In this document: positions 1 to 42,649 of the stretch, in pieces
How positions within the stretch are numbered: the first letter of the stretch is position 1
Layout: each line of letters begins with the position of its first letter
Source of the DNA: Candidatus Rifleibacteriota bacterium
GTDB lineage: Bacteria; Muiribacteriota; Ozemobacteria; Ozemobacterales; Ozemobacteraceae
Length of the DNA: 42,649 nucleotides
NCBI GenBank assembly: GCA_012520995.1
Contig: JAAYNI010000046.1
Span: 1-42,649, forward strand
Reading direction: 5' to 3'
The notes under the pieces: generated by a model
Database searches by the model: none
Seen by the model: only the letters and a program-made list of their open reading frames with translations
What the model was told of the DNA's origin: nothing
Translations under genes and position numbers: made by a program

Positions 1-147
1 AAGACTAATTGCTGTTAGTCCTCATCTCTTTTCAAAAAGACCTGTTTGTTTTTGTTGGATGTGTTTTCATCGGATGTCGTTTTCAATGAGCTCGCGGCGC
101 TTTTCTGCCGCCCTGCCGAGGCAGGACCTTTACTATAACACCACACT

Positions 148-196
148 GAGAAAAATGCAAGCATTTTTCTCAAAATATTTAAAAATTATTTTGAGA
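148..196. repeat. Nested inverted repeats
   Basis: GAGAAAAATGC (148-158) and GCATTTTTCTC (161-171) form a perfect 11-bp inverted repeat with a 2-nt loop. The right arm's CTC then begins a second, imperfect inverted repeat that ends in TTTTGAG near 196. This could be a terminator or a relic of the adjacent repeat element; nothing decides between them. Confidence 0.5.
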
Positions 197-330
197 GTGA
201 TGAGCGGCGAAAACTCCAAGGGAGTAGAGGGTAGGGTGTGGGGAGCAGTAAAATTGTTTAGACTCAACAATTAAAACCGGCAACTGCTTTAAGATACTGA
301 GAAATAAGCGAAAATATTTGAAGAAACAAA
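193..330 (+). repeat. Dispersed repeat copy A: heptad tracts plus body
   Basis: The copy begins with degenerate 7-bp units (GAGTGAT GAGCGGC at about 196-209; GGAGTAG AGGGTAG GGTGTGG GGAGCAG at 221-248). The shared body follows: AATTGTTTAGACTCAA, then AACTGCTTTAAGATACT and AAATAAGCGAAA. The same order of modules occurs at 38217-38330 and, on the other strand, at 40480-40616. The G-runs at 220-243 fit a four-tract G-quadruplex pattern. Confidence 0.75.
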
Positions 331-765
331 AACCGCAACAGAACAACTATCAATCCGCAAATGTCACAGAGGGATGCTTCATGCAAGATTAGAAGAGCTA
401 GTCCGAAAACAGTAAAACTCAAAACTCGAAAAAAACACAATCTCCAAAACAAGTTTGAATAACGAGTTAAAAAAAGTGCAAAAACCTTGCCTTAAATTAT
501 ATTCAGTTCGCCTTAAAAGATGAAAAATACTCACTATTATAATTGTAGCAAACTATCTTTTCTAATCAAGATATGAGAATTATTAAGACAATCTAAAATG
601 TACAGCATGGACTAAAGTAATAAATCTTACCATCTTGGAATTAAAGACTAATAGAGATTACCCATCCTTTGAAGGTAGCAAAATATAAACAATAGAAATA
701 TCGACTTTTAAATTAAAGCTCCAACTTCAGGAAAAAACTTTGTTTTTATACTTTCTCTCCTTTCA

Positions 766-792
766 ACTCCCTATTCCCTAACCCTACTCCAC
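766..792 (-). repeat. Heptad tract
   Basis: Read on the minus strand, this is a run of degenerate 7-bp units (GTGGAGT AGGGTTA GGGAATA GGGAGTT). It belongs to the same heptad family as the tracts near 221, 40250 and 40368. I could not recognise the repeat body beside it. Confidence 0.6.
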
Positions 793-841
793 GGTTTTAA
801 CTATCTGTCCTTAATTGAGGCTCAGATATTTTTTCTTTTTC

Positions 842-870
842 TTGAAAGAAAGAGCAAGTTATGCTACTAA
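842..870 (+). promoter_or_regulatory. Putative sigma-70 promoter of the cold-shock gene
   Basis: TTGAAA (842-847) and TACTAA (865-870) are separated by 17 nt. This would give a leader of about 40 nt before the cold-shock ATG. Confidence 0.4.
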
Positions 871-917
871 TACAGTGCATAACCCGACAGATTATAAGTT
901 AACAAGGAGTATCGAGA

Positions 918-1124
918 ATGCAAAGAAGTCGTGTTAAATGGTTCGACAACGTAAAAGGCTACGGTTTTATTGAAAGCACAGACGGAAAAGACATATTCGT
1001 CCATTACAAACAAATCGAAGGTGACGGTTACAAAACTCTCAAAGAAGGACAAATAGTAGAATTTGACCTTACAGACGGAGAAAAAGGTCCTTTGGCCACA
1101 AACGTCAGAGTTACTGAAAACTGA
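918..1124 (+). CDS. Cold-shock domain protein (CspA family)
   Basis: This 68-residue protein consists of a single cold-shock domain, the usual size for bacterial Csp proteins. Such proteins bind single-stranded RNA and DNA in the cytoplasm and act as RNA chaperones or antiterminators. The RNP1-type motif KGYGFI lies near residues 14-19 and the RNP2-type motif DIFVHY near residues 25-30. The substitution of Y for the more usual F in RNP1 is common in the family. A good ribosome-binding site (AAGGAG, about 9 nt upstream) supports the ATG at 918. The gene has its own promoter-like sequence and is followed by an intrinsic terminator, so it is probably monocistronic. Which csp paralogue it is cannot be told from the sequence. 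Confidence 0.95.
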
Positions 1125-1140
1125 AAACTTACAATAAACT

Positions 1141-1180
1141 AAAAGGCGTGAAGGTCACTAAAAACCGGAGCGCCTTTTTT
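1141..1180 (+). terminator. Intrinsic terminator of the cold-shock gene
   Basis: AAAAGGCG (1141-1148) pairs perfectly with CGCCTTTT (1171-1178), and the right arm runs into a T tract. A smaller GGT/ACC pairing sits in the loop. Confidence 0.8.
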
Positions 1181-1212
1181 GTTTCTGCTAATCAAAATAA
1201 GAGGGATTCACA

Positions 1213-2724
1213 ATGTACGACGCAAAATTGACAAGCACCCAACAACAAAGGATAGATCAAATCAATGAACTAAGGAATGAAGGCATAGCCCCATACGGTG
1301 AACGCTTTGACAGAACTCACAGCTCCACAGAAGCTAAAAGCTTTTTTGAAGCAGAGGAAGCCAAACAGGAAGAAAAAGAGCACTACTCTATTCCCAACGT
1401 AAAAGTAGCAGGCCGCATTATGACAAAACGAGGCCAAGGCAAAACAACTTTCTTGCACATTTTGGATCAAAGCGGCCAATTGCAGCTCTACATCCGAAAA
1501 GACGTTATAGGCGAAGAGCCCTATGCAATAGTCAAGCGCCTCTATGCAGGAGATATAATAGGAGCCGAAGGTTCTCTTTTCAAAACTAAAACAGGCGAAA
1601 TTTCCCTCAGAGCAGAAAAAATCACTTTACTCTCGAAATCAGTTAACCCCCTCCCCGAAAAGTTTCATGGCCTTACTGATATAGAGTTGAGATACAGACA
1701 AAGATATGTCGACCTTATAGTAAACCCCGAAGTCAGAAATACTTTCGAAAAAAGAAGCCAGATTGTACATTCTGTCAGACAGTTCATGCACTCTAAGGGA
1801 TTCATGGAGGTCGAAACTCCTATGATGCACTCAATAGCAGGCGGAGCTGCTGCCAGACCATTTATAACTCACCATAATGCCTTGGACATAGATCTCTATC
1901 TTAGAATAGCACCTGAACTCTACTTAAAAAGATTGATTGTTGGCGGCTTTGAAAAAGTATTCGAATTAAACAGAAACTTCAGAAATGAAGGCATGGACAG
2001 CACACATAACCCGGAATTCACCATGATGGAGGTATACCAAGCATACGGCGACATGAACACCGTCATGGATCTGACAGAAGAAATCTTCTGTCACGCTGCC
2101 AAGACTTGTGGTGTCGGTTATAATATCACTTACCAAGGAGCTCAAATAGACCTGACACCAGCTTGGAGAAGAGTAAAGCTTCTGGATCTTTTAAAAGAAG
2201 CAACAGGCAAGGCAGACTTGTCTTATTCCATCAGCAAAGATGAAGCCTTGGAACTCGCCAAAAAGTCAGGCGTTGATATTGAACCTGGAGATACTCCCGT
2301 AAAACTTCTGGTTAAAATATTCGATGAAAAAATTGAGCACACTCTGATTCAGCCGACATTTGTCTATGAATATCCGAAAGAGATATCCCCTCTCTCAAAA
2401 GCCAATAAAGACAATCCCGACATAGTCGACAGATTTGAACTTTTCATAAATGGAAAAGAGTTCGCAAATGCCTTCTCGGAACTCAACGACTCAGAAGACC
2501 AGCTGGAAAGGTTCTTGGATCAGCTAAAACAAAGAGAGTCTGGAGACGATGAAGCCCACATGATGGATATGGACTATATCAACGCTCTCAGATACGGAAT
2601 GCCTCCAACGGGCGGCCTTGGAATAGGCATAGACCGCATGGTGATGCTGCTGACAGACGCTCCATCAATCAGAGACGTGATCTTGTTCCCCGCTATGAAA
2701 CCACTTGCCGCCAAAGAACAGTAA
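1213..2724 (+). CDS. lysS: Lysyl-tRNA synthetase, class II
   Basis: This 503-residue enzyme charges tRNA-Lys with lysine in the cytoplasm; about 500 residues is the normal length. The N-terminal OB-fold anticodon-binding domain covers roughly residues 60-150 (VAGRIMTKRGQGKTTFLHIL). The class II catalytic domain follows. Motif 1 ends in the VETPMM segment near residue 200. Motif 2 (FRNEGMDSTHNPEFTMME) is near 256-273. Motif 3 (GLGIGIDRMVMLL) is near 466-478. The ATG at 1213 is preceded by GAGGG. The gene follows the cold-shock terminator and has its own terminator downstream, so it is probably a single-gene unit. No anomalies were seen. Confidence 0.98.
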   Translation: MYDAKLTSTQQQRIDQINELRNEGIAPYGERFDRTHSSTEAKSFFEAEEAKQEEKEHYSIPNVKVAGRIMTKRGQGKTTFLHILDQSGQLQLYIRKDVIGEEPYAIVKRLYAGDIIGAEGSLFKTKTGEISLRAEKITLLSKSVNPLPEKFHGLTDIELRYRQRYVDLIVNPEVRNTFEKRSQIVHSVRQFMHSKGFMEVETPMMHSIAGGAAARPFITHHNALDIDLYLRIAPELYLKRLIVGGFEKVFELNRNFRNEGMDSTHNPEFTMMEVYQAYGDMNTVMDLTEEIFCHAAKTCGVGYNITYQGAQIDLTPAWRRVKLLDLLKEATGKADLSYSISKDEALELAKKSGVDIEPGDTPVKLLVKIFDEKIEHTLIQPTFVYEYPKEISPLSKANKDNPDIVDRFELFINGKEFANAFSELNDSEDQLERFLDQLKQRESGDDEAHMMDMDYINALRYGMPPTGGLGIGIDRMVMLLTDAPSIRDVILFPAMKPLAAKEQ

Positions 2725-2768
2725 TTAGTGGACAGCAAGCTTCAACAAAGCAAAAGTTAGAAATAATT

Positions 2769-2815
2769 TTTTTAGGACTCAATCGCTAAAACTAACAACT
2801 GCTCTAAGAAGACAA
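2769..2815 (+). repeat. Dispersed repeat body, copy F (partial)
   Basis: TTTAGGACTCAATCGCTAAAAC followed by AACTGCTCTAAGAAG matches, in order, the body of the copy whose minus-strand version lies at 40480-40610. The heptad tract is missing from this copy. Confidence 0.6.
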
Positions 2816-2844
2816 TAGCACTCATCACACAATACTAAAAAGTT

Positions 2845-2879
2845 AAAAATCGCAGTTATTCTAACTGCGATTTTTTTTT
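2845..2879 (+). terminator. Intrinsic terminator after lysS
   Basis: A perfect 14-bp stem (2845-2858 with 2862-2875) and a 3-nt loop are followed by a continuous T run. The A run on the 5' side means it may also stop transcripts coming from the minus strand. Confidence 0.9.
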
Positions 2880-2981
2880 ACGATATGACTGCTTATTTAT
2901 AAACAACAGAGCAATTTCAGTTTTATATCATGCTCCAAACATTTCACAATTCACTGTCACCGCCTACTAGGCGTTATTCTT

Positions 2982-4346
2982 TCAGTGTTTGTGTTGCACT
3001 CCGTATTTTCTCATTATTCTTTTAGCTTCTATGAGCTTGTCGCGCACCTGCTTGACTTTTTTCATGTCAGGAGATTTTGTAGCCATAAGAGCATTATACT
3101 GTTTCAGATATTTGTAATAGTCTTTTTGAGCTCTGAGAGCCTCTTCAGAAAGATAATAGTGGTGGCTTTCATTGCGTTCTTCCGGAGCATATGCCTCTAC
3201 AGAAGAAGGCTCTGAAACATCACGGGAAGCAGCTGCAACAGAATAATCCGGGAGAAGAGGTGCAGATTCACGGCTTGATGGCTTAAAGAAAGCGAAGATT
3301 TTTTTGAAAAAGTCTCCTATAACATCCCAAAAGCCGGTTTTTCCGGAAGTGCCCGCATAAGATGTTGGGGGAGGTGTCGGTTTCTTTTGAGGGGCACTGA
3401 GCAATCCTGAAGCATCCAAATAATTATAAAGGTCTCTAGAAACCTTTTTAGAACCGTTATTAACATAAGCCAACATTTCATCAAGTGAAATATTGCCATG
3501 AGAAGCTTCAAATAAAATTTTAGCCATCGCTACTTTATTTTGAGGATATCTAGCCGTATACTGAGCAGAAAATTCTTGCAGCGAATAATGCGGAGAAGTT
3601 CTCGCAATAGCTTCATAGAGAGAATCTTGTCCGCCTGGAATCTTTCTTATGGCATCGTATATCACCTTTGCCACAAAAAGTTCGTTTCTTGCCATTTCAT
3701 CAAAAGTATTTCTTTTCAAAAAAGCTGTACAGTCAGAACTGTTAAGATCATAATCATAAATCATCCCGCCATTATTATGGGCAGCAAAACCGTTAGCCCA
3801 GCCTTCTACCCAAGCTGTATTATGATTCGGAAGTATATCATCAAGATAATGAACGCCGTTAGAACCATAATCCAAGGTACCAAAGTTATAAGAAGGGGGA
3901 TAAGAGTTAAGCATTACAACATGGGCAAACTCATGGAGGAAAATATAACTCTTGTTGCGGGAAGATTCAAAACGATTTAAATAATCGTAAAGATGGATAT
4001 TATAAGTGTTATCGATCTTTGAGCGGCTGGAAAAAGAGTTGCCATTGGCATCGCTGAGAGTCAAGACCATGTCTTTAGAGAGAGCCGAGCTTGCTGTCTT
4101 GGCATATTGATAGATGGTCATGCCGTTATCCAGCCTTGTGTTCAAATAATCTCTCCATGGAGAGCCTTGCGGAAGCTGTGAAGGATCGGAGAGCTGAACA
4201 GTTTGATAGGCTATAGTCCTTCCGCCGATGGTGACCGGTCTCTCATGCTTCAGGATTAAATTGCCTGCATAAAGTAAATTGGCGGCTACTAAAAACGCAA
4301 ACGCCAAAAATATAGTCCGGATCCTGCGTAAGGTTATTCTTTTCAT
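2982..4346 (-). CDS. Secreted HExxH zinc metalloprotease (gluzincin-like)
   Basis: The product is a secreted protein of about 454 residues with a gluzincin-type zinc-protease signature. LHEFAHVVML carries HExxH, and about 40 residues later WVEGWANGF supplies a Glu that could be the third zinc ligand. The peptide substrate and exact family are unknown. I place the start at 4346 rather than at an upstream in-frame ATG (4397), because the inner start gives a classical signal peptide (MKRITLRR, then a hydrophobic stretch ending near LLYAG). After the protease domain comes a proline-rich linker, an aromatic segment (FWDVIGDFFKKIFAFF) and a charged helical C-terminus. It is the last gene of the pseudopilin/sigma cluster, separated from the LysM gene by a 9-bp hairpin. 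Protease activity is inferred from the motif only. Confidence 0.75.
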   Translation of the reverse strand: MKRITLRRIRTIFLAFAFLVAANLLYAGNLILKHERPVTIGGRTIAYQTVQLSDPSQLPQGSPWRDYLNTRLDNGMTIYQYAKTASSALSKDMVLTLSDANGNSFSSRSKIDNTYNIHLYDYLNRFESSRNKSYIFLHEFAHVVMLNSYPPSYNFGTLDYGSNGVHYLDDILPNHNTAWVEGWANGFAAHNNGGMIYDYDLNSSDCTAFLKRNTFDEMARNELFVAKVIYDAIRKIPGGQDSLYEAIARTSPHYSLQEFSAQYTARYPQNKVAMAKILFEASHGNISLDEMLAYVNNGSKKVSRDLYNYLDASGLLSAPQKKPTPPPTSYAGTSGKTGFWDVIGDFFKKIFAFFKPSSRESAPLLPDYSVAAASRDVSEPSSVEAYAPEERNESHHYYLSEEALRAQKDYYKYLKQYNALMATKSPDMKKVKQVRDKLIEAKRIMRKYGVQHKH

Positions 4347-4407
4347 CTTATTCTCGCTTATTTTTGTTATATTTAAATTATAACTAATAAATCCCATGTA
4401 CGTCTAG

Positions 4408-4443
4408 AGAGAGAGCCCGCGTTTTTTTCAGATAGCTCTCTCT
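4408..4443. other. Hairpin between LysM and metalloprotease genes
   Basis: AGAGAGAGC (4408-4416) pairs perfectly with GCTCTCTCT (4435-4443). On the minus strand it would lie in the leader of the metalloprotease gene. No strong T tract follows, so it may be a processing or stability element rather than a terminator. Confidence 0.45.
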
Positions 4444-4509
4444 TCTAAAAATCAAAATACAGACGATAAAATTAATAGCAGTCTATTCTTTTAGTCAGGC
4501 ACCACAATC

Positions 4510-4953
4510 TCAATAAGAGGTTCTCGGCCTCTGGTTTGTATTTCTTCTCGGATTTTCTGCAGGCAAAACTTCGTCCAAGCCATTATGCGTAGTCGGCCTC
4601 ACTGTTGAATAACTTTCATAGGAAGCGTTTAATATGGCTTTAAATTCCATCTGCGCATCTGTCAGGCTGTTTTTGCGAGTGCCGTCAACATTGGTTTGTT
4701 GTTGTTCTTTTGGAGGAGGATTACTCAATTCAGCTTTATCAGGTATTCTTATTACTCTGCCGTTAGGAATAGTCCTTGGGTTGGAAATATTATTATATTC
4801 AGCAAGCTTTTTATGAAGGCTATGATCACCATAATATTTGCCAGCCAAATCCCAAAGAGTGTCACCTTCTTTAAAAGTGTAAGTAATTGCAGCCTGCAAG
4901 CAAGTTGCTGTCATAAAGAAAAGAAGCATAATAAGGAAATTTTTGCGATTCAT
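4510..4953 (-). CDS. Secreted LysM-domain protein
   Basis: This protein of about 147 residues has an N-terminal signal peptide (MNRKNFLIMLLFF...CLQA) and one LysM domain near residues 24-72 (YTFKEGDTLWDLAGKYYGD ... IPNGRVIRIP). LysM domains bind peptidoglycan, so the protein probably sits in the periplasm attached to the wall. The C-terminal half is polar and disordered-looking, without a catalytic domain. The start at 4953 is fixed by a strong AAGGAGG six bases upstream; a TTG two codons earlier overlaps that site. It lies 17 bp downstream of a pseudopilin gene, which suggests a wall-anchoring role in that system (inference). Confidence 0.85.
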   Translation of the reverse strand: MNRKNFLIMLLFFMTATCLQAAITYTFKEGDTLWDLAGKYYGDHSLHKKLAEYNNISNPRTIPNGRVIRIPDKAELSNPPPKEQQQTNVDGTRKNSLTDAQMEFKAILNASYESYSTVRPTTHNGLDEVLPAENPRRNTNQRPRTSY

Positions 4954-4970
4954 CCCCAACCTCCTTGTTT

Positions 4971-5684
4971 TTATCTTTTATACTGCCAAAACTCTTCTTC
5001 TTGAGATATGGCAGCTTCAAAAAATCTAGGAAAAAGCACCGAAGAAAGCTGAAAAGCATTCTTTGCCCTAAGCGCCGCGCTTGAAGGCCCCTCATCACCT
5101 TGAACCATAAGCCAAATCCTCAAATAAGGTATGGTGTCTTCTTCAGATTCGGCACCATCAGGAACCACCTTTTTAATATCGAAGATAGTAACGCTGAGCT
5201 CATTCATTTTCTCTGTCGTAGCTCCAGCTTTTTCAACAATATTTAGAGCACCGTCGGTACCCGGTGTAAATTCAACAGGTGTTAAGGTTCTTCTAACAAT
5301 ACCCGTATTTTTGTTATTTGTTTGTGGTTTTTCATAAGTATAAGAAACTTTTGCAGTTTTTTCTGAAGAAGGGTATCCATGCTCATCTAAATTAGTATAG
5401 AAAGTAAGCTTTTCAGGGTCATCTTCATTTTCAGATATCTTATAAAATTCTCCTCCGCCCGATATAGAAGCAAATCTCTCAGAATAGGGAACTGCGGCTC
5501 TTATATCAATTTTAAGACGTTCAAAGATTTTTGAAGCAGTTCTGACATTGGAGAGCTTAGATGTATTTTTGGAAAATTGAGTAAAAACGCTGCTGAGAAT
5601 TTTATAAACAGCTACAGATAGAAGAGAAATAACGAGAATACTTACCATTATTTCGGTGAGGGTAATGGCTTTTCGCTTAGTCAT
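4971..5684 (-). CDS. Pseudopilin with prepilin N-terminus (GspJ-like)
   Basis: This 237-residue protein carries a type IV prepilin/pseudopilin N-terminus. A short basic leader (MTKRKA) is followed by ITLTEIMVSILVISLLSV, which has the conserved Glu at position +5 and one hydrophobic helix. Prepilin peptidase would cut before ITLTE (with Ala rather than Gly at -1). The remaining ~200 residues are soluble and polar. Length and operon position resemble the minor pseudopilin GspJ, but a PilW-like role cannot be excluded. Its start overlaps the stop of the upstream pseudopilin gene by 4 bp (ATGA), which implies translational coupling. Confidence 0.8.
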   Translation of the reverse strand: MTKRKAITLTEIMVSILVISLLSVAVYKILSSVFTQFSKNTSKLSNVRTASKIFERLKIDIRAAVPYSERFASISGGGEFYKISENEDDPEKLTFYTNLDEHGYPSSEKTAKVSYTYEKPQTNNKNTGIVRRTLTPVEFTPGTDGALNIVEKAGATTEKMNELSVTIFDIKKVVPDGAESEEDTIPYLRIWLMVQGDEGPSSAALRAKNAFQLSSVLFPRFFEAAISQEEEFWQYKR

Positions 5685-6325
5685 AGAGTATCACTCACAA
5701 TTGAACTAAGAAAAATTGAAGCCTCAGGACCGCCCTGCGAGCGTTTAAATTGCACTTCAACTTCAACATAAGCTGTTTTAACAAAGCCCATTTCAGGCCA
5801 AGCATCTACCGATGGATTGCTGGTCTGTTTCAAACTGCTTTCCCAATTATCATAGAGCTTTATTCTCATTATACGTTTAAAATCATCATCTGAAACCTTT
5901 AGTTCATCTGCACTTTCCCCTTCCTGCGGTTGCCTGTAAAGCATTGGCGGAAGTTGAGCCAAAGGTCTTAGATGCCCCATAGCTCCTTCAATGTTAATTG
6001 AATGAGTTTCTGCTCCCTGCTCATAAAAATCCAAGCCGCTTTGAAAAAAGGCTTTAATAGCATCGTCACCCGAGTAGACTCTGAAATCGCCTTCTGTTGT
6101 CCCAGGGTTTTCGTCCAAGCAAACTTTGAGATCTTGAAAAGTCAATTCCTTAACAAGCTCCAAAAGGTCTGAAGCATAGGAAGTTGCAGCCGTCTCGTTA
6201 ACAGTGCTGACAGTACCTTGTGTGCCATAGCTGAACAAACGATAAAGCGGCAAGAAGGTCAGAGTCAGAATCACGAGTGTGACTACTATTTCCAGCATTG
6301 AAAATGCTCGAGAAGCGTTATACAA
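5681..6325 (-). CDS. Pseudopilin with prepilin N-terminus (GspI/PilV-like)
   Basis: This 214-residue protein begins MYNASRA, then FSMLEIVVTLVILTLTFLPL, a type IV prepilin helix with Glu at +5 and an expected cleavage after Ala. The rest is a globular domain without recognisable motifs. Minor pseudopilins of this size cap type II secretion pseudopili or type IV pili in the periplasm. It starts 3 bp after the anti-sigma gene and overlaps the next pseudopilin by 4 bp, so the set is probably expressed together. No assembly ATPase or platform gene is in the window, so the machinery must be encoded elsewhere. Confidence 0.8.
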   Translation of the reverse strand: MYNASRAFSMLEIVVTLVILTLTFLPLYRLFSYGTQGTVSTVNETAATSYASDLLELVKELTFQDLKVCLDENPGTTEGDFRVYSGDDAIKAFFQSGLDFYEQGAETHSINIEGAMGHLRPLAQLPPMLYRQPQEGESADELKVSDDDFKRIMRIKLYDNWESSLKQTSNPSVDAWPEMGFVKTAYVEVEVQFKRSQGGPEASIFLSSIVSDTL

Positions 6326-6328
6326 AAA

Positions 6329-7372
6329 TTACCTCAATATTACCGAACTACTGCTGAAAGGGTTAGCGCAATCTGGATCGTCTCTTGAGCCCGTATCTTG
6401 GCTTTCGTCCAGAGGAATTGAAACAGGGTCGCCTGCCTCAAATTCATCATCATCATAAACATGTTCCACAACAACTTGCTCAGGCACTTCTGATGACAAG
6501 GCTTCAGATGAGCCTTCCTGCTCTAAAACCTCAGCAGCCTGTATTGGCCTTTCAGCGATAGATTCTGTTCTAGAATTGTCCTCTGTAATTATAACATGAT
6601 TCCCGGTTTTTTCATCCTTTTTATCTTTGTCTCCAGGAGTCAGAAATTCTCCCTTTTGATACGGAAGGAGACCAAAAGCCACCACAGCCCCATTGACCTT
6701 TGCATTGAATTCATCGCCGAATGGCGAAGTAAGTCTCACATTATTTTCTGTTTCCAAAACAAGGAGACCGTCTGAACTCTGATAAGTGAAAGAAGCCATA
6801 TCCTGAGCATCTAACGTGATAACAGAAGTGCCTGGCAAATAAACCGCAAAACGACCTGATATCTTATAGGTTCTGTCAGAGTCTAAATTATACGGAACGC
6901 CTGGAAGGCATTTTTCACCGTCAATAAAAGCGTCACTGCCCGCAGCCATCATGGAATAAGCTGAAACTGTCTTTCTGACAGGCACTAGAGTGCTTTCAGG
7001 TTCTCCTGCCATAAAGAAAAAGGACAAGAAAATAACAGAAACAAATGCTGCCGCTGAATAGCGAAAAACTTTTGACGAAAATACTGTTTTAAGGAAGTCA
7101 AAGAAAGTAAATTCAGAAGCATCCTCAACAGTAAATGAAGCAAGTTTCCGAACCTCTTTCATTATAGGCTCAACACGATCTGTCGCTGAAATATAAGCAT
7201 TGGCGCTTGCAGAAAGAGCATTCTCATAGTTTTCAGAAGCCTTGAGAATCTCCATGCAGGAATGGCAAGTTTGGAGATGTTCCAAAACCGCTCGCATTCC
7301 TTCAACTGGAAGCTCGACATCTAAGAACATATAAATTGTCTGCTCGTCAGGGCAATTTTGCTTTATATTCAT
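6329..7372 (-). CDS. Anti-sigma factor with zinc-finger (zf-HC2) domain
   Basis: This 347-residue membrane protein probably holds its cognate ECF sigma factor inactive. The N-terminal anti-sigma domain has the ZAS signature H32-x3-C36-x2-C39, preceded by C7. A single transmembrane helix lies near residues 106-126 (SAAAFVSVIFLSFFFMAG). The periplasmic part, up to about residue 245, has a FecR-like beta-rich character (VITLDAQDMASFTYQ). The acidic, low-complexity tail ends the protein. It overlaps the sigma gene by 26 bp, the usual arrangement of sigma/anti-sigma pairs. Anti-sigma function is inferred from the motif and the partner gene. Confidence 0.88.
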   Translation of the reverse strand: MNIKQNCPDEQTIYMFLDVELPVEGMRAVLEHLQTCHSCMEILKASENYENALSASANAYISATDRVEPIMKEVRKLASFTVEDASEFTFFDFLKTVFSSKVFRYSAAAFVSVIFLSFFFMAGEPESTLVPVRKTVSAYSMMAAGSDAFIDGEKCLPGVPYNLDSDRTYKISGRFAVYLPGTSVITLDAQDMASFTYQSSDGLLVLETENNVRLTSPFGDEFNAKVNGAVVAFGLLPYQKGEFLTPGDKDKKDEKTGNHVIITEDNSRTESIAERPIQAAEVLEQEGSSEALSSEVPEQVVVEHVYDDDEFEAGDPVSIPLDESQDTGSRDDPDCANPFSSSSVILR

Positions 7373-7922
7373 CTCGTTTAGCCCTCAGAATCTTTCTGGC
7401 TTTAAAAATACGATTTTTAACCGTCTGTAAAGGCAAGCTAAGAGTATCTGCTATGTCTTGGTAAGACATTTCGTTGACAACTCTCAACATAAAGACTTCT
7501 TTTAATTCTCCTTCCAAGTCTACCAGCATCTTTAAAAGTTCGTTGAACTTCTCTTTCTTGATTAGAAGGTTTGGCGGTTCATCCTCTGATGTTTGGCTTG
7601 AGGAAACCAATACTTCAGTTACAAGTTCTGTTGAAGAAACAGTATTCTTGTCCGATTTTCTATAATCTAAGAATACGTTTCTCGCTATAACTACAAGCCA
7701 AGAAGAGAACTTTTTGGAACAGTCAAAACTTCCCAAGTATCTGTAGGCCTTAACAAAAGCTTCTTGAGTGACATCTTCTACTTCATGAATATCTGAGGTC
7801 ATGGAGAAGAGATAACTGAACACAAGCCTTTCATAACGCCTAACCAATACTTCGAATAACTCAGTGTCACCAGCAAGGACAGCTTCGATTGCTTTTGCGT
7901 CGGGCAACTCTTTGTTACTCAT
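7347..7922 (-). CDS. ECF RNA polymerase sigma factor (sigma-70 family)
   Basis: This 191-residue protein is of normal ECF size. Region 2 covers about residues 25-90 (YLFSMTSDIHEVEDVTQEAF ... KFSSWLVVIARNVFLDY). Region 4 covers about 125-180 and carries a helix-turn-helix (MSYQDIADTLSLPLQTVKNR). There is no region 3, as expected for ECF factors. It lies 29 bp downstream of a giant PilX-like gene and overlaps its anti-sigma. It probably controls part of this cluster in response to an envelope signal, but I could not identify its target promoters. Confidence 0.93.
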   Translation of the reverse strand: MSNKELPDAKAIEAVLAGDTELFEVLVRRYERLVFSYLFSMTSDIHEVEDVTQEAFVKAYRYLGSFDCSKKFSSWLVVIARNVFLDYRKSDKNTVSSTELVTEVLVSSSQTSEDEPPNLLIKKEKFNELLKMLVDLEGELKEVFMLRVVNEMSYQDIADTLSLPLQTVKNRIFKARKILRAKRDEYKAKLP

Positions 7923-7951
7923 TGATATTACCAGTATTTTTCAAAAAAGTT

Positions 7952-10627
7952 TTAATTTGAAGGCAAAAAGACTTCTCTTGTTCTTGGACTTAGAGTCAAA
8001 CCGAAGTTATTGCTAACATCTGCTCCAGACATTTGATCCGGATCCAAACCCCACTCAACAATTGAGCCTGAATAAAGGAAAGAATCATGAAGCCTGTTGG
8101 CCGCTATTGAACCAACAACATTGATACCTTTAGATGTATCGCCTCTTTCCAGCTTAAGCTCATTTTTGGCTATTAAAATAGCATGCAATTGAGGCAAGGC
8201 GTAAGGACGCTTTCTAATAGCATCTGATCCAACTGTCGCATCCCAGACTTTTTTGAGATTCGCGTCACCTTTGCCGGTATCTATAGTTATATTTTTACCC
8301 ACCAAAGTCAAAAATGGGAACTTGGGAGGAGAAGTCGCATTACTAGGTTCTATATCAGTAGGATCTATTGAGATCTCTTCATTCAATATAGGGGCTTTTA
8401 TAACTATATCGCCATCACCGCAATCTATTATGCCGCCTGTTCTGACAAAAATAGGTTTATCAATTATGAGCTTTCCGCCAGGCGGAAGAGTAATTTTGAC
8501 CACCTGATTCAAATAAAGTTCGCTGACCACGTCATCAGAAGTTTCAGGAGACTTGCCAGTAGTAATTTTAATAAGCCAATTCAACGCTGCCTTGATCGCA
8601 TCACTTATTGCCTGTAGAATTTTCTGGAAAAGAGAAATCTTTGACTTCCTGATTACAAAATGCTTTTGAAAAAAATAAGACTTGCTGATATTAAAATCAG
8701 TCTCCCCCTCAGGAGGTTTAAGCTCATAAGAAACACGATCTCCAAAATTCAACCCGCGAGGCAAAGCATTGTCAAGCTCTGATAAACGTCCGCTGTAATT
8801 GATATAGTTTTCACTTGCGACGGCTGAAAAGTTAAAATCACCAAAAATGGGTGTCTGTGCTAGATCTGAGCCCACAAGTTTTTTCGAGTCAGTAAAGGGT
8901 TTTAATTTAGCATTGCCTGGAAAATTATAGACTATCTCTTCAAATTCCTTGTGAGGAGATAAGGGTGCACAGAGATTCTCAAAACAGTACATATAAGCTT
9001 CTGTATGATTTATTCTTGGAGAAGGAGAGGGGAGACCATTGTTAACTTTGAAAAAATCCGCATAGTTGGCACTGGGATCCCTATACCAAGAAATTTTTTT
9101 ATAAGCATTCGTAATAGCTTTTTTTTCAGATTCACTTTTAGACTCATTTAATACTAAATAAGCATCCATTGCCTCTACCAATTCACCCAAAGTACTCGTC
9201 CCTGGATATGGAAAGACTAAGTTCGTACCTCCTTCTCTAATACCATGAAGCGCATAACCAATAAGATAACGCCTCAGAACTGGACCAAAAACCAGAGTGG
9301 GCGTACAAAGCCTGGCAGTCCCAAAGGGTAAAATAGAGGAAGACTGAGTTTTCCCCTCCGTTTGGAGTGAAATACCAAAATCAGGTTCTGAACTGCTCTC
9401 ATGATATCTGCCTGGAATCCTGTCATATATAAATACTTTTGGGTAATCGTCTTTGTTCTTAGAGACTGTCCCATCAGGCCTTCGCCTTGGATATGGAAAG
9501 TCACTATCAAATACATCTTTGAAAAATCCATATTTTAGAAAACGCATGCTGACACCTTGAACGGAGTTACTGGAAAAAAAATCAGACCAATCCGCTTCAG
9601 GAATCCAACCAGATGAGTCTGATGTATAATAAAAATGGAAAGATTCGCCATAGTTCATATTTGAGCTATTTCTTGGAAGCTCAGTGCCGTGGTAAGGCAG
9701 AATATTAAGCGCAAAGGCTTTAATATTTGTGTCTTTATCAACCTCAAAATCGAGCAAATTTCCATATGCTTGTCCGCCAGGTGCTCCTCCCAAATAGATC
9801 CAGCCGTTTTTAATCATTTTGTCGAAATCTTCTACTTTATTGTTGGAATCTGTATCATCAACAGAGTTGAAGTCATCAGGATTGTTTTCAGTTCGCTTGT
9901 TAAGACAAAGCAAAGGTTTCTTGTTTGGATCTTGCGGCCATCCGGAAGCATTTACAAGAACTCCATTAATTCTATCATCCTTCATAGCAGCAAAATTAGG
10001 AGCAAAGAGAGTAAATCTGGCATAAGGATAGGGAATCAGACAGACATATTTAAAGTCTTTGACGGTTTTATATGTTTTACGGACATTGCCAATTTTGAAC
10101 TTAACATCTATTACAAGTTCACCGAGCAACTCTCCTGGCAAACGGGTGGCGCCTTCACAGACAGGCGTATCTATAGAAACAACATTTTCAAGACTCAATG
10201 TTACATCTTCAAGTTCAACAGCCATTCGCGCTTCTTCAGAAATTTTCCTCAAAGCTTCTTCTACAACTTTATAGTTTTTAATAGTTTCAAGCGGAGAGAA
10301 GTCCAGAGTTTTATTTACAGGGCTAGAGCTCGCACTGGACGCCATCCCTGTTATAGCTTCAGAAAGCTTTAAACCTACAGGCTCATTGCGATACTCAAGA
10401 TCCTTGGTGATTTTTGCCGCTATAAAGCGCCCTAAGGAAGATGCCGACTGATAAACCGCTTCATTAACAGAAATTTTGTTTGTAAAGGCAGACTCCTGTC
10501 TGACTCTGTTCATCAAAGAAGCAAAAAGAATCATGATAATCGCCATTACCGTAACTACAACAAGAGCTATAACACCGTCTTTTTTGCCTTTATACTTATT
10601 GTCTCTACAAATAAGTAGCGATTTCAT
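7952..10627 (-). CDS. Giant PilX/GspK-like prepilin protein, copy B
   Basis: This 891-residue protein has a basic leader (GKKDG) followed by a hydrophobic helix VIALVVVTVMAIIMILFASL, then a very large extracytoplasmic domain. The start of the mature part resembles PilX/GspK-type pseudopilins, which begin G-VALV and lack the usual Glu+5. The length is far above the usual 200-330 residues. The body shows no enzyme motif. A Gly-rich, beta-helix-like stretch is near residues 705-740 (LPPGGKLIIDKPIFVRTGG). It is a tandem paralogue of the gene at 10734-13229, with long identical stretches. It differs by an extra ~45 residues near 655-700, predicted helical (AISDAIKAALNWLIK). Function is unknown; a minor-pilin or adhesin role is inferred from the N-terminus and neighbours. 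Confidence 0.75.
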   Translation of the reverse strand: MKSLLICRDNKYKGKKDGVIALVVVTVMAIIMILFASLMNRVRQESAFTNKISVNEAVYQSASSLGRFIAAKITKDLEYRNEPVGLKLSEAITGMASSASSSPVNKTLDFSPLETIKNYKVVEEALRKISEEARMAVELEDVTLSLENVVSIDTPVCEGATRLPGELLGELVIDVKFKIGNVRKTYKTVKDFKYVCLIPYPYARFTLFAPNFAAMKDDRINGVLVNASGWPQDPNKKPLLCLNKRTENNPDDFNSVDDTDSNNKVEDFDKMIKNGWIYLGGAPGGQAYGNLLDFEVDKDTNIKAFALNILPYHGTELPRNSSNMNYGESFHFYYTSDSSGWIPEADWSDFFSSNSVQGVSMRFLKYGFFKDVFDSDFPYPRRRPDGTVSKNKDDYPKVFIYDRIPGRYHESSSEPDFGISLQTEGKTQSSSILPFGTARLCTPTLVFGPVLRRYLIGYALHGIREGGTNLVFPYPGTSTLGELVEAMDAYLVLNESKSESEKKAITNAYKKISWYRDPSANYADFFKVNNGLPSPSPRINHTEAYMYCFENLCAPLSPHKEFEEIVYNFPGNAKLKPFTDSKKLVGSDLAQTPIFGDFNFSAVASENYINYSGRLSELDNALPRGLNFGDRVSYELKPPEGETDFNISKSYFFQKHFVIRKSKISLFQKILQAISDAIKAALNWLIKITTGKSPETSDDVVSELYLNQVVKITLPPGGKLIIDKPIFVRTGGIIDCGDGDIVIKAPILNEEISIDPTDIEPSNATSPPKFPFLTLVGKNITIDTGKGDANLKKVWDATVGSDAIRKRPYALPQLHAILIAKNELKLERGDTSKGINVVGSIAANRLHDSFLYSGSIVEWGLDPDQMSGADVSNNFGLTLSPRTREVFLPSN

Positions 10628-10660
10628 CTATCTTTCCCCTTTTTTTGCCCATATACTTCA

Positions 10661-10670
10661 GTATACTACA
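10661..10670. promoter_or_regulatory. Duplicated promoter region upstream of copy B
   Basis: AGTATACTA-type sequence here matches the one at 13260-13269 before copy A. It lies in a block that is similar along its whole length (about 10628-10720 against 13230-13322). It may serve as the -10 region for copy B. Confidence 0.45.
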
Positions 10671-10707
10671 AATCAAGACAAAAATCTTTAGAACGGAAGC
10701 AAAATTA

Positions 10708-10737
10708 ATGAAGCAATTTGTTATGAAAAAGTTTTAA
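10708..10737 (+). pseudogene. Relic of the 5' end of the lipoprotein gene
   Basis: ATGAAGCAATTT here repeats the first four codons (MKQF) of the lipoprotein gene at 13309, and the preceding GAACGGAAGCAAAA matches its leader. The frame closes after nine codons and overlaps the 3' end of the copy A gene. It is a scar of the tandem duplication, not a working gene. Confidence 0.75.
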
Positions 10738-13229
10738 TCTGAAAAAACCAAGACTTCTTTTATTCTCGAACTTATTGAAAGACCGTAGTTTCTGTGAATT
10801 TCTGCTTCCGACATTTGATTTGGTTCCAGCCCCCACTCAAGGATTGAGCCTGAATACAGAAATGAGTCGTCCAAGTTGTTAGCTGCAACTGAGCCGACTA
10901 TATTGATACCATTGAAAGGTTCTTCCAACTTAAGTGTTCCTTTTGCGATTAAAATAGCATGTAATTGCGGCAAAGCATAGGGACGCAGCTTGATTAAATC
11001 AGAACCCACAGTCGCGTCCCACAAAGCTTTAAGCTCTGAGTTATCTTTTCCTGTGTCAATTACGATGTTTTTACCGACCAAAGTAAGAAAAGGAAACCTA
11101 GAAACCAGAGTGCCCTCCTCCATGTCAGAAGAAAGCTCGACAGATATCTCTTCACTGATTATAGGAGCCTTAATCAGTATATCTCCGTCACCGCAGTCTA
11201 TTATACCGCCTGCCCTGACAAAAACAGGTTTATCTATAATCAATCTGCCGCCTGGCGGGAGGTCTATTTTAACAACCTGATTCAAAAAAAGGCTGTCATT
11301 CACATAATTTTCCCGAAAGAACTGTAGTGAGCTGATATTAAAATCACTTTCTCCTTCAGGGAGTTTTAACTCATAAGATACACGCTCCCCAAAATCCAAG
11401 CCTTTCAGCAAAGAGTTGTCCAGCTGACCTAGAGTCCCTCTGTAAGGGATATAGTTTTCGCTTTCAACTTTGGAAAAATCAAAATCACCAAACATTGGGA
11501 CTTCTTGAAGATCACCTCTGGCAAGATTTTTTGAATTTGTAAAAACTCTAAATTTTTCATTGCCAGGAAAAGTATAAACACTCTCAACAAAATTCTTCTG
11601 CGGCGACAAAGGGGAACAAAGATTCTCATAAGCGCACATATAAGCCTCTGTGTCATTGACTCTGGGAGAAAGCGAGGGGCGACCATTACTTGTTTTAAAG
11701 TAATCTTCATAGTTCGCCTCAGGTTCAGCATACCAAGACAACTGATTAAAAAGCTGCTGAATGGCGTCCTTCTGCTCAGAACGTGAAATAAATGTATTTA
11801 TAGCATCTTTAAAAGATGCAAGATTTTTCGGGCTTGGATAAGGAAAAAACAAAATTTTGTTTCCCGTATGAAGTCCATAACTTGTAAAATAACGCCTGAG
11901 AACGGGACCGAAAATCAGAGTCGGGGTACAAAACTTTGAGTTGCCAAAAGGCAAAATAGACGAAGACAAAACTCTCCCAGGTATTCTCAAAGATGAGCCA
12001 AAGTCTGGTTCAGCAGACCCATTAGAATAATTGTGTGGTATCATTTCATAAATTTTCTCCCATGAAATATTCATTATGCCGTCCGCCAAGCTTTCATATT
12101 TCATCTTCATATCGAAAAGCTTGTCATAAAGCCCAAACTTAACGAAAATAAAGTTGGAATCAGTGATACCGTTGGCAGCAAAAAAATCAGACCAATTCTT
12201 TTCAGCACACCAGCCTGCATACTTTCTATCATTATAAAAGTGGTAAGATTCGCCGTATTTTATGCCGCTGCCGTCTAGCGGAAGTTCACTTCCATGCCCT
12301 GGAATACAATTTAAAGCGAAGGCTCGCACGGTCTTATTCTCATCCAACCTGAAGTCTTTGAGTTTTTCGGCAGCTTGGCCTCCTGGAGCTCCGCCCAAAT
12401 AAATCCAGCCATTCTCTATGACTCTATTCAGATCTCCGACTATATTATCGTTGTCAGTGTCATTAACAGAGTTATAGTCTGATGGATTGTTTTTAGTTCG
12501 CTTGTTTACACAAAGCAATGGTTTTTCTGAAGCTTGAGGAATACCCCTGTCATTCATGCAAACGCCATTAATCCGGTTGTCCTCCATACCTGCAAAATTA
12601 GGAGCGAAAAGAGTGAATCTGGCATAAGGATAAGGTATTAAACAAACATGCTTAAAATCTTTAACGGTTTTATAAGTTTTCCGAACATCGCCTATTGTAA
12701 ATTTAACATCTATAACAAGCTCTCCCAGAAGCTCACTTGGCATTCGTATTGAGCCTTCACACAAAGGCGTATCTATAGAGACAACATTTTCTAGAGACAA
12801 TGATATGTCTTCAAGTTTAACAGGCAGCTTGGCTTCTTTTGATATTTTGCCCAAAGCATCTTCGACCGCTTTGTCATTTATTTCAGTTTGAAGCAAAGAA
12901 AAGTTCAAAGGTTCGCTTATAGGCGTTGAAGTCGCTCTGGATGATATGGCAGCTATAGCTTCAGAGAACTTTGAATATACAGGGAGATTGCTATATTCAA
13001 GATCTTGAACGATTTTGTCCGCTATAAACTCTCCAAGAGAAGAGGCGAACTGACAAAGCATCTCATCAGAAATCTTGGTCGTAAAGCCTAGTTCTTCTGT
13101 CAATACAGGTTCTTGTCTAACTCTGTTTTGCAACAAAGCAAAAATTATAAAAAAAATAGTTATCGCTGCAACTATAATAAGAGCTATAACACCATCTTTT
13201 TTGCCTCTGCAAGCGAGTAGCAATTTCAT
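10734..13229 (-). CDS. Giant PilX/GspK-like prepilin protein, copy A
   Basis: This 831-residue paralogue of the 7952-10627 gene has the same leader and helix (GKKDG then VIALIIVAAITIFFIIFALL). It shares long matching blocks, such as SLENVVSIDTP, KTYKTVKDFKHVCLIPYPYA and GGIIDCGDGDI, and has the same C-terminal end region. It lacks the ~45-residue insert of copy B. A strong GGGGGAG ribosome-binding site precedes the ATG. It is the first gene of the minus-strand cluster and has a palindromic -10-like element upstream. The N-terminus points to prepilin-type processing. The role of the large domain is unknown. Confidence 0.75.
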   Translation of the reverse strand: MKLLLACRGKKDGVIALIIVAAITIFFIIFALLQNRVRQEPVLTEELGFTTKISDEMLCQFASSLGEFIADKIVQDLEYSNLPVYSKFSEAIAAISSRATSTPISEPLNFSLLQTEINDKAVEDALGKISKEAKLPVKLEDISLSLENVVSIDTPLCEGSIRMPSELLGELVIDVKFTIGDVRKTYKTVKDFKHVCLIPYPYARFTLFAPNFAGMEDNRINGVCMNDRGIPQASEKPLLCVNKRTKNNPSDYNSVNDTDNDNIVGDLNRVIENGWIYLGGAPGGQAAEKLKDFRLDENKTVRAFALNCIPGHGSELPLDGSGIKYGESYHFYNDRKYAGWCAEKNWSDFFAANGITDSNFIFVKFGLYDKLFDMKMKYESLADGIMNISWEKIYEMIPHNYSNGSAEPDFGSSLRIPGRVLSSSILPFGNSKFCTPTLIFGPVLRRYFTSYGLHTGNKILFFPYPSPKNLASFKDAINTFISRSEQKDAIQQLFNQLSWYAEPEANYEDYFKTSNGRPSLSPRVNDTEAYMCAYENLCSPLSPQKNFVESVYTFPGNEKFRVFTNSKNLARGDLQEVPMFGDFDFSKVESENYIPYRGTLGQLDNSLLKGLDFGERVSYELKLPEGESDFNISSLQFFRENYVNDSLFLNQVVKIDLPPGGRLIIDKPVFVRAGGIIDCGDGDILIKAPIISEEISVELSSDMEEGTLVSRFPFLTLVGKNIVIDTGKDNSELKALWDATVGSDLIKLRPYALPQLHAILIAKGTLKLEEPFNGINIVGSVAANNLDDSFLYSGSILEWGLEPNQMSEAEIHRNYGLSISSRIKEVLVFSD

Positions 13230-13259
13230 CTATCTCCCCCTTTTTTTGGTTGCGAATTT

Positions 13260-13269
13260 TAGTATACTA
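13260..13269. promoter_or_regulatory. Palindromic -10 element shared by divergent genes
   Basis: TAGTATACTA is a perfect palindrome containing TATACT on both strands. It lies between the divergently transcribed copy A gene and the lipoprotein gene, about 30-40 nt from each start. It could act as the -10 for both. No clear -35 hexamers were found. Confidence 0.4.
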
Positions 13270-13308
13270 TAAAGGAACTACGAAAATCTTTAGAGCGGAA
13301 GCAAAAGT

Positions 13309-14019
13309 ATGAAGCAATTTTTAAAACTTGTTTTTTTAATGGCGATTATAGCCATTTTCTTTTCCGGATGTTCTTCATCAAAATCCTATGATGAGGCGCC
13401 TCTAGCTTGGGAATTTTATCCTGCCAACCTGGAAAAGCCTGGAGCAGCCATAGAAAATGTCATTTTTTTTGCTGTAAACAGACAATATGCAAAAGGAAGC
13501 GTAACCAATTCTTCAGGCAAAATACTTTATGAAAGCTCTCTGACCCCAGCAACTTATGAACAACTGTCTATGGCTCTGGCTTCATCTGACGACAAGAAGC
13601 AAAACTTGCCTGCAGCAGCCTACACAATGACTTTCAATTATGAAGGTGCCGAATATACTGATGAAAAACAAATGGATTGGGTTGAAATCCCCTCTTTTAA
13701 AAGCGGTGTGACATTTATGCCGCCACAAGAGCCAGCAAATACTGTTTCTTTCACTTTTTCAGGCTTAAACTATAAAGGCTCATTGAAAGTTTATTACAGA
13801 ATCCTGCTTTTTTATCGACAAGCAAGCGGATACAGGCTTTATGCCCATAGCAGACGACAATCTGAAGCATCCTACATCTCTATGAACATGCCCTCTTCTT
13901 TTAACATGTCGCAAGGAAACACAGAACTGATTCCAGTTTTACAAGCAGAACTCATAGATGAAAACGGCAAAGTTGTTGCAGGAGTTTTAAGAGAAGAAGA
14001 ATATTTCATTAACAACTAG
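13309..14019 (+). CDS. Lipoprotein of unknown function
   Basis: This 236-residue protein has a signal peptide ending in a lipobox-like FFSGC (Cys near residue 21), so it is probably lipid-anchored in the envelope. The mature part is beta-rich (for example SFTFSGLNYKGSLKVYYRIL) with no catalytic motif that I recognise. It is divergent from the pseudopilin cluster and shares its promoter region, which suggests a link with that system (inference). Its TAG stop codon lies inside the CTAGTGC terminus of a dispersed repeat, so the native 3' end may have been altered by the repeat. Confidence 0.75.
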   Translation: MKQFLKLVFLMAIIAIFFSGCSSSKSYDEAPLAWEFYPANLEKPGAAIENVIFFAVNRQYAKGSVTNSSGKILYESSLTPATYEQLSMALASSDDKKQNLPAAAYTMTFNYEGAEYTDEKQMDWVEIPSFKSGVTFMPPQEPANTVSFTFSGLNYKGSLKVYYRILLFYRQASGYRLYAHSRRQSEASYISMNMPSSFNMSQGNTELIPVLQAELIDENGKVVAGVLREEEYFINN

Positions 14020-14164
14020 TGCTGTGTTGCAGCTAAAACTTTCCCGTCAGCCTTTCAAAATTCACAAGACAATATCTGCTAGAAAGTATGCATCGCACTA
14101 CTAGAGTGACGAGTGGTGCGTGGCGAGTTAGTTTGTTTTTCGTGCCTTTCGTGTTTTTCGTGGT
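14016..14164 (+). repeat. Dispersed repeat copy D plus 9-bp tandem repeat
   Basis: The ~88-bp module starts with CTAGTGCTGTGTTGCAGC and ends at GCACTACTAG (about 14103). A heptad tract follows (AGAGTGA CGAGTGG TGCGTGG CGAGTTA, 14103-14130). Three 9-bp units with a TTTCGTG core come next (14138-14146, 14147-14155, 14156-14164). The module reappears, reversed, at 40616-40684. Confidence 0.75.
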
Positions 14165-14190
14165 TTAGAAAGGTATTTGAATTGCTTATG

Positions 14191-15765
14191 TTATTTTGCC
14201 GGAGCGAAGATTCTGATTTCTTTTGTGAGAGCATCGGCAAAGACTAATTTGCCTTCCTGAGAGATATCGCTTGCCAAAATTAAAGAATCCTTAGTTTTGT
14301 CTGAGGGCGTAAGAGTAATAAGCAAATCTCCCACAGGCGAATAACATGAAGCAGTGTTGGAATCGCCATCAGAAATCCACATATTACCAACAGAGTCAGC
14401 TGTAAAAGAGGTTATGTCTGCCTTACTGGAAATATTGAGTCTGGCTTGCAGATTTCCATTCAAAGTGTATTTTAAAATACGATTATCATTCTGCAAAATA
14501 TAAAAATATTTAGAATCGCGTTCCAAGGCAACAGGCAGAAGATCGTTGCTTTCAGTTGTTAGAGTGAAGCTTCCCAAATAGTCCATTCTTTTGTTAAAAA
14601 TTAGAAGCTTTCTCAGGCTCTTATCCAGAACCCAAACTTCTTCACCGACTTGCAATATATCAACAGGAGTTCTGATAAAAAGCCCCAGATTGGATTTAGT
14701 AACAATCATGTTCAAGAGTTTTCCGTCTTGAGAAAAGACAAAAACACAACTTTTCTTGATATCAAGAACCATGACCTTGTCATCGACTATAGCTAAAGCA
14801 ACTGGAGATTGAAACTGCTCAGGCGCTTTTCCTATGGAACCAAATGAGGATTTTAAAACACCTTCTTCAGAAAATCTGCTGACAGTACCTAGCTGAGCAT
14901 CCAAAAGCCATATATCATTGTCGCTTCCCCATTTAACGGATACGGGCCAAATGCGATTGTAATCCCGATTTTCTCTTGGAGCTATCGCAAAAAAACGTTC
15001 CAACAAATAGCCGTCTGCGGGAGAAGAAGGAGATGCAGTCGGTAAAGATGGAGATGTGGAAACTGAGGCTGCTGTTTCAGCTTCAATAGAAGCATCTTCC
15101 TGAACAACAGGTTCAGCAGGTTCAGCAACAACAGCAGGAGCAGCTGAAGAGAGAGGAGGAGGCGACATATAAGAAGCTTCCTGGGTCACAGGTTTAACTG
15201 CTAAATCTCCAGCCTGTATAGGCTGCGAGTTTGGCTGTTGCAAAACCGGCATTTGTTCAGTCGTTTGAACTGCTGGCACTTGAGTTTCTGAGTCTCTCTT
15301 TGGCACAGGCTGAATCGGAGGAGGTGATGCAAAAAGCATCTTCTCAGGCTGAGGTTCAGAATCCTTATCGAATTCTTTGACAGTCAGCACATAATAAATC
15401 TCTCCAGGGGTTTGAAGAGCCGGAGCTAAAATTACCTTGTAAATACCAGTATATTCAACTTTCAAAAGATTTATTATGTCGCCAGGAGCTTTAATTTCAG
15501 CCACTGTAAAGTTGTCAGCTGTTCTAACCACTTGCTGAACCTGGACACTGTCAATCGGTCTGGAATTTTCATCAACCAAACTGAAAGAAACGCTGTTACC
15601 AGCCTTCAAAAGCATAAAATATGCTTTGGATGGTTCCTTTTTCGAAGGAACCGAAAAGGTTCCCGAATAGTTGAAAACTCTTTCAGCAAAAGCTGAATAC
15701 GGCAGAAGCGCCAGCAGAGCAACAACCAAAAAAGGAATTATTATATATTTTCTTATTTGAGCCAT
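14191..15765 (-). CDS. Secreted beta-propeller (NHL-like) protein
   Basis: This 524-residue protein has a signal peptide (MAQIRKYIIIPFLVVALLALLPYSAFA). A beta-sandwich-like N-terminal domain runs to about residue 140. A long Pro/Ala/Gln-rich linker follows to about 250. The C-terminal part (about 255-524) has repeated NHL/6-bladed-propeller-like strands (IWLLDAQLGTVSRFSEEG, VMVLDIKKSCVFVFSQDGK, EVWVLDKSLRKLLIFNK, MWISDGDSNTASCYSPVGD). Such propellers usually bind proteins or glycans. It overlaps the preceding gene by 13 bp and probably ends the tamB-lon operon. No catalytic residues were seen. Confidence 0.75.
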   Translation of the reverse strand: MAQIRKYIIIPFLVVALLALLPYSAFAERVFNYSGTFSVPSKKEPSKAYFMLLKAGNSVSFSLVDENSRPIDSVQVQQVVRTADNFTVAEIKAPGDIINLLKVEYTGIYKVILAPALQTPGEIYYVLTVKEFDKDSEPQPEKMLFASPPPIQPVPKRDSETQVPAVQTTEQMPVLQQPNSQPIQAGDLAVKPVTQEASYMSPPPLSSAAPAVVAEPAEPVVQEDASIEAETAASVSTSPSLPTASPSSPADGYLLERFFAIAPRENRDYNRIWPVSVKWGSDNDIWLLDAQLGTVSRFSEEGVLKSSFGSIGKAPEQFQSPVALAIVDDKVMVLDIKKSCVFVFSQDGKLLNMIVTKSNLGLFIRTPVDILQVGEEVWVLDKSLRKLLIFNKRMDYLGSFTLTTESNDLLPVALERDSKYFYILQNDNRILKYTLNGNLQARLNISSKADITSFTADSVGNMWISDGDSNTASCYSPVGDLLITLTPSDKTKDSLILASDISQEGKLVFADALTKEIRIFAPAK

Positions 15766-16994
15766 ATTGATTCAGGATAGAAGGAAGCTAAAGTTTCCCA
15801 AACTGCCTTAGCCTCGGCTGCAGCATTGTGATCTGCATAGACTTCCGATATAACCGCCAGCACATGTTCCGGACGTCTGACTTTTTTGTCTCCGGTTATG
15901 GAATTAAGCATAAGACTGGTGCCAACTTCAGGGAAGAGATCAGCAGCAACCAATCCGGCACAGAAAAGACGTTCTTTTTCAGTCATATTTTTATAAAGCG
16001 GGAACATTAGTTGTTCCAGCATTTTTTGCTCAGGAGCAGAAAAAGAACTTTCAGAACTTTTATAAATTTCATAGGCTTTCATCTTCTGGTTTGTTGCCAT
16101 GTAATAAAGCATATTGGCGGGCAAGCCTCTCCAAGCATTCTGATTAAGAACAATATTCTTACGAGAACGCCCCGCTACCATATCATTGATCGCAACCATG
16201 AAATTCAAATGGTCAATAGTTATGAGAGGCAAAACCTCATTGTCATAAGGGAAAAACTCAGAATTCGACAGCATTTTAAGAAAAGCGTCGTTGCTTCCGC
16301 GTTCAATAAAATTAAAGCTGTTGATCTGTTCTATTGATCGCTCTATGCTCACAAGAGGCTTAAAAGCCTCAATAGATTCAAGTTCAGACAAGACCAAATC
16401 TGCTTTTTCTTTATCGTTGAACTCAAGCAAATATATATATCTAAGCTGCATAGCAGCCTTGTAAACTTCAGCGGGAGAAGCTTCTTTGAAGCGGGTCAGA
16501 AACTCTTTGTATTTTTTTTCTCTAATCTGCGGAGATCGGCTATGATTAACTACTCGTTCCAATCCGCACCAAGAGGTGACCATTGAGTTATAACCTGAGC
16601 CATCAAAGTCAATAGACTTCAGAAAACGCAAAGAAACTTCGGGAGCTTTTTTGGCAAAATATGAATCATTATCGCGCTGTCTAAGGAGTTCTATGGTTTG
16701 ACTTCTTGTAAGCTTTGCTTCATCTATAGTTGCCAAAGTCTCATTGACTTGCTTGTCTCCTTTATCAAAACGGGCAAGGTCTTTTGCCAACTTTTCGGAA
16801 GGCTTAGCCGCGGATTGCTCGCGGGTATATTTTTCGGCACTTCTATGCTTCCCAGACTGTATATGATCAGATATTTGTAAAGTCTGAGTTTCGTAAACAG
16901 ACAACTTCTTTTTTACTGGCGGCTCAGCATAAAGCGTGACAGATATAAGAAAAGACAAAGCCGTTAATATCAATGTTTGTCTTTTAAATTGCAT
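15753..16994 (-). CDS. Secreted helical-repeat protein of unknown function
   Basis: This 413-residue protein has a signal peptide (MQFKRQTLILTALSFLISVTLYA) and is otherwise almost entirely helical, with TPR-like spacing but no clear canonical repeats. I do not recognise the family. Its 3' end overlaps the beta-propeller gene by 13 bp, and the two products may work together in the periplasm (inference). It starts 47 bp after engB ends. Confidence 0.65.
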   Translation of the reverse strand: MQFKRQTLILTALSFLISVTLYAEPPVKKKLSVYETQTLQISDHIQSGKHRSAEKYTREQSAAKPSEKLAKDLARFDKGDKQVNETLATIDEAKLTRSQTIELLRQRDNDSYFAKKAPEVSLRFLKSIDFDGSGYNSMVTSWCGLERVVNHSRSPQIREKKYKEFLTRFKEASPAEVYKAAMQLRYIYLLEFNDKEKADLVLSELESIEAFKPLVSIERSIEQINSFNFIERGSNDAFLKMLSNSEFFPYDNEVLPLITIDHLNFMVAINDMVAGRSRKNIVLNQNAWRGLPANMLYYMATNQKMKAYEIYKSSESSFSAPEQKMLEQLMFPLYKNMTEKERLFCAGLVAADLFPEVGTSLMLNSITGDKKVRRPEHVLAVISEVYADHNAAAEAKAVWETLASFYPESIWLK

Positions 16995-17041
16995 ATAATT
17001 TCCTCCGCGAGCGATAGTTTCCTAGTGTACAACATATTAAC

Positions 17042-17854
17042 TTATTTAGAGTCAATTTGCTTGTTTTTTCTTGGCTCCCCATCATAGTTTTTTTTCTTAA
17101 AGCGCGGATTTCTCCGTTTTCTCTTGCTTACATCGCTTGATGCCCTCGGAGTCTTAGCAGCAGACTGATTCAATGGCTTAGAAGAGTTGTCGGATTGCTC
17201 TTTCAGCTTAGAACGACTGCGATCAGAAACAGGTTTTTTAGTATCTTTAAGGTCGTAATTTATTAGAGGTGTTCCAGCCAAAAGCTTAAGCGCCGCATTC
17301 AAGAAGTCGTCTTGTCCTGTATTGTTTTTGGAAGAGTAAAGAACAGGAAAAATACCTCTGAAGTGAGGCAAAATCCGTTTTTGCATTTTTAAGAGTTGCT
17401 GATTGCTAAGCTTGTCAGCTTTAGTGAGAACAAGAAAACCATTAAACCTCTGAGCTCTTATCCATTCGCTCATTTGCAGATCCAAAGCAGAAGGATCATG
17501 ACGGCAATCTACCACTTGAATTACGCCTTTCATATTTTTGCATTCCATGAAAAAGCCATCCATCATAGATTGAATTTTCTGTCTAGTAACCTTTGAAGCT
17601 TTGGCATATCCATATCCAGGCAAGTCTACTATATAGAACTCATTGTTTATCAAATAATAGTTGATAGTCAATGTTTTACCGGGCATTGAGCTAGTTCTGG
17701 CCAGCTCTTTTCTCCCCGTCAAGGAATTGATCAAAGATGATTTTCCAACGTTGCTTCTGCCAACCAAAACCAAGACTGGAAGCGAATCATTTGGCAACGC
17801 ATCTTTATTTACGACACAAGCTTTAAAATCAGCAGATGTTATTTTATATGTCAT
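17042..17854 (-). CDS. engB: Ribosome-biogenesis GTPase EngB/YsxC
   Basis: This TRAFAC-class GTPase helps mature the large ribosomal subunit. G1 (GRSNVGKSS) is near residues 32-40, G3 (DLPGYGYAK) near 77-85 and G4 (TKAD) near 143-146. The GTPase domain ends near residue 205, the usual full length of EngB. About 60 extra residues follow, strongly basic and low in complexity (SKRKRRNPRFKKKNYDG), which could contact rRNA. The start overlaps the lon stop by 4 bp (ATGA), so the genes are coupled. Confidence 0.95.
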   Translation of the reverse strand: MTYKITSADFKACVVNKDALPNDSLPVLVLVGRSNVGKSSLINSLTGRKELARTSSMPGKTLTINYYLINNEFYIVDLPGYGYAKASKVTRQKIQSMMDGFFMECKNMKGVIQVVDCRHDPSALDLQMSEWIRAQRFNGFLVLTKADKLSNQQLLKMQKRILPHFRGIFPVLYSSKNNTGQDDFLNAALKLLAGTPLINYDLKDTKKPVSDRSRSKLKEQSDNSSKPLNQSAAKTPRASSDVSKRKRRNPRFKKKNYDGEPRKNKQIDSK

Positions 17855-20316
17855 TTCTCTGTCTTTTTCTTTTTTTTGGCGCCTTCGGAAGCAAAGGTTA
17901 AAAGCGTGCTTTTAGGTTTTCCCTTCAAAGCAAGTTTAAAAACTTCAGAAGCGTCTTTGATTCGATGAATTGTCAGAGCTTTTCTGACTTCTTCAGGAAG
18001 TTCTTCAAGCTCTTTTTCATTATCATCTGAAAGGATTATATTTTTTATAGCATGTCTGTGAGCAGCCAATAATTTTTCTTTAATACCGCCTACAGGCAAA
18101 ACTTGACCTCTTAGGGTTATTTCACCTGTCATGGCAAAAGTATTATCTACAGGAACCTCATTCAAAGCTGAATAGATAGCGAGAGTTATTGCTATGCCCG
18201 CTGAGGGACCGTCTTTAGGAACCGCTCCTTCAGGGAAGTGAATATGAAGATCCAAAGTGTCATAATCAACGGGTCTCATATTAATTTCTTTGGCAAAGCT
18301 TCTTAGATAAGAAACCGCTATATGAGCTGATTCCTTCATAACGTTGCCCAAAGAACCAGTAAGAATCAACTTGCCCTTTCCAGGCATTATAGCTGCTTCA
18401 ATCGGCAAAGTCGTTCCGCCTACTTCTGTCCAAGCCAAGCCGTTTACAAGACCTATTTCGCTCTTTTTGCCTACTTTATCAGTATGGAACTTGGGAATTC
18501 CAAGATATTTTTCAATGTCCTTGGCATGAATTTTTTTTGTTTTCTTCTTATCAAGTTTAATCTTATTAAAGACAAACTCTTTGGCAATCTTGCGACACAC
18601 AGAAGCCAGTTCGCGCTCAAGGTTTCTAACACCAGCTTCTCTTGTATATTTGCGTATAATTTCTATAACAGCTTTTCTGGTAATTTCCAAAGCATATTTC
18701 TCCAAACCGTTGGCCTCAAGTTGCTTAGGAATAATATGTTTAAGAGCTATAGCAACTTTCTCTTCTTCTGTATAGCCTGGCAAGTAAACTATCTCCAGAC
18801 GATCCTTAAGAGCAGCAGGTATAGTATGAGGAACGTTTGCTGTGGTCAAAAAGAGGACATTGGATAAATCGTAGGGAGTAGAAATATAGTGGTCAGAAAA
18901 CTTAGAGTTTTGTTCGGGATCTAAAGCTTCCAATAGAGCTGAGCTGGGATCGCCCTTGTAATCGGAACCGAGCTTATCAATTTCATCCAACAGTATTACA
19001 GGATTCAAACTTCCGCAGTCTCTCATTGCCTGAATCAGGCGTCCAGGAAGAGCTCCTATGTAAGTTCGTCTGTGACCTCTTATTTCAGCTTCGTCAGTCA
19101 TACCGCCCAGAGAAATTCTAGCGAATTTTCTCTTAAGAGCTTTAGCGATAGACTTGCCCAAAGAGGTTTTGCCAACTCCTGGGGGACCAATAAGGCAAAG
19201 TATAGGTCCTCTGATAGATTTTTTAAGTTTACAGACTGCCAGATATTCAAGAATTCGCTCTTTTACTTTGTCTAAGCCATAGTGATCAGCATTGAGAACA
19301 GCTTCACTCTTTTTAAGATCCGTCTCATCACGGGTTTTCTTGCTCCAAGGCAAGGCTATAAGCCAATCCAAATAGTTTCTGGAAACAGTCGACTCAGGCG
19401 AGCCTGAAGGCATTCGCATAAGTTTAGCCAATTCCTTTTCAGCCTTTTCTCTGGCATCTTTGGGCATTTTAGCTTTCTTAATGGCTTCTGCCAGTTCTTC
19501 AGTTTCTTCAATTTTATTGTCGCCGTCACCAAGCTCTTTTTGAATAGCTTTCATTTGCTCACGCAAATAATATTCTTTTTGGATCTGCTCCATTTGCTTT
19601 CGCACTTGTCCGCGGATCTTTTTCTCAACCGTCATAATTTCTATTTCACGGTTCAGCATTTCTGCTATTTTGTCCAAACGATCCATAGGATCGTATATTT
19701 CCAAGAGAGCCTGTTTTTCTTCGTTTTTAATATTGAGATGCGAAGCTATAATATCTGCAAGTCTGCCTGGCTCTTCAATGTTGGATGTGAGCATAATCAC
19801 TTCCAAGGGGATACGCTTATTGAGCTTTACATATTGCTCAAATAAAGAAACCACGTTACGCATCAAAGCCTGCAAAGCTATAGTGCGAGTTCCTTCCATG
19901 TCTATAACTTCGCCAGTAGCCTCAAGAAAATCTTTATCATCCAGAATCTGGTTAATCTTTACTCTTTTTACTCCCTCTATAAGGACTTTAAAAATACCGT
20001 CAGGCATTTTTAAAAGCTGCAGCACTTCTACCAAGGTGCCAGTTTGATAAAGAGCGTCAGGCGACGGATTTTCGTTATCAGCTGTTTTTTGAGAGGCAAC
20101 TATCAGCTGGCGGGTTTTGAGCATAGCTTCTTCAACTGCTCTAACGGATTTTCTTCTCCCAACAAAAACAGGCACTACCATATAAGGAAAAGCAACCAAA
20201 TCTCTTAGCGGGAGAAGAGGCAAAGTTATGGCAGTGGAAGTTGTTTCTAGCTTCTGCAATTTTTCAGATTTGTTTTTTTCAGGTGTTTTCTTTTCTGTTT
20301 TTTTATCTGCGGTCAT
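17851..20316 (-). CDS. lon: ATP-dependent protease Lon
   Basis: This 821-residue Lon-type protease degrades misfolded and regulatory proteins in the cytoplasm. The N-terminal LON substrate-binding domain covers about residues 30-230 (LPLLPLRDLVAFPYMVVPVF). The AAA+ module has Walker A GPPGVGKT near 375 and Walker B ILLDEIDKL near 440. The C-terminal protease domain has the catalytic Ser in KDGPSAGIA near 704 and the paired Lys in GGIKEKLLAA near 745. The poly-Lys tail (GAKKKKKTEK) is unremarkable. AGGAGG lies 7-8 nt before the ATG. It sits 18 bp after the GlyRS-beta-like gene. Confidence 0.98.
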   Translation of the reverse strand: MTADKKTEKKTPEKNKSEKLQKLETTSTAITLPLLPLRDLVAFPYMVVPVFVGRRKSVRAVEEAMLKTRQLIVASQKTADNENPSPDALYQTGTLVEVLQLLKMPDGIFKVLIEGVKRVKINQILDDKDFLEATGEVIDMEGTRTIALQALMRNVVSLFEQYVKLNKRIPLEVIMLTSNIEEPGRLADIIASHLNIKNEEKQALLEIYDPMDRLDKIAEMLNREIEIMTVEKKIRGQVRKQMEQIQKEYYLREQMKAIQKELGDGDNKIEETEELAEAIKKAKMPKDAREKAEKELAKLMRMPSGSPESTVSRNYLDWLIALPWSKKTRDETDLKKSEAVLNADHYGLDKVKERILEYLAVCKLKKSIRGPILCLIGPPGVGKTSLGKSIAKALKRKFARISLGGMTDEAEIRGHRRTYIGALPGRLIQAMRDCGSLNPVILLDEIDKLGSDYKGDPSSALLEALDPEQNSKFSDHYISTPYDLSNVLFLTTANVPHTIPAALKDRLEIVYLPGYTEEEKVAIALKHIIPKQLEANGLEKYALEITRKAVIEIIRKYTREAGVRNLERELASVCRKIAKEFVFNKIKLDKKKTKKIHAKDIEKYLGIPKFHTDKVGKKSEIGLVNGLAWTEVGGTTLPIEAAIMPGKGKLILTGSLGNVMKESAHIAVSYLRSFAKEINMRPVDYDTLDLHIHFPEGAVPKDGPSAGIAITLAIYSALNEVPVDNTFAMTGEITLRGQVLPVGGIKEKLLAAHRHAIKNIILSDDNEKELEELPEEVRKALTIHRIKDASEVFKLALKGKPKSTLLTFASEGAKKKKKTEK

Positions 20317-20334
20317 GCCATGTCCTCCTGTTTG

Positions 20335-22323
20335 TCATTTGATGTAGGGCAGCTTCTCCAGCTGAGTCTCAAGGCGTTGCAGAATTGAAATTCTGGATAA
20401 ATAAACGGAAGCTTCGCTGTCCAAGACAGGAGGCAAATTCATGAGACATGCTTCTATGCTGACTTTGTTATCAATAAAAAAGTTATGTATTTTTAAATAA
20501 TCAGAATAATTCAAATTTTCCAATGCTTGAAGCTCTTCGTCTATCTCTAACTCTATTTTACTTTCAGGCACAGCTTCTATTCTTGTGCCAACTGCAGCTA
20601 TCTTATTTTTAATGCGTGTAAACAAAGAATTGGCATATTCAGCTGCTTCTTGTTCTGATACTGCTTTTTCATCAGAGATTAAATAATTGTAAAGCGACAG
20701 CGGATCGAAAAAGCCAGTACCGTAAAAACGGGTTTCAGGCTTCCAAACGAGCTCCGGATTATGGTTAAGCGCTCTTTCGATTACATGATTTATCCAGTTT
20801 TTAACATCAAGATGATGAGTTTCAAAAAGCTCTCTGAAAAGAAGAGATATATCCAGATGCAAATTATTTTCTATCAAAAAAGTTATAATGTCGGCAGGAG
20901 GAAAAGCTCCGACTTTAGCAAGAGAAACGTGAGCCACAAACATAATTGCCAAGGCAACTGCAGAAGAATAAGTTGAGAGGTTTCTCACCTTCAAGCCTGA
21001 AAAATATTCTTCCACATCTTGCAAGTCTGCTTTGACATCTTCCAGAACCGAAAAGCCTTTAAGACATCCAACCAACATTGCAAAAGCTGTTTTGGGCACA
21101 TTTCTGGTTATATCAGTATCATCACATTCTCTCAGAAGAGCAAGCATCTTTAACAGCTTGGGATCATTTGTGTCAATCCCGAGTTTCTCTGCTATATACA
21201 CAGAAGCTCTGTCAAGAATATTTTCTTCATCGGTCACAAGTATCTCGCCATCTTCTATTCTCTCAGAGATTTTAGCCATAGCCGCAGGCATCTCTTTCCT
21301 TTCTTCAAGCCAAAGCTTATAGAATTCGCCCAAAGATTGGTTAAGACAACGCTCTGCAGGAGGTCGCGTTCTCTCCTCAGGAATAGAGGCATCTAAAAAA
21401 GCTAGCGCAGAGGCAACCAAGTCTCCCATGGAGTTTTCACATGGCAAAAACTGAGTTTTTGTAAATAAATATTGTTTAATTAGCTGTTGCGGCATCTCTT
21501 GATATTTCATATCAAAGTTTATGACAACAGGCTGCAAGCCTTCAGTAAAAAGCTCCCAGTTTTGAAACTTTGCCGCGTCTCCAGCCAGTCTTATAGATTT
21601 TGCATCTAATACTTTTTTTATTTTTCCCTGAGATTGATATGGCTGACCGTAAATTTCAGGCATCAAACCGAAATCTTTCATAAGCGCTCTGTAGGTCTCT
21701 GAAGTTTTTACTTCAACCTCTTCCGATTTACCGCCAATTCTGCGTTTAGAAAAAGAAACAGGCTTTATGCCTTCAAACTCAATTTCAGGAATTGAGCCAT
21801 TATAAATTGCTAAAACATAGAGAGGAGGCTGAGGCAATACAATATCTTCAGGAACTTGCTGCTCTGAAGGTGTTTTCTCCCAATGCTTCAAGGCAAATGG
21901 CAAGGCAAGCGCAAAATGTGATGCTACGGTTGTCAAAAGCTGCTCTTTCGGCATGGGCTCCGCTGTTGTTGTAGCAAAAACAAACTTTTCACCCTTTTGC
22001 TCTTTGATTACCAGATCTTCAATTTTTGCATTCTGAGCAGAAGCAAAACCTCTCAAAGCAGGCGTAGGCTGATTGTTATGATCATAACAAAGCTTAAGTT
22101 TTGGTCCGCGTACTTCTATTTCTGCTTTCTCGGAAAATTCCTTCAAACCTGTGACAAGCATAGCCGTCCTGTACTGCGAAATCCAAATTTCCAGACTGTC
22201 AAAGCTGATTTCATCAGCTTGCAGAGCCTTGGCTAATTTTTCTGCAATTTTAACTTCTATACGGCCAAAAGCATTTTTAGGCAAAGATAAAAAGCCTATT
22301 TCGAATATAAATTCTGAAATCAT
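20335..22323 (-). CDS. Degenerate homologue of glycyl-tRNA synthetase beta subunit
   Basis: This 662-residue cytoplasmic protein aligns by eye along its length with GlyS, the beta subunit of alpha2beta2 GlyRS. FIFEIGFLSLPKNAF corresponds to the family's FLVEIGTEELPPKAL. EVRGPKLKLCYDHNNQPTPA corresponds to [26 protein letters not shown] corresponds to the (L)MRWG region. The C-terminal SVYLSRISILQRLETQLEKL corresponds to the RLNRLTMLEKLRELF helix. The EIGTEELP motif and the HD-domain region are eroded. No alpha subunit gene is adjacent, and an intact alpha2-type GlyRS is encoded at 36662-38038. The frame is intact over 2 kb, so the protein is probably kept for another role, such as tRNA or RNA binding. 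ATG with GGAG upstream. The assignment is by remembered family sequence, not by search. Confidence 0.72.
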   Translation of the reverse strand: MISEFIFEIGFLSLPKNAFGRIEVKIAEKLAKALQADEISFDSLEIWISQYRTAMLVTGLKEFSEKAEIEVRGPKLKLCYDHNNQPTPALRGFASAQNAKIEDLVIKEQKGEKFVFATTTAEPMPKEQLLTTVASHFALALPFALKHWEKTPSEQQVPEDIVLPQPPLYVLAIYNGSIPEIEFEGIKPVSFSKRRIGGKSEEVEVKTSETYRALMKDFGLMPEIYGQPYQSQGKIKKVLDAKSIRLAGDAAKFQNWELFTEGLQPVVINFDMKYQEMPQQLIKQYLFTKTQFLPCENSMGDLVASALAFLDASIPEERTRPPAERCLNQSLGEFYKLWLEERKEMPAAMAKISERIEDGEILVTDEENILDRASVYIAEKLGIDTNDPKLLKMLALLRECDDTDITRNVPKTAFAMLVGCLKGFSVLEDVKADLQDVEEYFSGLKVRNLSTYSSAVALAIMFVAHVSLAKVGAFPPADIITFLIENNLHLDISLLFRELFETHHLDVKNWINHVIERALNHNPELVWKPETRFYGTGFFDPLSLYNYLISDEKAVSEQEAAEYANSLFTRIKNKIAAVGTRIEAVPESKIELEIDEELQALENLNYSDYLKIHNFFIDNKVSIEACLMNLPPVLDSEASVYLSRISILQRLETQLEKLPYIK

Positions 22324-22374
22324 GTGTTTACTCCGTGACGCATTCTATCATTTTGCCAATTTTTTGCAATGCTT

Positions 22375-25300
22375 TCAGAATCTCCAATCATATTTTATCC
22401 CAAAACTGCGCTCCGACTCAGGCTCTTTAAATTCAACCGAGAAAATAAATCCCTTTGGCAGCCTATATTCAAAAATATAATTTTCATCTCTGTCATCATC
22501 ACTCATAGTGCCCTCATAGGCCACGAAAAATTTATCCGTGATATACTTGCCTACCCTGAGGAATGTCTTTGGAGCTGAACCGCCTCTGTCACTCATAGAA
22601 GTCAGATAAAGTTCATCCAAGTTCAAAGCTTCAGAAACTGGGGCACCCAATAAACTTGAAAGATAAGAATTTTTCAAGCCTTCCATTATTTCATTTTCAA
22701 AAGCGTTGGAGTCTTTGTTTGTCGTATCCAAGCCATGCCCGAAAGCCAAAAGACCTATCAAGTCAGCTTCAGACATCGGCGGACTTGAATAAATATTAGG
22801 AGTAAAAGACGAAATATTGCCAGTGACAGTCAAAAATACCTTAGTGTTTTGAATCTGTCCTTCTGATTTAATCGACATATAGGGGTCAAAACTGTTGTCA
22901 ATGCCGCCAAAGTGCAACTCTCCTTCCTTAATTTTGAAACGGCGCCTTTGGAAGAACAAATCGCCCTTTAGAGTTCTGACTGCTCCAGAAACACTAAAAT
23001 TATCCAAATCTCCGACAACAGCAAGATCTCCTTGCAACTCCGCCTGCAAAAAGGAACTTTTTACTCTAAAGTTCTTTGGCACATCGACTTTAATGTCATA
23101 CTTCATAGTCTTGAATATGGGTTCTGATTTTGAAGTTTTGGGTATCAGATTTTTGCTTAAATTTATATTGGCTCTTGGAATTGTCACTTTAGCTTTAATC
23201 TCTGGATTATAAAGATCGCCTTTAAGAGAAGCCTTAGCCATAACGCCTCTGATATCAATGTCTTTCATTGGAATATCAAGTTTATTAGCTTCAACTTGCA
23301 CATCCAAAATACCCAAACCGTCTTTAAAATCTATTTTTCCTCTGCCGGTTATTCCGCCTCTGCCCAAAGAAGCTTGCATTGCATCAATATTTATTATTCG
23401 GTCAGATGTAGAAAGTGACAAAGCAATATTTGTTAGAGGTTTTTGCAGCATTTGCAAAGAAACTTTTTTAGAATCTATATTTAAATCGCCTGTTATCTTA
23501 GGTTCAGTTATAAGCCCGGTAATATTCAAATCCGCTTTAATTATTCCAGCAGCATCTTTGACCACTCCTGGCAGATATTCTTTCAAGTCTGCTATGGGAC
23601 CTTCCGGAATAAACAGGTTTAAATCCATGGTTTCAGGAATAAAGCCGCCCTCTTTGAAATAGACATTACCCTTAAGATTAAAAGAATTATGGAAGAGAGT
23701 AACAGCTGTATCCAAAATTTCTATTCCAGATTTGTTAATAACTGCAGAAGCATCTACAGAAGGAATTTTTTTATTTTCTATAACAAAGTCTGATAAAGCT
23801 GCCTTAAAATGAAGTTGGGGATCTTTCAGGTTTCCTAAGATTCTTACGGACATATTAATTGTGCCGTCATACTTTGGTGTCGAAGGCGGAAGAACAAGGC
23901 TGCCTAAAGCTTTTGCAGAAAATTGATCTCCTTGAATCATAAAAGTCATATCGCCTTTTGGCGTAATTATGCCGTTTGCCATTAGTTTGCCTTCTTTATA
24001 GCCTAACTCAAGTTGCCGCAGTTCTACAGCGCCATTTTGATAAACTAGCGATATAGGCTTCAAGTTTTCTATAATTTCACCCTGCTTTTGCATTTTAAAT
24101 TTGGTAAAATTAGCTTCGGCTAAATATGGCAAGCCGCCATTTGAAAGTTCGCCCGACATTTCACAATCTCCGTCAACAAGCAAACCTCCACTGTCCACAA
24201 TATCCAAATCATGGGCTATGGGAATAAAGGAAAAATCAGCTTCATCAAAAGTTATCTTAGCCTTATAAGGACGATTATCAGACCAAAACATATCACCAGC
24301 AATTTTTATTCCTAATTTGTCAAATTCACCTTGTCTGATAGTCAACTTTTCTCTATCCATGTGAACATTTCCGCCAAAGTTCCCCAGCTCCCGCTCATCA
24401 GTTTGAAGATCTTTTGCGAAGATGGTAAATTCTCCAAACTTGTCGTGTTCATCTACATTGACATTTCCTTGAAAGTTCAGAGTGCCTTCAAGATCAGGAA
24501 GTATTTTTCTTAAAAAAGCAATTTTATCAAGGTGTAAATTCTCTCCGCTCAGAAAAACGGTGATATTTTCTTTTCCGTTTATATCAGCATTCATATTCAA
24601 AGAACCCTCAAAGGCTCTAACAAAGAAGTTTTGAATTTCAATATTAAGGTCAGAGGACTTGCCTTCGAGATAAAGAGTGTCAATCTTGTTGTCGTCTATA
24701 TCCAGCTTATAGCCCTCCAAATTAAAAGAAGAGGTATGCCGGTTCTCTTTCATTGCATATTTAAGAGTGCCTCGTAATATGCCGTCCTTGAAAATATTAG
24801 AAAATGGAGAAGGCATAAAAACATTTAAAAAGGGAAGGTTTAATCCTTGCCAATTGAGTCTGAACGCCTCTGGACCCCCCTTCTTAATGTCAAACACCAA
24901 GTAGCCGTCTATTACAGTATTGGCAGGCATAGAAATAACAGCAGGATTTACTTCAAGAATAGAATCCTTCAACTTTGCAGAAGCTCTAACAGAAGAGATA
25001 TCATAATCTTTAACTATTACTTTCTCTGTCCAAATGCTGGCTTTGACTTCAGGATTTAAAAGTTCTCCCTGAATATCTGCTTTCACATTGACAAAGCCAT
25101 TGGCTAAATCTGCAGGTACAAGCAAGTTGTTAAGATTTATCTTGTTCAGTTCGGCTTTAAGATTATAACCATCCGGAGTGATTTCTCCAGATGCCGTTAT
25201 TTTTCCGCCATCTGAAAAAAGCACTTGAGGGTCTGTAAGCTTCCATGTCTTTCCTGAACCTGAAATCAAGAAGCTGGCCTTTTCAGGATTGAAAGTTTGA

Positions 25301-26784
25301 TAGGCTCCGTCTAAAACCTCTACTTTACCTTTGTATTCTGAATTTTCAAAGACAGCCGTATCTATTTGTCCAGACAGCATAGCTGTAACGAGACCGGAAA
25401 CACCTAAGTCAGGCATACCAGTGACTTTTTCAGCCCTTATATCTGATGTCCCCAGAGAAAAGTCTATAATAGGAATATCCCAGCCTTTCGGAGTTCCCGA
25501 AAGATCGGCATTAAAAGTTCCTATATCTGTCAAGCCCAAAGCTGAAGCTGTAAAATGAGCATCAGGCTTAAAGTTCAAGTCAAAAGACAAGGATTTGGCT
25601 AGATTTTCTTTCCAACGCCAATCAGAAAAAACCAGATTCCCCTTGATTTCAGGTTTTTGAATATCGCCAATAATTTTTAAATCACCATTTATTTTTCCTG
25701 GCTGAATATCTTGCAAGTCTTCCGCAAGTTTTTCTAAATCAGCTTGTGAAGGCGACAAAGCTGAAAGTTTCATATTTACATCCAAGAAACTATCCGATTT
25801 GCCAGGTTGTTTCCAACATCCATCTATTTTTGTAATACCATTCTGCAAAGTGCTTTCACCGGAAAGTATCCAGTCTGAATCCAATTCATGTAAAGCCTTA
25901 AAATGTGTTGTGAATGGAATACCGGCAAAAGAAGCTTCCAAGTTTTCCAAACGGATATCCGCGAAAAGTTCTTTTTCAAAGAAACCAATCCAATCAGATT
26001 TAAAGTCATTGATTCGTTTGACCAAGTCGCCATCATATTTCAAAGTTGCGAAAGCTGCGCCTTTTGAAAGAGTTATATTTTGGCTCTCCAGAAATGTTTT
26101 AAGAGGCAAAATTTCCTGCAATTTTTCTTGTCTGAAAAAGGCCGTAGCGCTTGCCACATTTGTTTTTAAGTCAATTATTGCGTCAAGAGATGCTGAAATT
26201 CCATATGGTCCCTGCTCTATCTTCATTGTCAATTCAGCTGTATCTTCTTTTTTTAACAAAGAAACCTTGTAGTTGCTCAAATCGAAATCGCCATATGGGG
26301 TTTTTAAATTGAGTCCTTCCAGGATTATCTGCCTAAATGGAATATAGGGGATAGCAAAATCAGAAGAAGCACTGCTTTTCATTGGAGCTTTAAGGTCTAT
26401 AGTCGCATTGTTTAAAGTTATGGAATCAGCTACAGCTTTGTTATTTATGAGATCCATTAAGCCGCTGTCAGGAGAAAATATTATCTTGGCCGAGCCTAGC
26501 TCCAACAATGCCGGCTCATCCGATACCCCGAAGCTGAGAGAACGAATCTCAAAGGTGGAGCCGGGAACATTTATTTTTCCTGATTCAACCTTTATGTCCA
26601 GCTCATAATTTTTGCGGACTGTATTATAAATTTTATCCAAAAAGCTTTGAGGTATATCACATTTAAGCCTTGAAAAAGCCAAAGCTGCAATTGACAAAAG
26701 CAACAGCACAATAAGTGCCGCACGAAATATATACCTTAAAAAGCTTTTCTTTCTTACCTGTTTAGTCGGTTTTTCTTGTTTCAA
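22375..26784 (-). CDS. tamB: TamB/AsmA-like envelope assembly protein (DUF490)
   Basis: This 1469-residue protein has one N-terminal membrane helix (YIFRAALIVLLLLSIAALAF, about 15-35). A very long beta-strand-rich periplasmic region of AsmA/TamB-like repeats follows (for example GRGKIDFKDGLGILDVQVEA). The C-terminal DUF490-type domain contains DLIGLLAFGHG, SSLLGAPVSEALNLDELYLT and FLRVGKYITDKFFVAYEGT. Such proteins bridge inner and outer membranes and carry lipid or assist outer-membrane protein assembly. The size is normal. The start is a TTG preceded by CGGAG. The upstream spacer is shared with flgI and holds a promoter on each strand. No TamA gene is next to it. Confidence 0.88.
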   Translation of the reverse strand: MKQEKPTKQVRKKSFLRYIFRAALIVLLLLSIAALAFSRLKCDIPQSFLDKIYNTVRKNYELDIKVESGKINVPGSTFEIRSLSFGVSDEPALLELGSAKIIFSPDSGLMDLINNKAVADSITLNNATIDLKAPMKSSASSDFAIPYIPFRQIILEGLNLKTPYGDFDLSNYKVSLLKKEDTAELTMKIEQGPYGISASLDAIIDLKTNVASATAFFRQEKLQEILPLKTFLESQNITLSKGAAFATLKYDGDLVKRINDFKSDWIGFFEKELFADIRLENLEASFAGIPFTTHFKALHELDSDWILSGESTLQNGITKIDGCWKQPGKSDSFLDVNMKLSALSPSQADLEKLAEDLQDIQPGKINGDLKIIGDIQKPEIKGNLVFSDWRWKENLAKSLSFDLNFKPDAHFTASALGLTDIGTFNADLSGTPKGWDIPIIDFSLGTSDIRAEKVTGMPDLGVSGLVTAMLSGQIDTAVFENSEYKGKVEVLDGAYQTFNPEKASFLISGSGKTWKLTDPQVLFSDGGKITASGEITPDGYNLKAELNKINLNNLLVPADLANGFVNVKADIQGELLNPEVKASIWTEKVIVKDYDISSVRASAKLKDSILEVNPAVISMPANTVIDGYLVFDIKKGGPEAFRLNWQGLNLPFLNVFMPSPFSNIFKDGILRGTLKYAMKENRHTSSFNLEGYKLDIDDNKIDTLYLEGKSSDLNIEIQNFFVRAFEGSLNMNADINGKENITVFLSGENLHLDKIAFLRKILPDLEGTLNFQGNVNVDEHDKFGEFTIFAKDLQTDERELGNFGGNVHMDREKLTIRQGEFDKLGIKIAGDMFWSDNRPYKAKITFDEADFSFIPIAHDLDIVDSGGLLVDGDCEMSGELSNGGLPYLAEANFTKFKMQKQGEIIENLKPISLVYQNGAVELRQLELGYKEGKLMANGIITPKGDMTFMIQGDQFSAKALGSLVLPPSTPKYDGTINMSVRILGNLKDPQLHFKAALSDFVIENKKIPSVDASAVINKSGIEILDTAVTLFHNSFNLKGNVYFKEGGFIPETMDLNLFIPEGPIADLKEYLPGVVKDAAGIIKADLNITGLITEPKITGDLNIDSKKVSLQMLQKPLTNIALSLSTSDRIINIDAMQASLGRGGITGRGKIDFKDGLGILDVQVEANKLDIPMKDIDIRGVMAKASLKGDLYNPEIKAKVTIPRANINLSKNLIPKTSKSEPIFKTMKYDIKVDVPKNFRVKSSFLQAELQGDLAVVGDLDNFSVSGAVRTLKGDLFFQRRRFKIKEGELHFGGIDNSFDPYMSIKSEGQIQNTKVFLTVTGNISSFTPNIYSSPPMSEADLIGLLAFGHGLDTTNKDSNAFENEIMEGLKNSYLSSLLGAPVSEALNLDELYLTSMSDRGGSAPKTFLRVGKYITDKFFVAYEGTMSDDDRDENYIFEYRLPKGFIFSVEFKEPESERSFGIKYDWRF

Positions 26785-26803
26785 TAAATGACTCCGCCCG
26801 CGG

Positions 26804-26833
26804 ATTGTACCATATTTACTTTTGCTATTTCAA
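26804..26833 (-). promoter_or_regulatory. Putative sigma-70 promoter of the tamB operon
   Basis: On the minus strand, TTGAAA (26833-26828) and TACAAT (26809-26804) are separated by 18 nt. They lie about 20 nt before the tamB TTG start. Confidence 0.55.
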
Positions 26834-26850
26834 TAGGCAGAAAAAAAGGC

Positions 26851-26878
26851 TAAAGTCTGAAAGACATTTTGCCGATAT
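26851..26878 (+). promoter_or_regulatory. Sigma-28 (FliA)-like promoter of flgI
   Basis: TAAAGTCT (26851-26858) and GCCGATAT (26871-26878) match the sigma-28 consensus TAAAGTTT/GCCGATAA, with 16 nt rather than the classical 15 between TAAA and GCCGAT. The element ends 34 nt before the flgI start. A matching element with the same spacing precedes flgB. Confidence 0.6.
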
Positions 26879-26912
26879 ATTGCGAAAGATATATTGAAAG
26901 CAGGCAAACAAA

Positions 26913-27998
26913 TTGATTAGAAAATCAAACATCATTAAAGGTATGCTGGCAATAATATTGCTGGCGGCTTCAACTCTTCCTCTTTTTGCCCGCGCTCAAG
27001 TAAGAATAAAAGACATTTCAAGCTTAAGCGGAAACCGCGAATACCAACTCATAGGCTACGGCCTTGTTACAGGTTTGAACGGAACCGGCGACAAAAGCAG
27101 AATAAGCATTGAGATGGTCAGAGGCATGATGCAAAAAATGGGCTTGGATGTTGAACCTGCTTACATAGCTACCAAAAACGTTGCAGCTGTTATAGTCACA
27201 GCCATGCTTCCATCATACGGCAGAGAAGGAGAAAGTTTCAATGTCACCGTCAGCTCCCTCGGAGACGCCACCAGCCTTCAAGGCGGCGTTTTGCTTCCCA
27301 CCCTTCTTAAAGGCGGCGACGGAAACGTTTATGCCGTAGCTCAGGGACAAATTTCCCTTGGCGGATTTGAATCGCACCAAAACAGAGGCAGCGGAAACAT
27401 CCAAAAAAACCACCAAACAGTAGGCATAATCAGTGGCGGAGCAATAATGGAACGCGGCGTAAACGACAAGTTCGCCAGAAATGGAAAATTCAGCATACTC
27501 CTTCACAAGAAAGACCCGACTCTCACAAAGCAAATCAAAGAACTGGTAGACAAACGTTACGGATATGGATGGGCAAACATCATAAATCCAGGCGAAGTGC
27601 AAATAACAATACCTTTGGCTATGAGAGATGACCCGGTAAGCTTTGCAGCTAATATAGAAGAAATGACTTTAACAGTTGACGAACCTAATAGAGTAGTCAT
27701 TAACGAAAGAACAGGAACAGTTATAGTCGGAAACAAAGTCAGAATAAGCAGAGTGGCTATCTCGCATAACGGAATAAGAATCGCAATTGACGAAACCGCC
27801 CCTGCAGGAAACACAACATCAAATAGAAGAAGAGGCGAAGAAAAGACTGGTTCCATGGTATCTGTTCAAGGCGAGACTACCGTAAACGACTTGGTTACAA
27901 CTTTAAACGCTCTGGGAGCTTCTCCCAAAGACTTGATAGCCATCTTCCAAGCCATATATGCGGCAGGTGCTCTTCACGGAGAGCTTAAAATAATGTGA
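26913..27998 (+). CDS. flgI: Flagellar P-ring protein FlgI
   Basis: This 361-residue protein forms the periplasmic P-ring around the flagellar rod. A signal peptide (hydrophobic MLAIILLAASTLPLFARA) precedes the mature start. Typical family segments follow: KDISSLSGNREYQLIGYGLV, GLNGTGDKS, NVAAVIVTAMLPSYGREGES and the C-terminal ALGASPKDLIAIFQAIYAAG. The length is normal. I use the TTG at 26913 because it gives a basic N-region and is preceded by CAGG; an inner ATG at 26943 has no proper site. A P-ring protein implies an outer-membrane-type flagellum. Confidence 0.97.
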   Translation: MIRKSNIIKGMLAIILLAASTLPLFARAQVRIKDISSLSGNREYQLIGYGLVTGLNGTGDKSRISIEMVRGMMQKMGLDVEPAYIATKNVAAVIVTAMLPSYGREGESFNVTVSSLGDATSLQGGVLLPTLLKGGDGNVYAVAQGQISLGGFESHQNRGSGNIQKNHQTVGIISGGAIMERGVNDKFARNGKFSILLHKKDPTLTKQIKELVDKRYGYGWANIINPGEVQITIPLAMRDDPVSFAANIEEMTLTVDEPNRVVINERTGTVIVGNKVRISRVAISHNGIRIAIDETAPAGNTTSNRRRGEEKTGSMVSVQGETTVNDLVTTLNALGASPKDLIAIFQAIYAAGALHGELKIM

Positions 27999-28017
27999 TC
28001 TAATTAAATCAGCAGTG

Positions 28018-28047
28018 TTGCAATAGAACTTACAAATGTGGTATAGT
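28018..28047 (+). promoter_or_regulatory. Putative sigma-70 promoter before flgJ
   Basis: TTGCAA (28018-28023) and TATAGT (28042-28047) are 18 nt apart. The leader then holds an AAGTCTT/AAGACTT hairpin (28051-28067). A longer CCTGTT/AACAGG pairing touches the ribosome-binding site. The -35 region resembles the GTGTTGCAGC end of the dispersed repeat. Confidence 0.45.
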
Positions 28048-28115
28048 AAGCAAGTCTTAAGAAGACTTCCCTGTTATAGTTCAATTGCGACTGCTTTAAA
28101 ACAGGATTTGTTGCA

Positions 28116-28433
28116 ATGAACATCTCACCTCTAAGAAATAGCTTTATCTCTATAGGCTCTAAAACGCCATTATCTTCGGAGCAGGATACTCCGAAAGACC
28201 TGGAAAAGCTCAGGGAAGCTTGCGAAGATTTCGAATCAATTTTTGCATATCAAATGCTGAAGGAAATGAGAAAAACCCTTAACAAGAACACCTTGGTTAA
28301 CGGAGGGCAAGCCGAAGAAATTTTCTCCGACATGCTGACTCAGGAACGTGCCAAGACGGCCAAACTCGGCCTAGCCGATTTGCTGTTCTCGCAACTCAAA
28401 CCCAAAACCTCCTCTCAGGAGCCAACACTCTGA
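28116..28433 (+). CDS. flgJ: FlgJ-like rod-binding protein, no muramidase domain
   Basis: This 105-residue protein matches only the N-terminal rod-binding (rod cap) domain of FlgJ: REACEDFESIFAYQMLKEMR, then GGQAEEIFSDMLTQERAKT and LGLADLLFSQL. Enterobacterial FlgJ carries an additional C-terminal muramidase domain that is absent here; short forms are common outside that group. It would cap the growing rod in the periplasm. Directly downstream of flgI, it completes the usual flgI-flgJ order. An AGGA lies about 9 nt before the ATG. Confidence 0.92.
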   Translation: MNISPLRNSFISIGSKTPLSSEQDTPKDLEKLREACEDFESIFAYQMLKEMRKTLNKNTLVNGGQAEEIFSDMLTQERAKTAKLGLADLLFSQLKPKTSSQEPTL

Positions 28434-28443
28434 GTTGCTTTTT
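28391..28443 (+). terminator. Terminator overlapping the end of flgJ
   Basis: GCAACTCA (28391-28398) pairs perfectly with TGAGTTGC (28431-28438), followed by TTTTT. The loop has its own CTCCT/AGGAG hairpin. The flgJ stop codon lies in the right arm, so the stem could form only after ribosomes leave. Confidence 0.55.
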
Positions 28444-28476
28444 CGCTCTTTTCCGTGCTGAAAGGATCGTAATCGA

Positions 28477-29760
28477 GTGGATAATGTAACCTTTACTTAT
28501 TCTCAGCTCTGCGAGGAGCCTGTCAAAAATCTCAGAGCCGTTGCGAAAGCTCTTGCACTTCCAAATGCTGACAAAGCCTTGAAACGTGACCTTGTCAAAG
28601 GAATAATGTCCGCCCAGCTAGCTCAAAACGGTCTGGCTCTATCTGGAGGTGTTTTGGATATTTTACCTGAAGGTTATGGTTTTTTAAGAACCGACAGTTA
28701 TATTCAAAACGACGACGACGTTTATGTCTCCCCCTCTCAAATCAGACGCTATTCTCTACTTCAAGGCGATACCATTATCGCCCAAGTAAGACTCCCCAAA
28801 GATGAAGACAGCTACCATTCTCTTCTGAGAATTGAAAGTGTCAACGATGTTCCTCTAGAAAAAATTATAAACAAGAGGGCCAACTTCGAAGAAGGCATAC
28901 CAGTTTTTCCTACAGAGAAATTCAATCTGGAAACGACTCCGGATGAAATTTCCACCAGAATTTTTGATTTGATTTGTCCTATCGGGAAAGGACAAAGAGG
29001 ATTAATCGTAGCTCCTCCCAAGGCAGGCAAAACAGTTCTTCTAAAACAGCTGGCAAACGCCATTACCACCAACCATCCAGAAGTTCTGATGCTAATATTG
29101 CTCATAGATGAGCGCCCAGAAGAAGTTACCGATATGAGACGTTCAGTTGACGCTGAAGTAGTAGCCTCAACATTTGATGAACATTTGAGTAATCACATCA
29201 AAGTTTCAGAACTTTTACTTGAAAAAGCCAAAAGATATGCAGAAATGGGCAGAGATGTCGTGATTCTGCTCGACTCTATCACAAGACTTGCAAGAGCTTA
29301 TAACATTTCAGTGCCATCTGCAGGCCAAACTCTTTCAGGCGGCGTAAATCCGTTTGCTTTGTACAAGCCCAAACGTTTTTTAGGCGCTGCCAGAAAAATA
29401 GAAAACGGAGGCAGCTTAACAGTTATAGCTACTGCTCTGATAGACACAGGCTCCAAGATGGACGATGTTATCTTTGAAGAATTCAAAGGTACAGGCAACA
29501 TGGAATTGCACCTAGACCGAAAACTTTTCAACAAGCGCATTTTCCCATGCATAGACGTAAAGATGTCTGGCACCAGAAAAGAAGAACTTCTAATGAAGCC
29601 CGAAGATCTCCAAAAAGTTATAGTCTTGCGCAGAGCATTTGAAGAAAAGAATCCTCAAGAAATAGTAGAAATGCTGGTCAAGAGCATTTCCAATACAAAA
29701 ACAAACGAAGAATTCTTGAGCCTAATAAATCCGAACTACAAAGCTTCCAAAAACGACTGA
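28477..29760 (+). CDS. rho: Transcription termination factor Rho
   Basis: This 427-residue hexameric RNA helicase terminates transcription. The N-terminal Rho-N helical domain covers about residues 5-45. The RNA-binding cold-shock-like domain follows (GVLDILPEGYGFLRTDSY, DDDVYVSPSQIRR). The ATPase domain has Walker A APPKAGKT near 178-185, Walker B LILLIDERPEEV near 207-218, and a Q-loop region followed by SGGVNPFALYKPKRF. The length is standard, with no long insert. The GTG start at 28477 is preceded by AAAGGA. It is 43 bp after flgJ, separated by a possible terminator, and is probably expressed on its own. Confidence 0.98.
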   Translation: MDNVTFTYSQLCEEPVKNLRAVAKALALPNADKALKRDLVKGIMSAQLAQNGLALSGGVLDILPEGYGFLRTDSYIQNDDDVYVSPSQIRRYSLLQGDTIIAQVRLPKDEDSYHSLLRIESVNDVPLEKIINKRANFEEGIPVFPTEKFNLETTPDEISTRIFDLICPIGKGQRGLIVAPPKAGKTVLLKQLANAITTNHPEVLMLILLIDERPEEVTDMRRSVDAEVVASTFDEHLSNHIKVSELLLEKAKRYAEMGRDVVILLDSITRLARAYNISVPSAGQTLSGGVNPFALYKPKRFLGAARKIENGGSLTVIATALIDTGSKMDDVIFEEFKGTGNMELHLDRKLFNKRIFPCIDVKMSGTRKEELLMKPEDLQKVIVLRRAFEEKNPQEIVEMLVKSISNTKTNEEFLSLINPNYKASKND

Positions 29761-29764
29761 ATAT

Positions 29765-29856
29765 AAACACCCTCTGTACAACTGTTTAATTTTCAAGCAT
29801 ATAATGTGCGCAAAAATTAAACACAAAATAAAAACTGAGGGTGTTTTATTTTTTAG
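29765..29856 (+). terminator. Nested-stem terminator after rho
   Basis: An outer 10-bp stem (AAACACCCTC 29765-29774 with GAGGGTGTTT 29837-29846) encloses a perfect 11-bp inner stem (TGTTTAATTTT 29783-29793 with AAAATTAAACA 29813-29823). The outer stem runs into TTTATTTTTT. It starts five bases after the rho stop codon. Confidence 0.7.
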
Positions 29857-29939
29857 CAGTTTTTTAAAAATTATTCCAAAAAGCTTTATTAATCAGATAT
29901 TCAACGAATATTTAAAAAAATTTAAAATATTTTCTGAAG

Positions 29940-29956
29940 TTGGCACACAACTTGCT
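29940..29956 (+). promoter_or_regulatory. Sigma-54 (RpoN) promoter
   Basis: T-TGGCAC-ACAAC-TTGCT fits the sigma-54 consensus TTGGCAC-N5-TTGCW with its fixed -24/-12 spacing. The -24 GG is at 29942-29943 and the -12 GC at 29954-29955. The expected transcription start is near G29967. The upstream 60 bp are very AT-rich, with an AATATTT/AAATATT inverted repeat, as often seen for bending sites. No rpoN gene or activator is in the window. Confidence 0.72.
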
Positions 29957-29966
29957 ATTATTGAGG

Positions 29967-30048
29967 GTGCACTGCACAACTAATTCGTCAGTTGTCTTCA
30001 ATCATTCCTTTCCTTGATAAGGGCTGCGCATCAGCAGCTCTTTTTTTT
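29967..30048 (+). ncRNA. Candidate sigma-54-dependent small RNA (~80 nt)
   Basis: A compact transcription unit runs from the predicted sigma-54 start to an intrinsic terminator, with no open frame behind a ribosome-binding site. The 5' part can form an ACAACT/AGTTGT stem-loop (29976-29995) or a competing GTGC/GCAC hairpin. The middle (29996-30018) is unstructured and pyrimidine-rich (ATTCCTTTCCTTGAT), resembling an anti-Shine-Dalgarno seed. The 3' end is a GGGCTGC/GCAGCTC stem (30021-30040) followed by eight T residues. This architecture is typical of trans-acting regulatory sRNAs. Expression is unproven. Confidence 0.55.
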
Positions 30049-30104
30049 ATCCGGAAAACCTTTTAAAACTACGAAATACACGAAAAAGAGCAGAAAATTA
30101 AGTG

Positions 30105-30160
30105 AAAAATATTGAGTTCTAAAACAGATAATGCTTTAAGCTGCTGACAACATGACGAAG
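30105..30160 (+). repeat. Dispersed repeat body, partial copy H
   Basis: TTGAGTTCTAAAACAGATAA followed by TGCTTTAAGCTGCTGACAAC resembles the repeat body (ACTCAA ... AACTGCTTTAAGAT). It is degenerate and has no heptad tract. Just upstream, 30064-30090 is a reversed partial match to the TTTCGTG tandem unit at 14138-14164. Confidence 0.45.
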
Positions 30161-30240
30161 CTTTTAATAAAAAAGACCATAGTAGTCTGTTTTCTCTAAA
30201 TGTTTATTATCGGACAGATTTTTTTCTATCCACAGATAGA

Positions 30241-30300
30241 CACAGATAACACAAATGGGATTTAAGCATAGCTTAAAATCCCATTCGTGTTATCTGTGGA
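30241..30300. repeat. Long near-perfect hairpin
   Basis: The 27-nt left arm (30241-30267) pairs with 30271-30300 around an ATA loop, with a single one-base bulge and one mismatch. The arms contain CACAGATAACAC and GGGATTT(T)AAGC. ATCCACAGATAACAC-type sequences recur in intergenic repeats of many bacteria. Confidence 0.75.
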
Positions 30301-30301
30301 T

Positions 30302-30435
30302 AAAAAAAACGGGGGTGTTACCCCCGGTTAAGAAAGTTGTAATAAATTGAAGCATTCTGTTACCGCTCCAGTATTGCGAGCGGCGAACCTTTCACTTTGC
30401 CCCCCTCTTGGAGACTAATATTGTCTCCTTACTCT
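30302..30435 (-). ncRNA. Candidate small RNA on the minus strand
   Basis: On the minus strand a perfect TATAAT (30447-30442) is followed about 7 nt later by a ~134-nt stretch with three stem-loops. These are GGAGAC/GTCTCC (30428-30410), CCGCTC/GAGCGG (30383-30363) and a CGGGGGT/ACCCCCG terminator stem (30326-30310) followed by eight U. No minus-strand gene lies downstream before rho, so a cis-acting leader is unlikely. The -35 region is weak. I do not recognise the RNA as 6S, SRP, RNase P or tmRNA. Confidence 0.4.
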
Positions 30436-30472
30436 ATTTTTATTATAAAGAAAAAAGTTAAAAACCGATAGC

Positions 30473-30535
30473 CTCTAAAACTCGCCTCAACTAACAGTCA
30501 AAAACGACCAAAGCATTTAAGATACTTTATAGAGA
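30473..30535 (+). repeat. Dispersed repeat body, partial copy I
   Basis: CTCTAAAACTCGCCTCAAC, then AAAGCATTTAAGATACTTTATAGAG, follows the order of the repeat body with many changes. The assignment is tentative. Confidence 0.35.
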
Positions 30536-30550
30536 AAAAGTTTACCTAAT

Positions 30551-30577
30551 AAAAAAACACACATAATGTGTTTTTTT
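30551..30577. terminator. Bidirectional hairpin terminator
   Basis: AAAAAAACACA (30551-30561) pairs perfectly with TGTGTTTTTTT (30567-30577) around a 5-nt loop, which gives a U tract on both strands. Confidence 0.6.
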
Positions 30578-30590
30578 AACAATTTTCTAA

Positions 30591-30624
30591 AAAACTACCC
30601 GTAATAAATATTCCGGGTAGTTTT
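30591..30624 (-). terminator. Terminator of the lone pseudopilin gene
   Basis: AAAACTACCCG (30591-30601) pairs perfectly with CGGGTAGTTTT (30614-30624). On the minus strand the stem lies just past the pseudopilin stop codon and is followed by a T-rich stretch. Confidence 0.8.
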
Positions 30625-30632
30625 AGACTTAA

Positions 30633-31007
30633 TTATGGACAGGTTCTGCCGCCGCCTCCTTCAACCGCAACGGAACAAATGGGAGCTCCGATAGGCAAAG
30701 GGTTGCCTTCCACACAATAAATCTGTTCTATTGTTCCCGAACACTCTACAACTCTTACGCCATGTTCGCCCAGCAGGCCAGTATCCAAGTCTCCTGAATA
30801 GGCAATTTTCTTTTCAACATCATTGAGAAAATAATTCGCCAACCGCATAACTTGAGTGGAATCACGAAGAAGAGAGTGATGAGTAGTCCCCGAAGGAGCA
30901 AAAGCAGAAGCGGCGGCCAAAAACAAAATGGTGAAGATAAGAAGGCCTATCATCACTTCAAGAAGTGTTAGAGCACGATTATAAATGTACAATTTATTTC
31001 TGTTCAA
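30633..31007 (-). CDS. Small prepilin-type protein
   Basis: This protein of about 124 residues has a type IV prepilin N-terminus: a leader ending in YIYNRA, then LTLLEVMIGLLIFTILFLAA with Glu at +5. The mature part is only ~105 residues and ends in a Cys-containing, Gly-rich tail (four Cys in the last ~45 residues). I place the start at the TTG at 31007 because GAGGGG lies just upstream and the leader length becomes normal. The frame itself opens earlier, at 31079. It is isolated from the larger pseudopilin cluster and has its own terminator. It could be a minor pilin or a GspH-like subunit. Confidence 0.7.
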   Translation of the reverse strand: MNRNKLYIYNRALTLLEVMIGLLIFTILFLAAASAFAPSGTTHHSLLRDSTQVMRLANYFLNDVEKKIAYSGDLDTGLLGEHGVRVVECSGTIEQIYCVEGNPLPIGAPICSVAVEGGGGRTCP

Positions 31008-31113
31008 CAAAATCCCCTCTATTAAAATTATAGCTGTAAAAAATGAATTCTGCAATCTGAAGGCATTTGCAAGAATCATGTGTACGAGTGGATAAAAAAG
31101 AAAACAGGTGAAA

Positions 31114-31162
31114 TAAAAAACTCTTTTAAGAAGAAAGGTAAACCTTTCATAACTTAAAAGAG
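31114..31162 (-). terminator. Terminator after the galT pair
   Basis: A perfect 10-bp stem (CTCTTTTAAG 31121-31130 with CTTAAAAGAG 31153-31162) encloses a perfect 7-bp stem (GAAAGGT with ACCTTTC, 31133-31148). On the minus strand it is followed by TTTTTTATTT. Confidence 0.85.
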
Positions 31163-31202
31163 CAAATCAGGACGAATGTTAAAAACTATTTGAAAGAGAA
31201 GT

Positions 31203-32198
31203 TTATTTTGCTTTGCGAAGCAGCTCTGCTGCATCTTCAGGAGGAGTCGGATTTATATAGAATCCTGAGCCCCATTCGAAACCAGCTGTTTTAGTCAGCT
31301 TAGGCATAAGAGAAAGATGCCAATGATAGTAGTCCTTATAAGCATCTGAACAAGGAGAAGTATGCAAAACAAAGTTATAAGGCTGCTCCGGCAAGAGAGC
31401 ATTCATTTTGATTAAAGCTTCTCTAAGAGCATCCGCAAAAGAGGCAATATTATCAGTCTCGATATTTTCAAAAAAAGGCAAATGCTGCTTAGGAGTTATC
31501 TCCATTTCAAAAGGAAATCGTGAAGCAAAAGGACAAAATACAACAAATCCATCATTTTCATATACTAAACGGCTTGCTGTTCTCAATTCTTGTTTAACTA
31601 TGTCACAGAAAAGACAGCGGTCATGATATCTAAAATATTCTCTGGCTCCCTCTATTTCTTCTTCCACTCTTTTTGGGATAATAGGAGTCGCAATAATCTG
31701 AGAATGTTCATGCGAAACACTGGATACTGCCAAACCAGAGTTTTTTATAATCATGAAATGCTTGTAGCTGGGATTTTTTTTGATTTCAAGCAATCTTTGT
31801 TTATATGCCCAAATTATTTCTTTAACCTGCTCTAATTCTGCTGTAGCAATAGAATCATAATGCCCGGGAAACTCTATCACCATTTCATGTACACCCAAGG
31901 CGTTCATCGCATCAAACATGCCAAAACCTTCCCGGTTCGCATCTGTACATGGAGTTAAAATAGGGGCTATGTCTGGAACAATCCTTACCCACCAGCCTTT
32001 TGTATTAGCTTCCGTTCCTGCTTTTCTAAAAGCTAAGACTTCGCCTGAAGTCATATGCTCATTGCCTTCACAAAAAGGGCAATGAGTTATATCTTCCTCT
32101 ATTTTTGGAGGAGATTTGAAATCCGAAGGGCGTTTTCCTCTTTCAGGAGAAATAATAACCCACTGATTCAAAACAGGATCTTTTCTTAATTGAGGCAC
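31203..32198 (-). CDS. GalT-family nucleotidylyltransferase, variant HEH active site
   Basis: This 331-residue HIT-superfamily protein resembles galactose-1-phosphate uridylyltransferase. It has the zinc pair C40-x2-C43 (CPFC), a second CLFC pair, and the active-site region VSHEHSQIIATPIIP near residues 157-171. In GalT the nucleophilic His lies in an HPH motif. Here the middle Pro is Glu, while both His residues remain. It is a tandem paralogue of the gene upstream (32206-33210), which keeps HPH. The GTG start is preceded by AGGAG, which lies inside the last codons of the upstream gene, so the two are translationally coupled. It may use a different sugar phosphate or nucleotide. Confidence 0.85.
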   Translation of the reverse strand: MPQLRKDPVLNQWVIISPERGKRPSDFKSPPKIEEDITHCPFCEGNEHMTSGEVLAFRKAGTEANTKGWWVRIVPDIAPILTPCTDANREGFGMFDAMNALGVHEMVIEFPGHYDSIATAELEQVKEIIWAYKQRLLEIKKNPSYKHFMIIKNSGLAVSSVSHEHSQIIATPIIPKRVEEEIEGAREYFRYHDRCLFCDIVKQELRTASRLVYENDGFVVFCPFASRFPFEMEITPKQHLPFFENIETDNIASFADALREALIKMNALLPEQPYNFVLHTSPCSDAYKDYYHWHLSLMPKLTKTAGFEWGSGFYINPTPPEDAAELLRKAK

Positions 32199-32205
32199 AG
32201 AACAA

Positions 32206-33210
32206 TCACTCCTGAGTTTTGGCGTTAAGTAAATATGATGCAGCTTTTTCTGGCGTTATAGGATTAATATAAAAGCCAGAACCCCATTCGAAAGCCTTGA
32301 TTTTACTGAGGCGCGGCATAATCTCTATATGCCAGTGATAATAGTCGGCAGCTTGATCTCCACAGGGCGATGTGTGAATGACATAATTGAACGGAGGATT
32401 TTTCAAAGTAACGTTCAGCTTCATTATTACAGCTTTCAAGGTCTCTGCCAGCCCTTTAATCTCACGCTCTTCTATATCGCCGAAAGAGTCTTTATGATCC
32501 TTGGGAGCTATCCAAGTTTCGAAGGGGAACCTTGAAGCAAAGGGAGTAAAAGCAACAAAATTTTCGTTTTCGTACACAATCCTTTCGCCTTGAGCAATTT
32601 CTTGGCGAATGATGTCACAAAAAACGCATCTCTCTTTGTAATAATAGTAGTTTTTTGCTCCCTCAAGTTCTTCCATTGCTCTTTTAGGAACTATCGGCGT
32701 GGCTATCAGCTGCGAGTGAGGGTGATCCAAGCTTGCGCCTGCAGCGGCACCGCTATTTTTGAAAATAAGAATATATCTGAACCTGCGATCTCTGCGTAAA
32801 TCCTTATATCTGTCTGCATAGGCAGTCAAAATCAAAGCCACATGTTCTTCGCTGTATGTATCAAAATTGGCATTGTGAATCGGGCTTTCGATTATGACTT
32901 CATGGGCACCTACGCCATTCATCATGTCATAAACTCCGATGCCAGCACGGTCAAGCTCACCTTCGATCTGAAGAGCCGGAAATTTATTTGGGACTACACG
33001 GACTTCCCATCCAGCTTCATTAGGCAAAGTTCCCTGTTTACGGTAAGACATAACTTCAGGTGTAGTCATAGGTTCATTGCCTTCGCAAAAAGGACATACC
33101 GAAACCTGCTTTGGCGCAGGAGGAATTATCAGATCCTCAGGCTTATTATCTTGTTCGTGAAGAATAATAACCCATCTTTTGGCTACGGGATCTTTACGCA
33201 GCTGAGGCAT
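32206..33210 (-). CDS. galT: Galactose-1-phosphate uridylyltransferase (GalT family)
   Basis: This protein of about 334 residues belongs to the GalT branch of the HIT superfamily, which swaps UMP between UDP-glucose and galactose-1-phosphate. It has zinc-binding C39-x2-C42 (CPFC), a second CVFC pair and the intact catalytic motif DHPHSQLIATP near residues 160-170. Length and motifs are normal. The ATG at 33210 has AAGGAG eight bases upstream; the TTG just before it is not needed. No galK or galE is adjacent, so the exact substrate is uncertain. It is followed 7 bp later by the HEH paralogue. Confidence 0.9.
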   Translation of the reverse strand: MPQLRKDPVAKRWVIILHEQDNKPEDLIIPPAPKQVSVCPFCEGNEPMTTPEVMSYRKQGTLPNEAGWEVRVVPNKFPALQIEGELDRAGIGVYDMMNGVGAHEVIIESPIHNANFDTYSEEHVALILTAYADRYKDLRRDRRFRYILIFKNSGAAAGASLDHPHSQLIATPIVPKRAMEELEGAKNYYYYKERCVFCDIIRQEIAQGERIVYENENFVAFTPFASRFPFETWIAPKDHKDSFGDIEEREIKGLAETLKAVIMKLNVTLKNPPFNYVIHTSPCGDQAADYYHWHIEIMPRLSKIKAFEWGSGFYINPITPEKAASYLLNAKTQE

Positions 33211-33270
33211 CAAAATCTCCTTCTAGAATTGTCTGAAGAATGACAAGACAGTTCTTAAAAAGTGTTAATG

Positions 33271-33861
33271 TTAACCGGCTTTAGAAAGCCAGAATTTGGT
33301 TTTTTCGTTTTCCAAAACCCGGCCTATTTCATCATCAGCTATTCCGAGCGATTTCACATCATCGCGCCCAATGAGAGTGAGCCAATCATTATGGTTCCAC
33401 TGGCCATTTTGTGTATATACGAACTCCCTCAATTTCGCAACAAGCTTCTCTTGGGGAGTTAGAGTATCTTCAACAACCAAAGATTCATTAATTACTTCAT
33501 GCTGCTCTGCCTGAGAACGGCGAGGTTTCAACTTGGCTCTTGAGTTTCCAACACACTTGTATTCTTTGAGACCGTCTTTTTTCCCGTTTTCCACAACATA
33601 TTGTTCCCTAATCATTGCCTGAAAAAGGCGGTACATGGAGCCTTTTTCATTTTTATCAAGTTTGCTGTTGAAAAGCGCGGAATTTACATCGTTTGCGGTA
33701 AAAGTATCACGGCTCTCAATGAAACGCATAATCTTGTTTACATTTTGTGATATAACTCTGTGCAGATGTATATTTCTGTCATTGTCGCAACGCCGCTTGT
33801 TGCGTGTGCCTTCCACCACACCTGTGCAGAAAGGCAATTCACAATTTCTCTTAGGTTTCAC
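33271..33861 (-). CDS. Unknown protein with Cys-rich N-terminus
   Basis: I do not recognise this 196-residue protein. The N-terminus has three Cys (C7, C12, C25) and many basic residues (NKRRCDNDRN), which could bind a metal. Residues about 35-105 look like a small helical, winged-helix-like domain (VNKIMRFIESRDTFTANDVN ... MYRLFQAMIREQYVVENGKK), as in some DNA-binding proteins. The C-terminal third is helical and charged. The GTG start at 33861 follows AGAGG. It lies 60 bp before galT and has a good upstream promoter, so it may lead a three-gene operon. A regulatory role is only a guess. Confidence 0.6.
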   Translation of the reverse strand: MKPKRNCELPFCTGVVEGTRNKRRCDNDRNIHLHRVISQNVNKIMRFIESRDTFTANDVNSALFNSKLDKNEKGSMYRLFQAMIREQYVVENGKKDGLKEYKCVGNSRAKLKPRRSQAEQHEVINESLVVEDTLTPQEKLVAKLREFVYTQNGQWNHNDWLTLIGRDDVKSLGIADDEIGRVLENEKTKFWLSKAG

Positions 33862-33918
33862 TGTTTTACCTCTGTTATTTCATTAGCAGACAATACTGCC
33901 AAGTTTATTATGCACAAT

Positions 33919-33947
33919 AGCTTACTCAAGAGTACAGAATATGTCAA
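33919..33947 (-). promoter_or_regulatory. Putative sigma-70 promoter of the galT operon
   Basis: On the minus strand, a perfect TTGACA-type -35 (33947-33942) and TAAGCT (33924-33919) are 17 nt apart. They precede the Cys-rich gene by about 60 nt. Confidence 0.5.
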
Positions 33948-34026
33948 CTATTTTATACAGAGAGGTACATGAGCTTTTTTTGAAGAGCGGAATACACAGC
34001 TTTAAGAAAAAGGTGCACAGCCATTT

Positions 34027-34688
34027 TCAGCTTTTTTTCACAAGTCGAAAATAAATAGCTGACTGAAGCAAAAAAAACAGAGCTCCAGGCAAAAAAAGCA
34101 ACAAATCCCTTGTGTTTGAAGCTGTCCAAAATGGCCTTTTCGCTTCTATTTCTCTTTTATGTTCAATATAAAATTTATTACGGGGTGACATTCCATGTGT
34201 CTCACAATAGAGAAAAACTCCATCCTGCAGATCGCCTAGAGTTTTATAGCGACACTCTTTAAAGATACGCCAGTCAGTCTATTTTCCAACTCCAGTTTTT
34301 GTGCCAAGGCAGAACCATCTCCAAATAGAATATCATTGTCAAGCCATTTTATACCTGAACTTATAATTTCTTGAGATGCTGAAGTTATTTTTTCAGAAAC
34401 CAGCTTTTGCATTCTGTAACAAAGCCATAACCTGCTAGAAGGCTGGGGAACCCCCATAAGCAAACGGGAACTCTGAAAGAGGCGGACCTTTAGATTAAAC
34501 CTGTTGAGTTGTTCTGTTTTCTGAAAATATGGCGACCAAATAATTGCTTCCGGTATAGAGTCTGAACTTTCAGGCAAGAGTTTGTATTTAGCGTCGTCTT
34601 TTGCCAAAACAGGAAATAAAGAAAAACAAAAAACAACTGCCCCTATAAGGGTAAAGAATAATTTTTCTGATTTTCTATTTCTTTTCAT
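34027..34688 (-). pseudogene. Membrane protein gene split by a -1 frameshift
   Basis: The first frame (34688-34236) encodes a signal peptide or membrane helix (FFTLIGAVVFCFSLFPVLA) and about 120 further residues, then stops at TAG. The -1 frame continues without a break from about 34255 to a TGA at 34027. It encodes KECRYKTLGDLQDGVFLYCE, then a second hydrophobic helix (DLLLFLPGALFFLLQSAIYF) and VKKS. The joined span of 662 bp is one base short of a whole number of codons, as expected for a single-base deletion. A four-A run lies two codons before the TAG, so slippage is possible. The family is unknown. Confidence 0.55.
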
Positions 34689-34752
34689 ACAAAAAATGTA
34701 TCAAATGCTATACTCAGATGTAAATAGAAAAAAGAAAAGAGAATTGAAGACG

Positions 34753-35304
34753 ATGACAAGCAAGCCGAATATAAATCAATACCCTATACCCTCCAGATGC
34801 TATGAGGTTTATCCTTCAAGACTATTGGTAGGCAAGTATCCCTACAACCCTGGTGCCGATGAACCATTCCTTCTGCTTGATAGAATCGTAGAACTTGGTT
34901 ACAACAGTTTTGTCGATTTAACAGAAGAAGATGAACTTACACATTATGACGGCTTCCTTGCCAAGCGCTATGAGAGAGGCATCAGATACAAAAGGTTTGA
35001 AATCGAGGATTACTCTGTTCCCACTATTAGCGACATGCAAGAAACAACGCAGCATATTATTTCTGAGCTGGAAAAAGGGAAAAACCTTTATATCCACTGT
35101 CGAGGCGGTATAGGCAGAAGCTGTCTCGTTTTAGCATGTTTTCTATCTGAAAAGTTTAAGGATCCTGATAAAGCTGTAGCAGAAACGGAAAATTATTTTT
35201 CAGCAAGCTCAGCCGCCAAAATCTCTAAATGCTTCTCAACCGAAGAACAATTAGAATTTGTGTACAAATACTTTCAGCAAAGAGAAATACCTAAGGAAGA
35301 ATAA
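34753..35304 (+). CDS. Dual-specificity/tyrosine phosphatase-like protein
   Basis: This protein of about 183 residues has the CX5R active-site loop HCRGGIGRSCLVLACFL, with Cys near residue 116 and Arg near 122. The general-acid Asp is probably the one in FEIEDYSVP near residue 85. The fold and size suit a cysteine-based dual-specificity or atypical tyrosine phosphatase of the cytoplasm. The substrate is unknown. I use the ATG at 34753, since the longer frame overlaps the divergent gene. The 3' end overlaps the convergent yhbY gene by 14 bp. Confidence 0.85.
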   Translation: MTSKPNINQYPIPSRCYEVYPSRLLVGKYPYNPGADEPFLLLDRIVELGYNSFVDLTEEDELTHYDGFLAKRYERGIRYKRFEIEDYSVPTISDMQETTQHIISELEKGKNLYIHCRGGIGRSCLVLACFLSEKFKDPDKAVAETENYFSASSAAKISKCFSTEEQLEFVYKYFQQREIPKEE

Positions 35305-35584
35305 TTACAGGATTCTCTTCAAAGGGCTTGTAAAGTATCACTACTCTGCCTATAGTTCTCACCAATGTTGCTCCTGCCTTTTCTACGCAAAAGTCAGCGA
35401 CTTCCTGAGGTGTAGCGGCACTTGTATCGAGAATTTTCACCTTAATAAGCTCTTTTTTATTAAAAGCCTCTCTGACAGCCAAAAGCATGTTTTCTCCTAT
35501 GCCGCCCTTACCTATTCTGACTGTAGGCTGAAGAGCGTTTGCAAGAGATTCAAGATATTTTCTTTGATGTGAGTTAAGTGTCAT
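35291..35584 (-). CDS. yhbY: YhbY-type CRM-domain RNA-binding protein
   Basis: This 97-residue protein is a single CRM (CRS1-YhbY) domain: NSHQRKYLESLANALQPTVR, then the GxxG loop KGGIG, and VEKAGATLVRTIGRVVILYK at the end. YhbY associates with pre-50S ribosomal particles and helps assemble the large subunit. The size is normal. AGGAG lies 8 nt before the ATG. The 3' end overlaps the convergent phosphatase gene by 14 bp, so the two transcripts would be antisense to each other there. Confidence 0.95.
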   Translation of the reverse strand: MTLNSHQRKYLESLANALQPTVRIGKGGIGENMLLAVREAFNKKELIKVKILDTSAATPQEVADFCVEKAGATLVRTIGRVVILYKPFEENPVIILP

Positions 35585-35874
35585 AGAAATAGCTCCTAGT
35601 AATGTATTTTGTTTAAAAGTTGCCTATTCAATATCGAGCAAGCCAACAAACTCTTATGCTTATCTGATGCAGCCATCGACAAGTAGACAGTGGAATTGTT
35701 TAAAACTCAATCAGAGATAACTGCTTAAAATGCTAAAAATAACCGTTGCTTATCTTTTACGTTTTATGCCTTATCTCGCCACTCATCACTGTTCTTAGAT
35801 ATCTGTTTAAATAAGCATTTCTAATTAAAAACGAATGATGATTCTAAATCATTCAAGCTGAATAAATCAAGAAT
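35585..35874. repeat. Spacer with dispersed repeat copy G
   Basis: AATTGTTTAAAACTCAATCAGAG (from about 35695) and AACTGCTTAAAATGCT (from about 35720) match the repeat body on the plus strand. A reversed heptad tract (TCTCGCCACTCATCACTG, 35773-35790) lies after it, opposite to the usual order. No gene was seen in this stretch. Confidence 0.55.
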
Positions 35875-36675
35875 TCAATCTATCAATCCCAGTCTTTTTC
35901 TGGAAGAGGCGACAGCTTCTTCAGAAATATCGCATCCAAACCATCTGCGACCAAGTTTTTCTGCTGCCGCTAGAGTTGTGCCGCTGCCACAACAAAAGTC
36001 CCCGACAAAGCCTTTTTCTGGAGTATAAGCCGCTATTAGACGCTCCAAAAGCAGAAGAGGTTTTTGTGTCGGATAGCCAGTTCTTTCGGCTGACATAGGG
36101 TTAACTATAGGAATGCTCCAAACATCATCCAGAGGAGTGCCATCAGGATGCGGCAAATAAAGCTTGCCGCTTTTTGCTCTTATACCGGACTTTGCATATC
36201 CTGAAGTTTTCTTATAAGGAACCCTTATTGCATCAAGATTAAAATACGGCTTATCTGAAAGGCTATAACACAAAAGATTGTCGTGTTTTCTAGAAAAGTG
36301 GCTTTTAGATCTGCCGCCGCCAGTATAGTGCCAGATAATTTCATTGCGAAAAAACTCTCTGCCAAACACAGAATCCATCATAACTTTGGCATAATGAACT
36401 GCATGTCTGTCCAGATGAAGAACAAAAGTGGCAGTTTTTTTCAAAAGCGGCTTCAAAACTCTGATACGTTCTTCAAGCCATGAAATGTAAACATCTATGT
36501 CGTTATCCCAAGAATCTTGATAACGAAGATTTTCTTTTGTTCCCACCTGTTCTTTTCCCGTAAAGAAAGGCGGATCCAAATAAATAAAATCGAATGATTC
36601 AGGGGTAAAGGAAAGGGCAACATTCAACATGTCGCCCTTAATGATTCTATTTGCGAAAGATTTAGAGAGTTTCAA
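35875..36675 (-). CDS. Beta-class DNA methyltransferase (N6-A or N4-C)
   Basis: This 266-residue enzyme would transfer a methyl group from S-adenosylmethionine to a base in a short DNA site. Motif IV (DPPF, residues 34-37) comes first, and the SAM-binding motif I ([17 protein letters not shown], from about 223) comes near the C-terminus. That order defines the beta class. The recognition sequence cannot be read from the protein. There is no restriction enzyme gene nearby, so it may be an orphan regulatory methyltransferase. The start is a TTG that overlaps the end of glyS by 14 bp. An inner ATG at 36630 would cut into the conserved IIKGDMLN segment. Confidence 0.88.
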
Positions 36676-38038
36676 TTTTATCTGAGAAATAAGCGCGAAG
36701 AGCGTCAGCCGAAACTCTTTCCTGTTCCATAGTATCTCTATTTCTTACAGTGACAGTAGAGTTTTCCAATGTGTCAAAGTCAACGGTTATACAGAAAGGC
36801 GTTCCCACCTCGTCTTGCCGTCTGTAAAGCTTGCCTATTCCTGCTGTATCATCATAAACAGTCCTCATTCCGCTTGTCTTCATAAGATCCTTCTTAATTG
36901 AAAGAGCAAATTCCACAATTTCAGGTTTATTCTTTTTAAGCGGCAAAACAGCTACTTTTATCGGAGCCAAGGCTGGATGGAGTTTCAAAACAGTGCGTGT
37001 AGAATCGTTGACTGTTTCCTCTTCATAAGAATCCATAAGGAAAGCCAAGAAAGCTCTGTCAACACCCGCAGAAGGCTCAACTACGTAGGGTATAACGTGA
37101 CTGTTAGAAACATGATCAAAATAAGTCATTTTGTTAACAGCATGCTGATTCGGAACTTCTGTGCCATCAGGTAAAACCAGCTTGCCGCCTTTATTATGAC
37201 AAGTAAGGTCAAAGTCTCTTCTGTTTGCAATTCCTTCAACTTCGTCAAACTGTTTGTCACCTTCTCTGTCAGGGAAGAACCTATAAAGTATATCTGTAGT
37301 GGCTTTTGAATAGTGTGCAAGCTCTTCAGGTTTTTGGGCAAGAGTTTTGAGATTTTCAGGTTTTATACCATATTTCACATACCAAGCTACTCTTTCCTTA
37401 ATCCATTCTTCATAGACCTTTTCATCTTCACCTGGCATAACAAAATATTCGACTTCCATCTGTTCGAATTCTCTGACACGGAAAATGAAGTTACGCGGAG
37501 TAATTTCGTTTCGGAAAGATTTGCCTATTTGAGCTATACCGAAAGGAAGCTTACGGTTAGTTGAATCCAAAACGTTCTTAAAGTTGACAAAAATTCCTTG
37601 AGCTGTTTCCGGACGCAAATAAGCTATGCTGTCTTCGCTGGCCACAGGGCCATAAGAGGTTTTGAACATAAGGTTGAACGGGCGAGGCTCCGTCAAATCA
37701 TGCAATCCGCCTTCAGAACATTTTTCATTAGGATCTACTTGGTCAGCTCTGAAGCGTTTTTTACATTTTCGGCAATCACACATGGGATCGCTAAATGTAT
37801 CCTGATGTCCCGAGTATTTGAGAATCAAGGAATTTAGCAATATAGAAGAATCCAATCCTTCCATATCTTCGCGCTCATAGACCATGCTTTTCCACCAAGC
37901 CTTCTTAACGTTGTTTTTAAGTTCAACGCCTAAAGGACCATAATCCCATGTACCTTGAAGGCCGCCATATTGCTCGCTTCCTTGAAAAATAAAGCCTCTT
38001 CGTTTGCACAAAGAAATAATTTTATCCAAATCTACCAT
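36662..38038 (-). CDS. glyS: Glycyl-tRNA synthetase, alpha2 type
   Basis: This 458-residue class II synthetase charges tRNA-Gly. It is the single-chain dimeric form found in Gram-positive bacteria, archaea and eukaryotes. The start ([20 protein letters not shown]) and the GPLGVELK segment are typical. Class II motif 2 contains FRNEITPRN with [11 protein letters not shown]-x-C-x2-C cluster (CDCRKC) near residues 86-91 and a downstream Cys suggest a zinc site. The C-terminal anticodon-binding domain runs from about 355. This enzyme alone should suffice for glycine charging, which makes the beta-subunit-like gene at 20335-22323 puzzling. Confidence 0.97.
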
Positions 38039-38130
38039 ATCTCAGCTCCGCATAATTAATTTGTCCAATGGTTACTGCAACGGCGGTATTATATGCAAAT
38101 ACTCTATAAAATGCAAATTCACACTAATAA

Positions 38131-38330
38131 CTAGTGCTTTGTTTTGTCTAAAACTTTCTTTTTACAGAGATCCAGCTCTACGATAAATCATCGTTGGCAG
38201 ACACTAAGATCGCACAGTGACGAGTGGAGAGCGGTGAGTGGCGAGTTTAATTGTTTAGGGCAACTCAAGATTACAGATAAAAACTGCTTTGTGATGCTGA
38301 TAAACAGCCGAAACTTTTAGATTTGAAAAA
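38131..38330 (+). repeat. Dispersed repeat copy B, complete module order
   Basis: This copy fills most of the 345-bp gene-free spacer at 38039-38383. The ~87-bp module starts at CTAGTGC (38131) and ends near CGCACAG (38217). The heptad tract CGAGTGG AGAGCGG TGAGTGG CGAGTTT follows. The body then runs AATTGTTTAGGGCAACTCAAG, AAACTGCTTTGTGATGCTGATAAACAGCCGAAAC and ATTTGAAAAAC. The end of the body supplies a possible -35 (TTGAAA) for the next gene. Confidence 0.75.
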
Positions 38331-38349
38331 CATTGGCTTTTGATATAGT
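38323..38349 (+). promoter_or_regulatory. Putative promoter at the repeat edge
   Basis: TTGAAA (38323-38328) and TATAGT (38344-38349) are 15 nt apart, a short spacing. The -35 lies in the conserved end of the dispersed repeat body. Confidence 0.3.
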
Positions 38350-38383
38350 ATTTTGTTTTGAAGCAAACTCACAAGGAAACAGC

Positions 38384-39190
38384 TTGCATATGAGTGAAAC
38401 AGCAATATACTCAATAATAATGGCTTTTTTGCTGATTTTTATCAGCAGAATCCAGCTTTGGCTTGTACTAAAGATTTTTGCGGCAAACTATTCTTATAAA
38501 TACGCTCTGGAAGCATACAAGCTTAAAACTCCAAAAATGATTTTAAATGCAATAATTGCTGCCATATCCCTTTCGCCTTTATTCATCACCAAACCGCCTG
38601 TCACAATCACCTTTTTTCCAACAGTTCTAGCCTCTATTGCCGCTATGATTCCAGCCTCACTGACAGTTATGGCCGTAGTAACTCTGGGAACCCTCGTTCA
38701 CCTCAAGACAAAACCGGCTCTCAAAGACCTTTCTTGGAAAAAGACCAATCTGGCGCTTGAGTTTCAAAAACTCATGACTCTGTGCGACGAAGCCAAATCG
38801 CCTGTTTTCAAAAAGTCAGTAAGATTGCTCTGGGAAGATGTGCTTTCTCTCAACAAAAAACGAGCTGACGCCTATTCTTCTATCAAATCACTGAAAAGGC
38901 TATCTCGACAAAATCAGCGTGTAATAGAATCCTATTCTGTGAGCCGCAATATTAAAAAGCTGCAGGAAGCTGAAACCAGACGTATTGACATCGCTCAAAA
39001 AATCAAAGCTCAAGAAGAAGTCGCAGCCAAGATTGAAGATATGCTGCTACACATAGAGACAAGTTTTGTAGAAATCAGCACTAAGATACAACTGGGGCAG
39101 ACTGCCGCCATAACAGCTGACATGTCCAAAATCAACTCGCAAGTCAAGACCATCGACACTATGGTGGACGCAACCCTCTTACTCGAATAA
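38384..39190 (+). CDS. Membrane protein with C-terminal coiled coil
   Basis: I do not recognise this protein of about 268 residues. An N-terminal helix (AIYSIIMAFLLIFISRI), a second (MILNAIIAAISLSPLFI) and a third (TVLASIAAMIPASLTVMAVV) probably cross the membrane. From about residue 150 on it is a charged coiled coil (RRIDIAQKIKAQEEVAAKIE). The TTG at 38384 has AAGGA at a suitable distance; an ATG two codons later is an alternative. The stop overlaps the ATG of the recombinase gene by one base (TAATG), so the two are probably co-translated. Confidence 0.65.
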   Translation: MHMSETAIYSIIMAFLLIFISRIQLWLVLKIFAANYSYKYALEAYKLKTPKMILNAIIAAISLSPLFITKPPVTITFFPTVLASIAAMIPASLTVMAVVTLGTLVHLKTKPALKDLSWKKTNLALEFQKLMTLCDEAKSPVFKKSVRLLWEDVLSLNKKRADAYSSIKSLKRLSRQNQRVIESYSVSRNIKKLQEAETRRIDIAQKIKAQEEVAAKIEDMLLHIETSFVEISTKIQLGQTAAITADMSKINSQVKTIDTMVDATLLLE

Positions 39191-40104
39191 TGGAACTTTC
39201 GCTTCTGACAGAAAAATTTCTTGATTATCTAGGTAAAGAAAGAAGACTATCTCCAAACACTGTCAAATCTTACGGCACAGATCTCAAATATTTTTTGAAT
39301 TGGCTTGAAGACAGAAATATACAGTCCGCCCAACAACTTGAAAAACTCACATTGTCACAACTGAGAAGCTATTGGACTGCCAGACGAGCCGCAGGTCTTT
39401 CCGCCAGAAGCATGAGACGCGGACAATCAGCTTTAAAAGGCCTTATGCAATACGCAATAAAACATGGCATTATTAATAATGATCCTGTCAAGCTGATGGA
39501 TATGCCAAAAATGCCTGAGAATTTGCCCAAAGCTATATCAGAAGAAGAAGCTGCGCTTTTCATAACTTCTCCTGACACCTCGACTTTCCAAGGAATCAGA
39601 GATAGAACTATACTGGAACTGCTCTACGGTAGCGGATTAAGAGTCTCAGAGGCAGCTTCTCTTAAACGCTCGTCCATAAACCGCCATGACAAAACTCTCA
39701 GGATCACAGGCAAAGGTGAAGTCTCACGAATAGCTCCGATGACAGACATTTCTCTTGAATATCTCACTCTTTATCTTGATGGACGAACAGCAAACTTTCC
39801 CGAATCAGCTGATATAGAAGAAGTATTTTTAAACCGCTTTGGCAAGCCTTTAAGTGTCAGAGGAATAGCCAAAATGATAGACAAATACTCCAGAAAAACC
39901 GCAAGTTACCTAAAGCTTACCCCGCACCAGTTCCGTCACAGTTTTGCCACACACCTTCTCAACAATGGAGCAGATATTAGAGCTGTTCAAGAAATGCTCG
40001 GACATTCCAGCTTGTCTACGACACAAATATACACAAAAATAAGCAAAGAAAAACTTATGCGGACATACAAAAACGCCCATCCCAGAGCGAAGAAAAGAGA
40101 CTAG
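39190..40104 (+). CDS. xerC: Tyrosine recombinase of the XerC/XerD family
   Basis: This 304-residue enzyme is of the normal length for Xer recombinases, which resolve chromosome dimers at dif. The N-terminal SAM-like DNA-binding domain covers about 5-90. The catalytic domain has Arg in YGSGLRVSEA near 153, Lys in TGKGE near 175, HQFRHSFATHLL near 247-258, His in LGHSS near 271, and Tyr in TQIYTKIS near 282. Whether it is XerC or XerD cannot be decided by eye. It lies upstream of flgB-flgC-fliE-fliF, as codV/xerC does in Bacillus-type genomes. No dif-like site was seen. Confidence 0.9.
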   Translation: MELSLLTEKFLDYLGKERRLSPNTVKSYGTDLKYFLNWLEDRNIQSAQQLEKLTLSQLRSYWTARRAAGLSARSMRRGQSALKGLMQYAIKHGIINNDPVKLMDMPKMPENLPKAISEEEAALFITSPDTSTFQGIRDRTILELLYGSGLRVSEAASLKRSSINRHDKTLRITGKGEVSRIAPMTDISLEYLTLYLDGRTANFPESADIEEVFLNRFGKPLSVRGIAKMIDKYSRKTASYLKLTPHQFRHSFATHLLNNGADIRAVQEMLGHSSLSTTQIYTKISKEKLMRTYKNAHPRAKKRD

Positions 40105-40690
40105 TAGCTTTTTGTGCCTAATTGTTCGTTATAAGATACAGTTTTTTTTTGAATTTTTATCTTGTTTTTCAAATCTTAAAGTTTCAACCATTTAATAATA
40201 TCTTAAAGCAGTCGTTGGCTGTAATACTGAGTTGAAAAGTATTTCACTACCCTCTACCCCCTACGCCCTACTCCCTCTAGTGCGATTGTTACATCAAATA
40301 ACCATGAATAGTCCATGTTGACTGCTTGTCATTAATATAGAGAGGTTTTAGCTGCAACACAGCACTAGGGCGTGGAGTATAGGGAGTAGCCCAAAAAGCA
40401 AGTGGCGAGTGGCGGGTGAGGATTAACATCCAGGAAAAAAACACCGATAAAGAACCAATTCAAACAGCTTTGATGTGACTCCTTCAAATTTACGATGTAA
40501 TTTTTGATTTTCAGCCTAAGAACAACTCAAAAGTTTCAGCTGTTTATGAGCTGCTTAGAGTAATTATGAGTTTCAGCGATTGAGTTCTAAACAATTCAAC
40601 TCGCCACTCTCCACTCTAGTGCGATGCATACTTTTTAGCAGATATTGTCTTGTGAATTTTGAAAGACTCCTAGGAAAGTTTTAGTGAAAA
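40105..40690. repeat. Repeat-rich spacer between xerC and flgB
   Basis: This gene-free stretch is built almost entirely of the dispersed repeat. A minus-strand copy has its body at about 40145-40240 and its heptad tract at 40250-40276. The ~92-bp module at 40277-40368 follows, with perfect CTAGTGC/GCACTAG ends. A plus-strand heptad tract lies at 40368-40420. A second minus-strand copy has its body at about 40430-40598, heptads at 40599-40616 and module at 40616-40684. The start (CTAGTAGC...) resembles another worn module end at the xerC stop codon. Confidence 0.75.
40277..40368. mobile_element. MITE-like module with CTAGTGC/GCACTAG ends
   Basis: This 92-bp segment begins CTAGTGCG and ends GCACTAG, giving perfect 7-bp terminal inverted repeats. 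It codes for nothing and is flanked on both sides by heptad tracts. Related modules lie at 14016-14103, 38131-38217 and 40616-40684; their ends are conserved while the middle varies. This fits a miniature, non-autonomous element or a structured intergenic repeat. No transposase is in the window. Confidence 0.5.
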
Positions 40691-40705
40691 AAAGCAAATT
40701 TCCGC

Positions 40706-40733
40706 TAATGTTTTTCCAAACTAATGCCGATTG
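40706..40733 (+). promoter_or_regulatory. Sigma-28 (FliA)-like promoter of flgB
   Basis: TAAT (40706-40709) and GCCGATTG (40726-40733) are 16 nt apart, the same spacing as in the flgI element. The element ends 32 nt before the flgB ATG. Two positions differ from the TAAA/GCCGATAA consensus. Confidence 0.5.
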
Positions 40734-40765
40734 CTATAGAAGATAATAAACAGAAGGCGGCAAAT

Positions 40766-41188
40766 ATGTTTGATAAAATTACGGGCACTGCAACTTTCAA
40801 TCTACTCGGCAAAGCTCTGGACACCTCAGTCAAAAGACATGAGGTTATATCCAACAACATAGCCAATGTAGATACCCCAAAGTTCAAAAGACAGATTGTC
40901 ACCTTCGAGGAAGAAATGGCAAAGGCTTTCGACTGCCGCCCAGAAATAGTCGGCAGACGCACAGATCCAAGACACTTTCCAATAAATGACTGCAACTATA
41001 TGAATGTCAATGCAACAGTTATTACAGATAAAGCTCACGTCATGCGCAACGACAAAAACAATGTAGATATAAACGTAGAAATGAGCGATTTGGCAAAAAA
41101 CACAATGACATATCAAATCTGCGCAACAAGATTGGCGAGCATGTTCGCTCACCTAAATGATATAATAGTCAAAGGAGGCAGAGCCTGA
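40766..41188 (+). CDS. flgB: Flagellar proximal rod protein FlgB
   Basis: This protein of about 140 residues is a proximal rod subunit. The flagellar rod motif (VISNNIANVDTPKFKRQ) is near residues 27-43, and the C-terminal helix is near 115-140. I use the ATG at 40766, which has AAGGCGG a few bases upstream and gives the normal FlgB length. An upstream in-frame ATG (40724) overlaps the promoter. The stop overlaps the flgC ATG by one base. Confidence 0.96.
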   Translation: MFDKITGTATFNLLGKALDTSVKRHEVISNNIANVDTPKFKRQIVTFEEEMAKAFDCRPEIVGRRTDPRHFPINDCNYMNVNATVITDKAHVMRNDKNNVDINVEMSDLAKNTMTYQICATRLASMFAHLNDIIVKGGRA

Positions 41189-41631
41189 TGGGAATCTTTA
41201 GAGCTATAGACATATCATCCAGCGGTTTGACAGCGGAAAGCCTTAGGATGGATGTAATATCCAACAATATCGCCAACGTTAACACAACAAGAACCGAAAG
41301 CGGCGAGCCCTTCAGACGGCAAATGGTTATCTTTGAAGCCAGGGGAGCTTATGGGCAGAGAAGTTATTTGGATAAAATAAATCCGCCAAAAGCAGGCAGA
41401 GGAGTCAGAGTCAATCGGATCATGGAAGACATGTCGCCTTTCAAGCTTGAATATGAACCAAATCATCCCGATGCAGATGAAAACGGCTATGTCAGACGCC
41501 CCAATATCTCAATAGTGCACGAAATGGTGGATATGATTTCAGCAACACGCGCCTACGAAGCCAATGTCACATGCATAAATTCGGCTAAAGATATCAACAG
41601 CGCTGCCTTAAGCATAAGCAGAGGAGCCTGA
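41188..41631 (+). CDS. flgC: Flagellar proximal rod protein FlgC
   Basis: This 147-residue protein is the second proximal rod subunit. The N-terminal rod motif (SSSGLTAESLRMDVISNNIA) is followed by NVNTTRTESGEPFRRQ. The C-terminus EMVDMISATRAYEANVTCIN is the usual helical rod-protein end. The length is normal. The start overlaps the flgB stop (TGATG), and fliE starts 3 bp after its stop, so the genes form a tight operon. Confidence 0.97.
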   Translation: MGIFRAIDISSSGLTAESLRMDVISNNIANVNTTRTESGEPFRRQMVIFEARGAYGQRSYLDKINPPKAGRGVRVNRIMEDMSPFKLEYEPNHPDADENGYVRRPNISIVHEMVDMISATRAYEANVTCINSAKDINSAALSISRGA

Positions 41632-41634
41632 TAA

Positions 41635-41940
41635 ATGAAAGTTTCCTTACCCTCTCCGTTTGAAATTGAGAACAAAACCAATCAAGCAAAAGCTGCCCAA
41701 CCAACTCCGAAAGAGCAATGGGGTCTTTTTGTCGAAAAGCTCAATACGGCCATCGAAGAAGTAGACGCTTTGGCGAAAAACTCCGAAAAACTCACACAGG
41801 ATCTTGTATTGGGAAGAGCCGACAACCTGCACGAAGTGATGATTGCCGCAAAAAAAGCCGAAACCGCCATGAATTTGACAATAGAACTGCGTAATAAAGC
41901 CATTGAAGCCTATAAAGAAATTATGAGAATGAATTTTTAA
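41635..41940 (+). CDS. fliE: Flagellar hook-basal body protein FliE
   Basis: This 101-residue protein links the MS-ring to the rod. The conserved C-terminal part (LHEVMIAAKKAETAMNLTIE, then LRNKAIEAYKEIMRM) is typical of FliE, and the length is normal. The preceding residues are polar and helical. A GGAG lies a few bases before the ATG, inside the end of flgC. The order flgB-flgC-fliE-fliF is conserved in many bacteria. Confidence 0.96.
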   Translation: MKVSLPSPFEIENKTNQAKAAQPTPKEQWGLFVEKLNTAIEEVDALAKNSEKLTQDLVLGRADNLHEVMIAAKKAETAMNLTIELRNKAIEAYKEIMRMNF

Positions 41941-41948
41941 AATAGCGC

Positions 41949-41978
41949 TTTACAATTGTTAAACATCCGTACTATATA
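41949..41978 (+). promoter_or_regulatory. Possible promoter before fliF
   Basis: TTTACA (41949-41954) and TATATA (41973-41978) are 18 nt apart in the 110-bp fliE-fliF gap. The gap is long for an operon, so an internal promoter is plausible. Confidence 0.3.
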
Positions 41979-42050
41979 ACTTATATCAAACCAATTAAAA
42001 AATTCCGTGCATGAATATTATTTTCTTGCCGGAAAGCAGGAATACGGATT

Positions 42051-42649
42051 GTGACAGAGTTTTTCAAACAATTATGGCTTCCTATCTCTAAGTTGTCCCG
42101 TGCACAACAATTTATTCTTCTTGCCACCTTTGCCGCTGTGATTTTATTTATCACAACCGCGATAATCTGGGGAGGCAAAACAGAGTATATTCCTCTCTTT
42201 GAGGAAGAACTCAAAGCTGAGGAAGCGGCAGCGATAAACTCTAAGCTCGCCGAATTAGGTTTAAATTACAAACTCGGCAGCAAGCCAGGCGAGTTTCTTG
42301 TGCCATTGGCTGATAAATCCTACATACTATTGCAGCTTACGGAACACAAGGTTATGCCCCAAGCAAAGCCTGGCTGGACAAAGCTTATAGACCAACGTTC
42401 TATTTTTTCAGGAACTACGAAGCAGGAGTTTGAACTCAACTATATACGCGGCTTGCAAGTAGAACTGGAAACAGCCTTGGAAAAAATGGCTCCTATTAAA
42501 AAGGCCAACGTAAACATTGTCGTCCCTCAAAAACATGTTTTTCAAGAAGATCAGAGAGAGCCTACCGCTAGCGTTCTTTTACACTTTAAACCTGGACAAA
42601 CACTTAATCAAGAGCAGATTAAAGGTATCAGAGGTTGGCTTTGCAGAGC
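42051..42649 (+). CDS. fliF: Flagellar MS-ring protein FliF (N-terminal part)
   Basis: The frame opens with GTG at 42051 and runs to the end of the window without a stop (about 199 codons, so the gene is cut by the window edge). It begins VTEFFKQLWLPISKLSRAQQ. One membrane helix (FILLATFAAVILFITTAIIW) follows, then the MS-ring's ring-building region: YIPLFEEELKAEEAAAINSK, GTTKQEFELNYIRGLQVELE and KKANVNIVVPQKHVFQED. FliF normally has about 550 residues and forms the MS-ring in the inner membrane. CAGGA lies about 9 nt upstream of the GTG. Confidence 0.95.
   Translation, partial: MTEFFKQLWLPISKLSRAQQFILLATFAAVILFITTAIIWGGKTEYIPLFEEELKAEEAAAINSKLAELGLNYKLGSKPGEFLVPLADKSYILLQLTEHKVMPQAKPGWTKLIDQRSIFSGTTKQEFELNYIRGLQVELETALEKMAPIKKANVNIVVPQKHVFQEDQREPTASVLLHFKPGQTLNQEQIKGIRGWLCR

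Follow-up and report, generated by a model that had tools for sequence, protein, structure and literature searches.

A conserved predicted small RNA with a sigma-54-type promoter and a proposed anti-Shine-Dalgarno loop, usually found downstream of hfq in the Ozemobacteraceae

Overview

We describe an element of a riflebacterial genome that represents a new family of RNAs, although RNAs of its general kind are already known. We consider it probable that this element encodes a trans-acting regulatory RNA, switched on by sigma-54 and an activator and probably assisted by Hfq, which would mask ribosome-binding sites through its CU-rich loop UUCCUUUCCU. The evidence comprises a -24/-12 promoter and a loop that hardly change among relatives, hairpins and a terminator that are maintained while their sequences vary, and a usual position directly behind hfq.

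A predicted small RNA with a canonical -24/-12 promoter

The window analysed here, by which we mean the whole stretch of 42,649 nucleotides, comes from a member of the Ozemobacteraceae. A first-pass annotation of it had described a sigma-54 promoter followed by a small RNA, and direct inspection of the sequence recovered every element of that description in its place (Table 1), including the unpaired CU-rich stretch and the terminator. The promoter has the exact spacing that had been claimed for it, and from the positions of its GG and GC a transcription start near 29967 is therefore predicted. A consensus scan found no sigma-70-like site at the promoter location. In the ORF check of the window, no open frame of at least 100 codons crossed the RNA. 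The string TTGGCACNNNNNTTGCW has two exact copies in the whole 2.84-Mb genome, the second of which falls inside an open frame of 304 codons carried by the opposite strand.

When 23 homologous promoters were aligned on their -24/-12 elements, GGCA-N6-TTGC proved invariant, with the GG and GC kept at fixed spacing, as in a sigma-54-dependent small RNA gene. The promoter bases are 96% identical across these sequences, versus 52% for the five-base spacer and about 50% for the flanks, and this pattern is as expected from selection acting on a sigma-54 promoter.

Table 1. Positions in the window of the predicted RNA and its associated signals.
Feature	Position	Strand	Basis and detail
Candidate activator (enhancer-binding protein) site TGCGCAAAAATTAAACA	29807-29823		7 of 8 positions of TGNNCA-N5-TGNNCA
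Sigma-54 (-24/-12) promoter TGGCAC-N5-TTGCT	29941-29956	+	Exact consensus; conservation in homologues; TTGGCAC-ACAAC-TTGCT at 29940-29956, GG at 29942-29943, GC at 29954-29955
Predicted small RNA, ~80 nt	29967-30048	+	Start 12 nt from the C of the -12 element; end within the T run
5' hairpin	29976-29995	+	ACAACT (29976-29981) with AGTTGT (29990-29995) in this copy; CUG-ACGA/UCGU-CAG in most relatives
Near-invariant core AUCA-UUCCUUUCCU-UGAU	30001-30018	+	Weak 4-bp stem with 10-nt CU-rich loop; CU-rich stretch ATTCCTTTCCTTGAT at 30004-30018
Intrinsic terminator AAGGGCTGC-gcatca-GCAGCTCTT plus T run	30019-30048	+	Sequence and consensus terminator scan; arms within 30019-30042, then T up to 30048

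Secondary structure and sequence variation among the copies

The predicted fold of the RNA is more stable than that of dinucleotide-shuffled sequences (z = -2.76), and most copies adopt the same plan of a 5' hairpin, an AUCA/UGAU stem carrying the ten-base loop, and the terminator. The 5' stem proposed in the first-pass annotation is the minimum-energy reading of the window copy alone; it stands for that copy, whereas the homologues use a different pairing (Table 1). Across 20 distinct sequences, 91.6% of the alignment cells pair, and 11 of the 19 base pairs show changes on both sides; these fall in seven of nine pairs of the terminator helix and in four of ten pairs of the 5' helix, where each was seen in only one or two sequences. 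The resulting covariation score was 0.463, compared with 0.214 for shuffled and at most 0.121 for slid alignments, values to be read with the knowledge that the alignment was fitted to the model, and hence leans towards the structure, and that the signal lies mostly in the terminator.

The segment AUCAUUCCUUUCCUUGAU is nearly invariant even in copies with a rewritten 5' hairpin and a terminator altered by compensatory pairs. Two copies (genomes G006 and G013) have a longer and different 5' hairpin, and in the divergent copy of G007 (locus L107) only AUCAUUCCUUUCCUUGAU and the hairpin plan are left, the 5' hairpin being rewritten and the core kept. The copy of G001 (L067) contains a large insertion in the terminator loop, and its stem GACCGCAT/ATGCGGTC, its T run and its seed are all intact; the insertion, noted in the stretch from about position 810 of that locus, itself folds.

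Distribution within the phylum

A DNA search located the element in 20 of 22 genomes of the same family, counting the host genome, and a pattern search of named genomes returned 20 stretches, mostly titled Riflebacteria, Ozemobacter or Ozemobacteraceae. From 18 copies we built a covariance model and ran it over 40 genomes of the phylum; the structure behind it had the wrong terminator register, yet the model's matches include all known copies. The model detected the RNA, as one copy each, in 22 of the 24 family genomes, with E-values down to 5e-20 and with the window copy matched at 29967-30047 (E = 2.8e-16). The two family genomes lacking a match are only 67% and 82% complete, and the model found no copy in any of the 16 genomes of the phylum outside the family. 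Related genomes are non-independent samples, and these conservation figures overstate the count of independent events.

No match in the window exceeded the gathering threshold of any Rfam family, the best weak one being suhB/mmgR at 21 bits where 41 are needed, and a full-text literature search combining Riflebacteria with small RNA returned no paper.

Two public records titled Candidatus Methylomirabilis and Erysipelotrichia (L051 and L063) also carry the RNA next to an Ozemobacteraceae-type hfq, and their titles therefore look wrong. A separate observation concerns the seed, which recurs together with a following terminator (TCATTCCTTTCCTTGG..GGCCCGCC) on the minus strand near position 1474 of L202 (G011, contig C114) and also in L131; this second copy lies directly 3' of the stop codon of a gene resembling a PHA synthase or hydrolase, and may be a paralogue or decoy derived from a 3'UTR, or due to chance.

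Genomic neighbourhood

In 18 of 22 genomes hfq is the gene immediately upstream of the RNA and shares its strand, with a few hundred bases between them. It lies less than 1 kb from hfq on the other strand in G005 and G012, and about 4 kb away in G006. In the host genome the two are on different contigs, the RNA standing behind rho and near flgI-flgJ, and the host hfq locus (L186) carries no copy. Among the matches listed, rho is on a contig other than that of the RNA in the 18 relatives having both, and the position behind rho would most simply be explained as a relocation. The other families of the phylum that were examined showed no RNA of similar type next to hfq.

The proximity to flgI-flgJ had been taken as a possible link to motility, an idea that we rejected. 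In the relatives the RNA is found by hfq, away from rho and from flagellar genes; because the flgI-flgJ-rho placement is peculiar to the host genome, it gives motility no support, and a conserved linkage to flagellar genes, as would mark a flagellar regulatory RNA, was not found. That the RNA usually follows hfq suggests a link with Hfq-based regulation, and not with flagella.

Other features of the window were noted as well. A long near-perfect inverted repeat (TATCCACAGATA..CACAGATAACACAAATGGGATTT and complement) at 30220-30309 resembles an intergenic repeat; after it, at 30310-30326, comes another hairpin, whose T run lies on the minus strand. Two adjoining galT-like (galactose-1-phosphate uridylyltransferase) paralogues occupy 31203-33213 on the minus strand.

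Protein partners and a candidate activator site

The host genome encodes RpoN (PF04552, at G000:C89:30635), as do most of its relatives, and contains 12 matches to the sigma-54 activator domain (PF00158), about seven of them strong; the weaker ones are read as generic AAA proteins, because the control search gives matches in every genome. Both rpoN and enhancer-binding proteins are encoded in the genome that carries the RNA, as for a sigma-54-dependent small RNA. The genome also has two Hfq-like genes, and the combination of hfq with a Rho-independent terminator and U tail is as expected for an Hfq-dependent trans-acting small RNA. Most family genomes contain a second Hfq-like domain, which is more divergent and frequently belongs to a longer open frame (in the host at G000:C27:124171).

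De novo motif discovery in the DNA upstream of the relatives' promoters revealed a 17-bp palindrome, TGNNCA-N5-TGNNCA, at 91-93 bp and 17-20 bp upstream of the GG, with extra copies at 117 bp in some genomes. Perfect sites number 8 versus 0.06 expected in shuffles, a statistic that overstates the independent evidence since the genomes are related. The spacing is kept in GC-rich and AT-rich members while the rest of the sequence differs; the pattern is absent from three copies. The recurrent palindrome is a likely candidate for an activator site. The counterpart in the window is weaker than the relatives' copies and stands 118 bp upstream of the promoter GG, where it shares sequence with an inverted repeat (29783-29823) that forms part of the probable rho terminator; for these reasons of position and overlap we regard it as doubtful.

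In three genomes the strict palindrome occurs at 13 distinct sites, four of them at the RNA, numbers that hint at a dedicated activator. A wider activator regulon was sought among the other nine sites and rejected, as they lack a convincing sigma-54 promoter.

One-mismatch -24/-12 sites were also seen elsewhere. Two are intergenic, one before a small heat-shock-like gene (L086, G000:C41:105188) and one before a PTS IIA-like gene (L094, G000:C62:91073) situated some 600 bp beyond a sigma-54 activator domain (C62:89977). The third, on the minus strand of L081 from position 1500, precedes two similar very short frames starting MFDVSILVFF and MFDMSILVFF.

Searches for mRNA targets

The loop UUCCUUUCCU is complementary to the Shine-Dalgarno-like sequence AGGAAAGGAA and stays fixed while the stems change, and we propose that it acts as an anti-Shine-Dalgarno seed. 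Pattern searches for targets within the family yielded no conserved mRNA target. Recurrent 15-nt matches were found in relatives but lie away from start codons, and AAGGAAAGG is only mildly enriched before ATG and is Shine-Dalgarno-like anyway.

A narrow antisense regulator, pairing at length with one or two mRNAs instead of broadly with Shine-Dalgarno sequences, would account for the roughly 29 nt conserved in most members, which is more than a 10-nt loop needs. The best new candidate of this kind in the host genome is the start region of arginine deiminase, which pairs over 17 of 20 nt (-16.4 kcal/mol); this complementarity is weak or absent in relatives, and the gene was rejected as a target. 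The hfq mRNA was discarded as well, its start regions pairing inconsistently at -7 to -17 kcal/mol. Searching with the 21-nt complement at up to three mismatches mostly returns the RNA itself, and no site recurs at start codons across the family. Taken with these results, such a narrow role seems to us decidedly improbable.

Discussion

The RpoN-controlled regulatory RNA with a seed against ribosome-binding sites, as first proposed, is well supported by the conserved promoter, seed, hairpins and terminator, together with rpoN. Observations that could have spoken against it, namely a genome lacking rpoN or a lack of conservation of the -24/-12 bases or stems, were looked for and not encountered. 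In the proposed mechanism, an enhancer-binding protein on the palindromes would switch the RpoN-polymerase on, and an RNA of about 80 nt would be made as its own transcript. Hfq, acting on the 3' hairpin and the U tail, would stabilise it, and UUCCUUUCCU would pair with the purine-rich, AGGAAAGGAA-like Shine-Dalgarno sequences of several mRNAs, blocking ribosome binding.

Several other readings were weighed against this one. A sigma-54-dependent RNA that titrates a protein, either Hfq or another RNA-binding protein, instead of pairing with mRNAs would fit the single near-invariant loop, the usual linkage to hfq and the lack of a conserved target in the pattern searches. Known sponge RNAs carry repeated binding motifs, and one short loop per RNA would make a poor sponge; the complementarity of the invariant loop to Shine-Dalgarno sequences also argues against titration. 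We therefore judge it unlikely, despite the precedents of CrcZ, which titrates Hfq (PMC4063720), and GlmY, which binds RapZ (PMC6075780). The polysaccharide deacetylase-like gene that follows on the same strand in many relatives could suggest that the RNA is no free small RNA but a leader or attenuator acting on its downstream neighbour; given that the downstream gene varies between genomes and is convergent in the window, and that every copy of the RNA ends in a strong terminator, we give this very little credence. Least credible of all is a functional minus strand encoding the mini-gene AAGGA-AAGGA-ATG-ATT-GAA-GAC-AAC-TGA (MIEDN): a good Shine-Dalgarno sequence and ATG are present on that strand in 22 of 23 members, but L067 has lost the start codon (ATA), in L107 the frame reads on with another sequence, and it is the plus strand that holds the conserved promoter as well as the terminator T run.

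The trans-acting regulator that we favour has functional counterparts elsewhere. CJnc230 (FlmE) of Campylobacter jejuni is an RpoN-linked small RNA of similar size that represses mRNAs and has a CCUU motif between two stem-loops (PMC11187230); it is flagellar and processed from the flgE mRNA, whereas the window RNA has an apparent sigma-54 promoter of its own and, in most relatives, sits by hfq, and the two are compared by description, with no claim of homology. The alpha-r14/NfeR1 RNA of Sinorhizobium represses mRNAs at the start region through ultraconserved anti-Shine-Dalgarno loops on sequence-variable stems (PMC10746234), a likeness to the conserved loop on variable stems seen here; it has three CCUCCUCCC loops, a sigma-70 promoter, 123 nt and no dependence on Hfq, in contrast to one UUCCUUUCCU loop, a sigma-54 promoter and about 80 nt. 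The Qrr RNAs of Vibrionaceae are sigma-54-driven with two palindromic activator sites upstream (PMC10162802), an arrangement for which the window RNA family offers a candidate parallel, with TGNNCA-N5-TGNNCA in place of the LuxO site TTGCAWWWTGCAA. GlmY of E. coli likewise combines a sigma-54 promoter with upstream activator sites; it is a decoy for RapZ that does not bind Hfq (PMC6075780), and we saw no sequence relation to the window RNA. These four RNAs act in ways resembling the one proposed here; we claim kinship with the window RNA for none of them, and no Rfam family reaches its threshold.

A bolder version of the favoured reading makes the RNA a family-wide master riboregulator, with a dedicated enhancer-binding protein whose TGNNCA-N5-TGNNCA sites serve mainly one promoter, with inheritance together with hfq as a unit, and with global masking of AGGAAAGG-type ribosome-binding sites. 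We advance this tentatively, as a possibility with odds well below even; if true, it would amount to an independently evolved Qrr-like switch, physically coupled to the gene of its chaperone.

Neither the Rfam matches to the window nor the open literature searched contains a small RNA of Riflebacteria. This RNA, with a promoter and loop that stay fixed amid changing sequence and with a single copy per genome, offers a way into sigma-54 and post-transcriptional control in a phylum for which metagenomes are the main source of knowledge, and its usual place behind hfq raises the testable question of whether joint function is what holds the RNA and the chaperone gene together.
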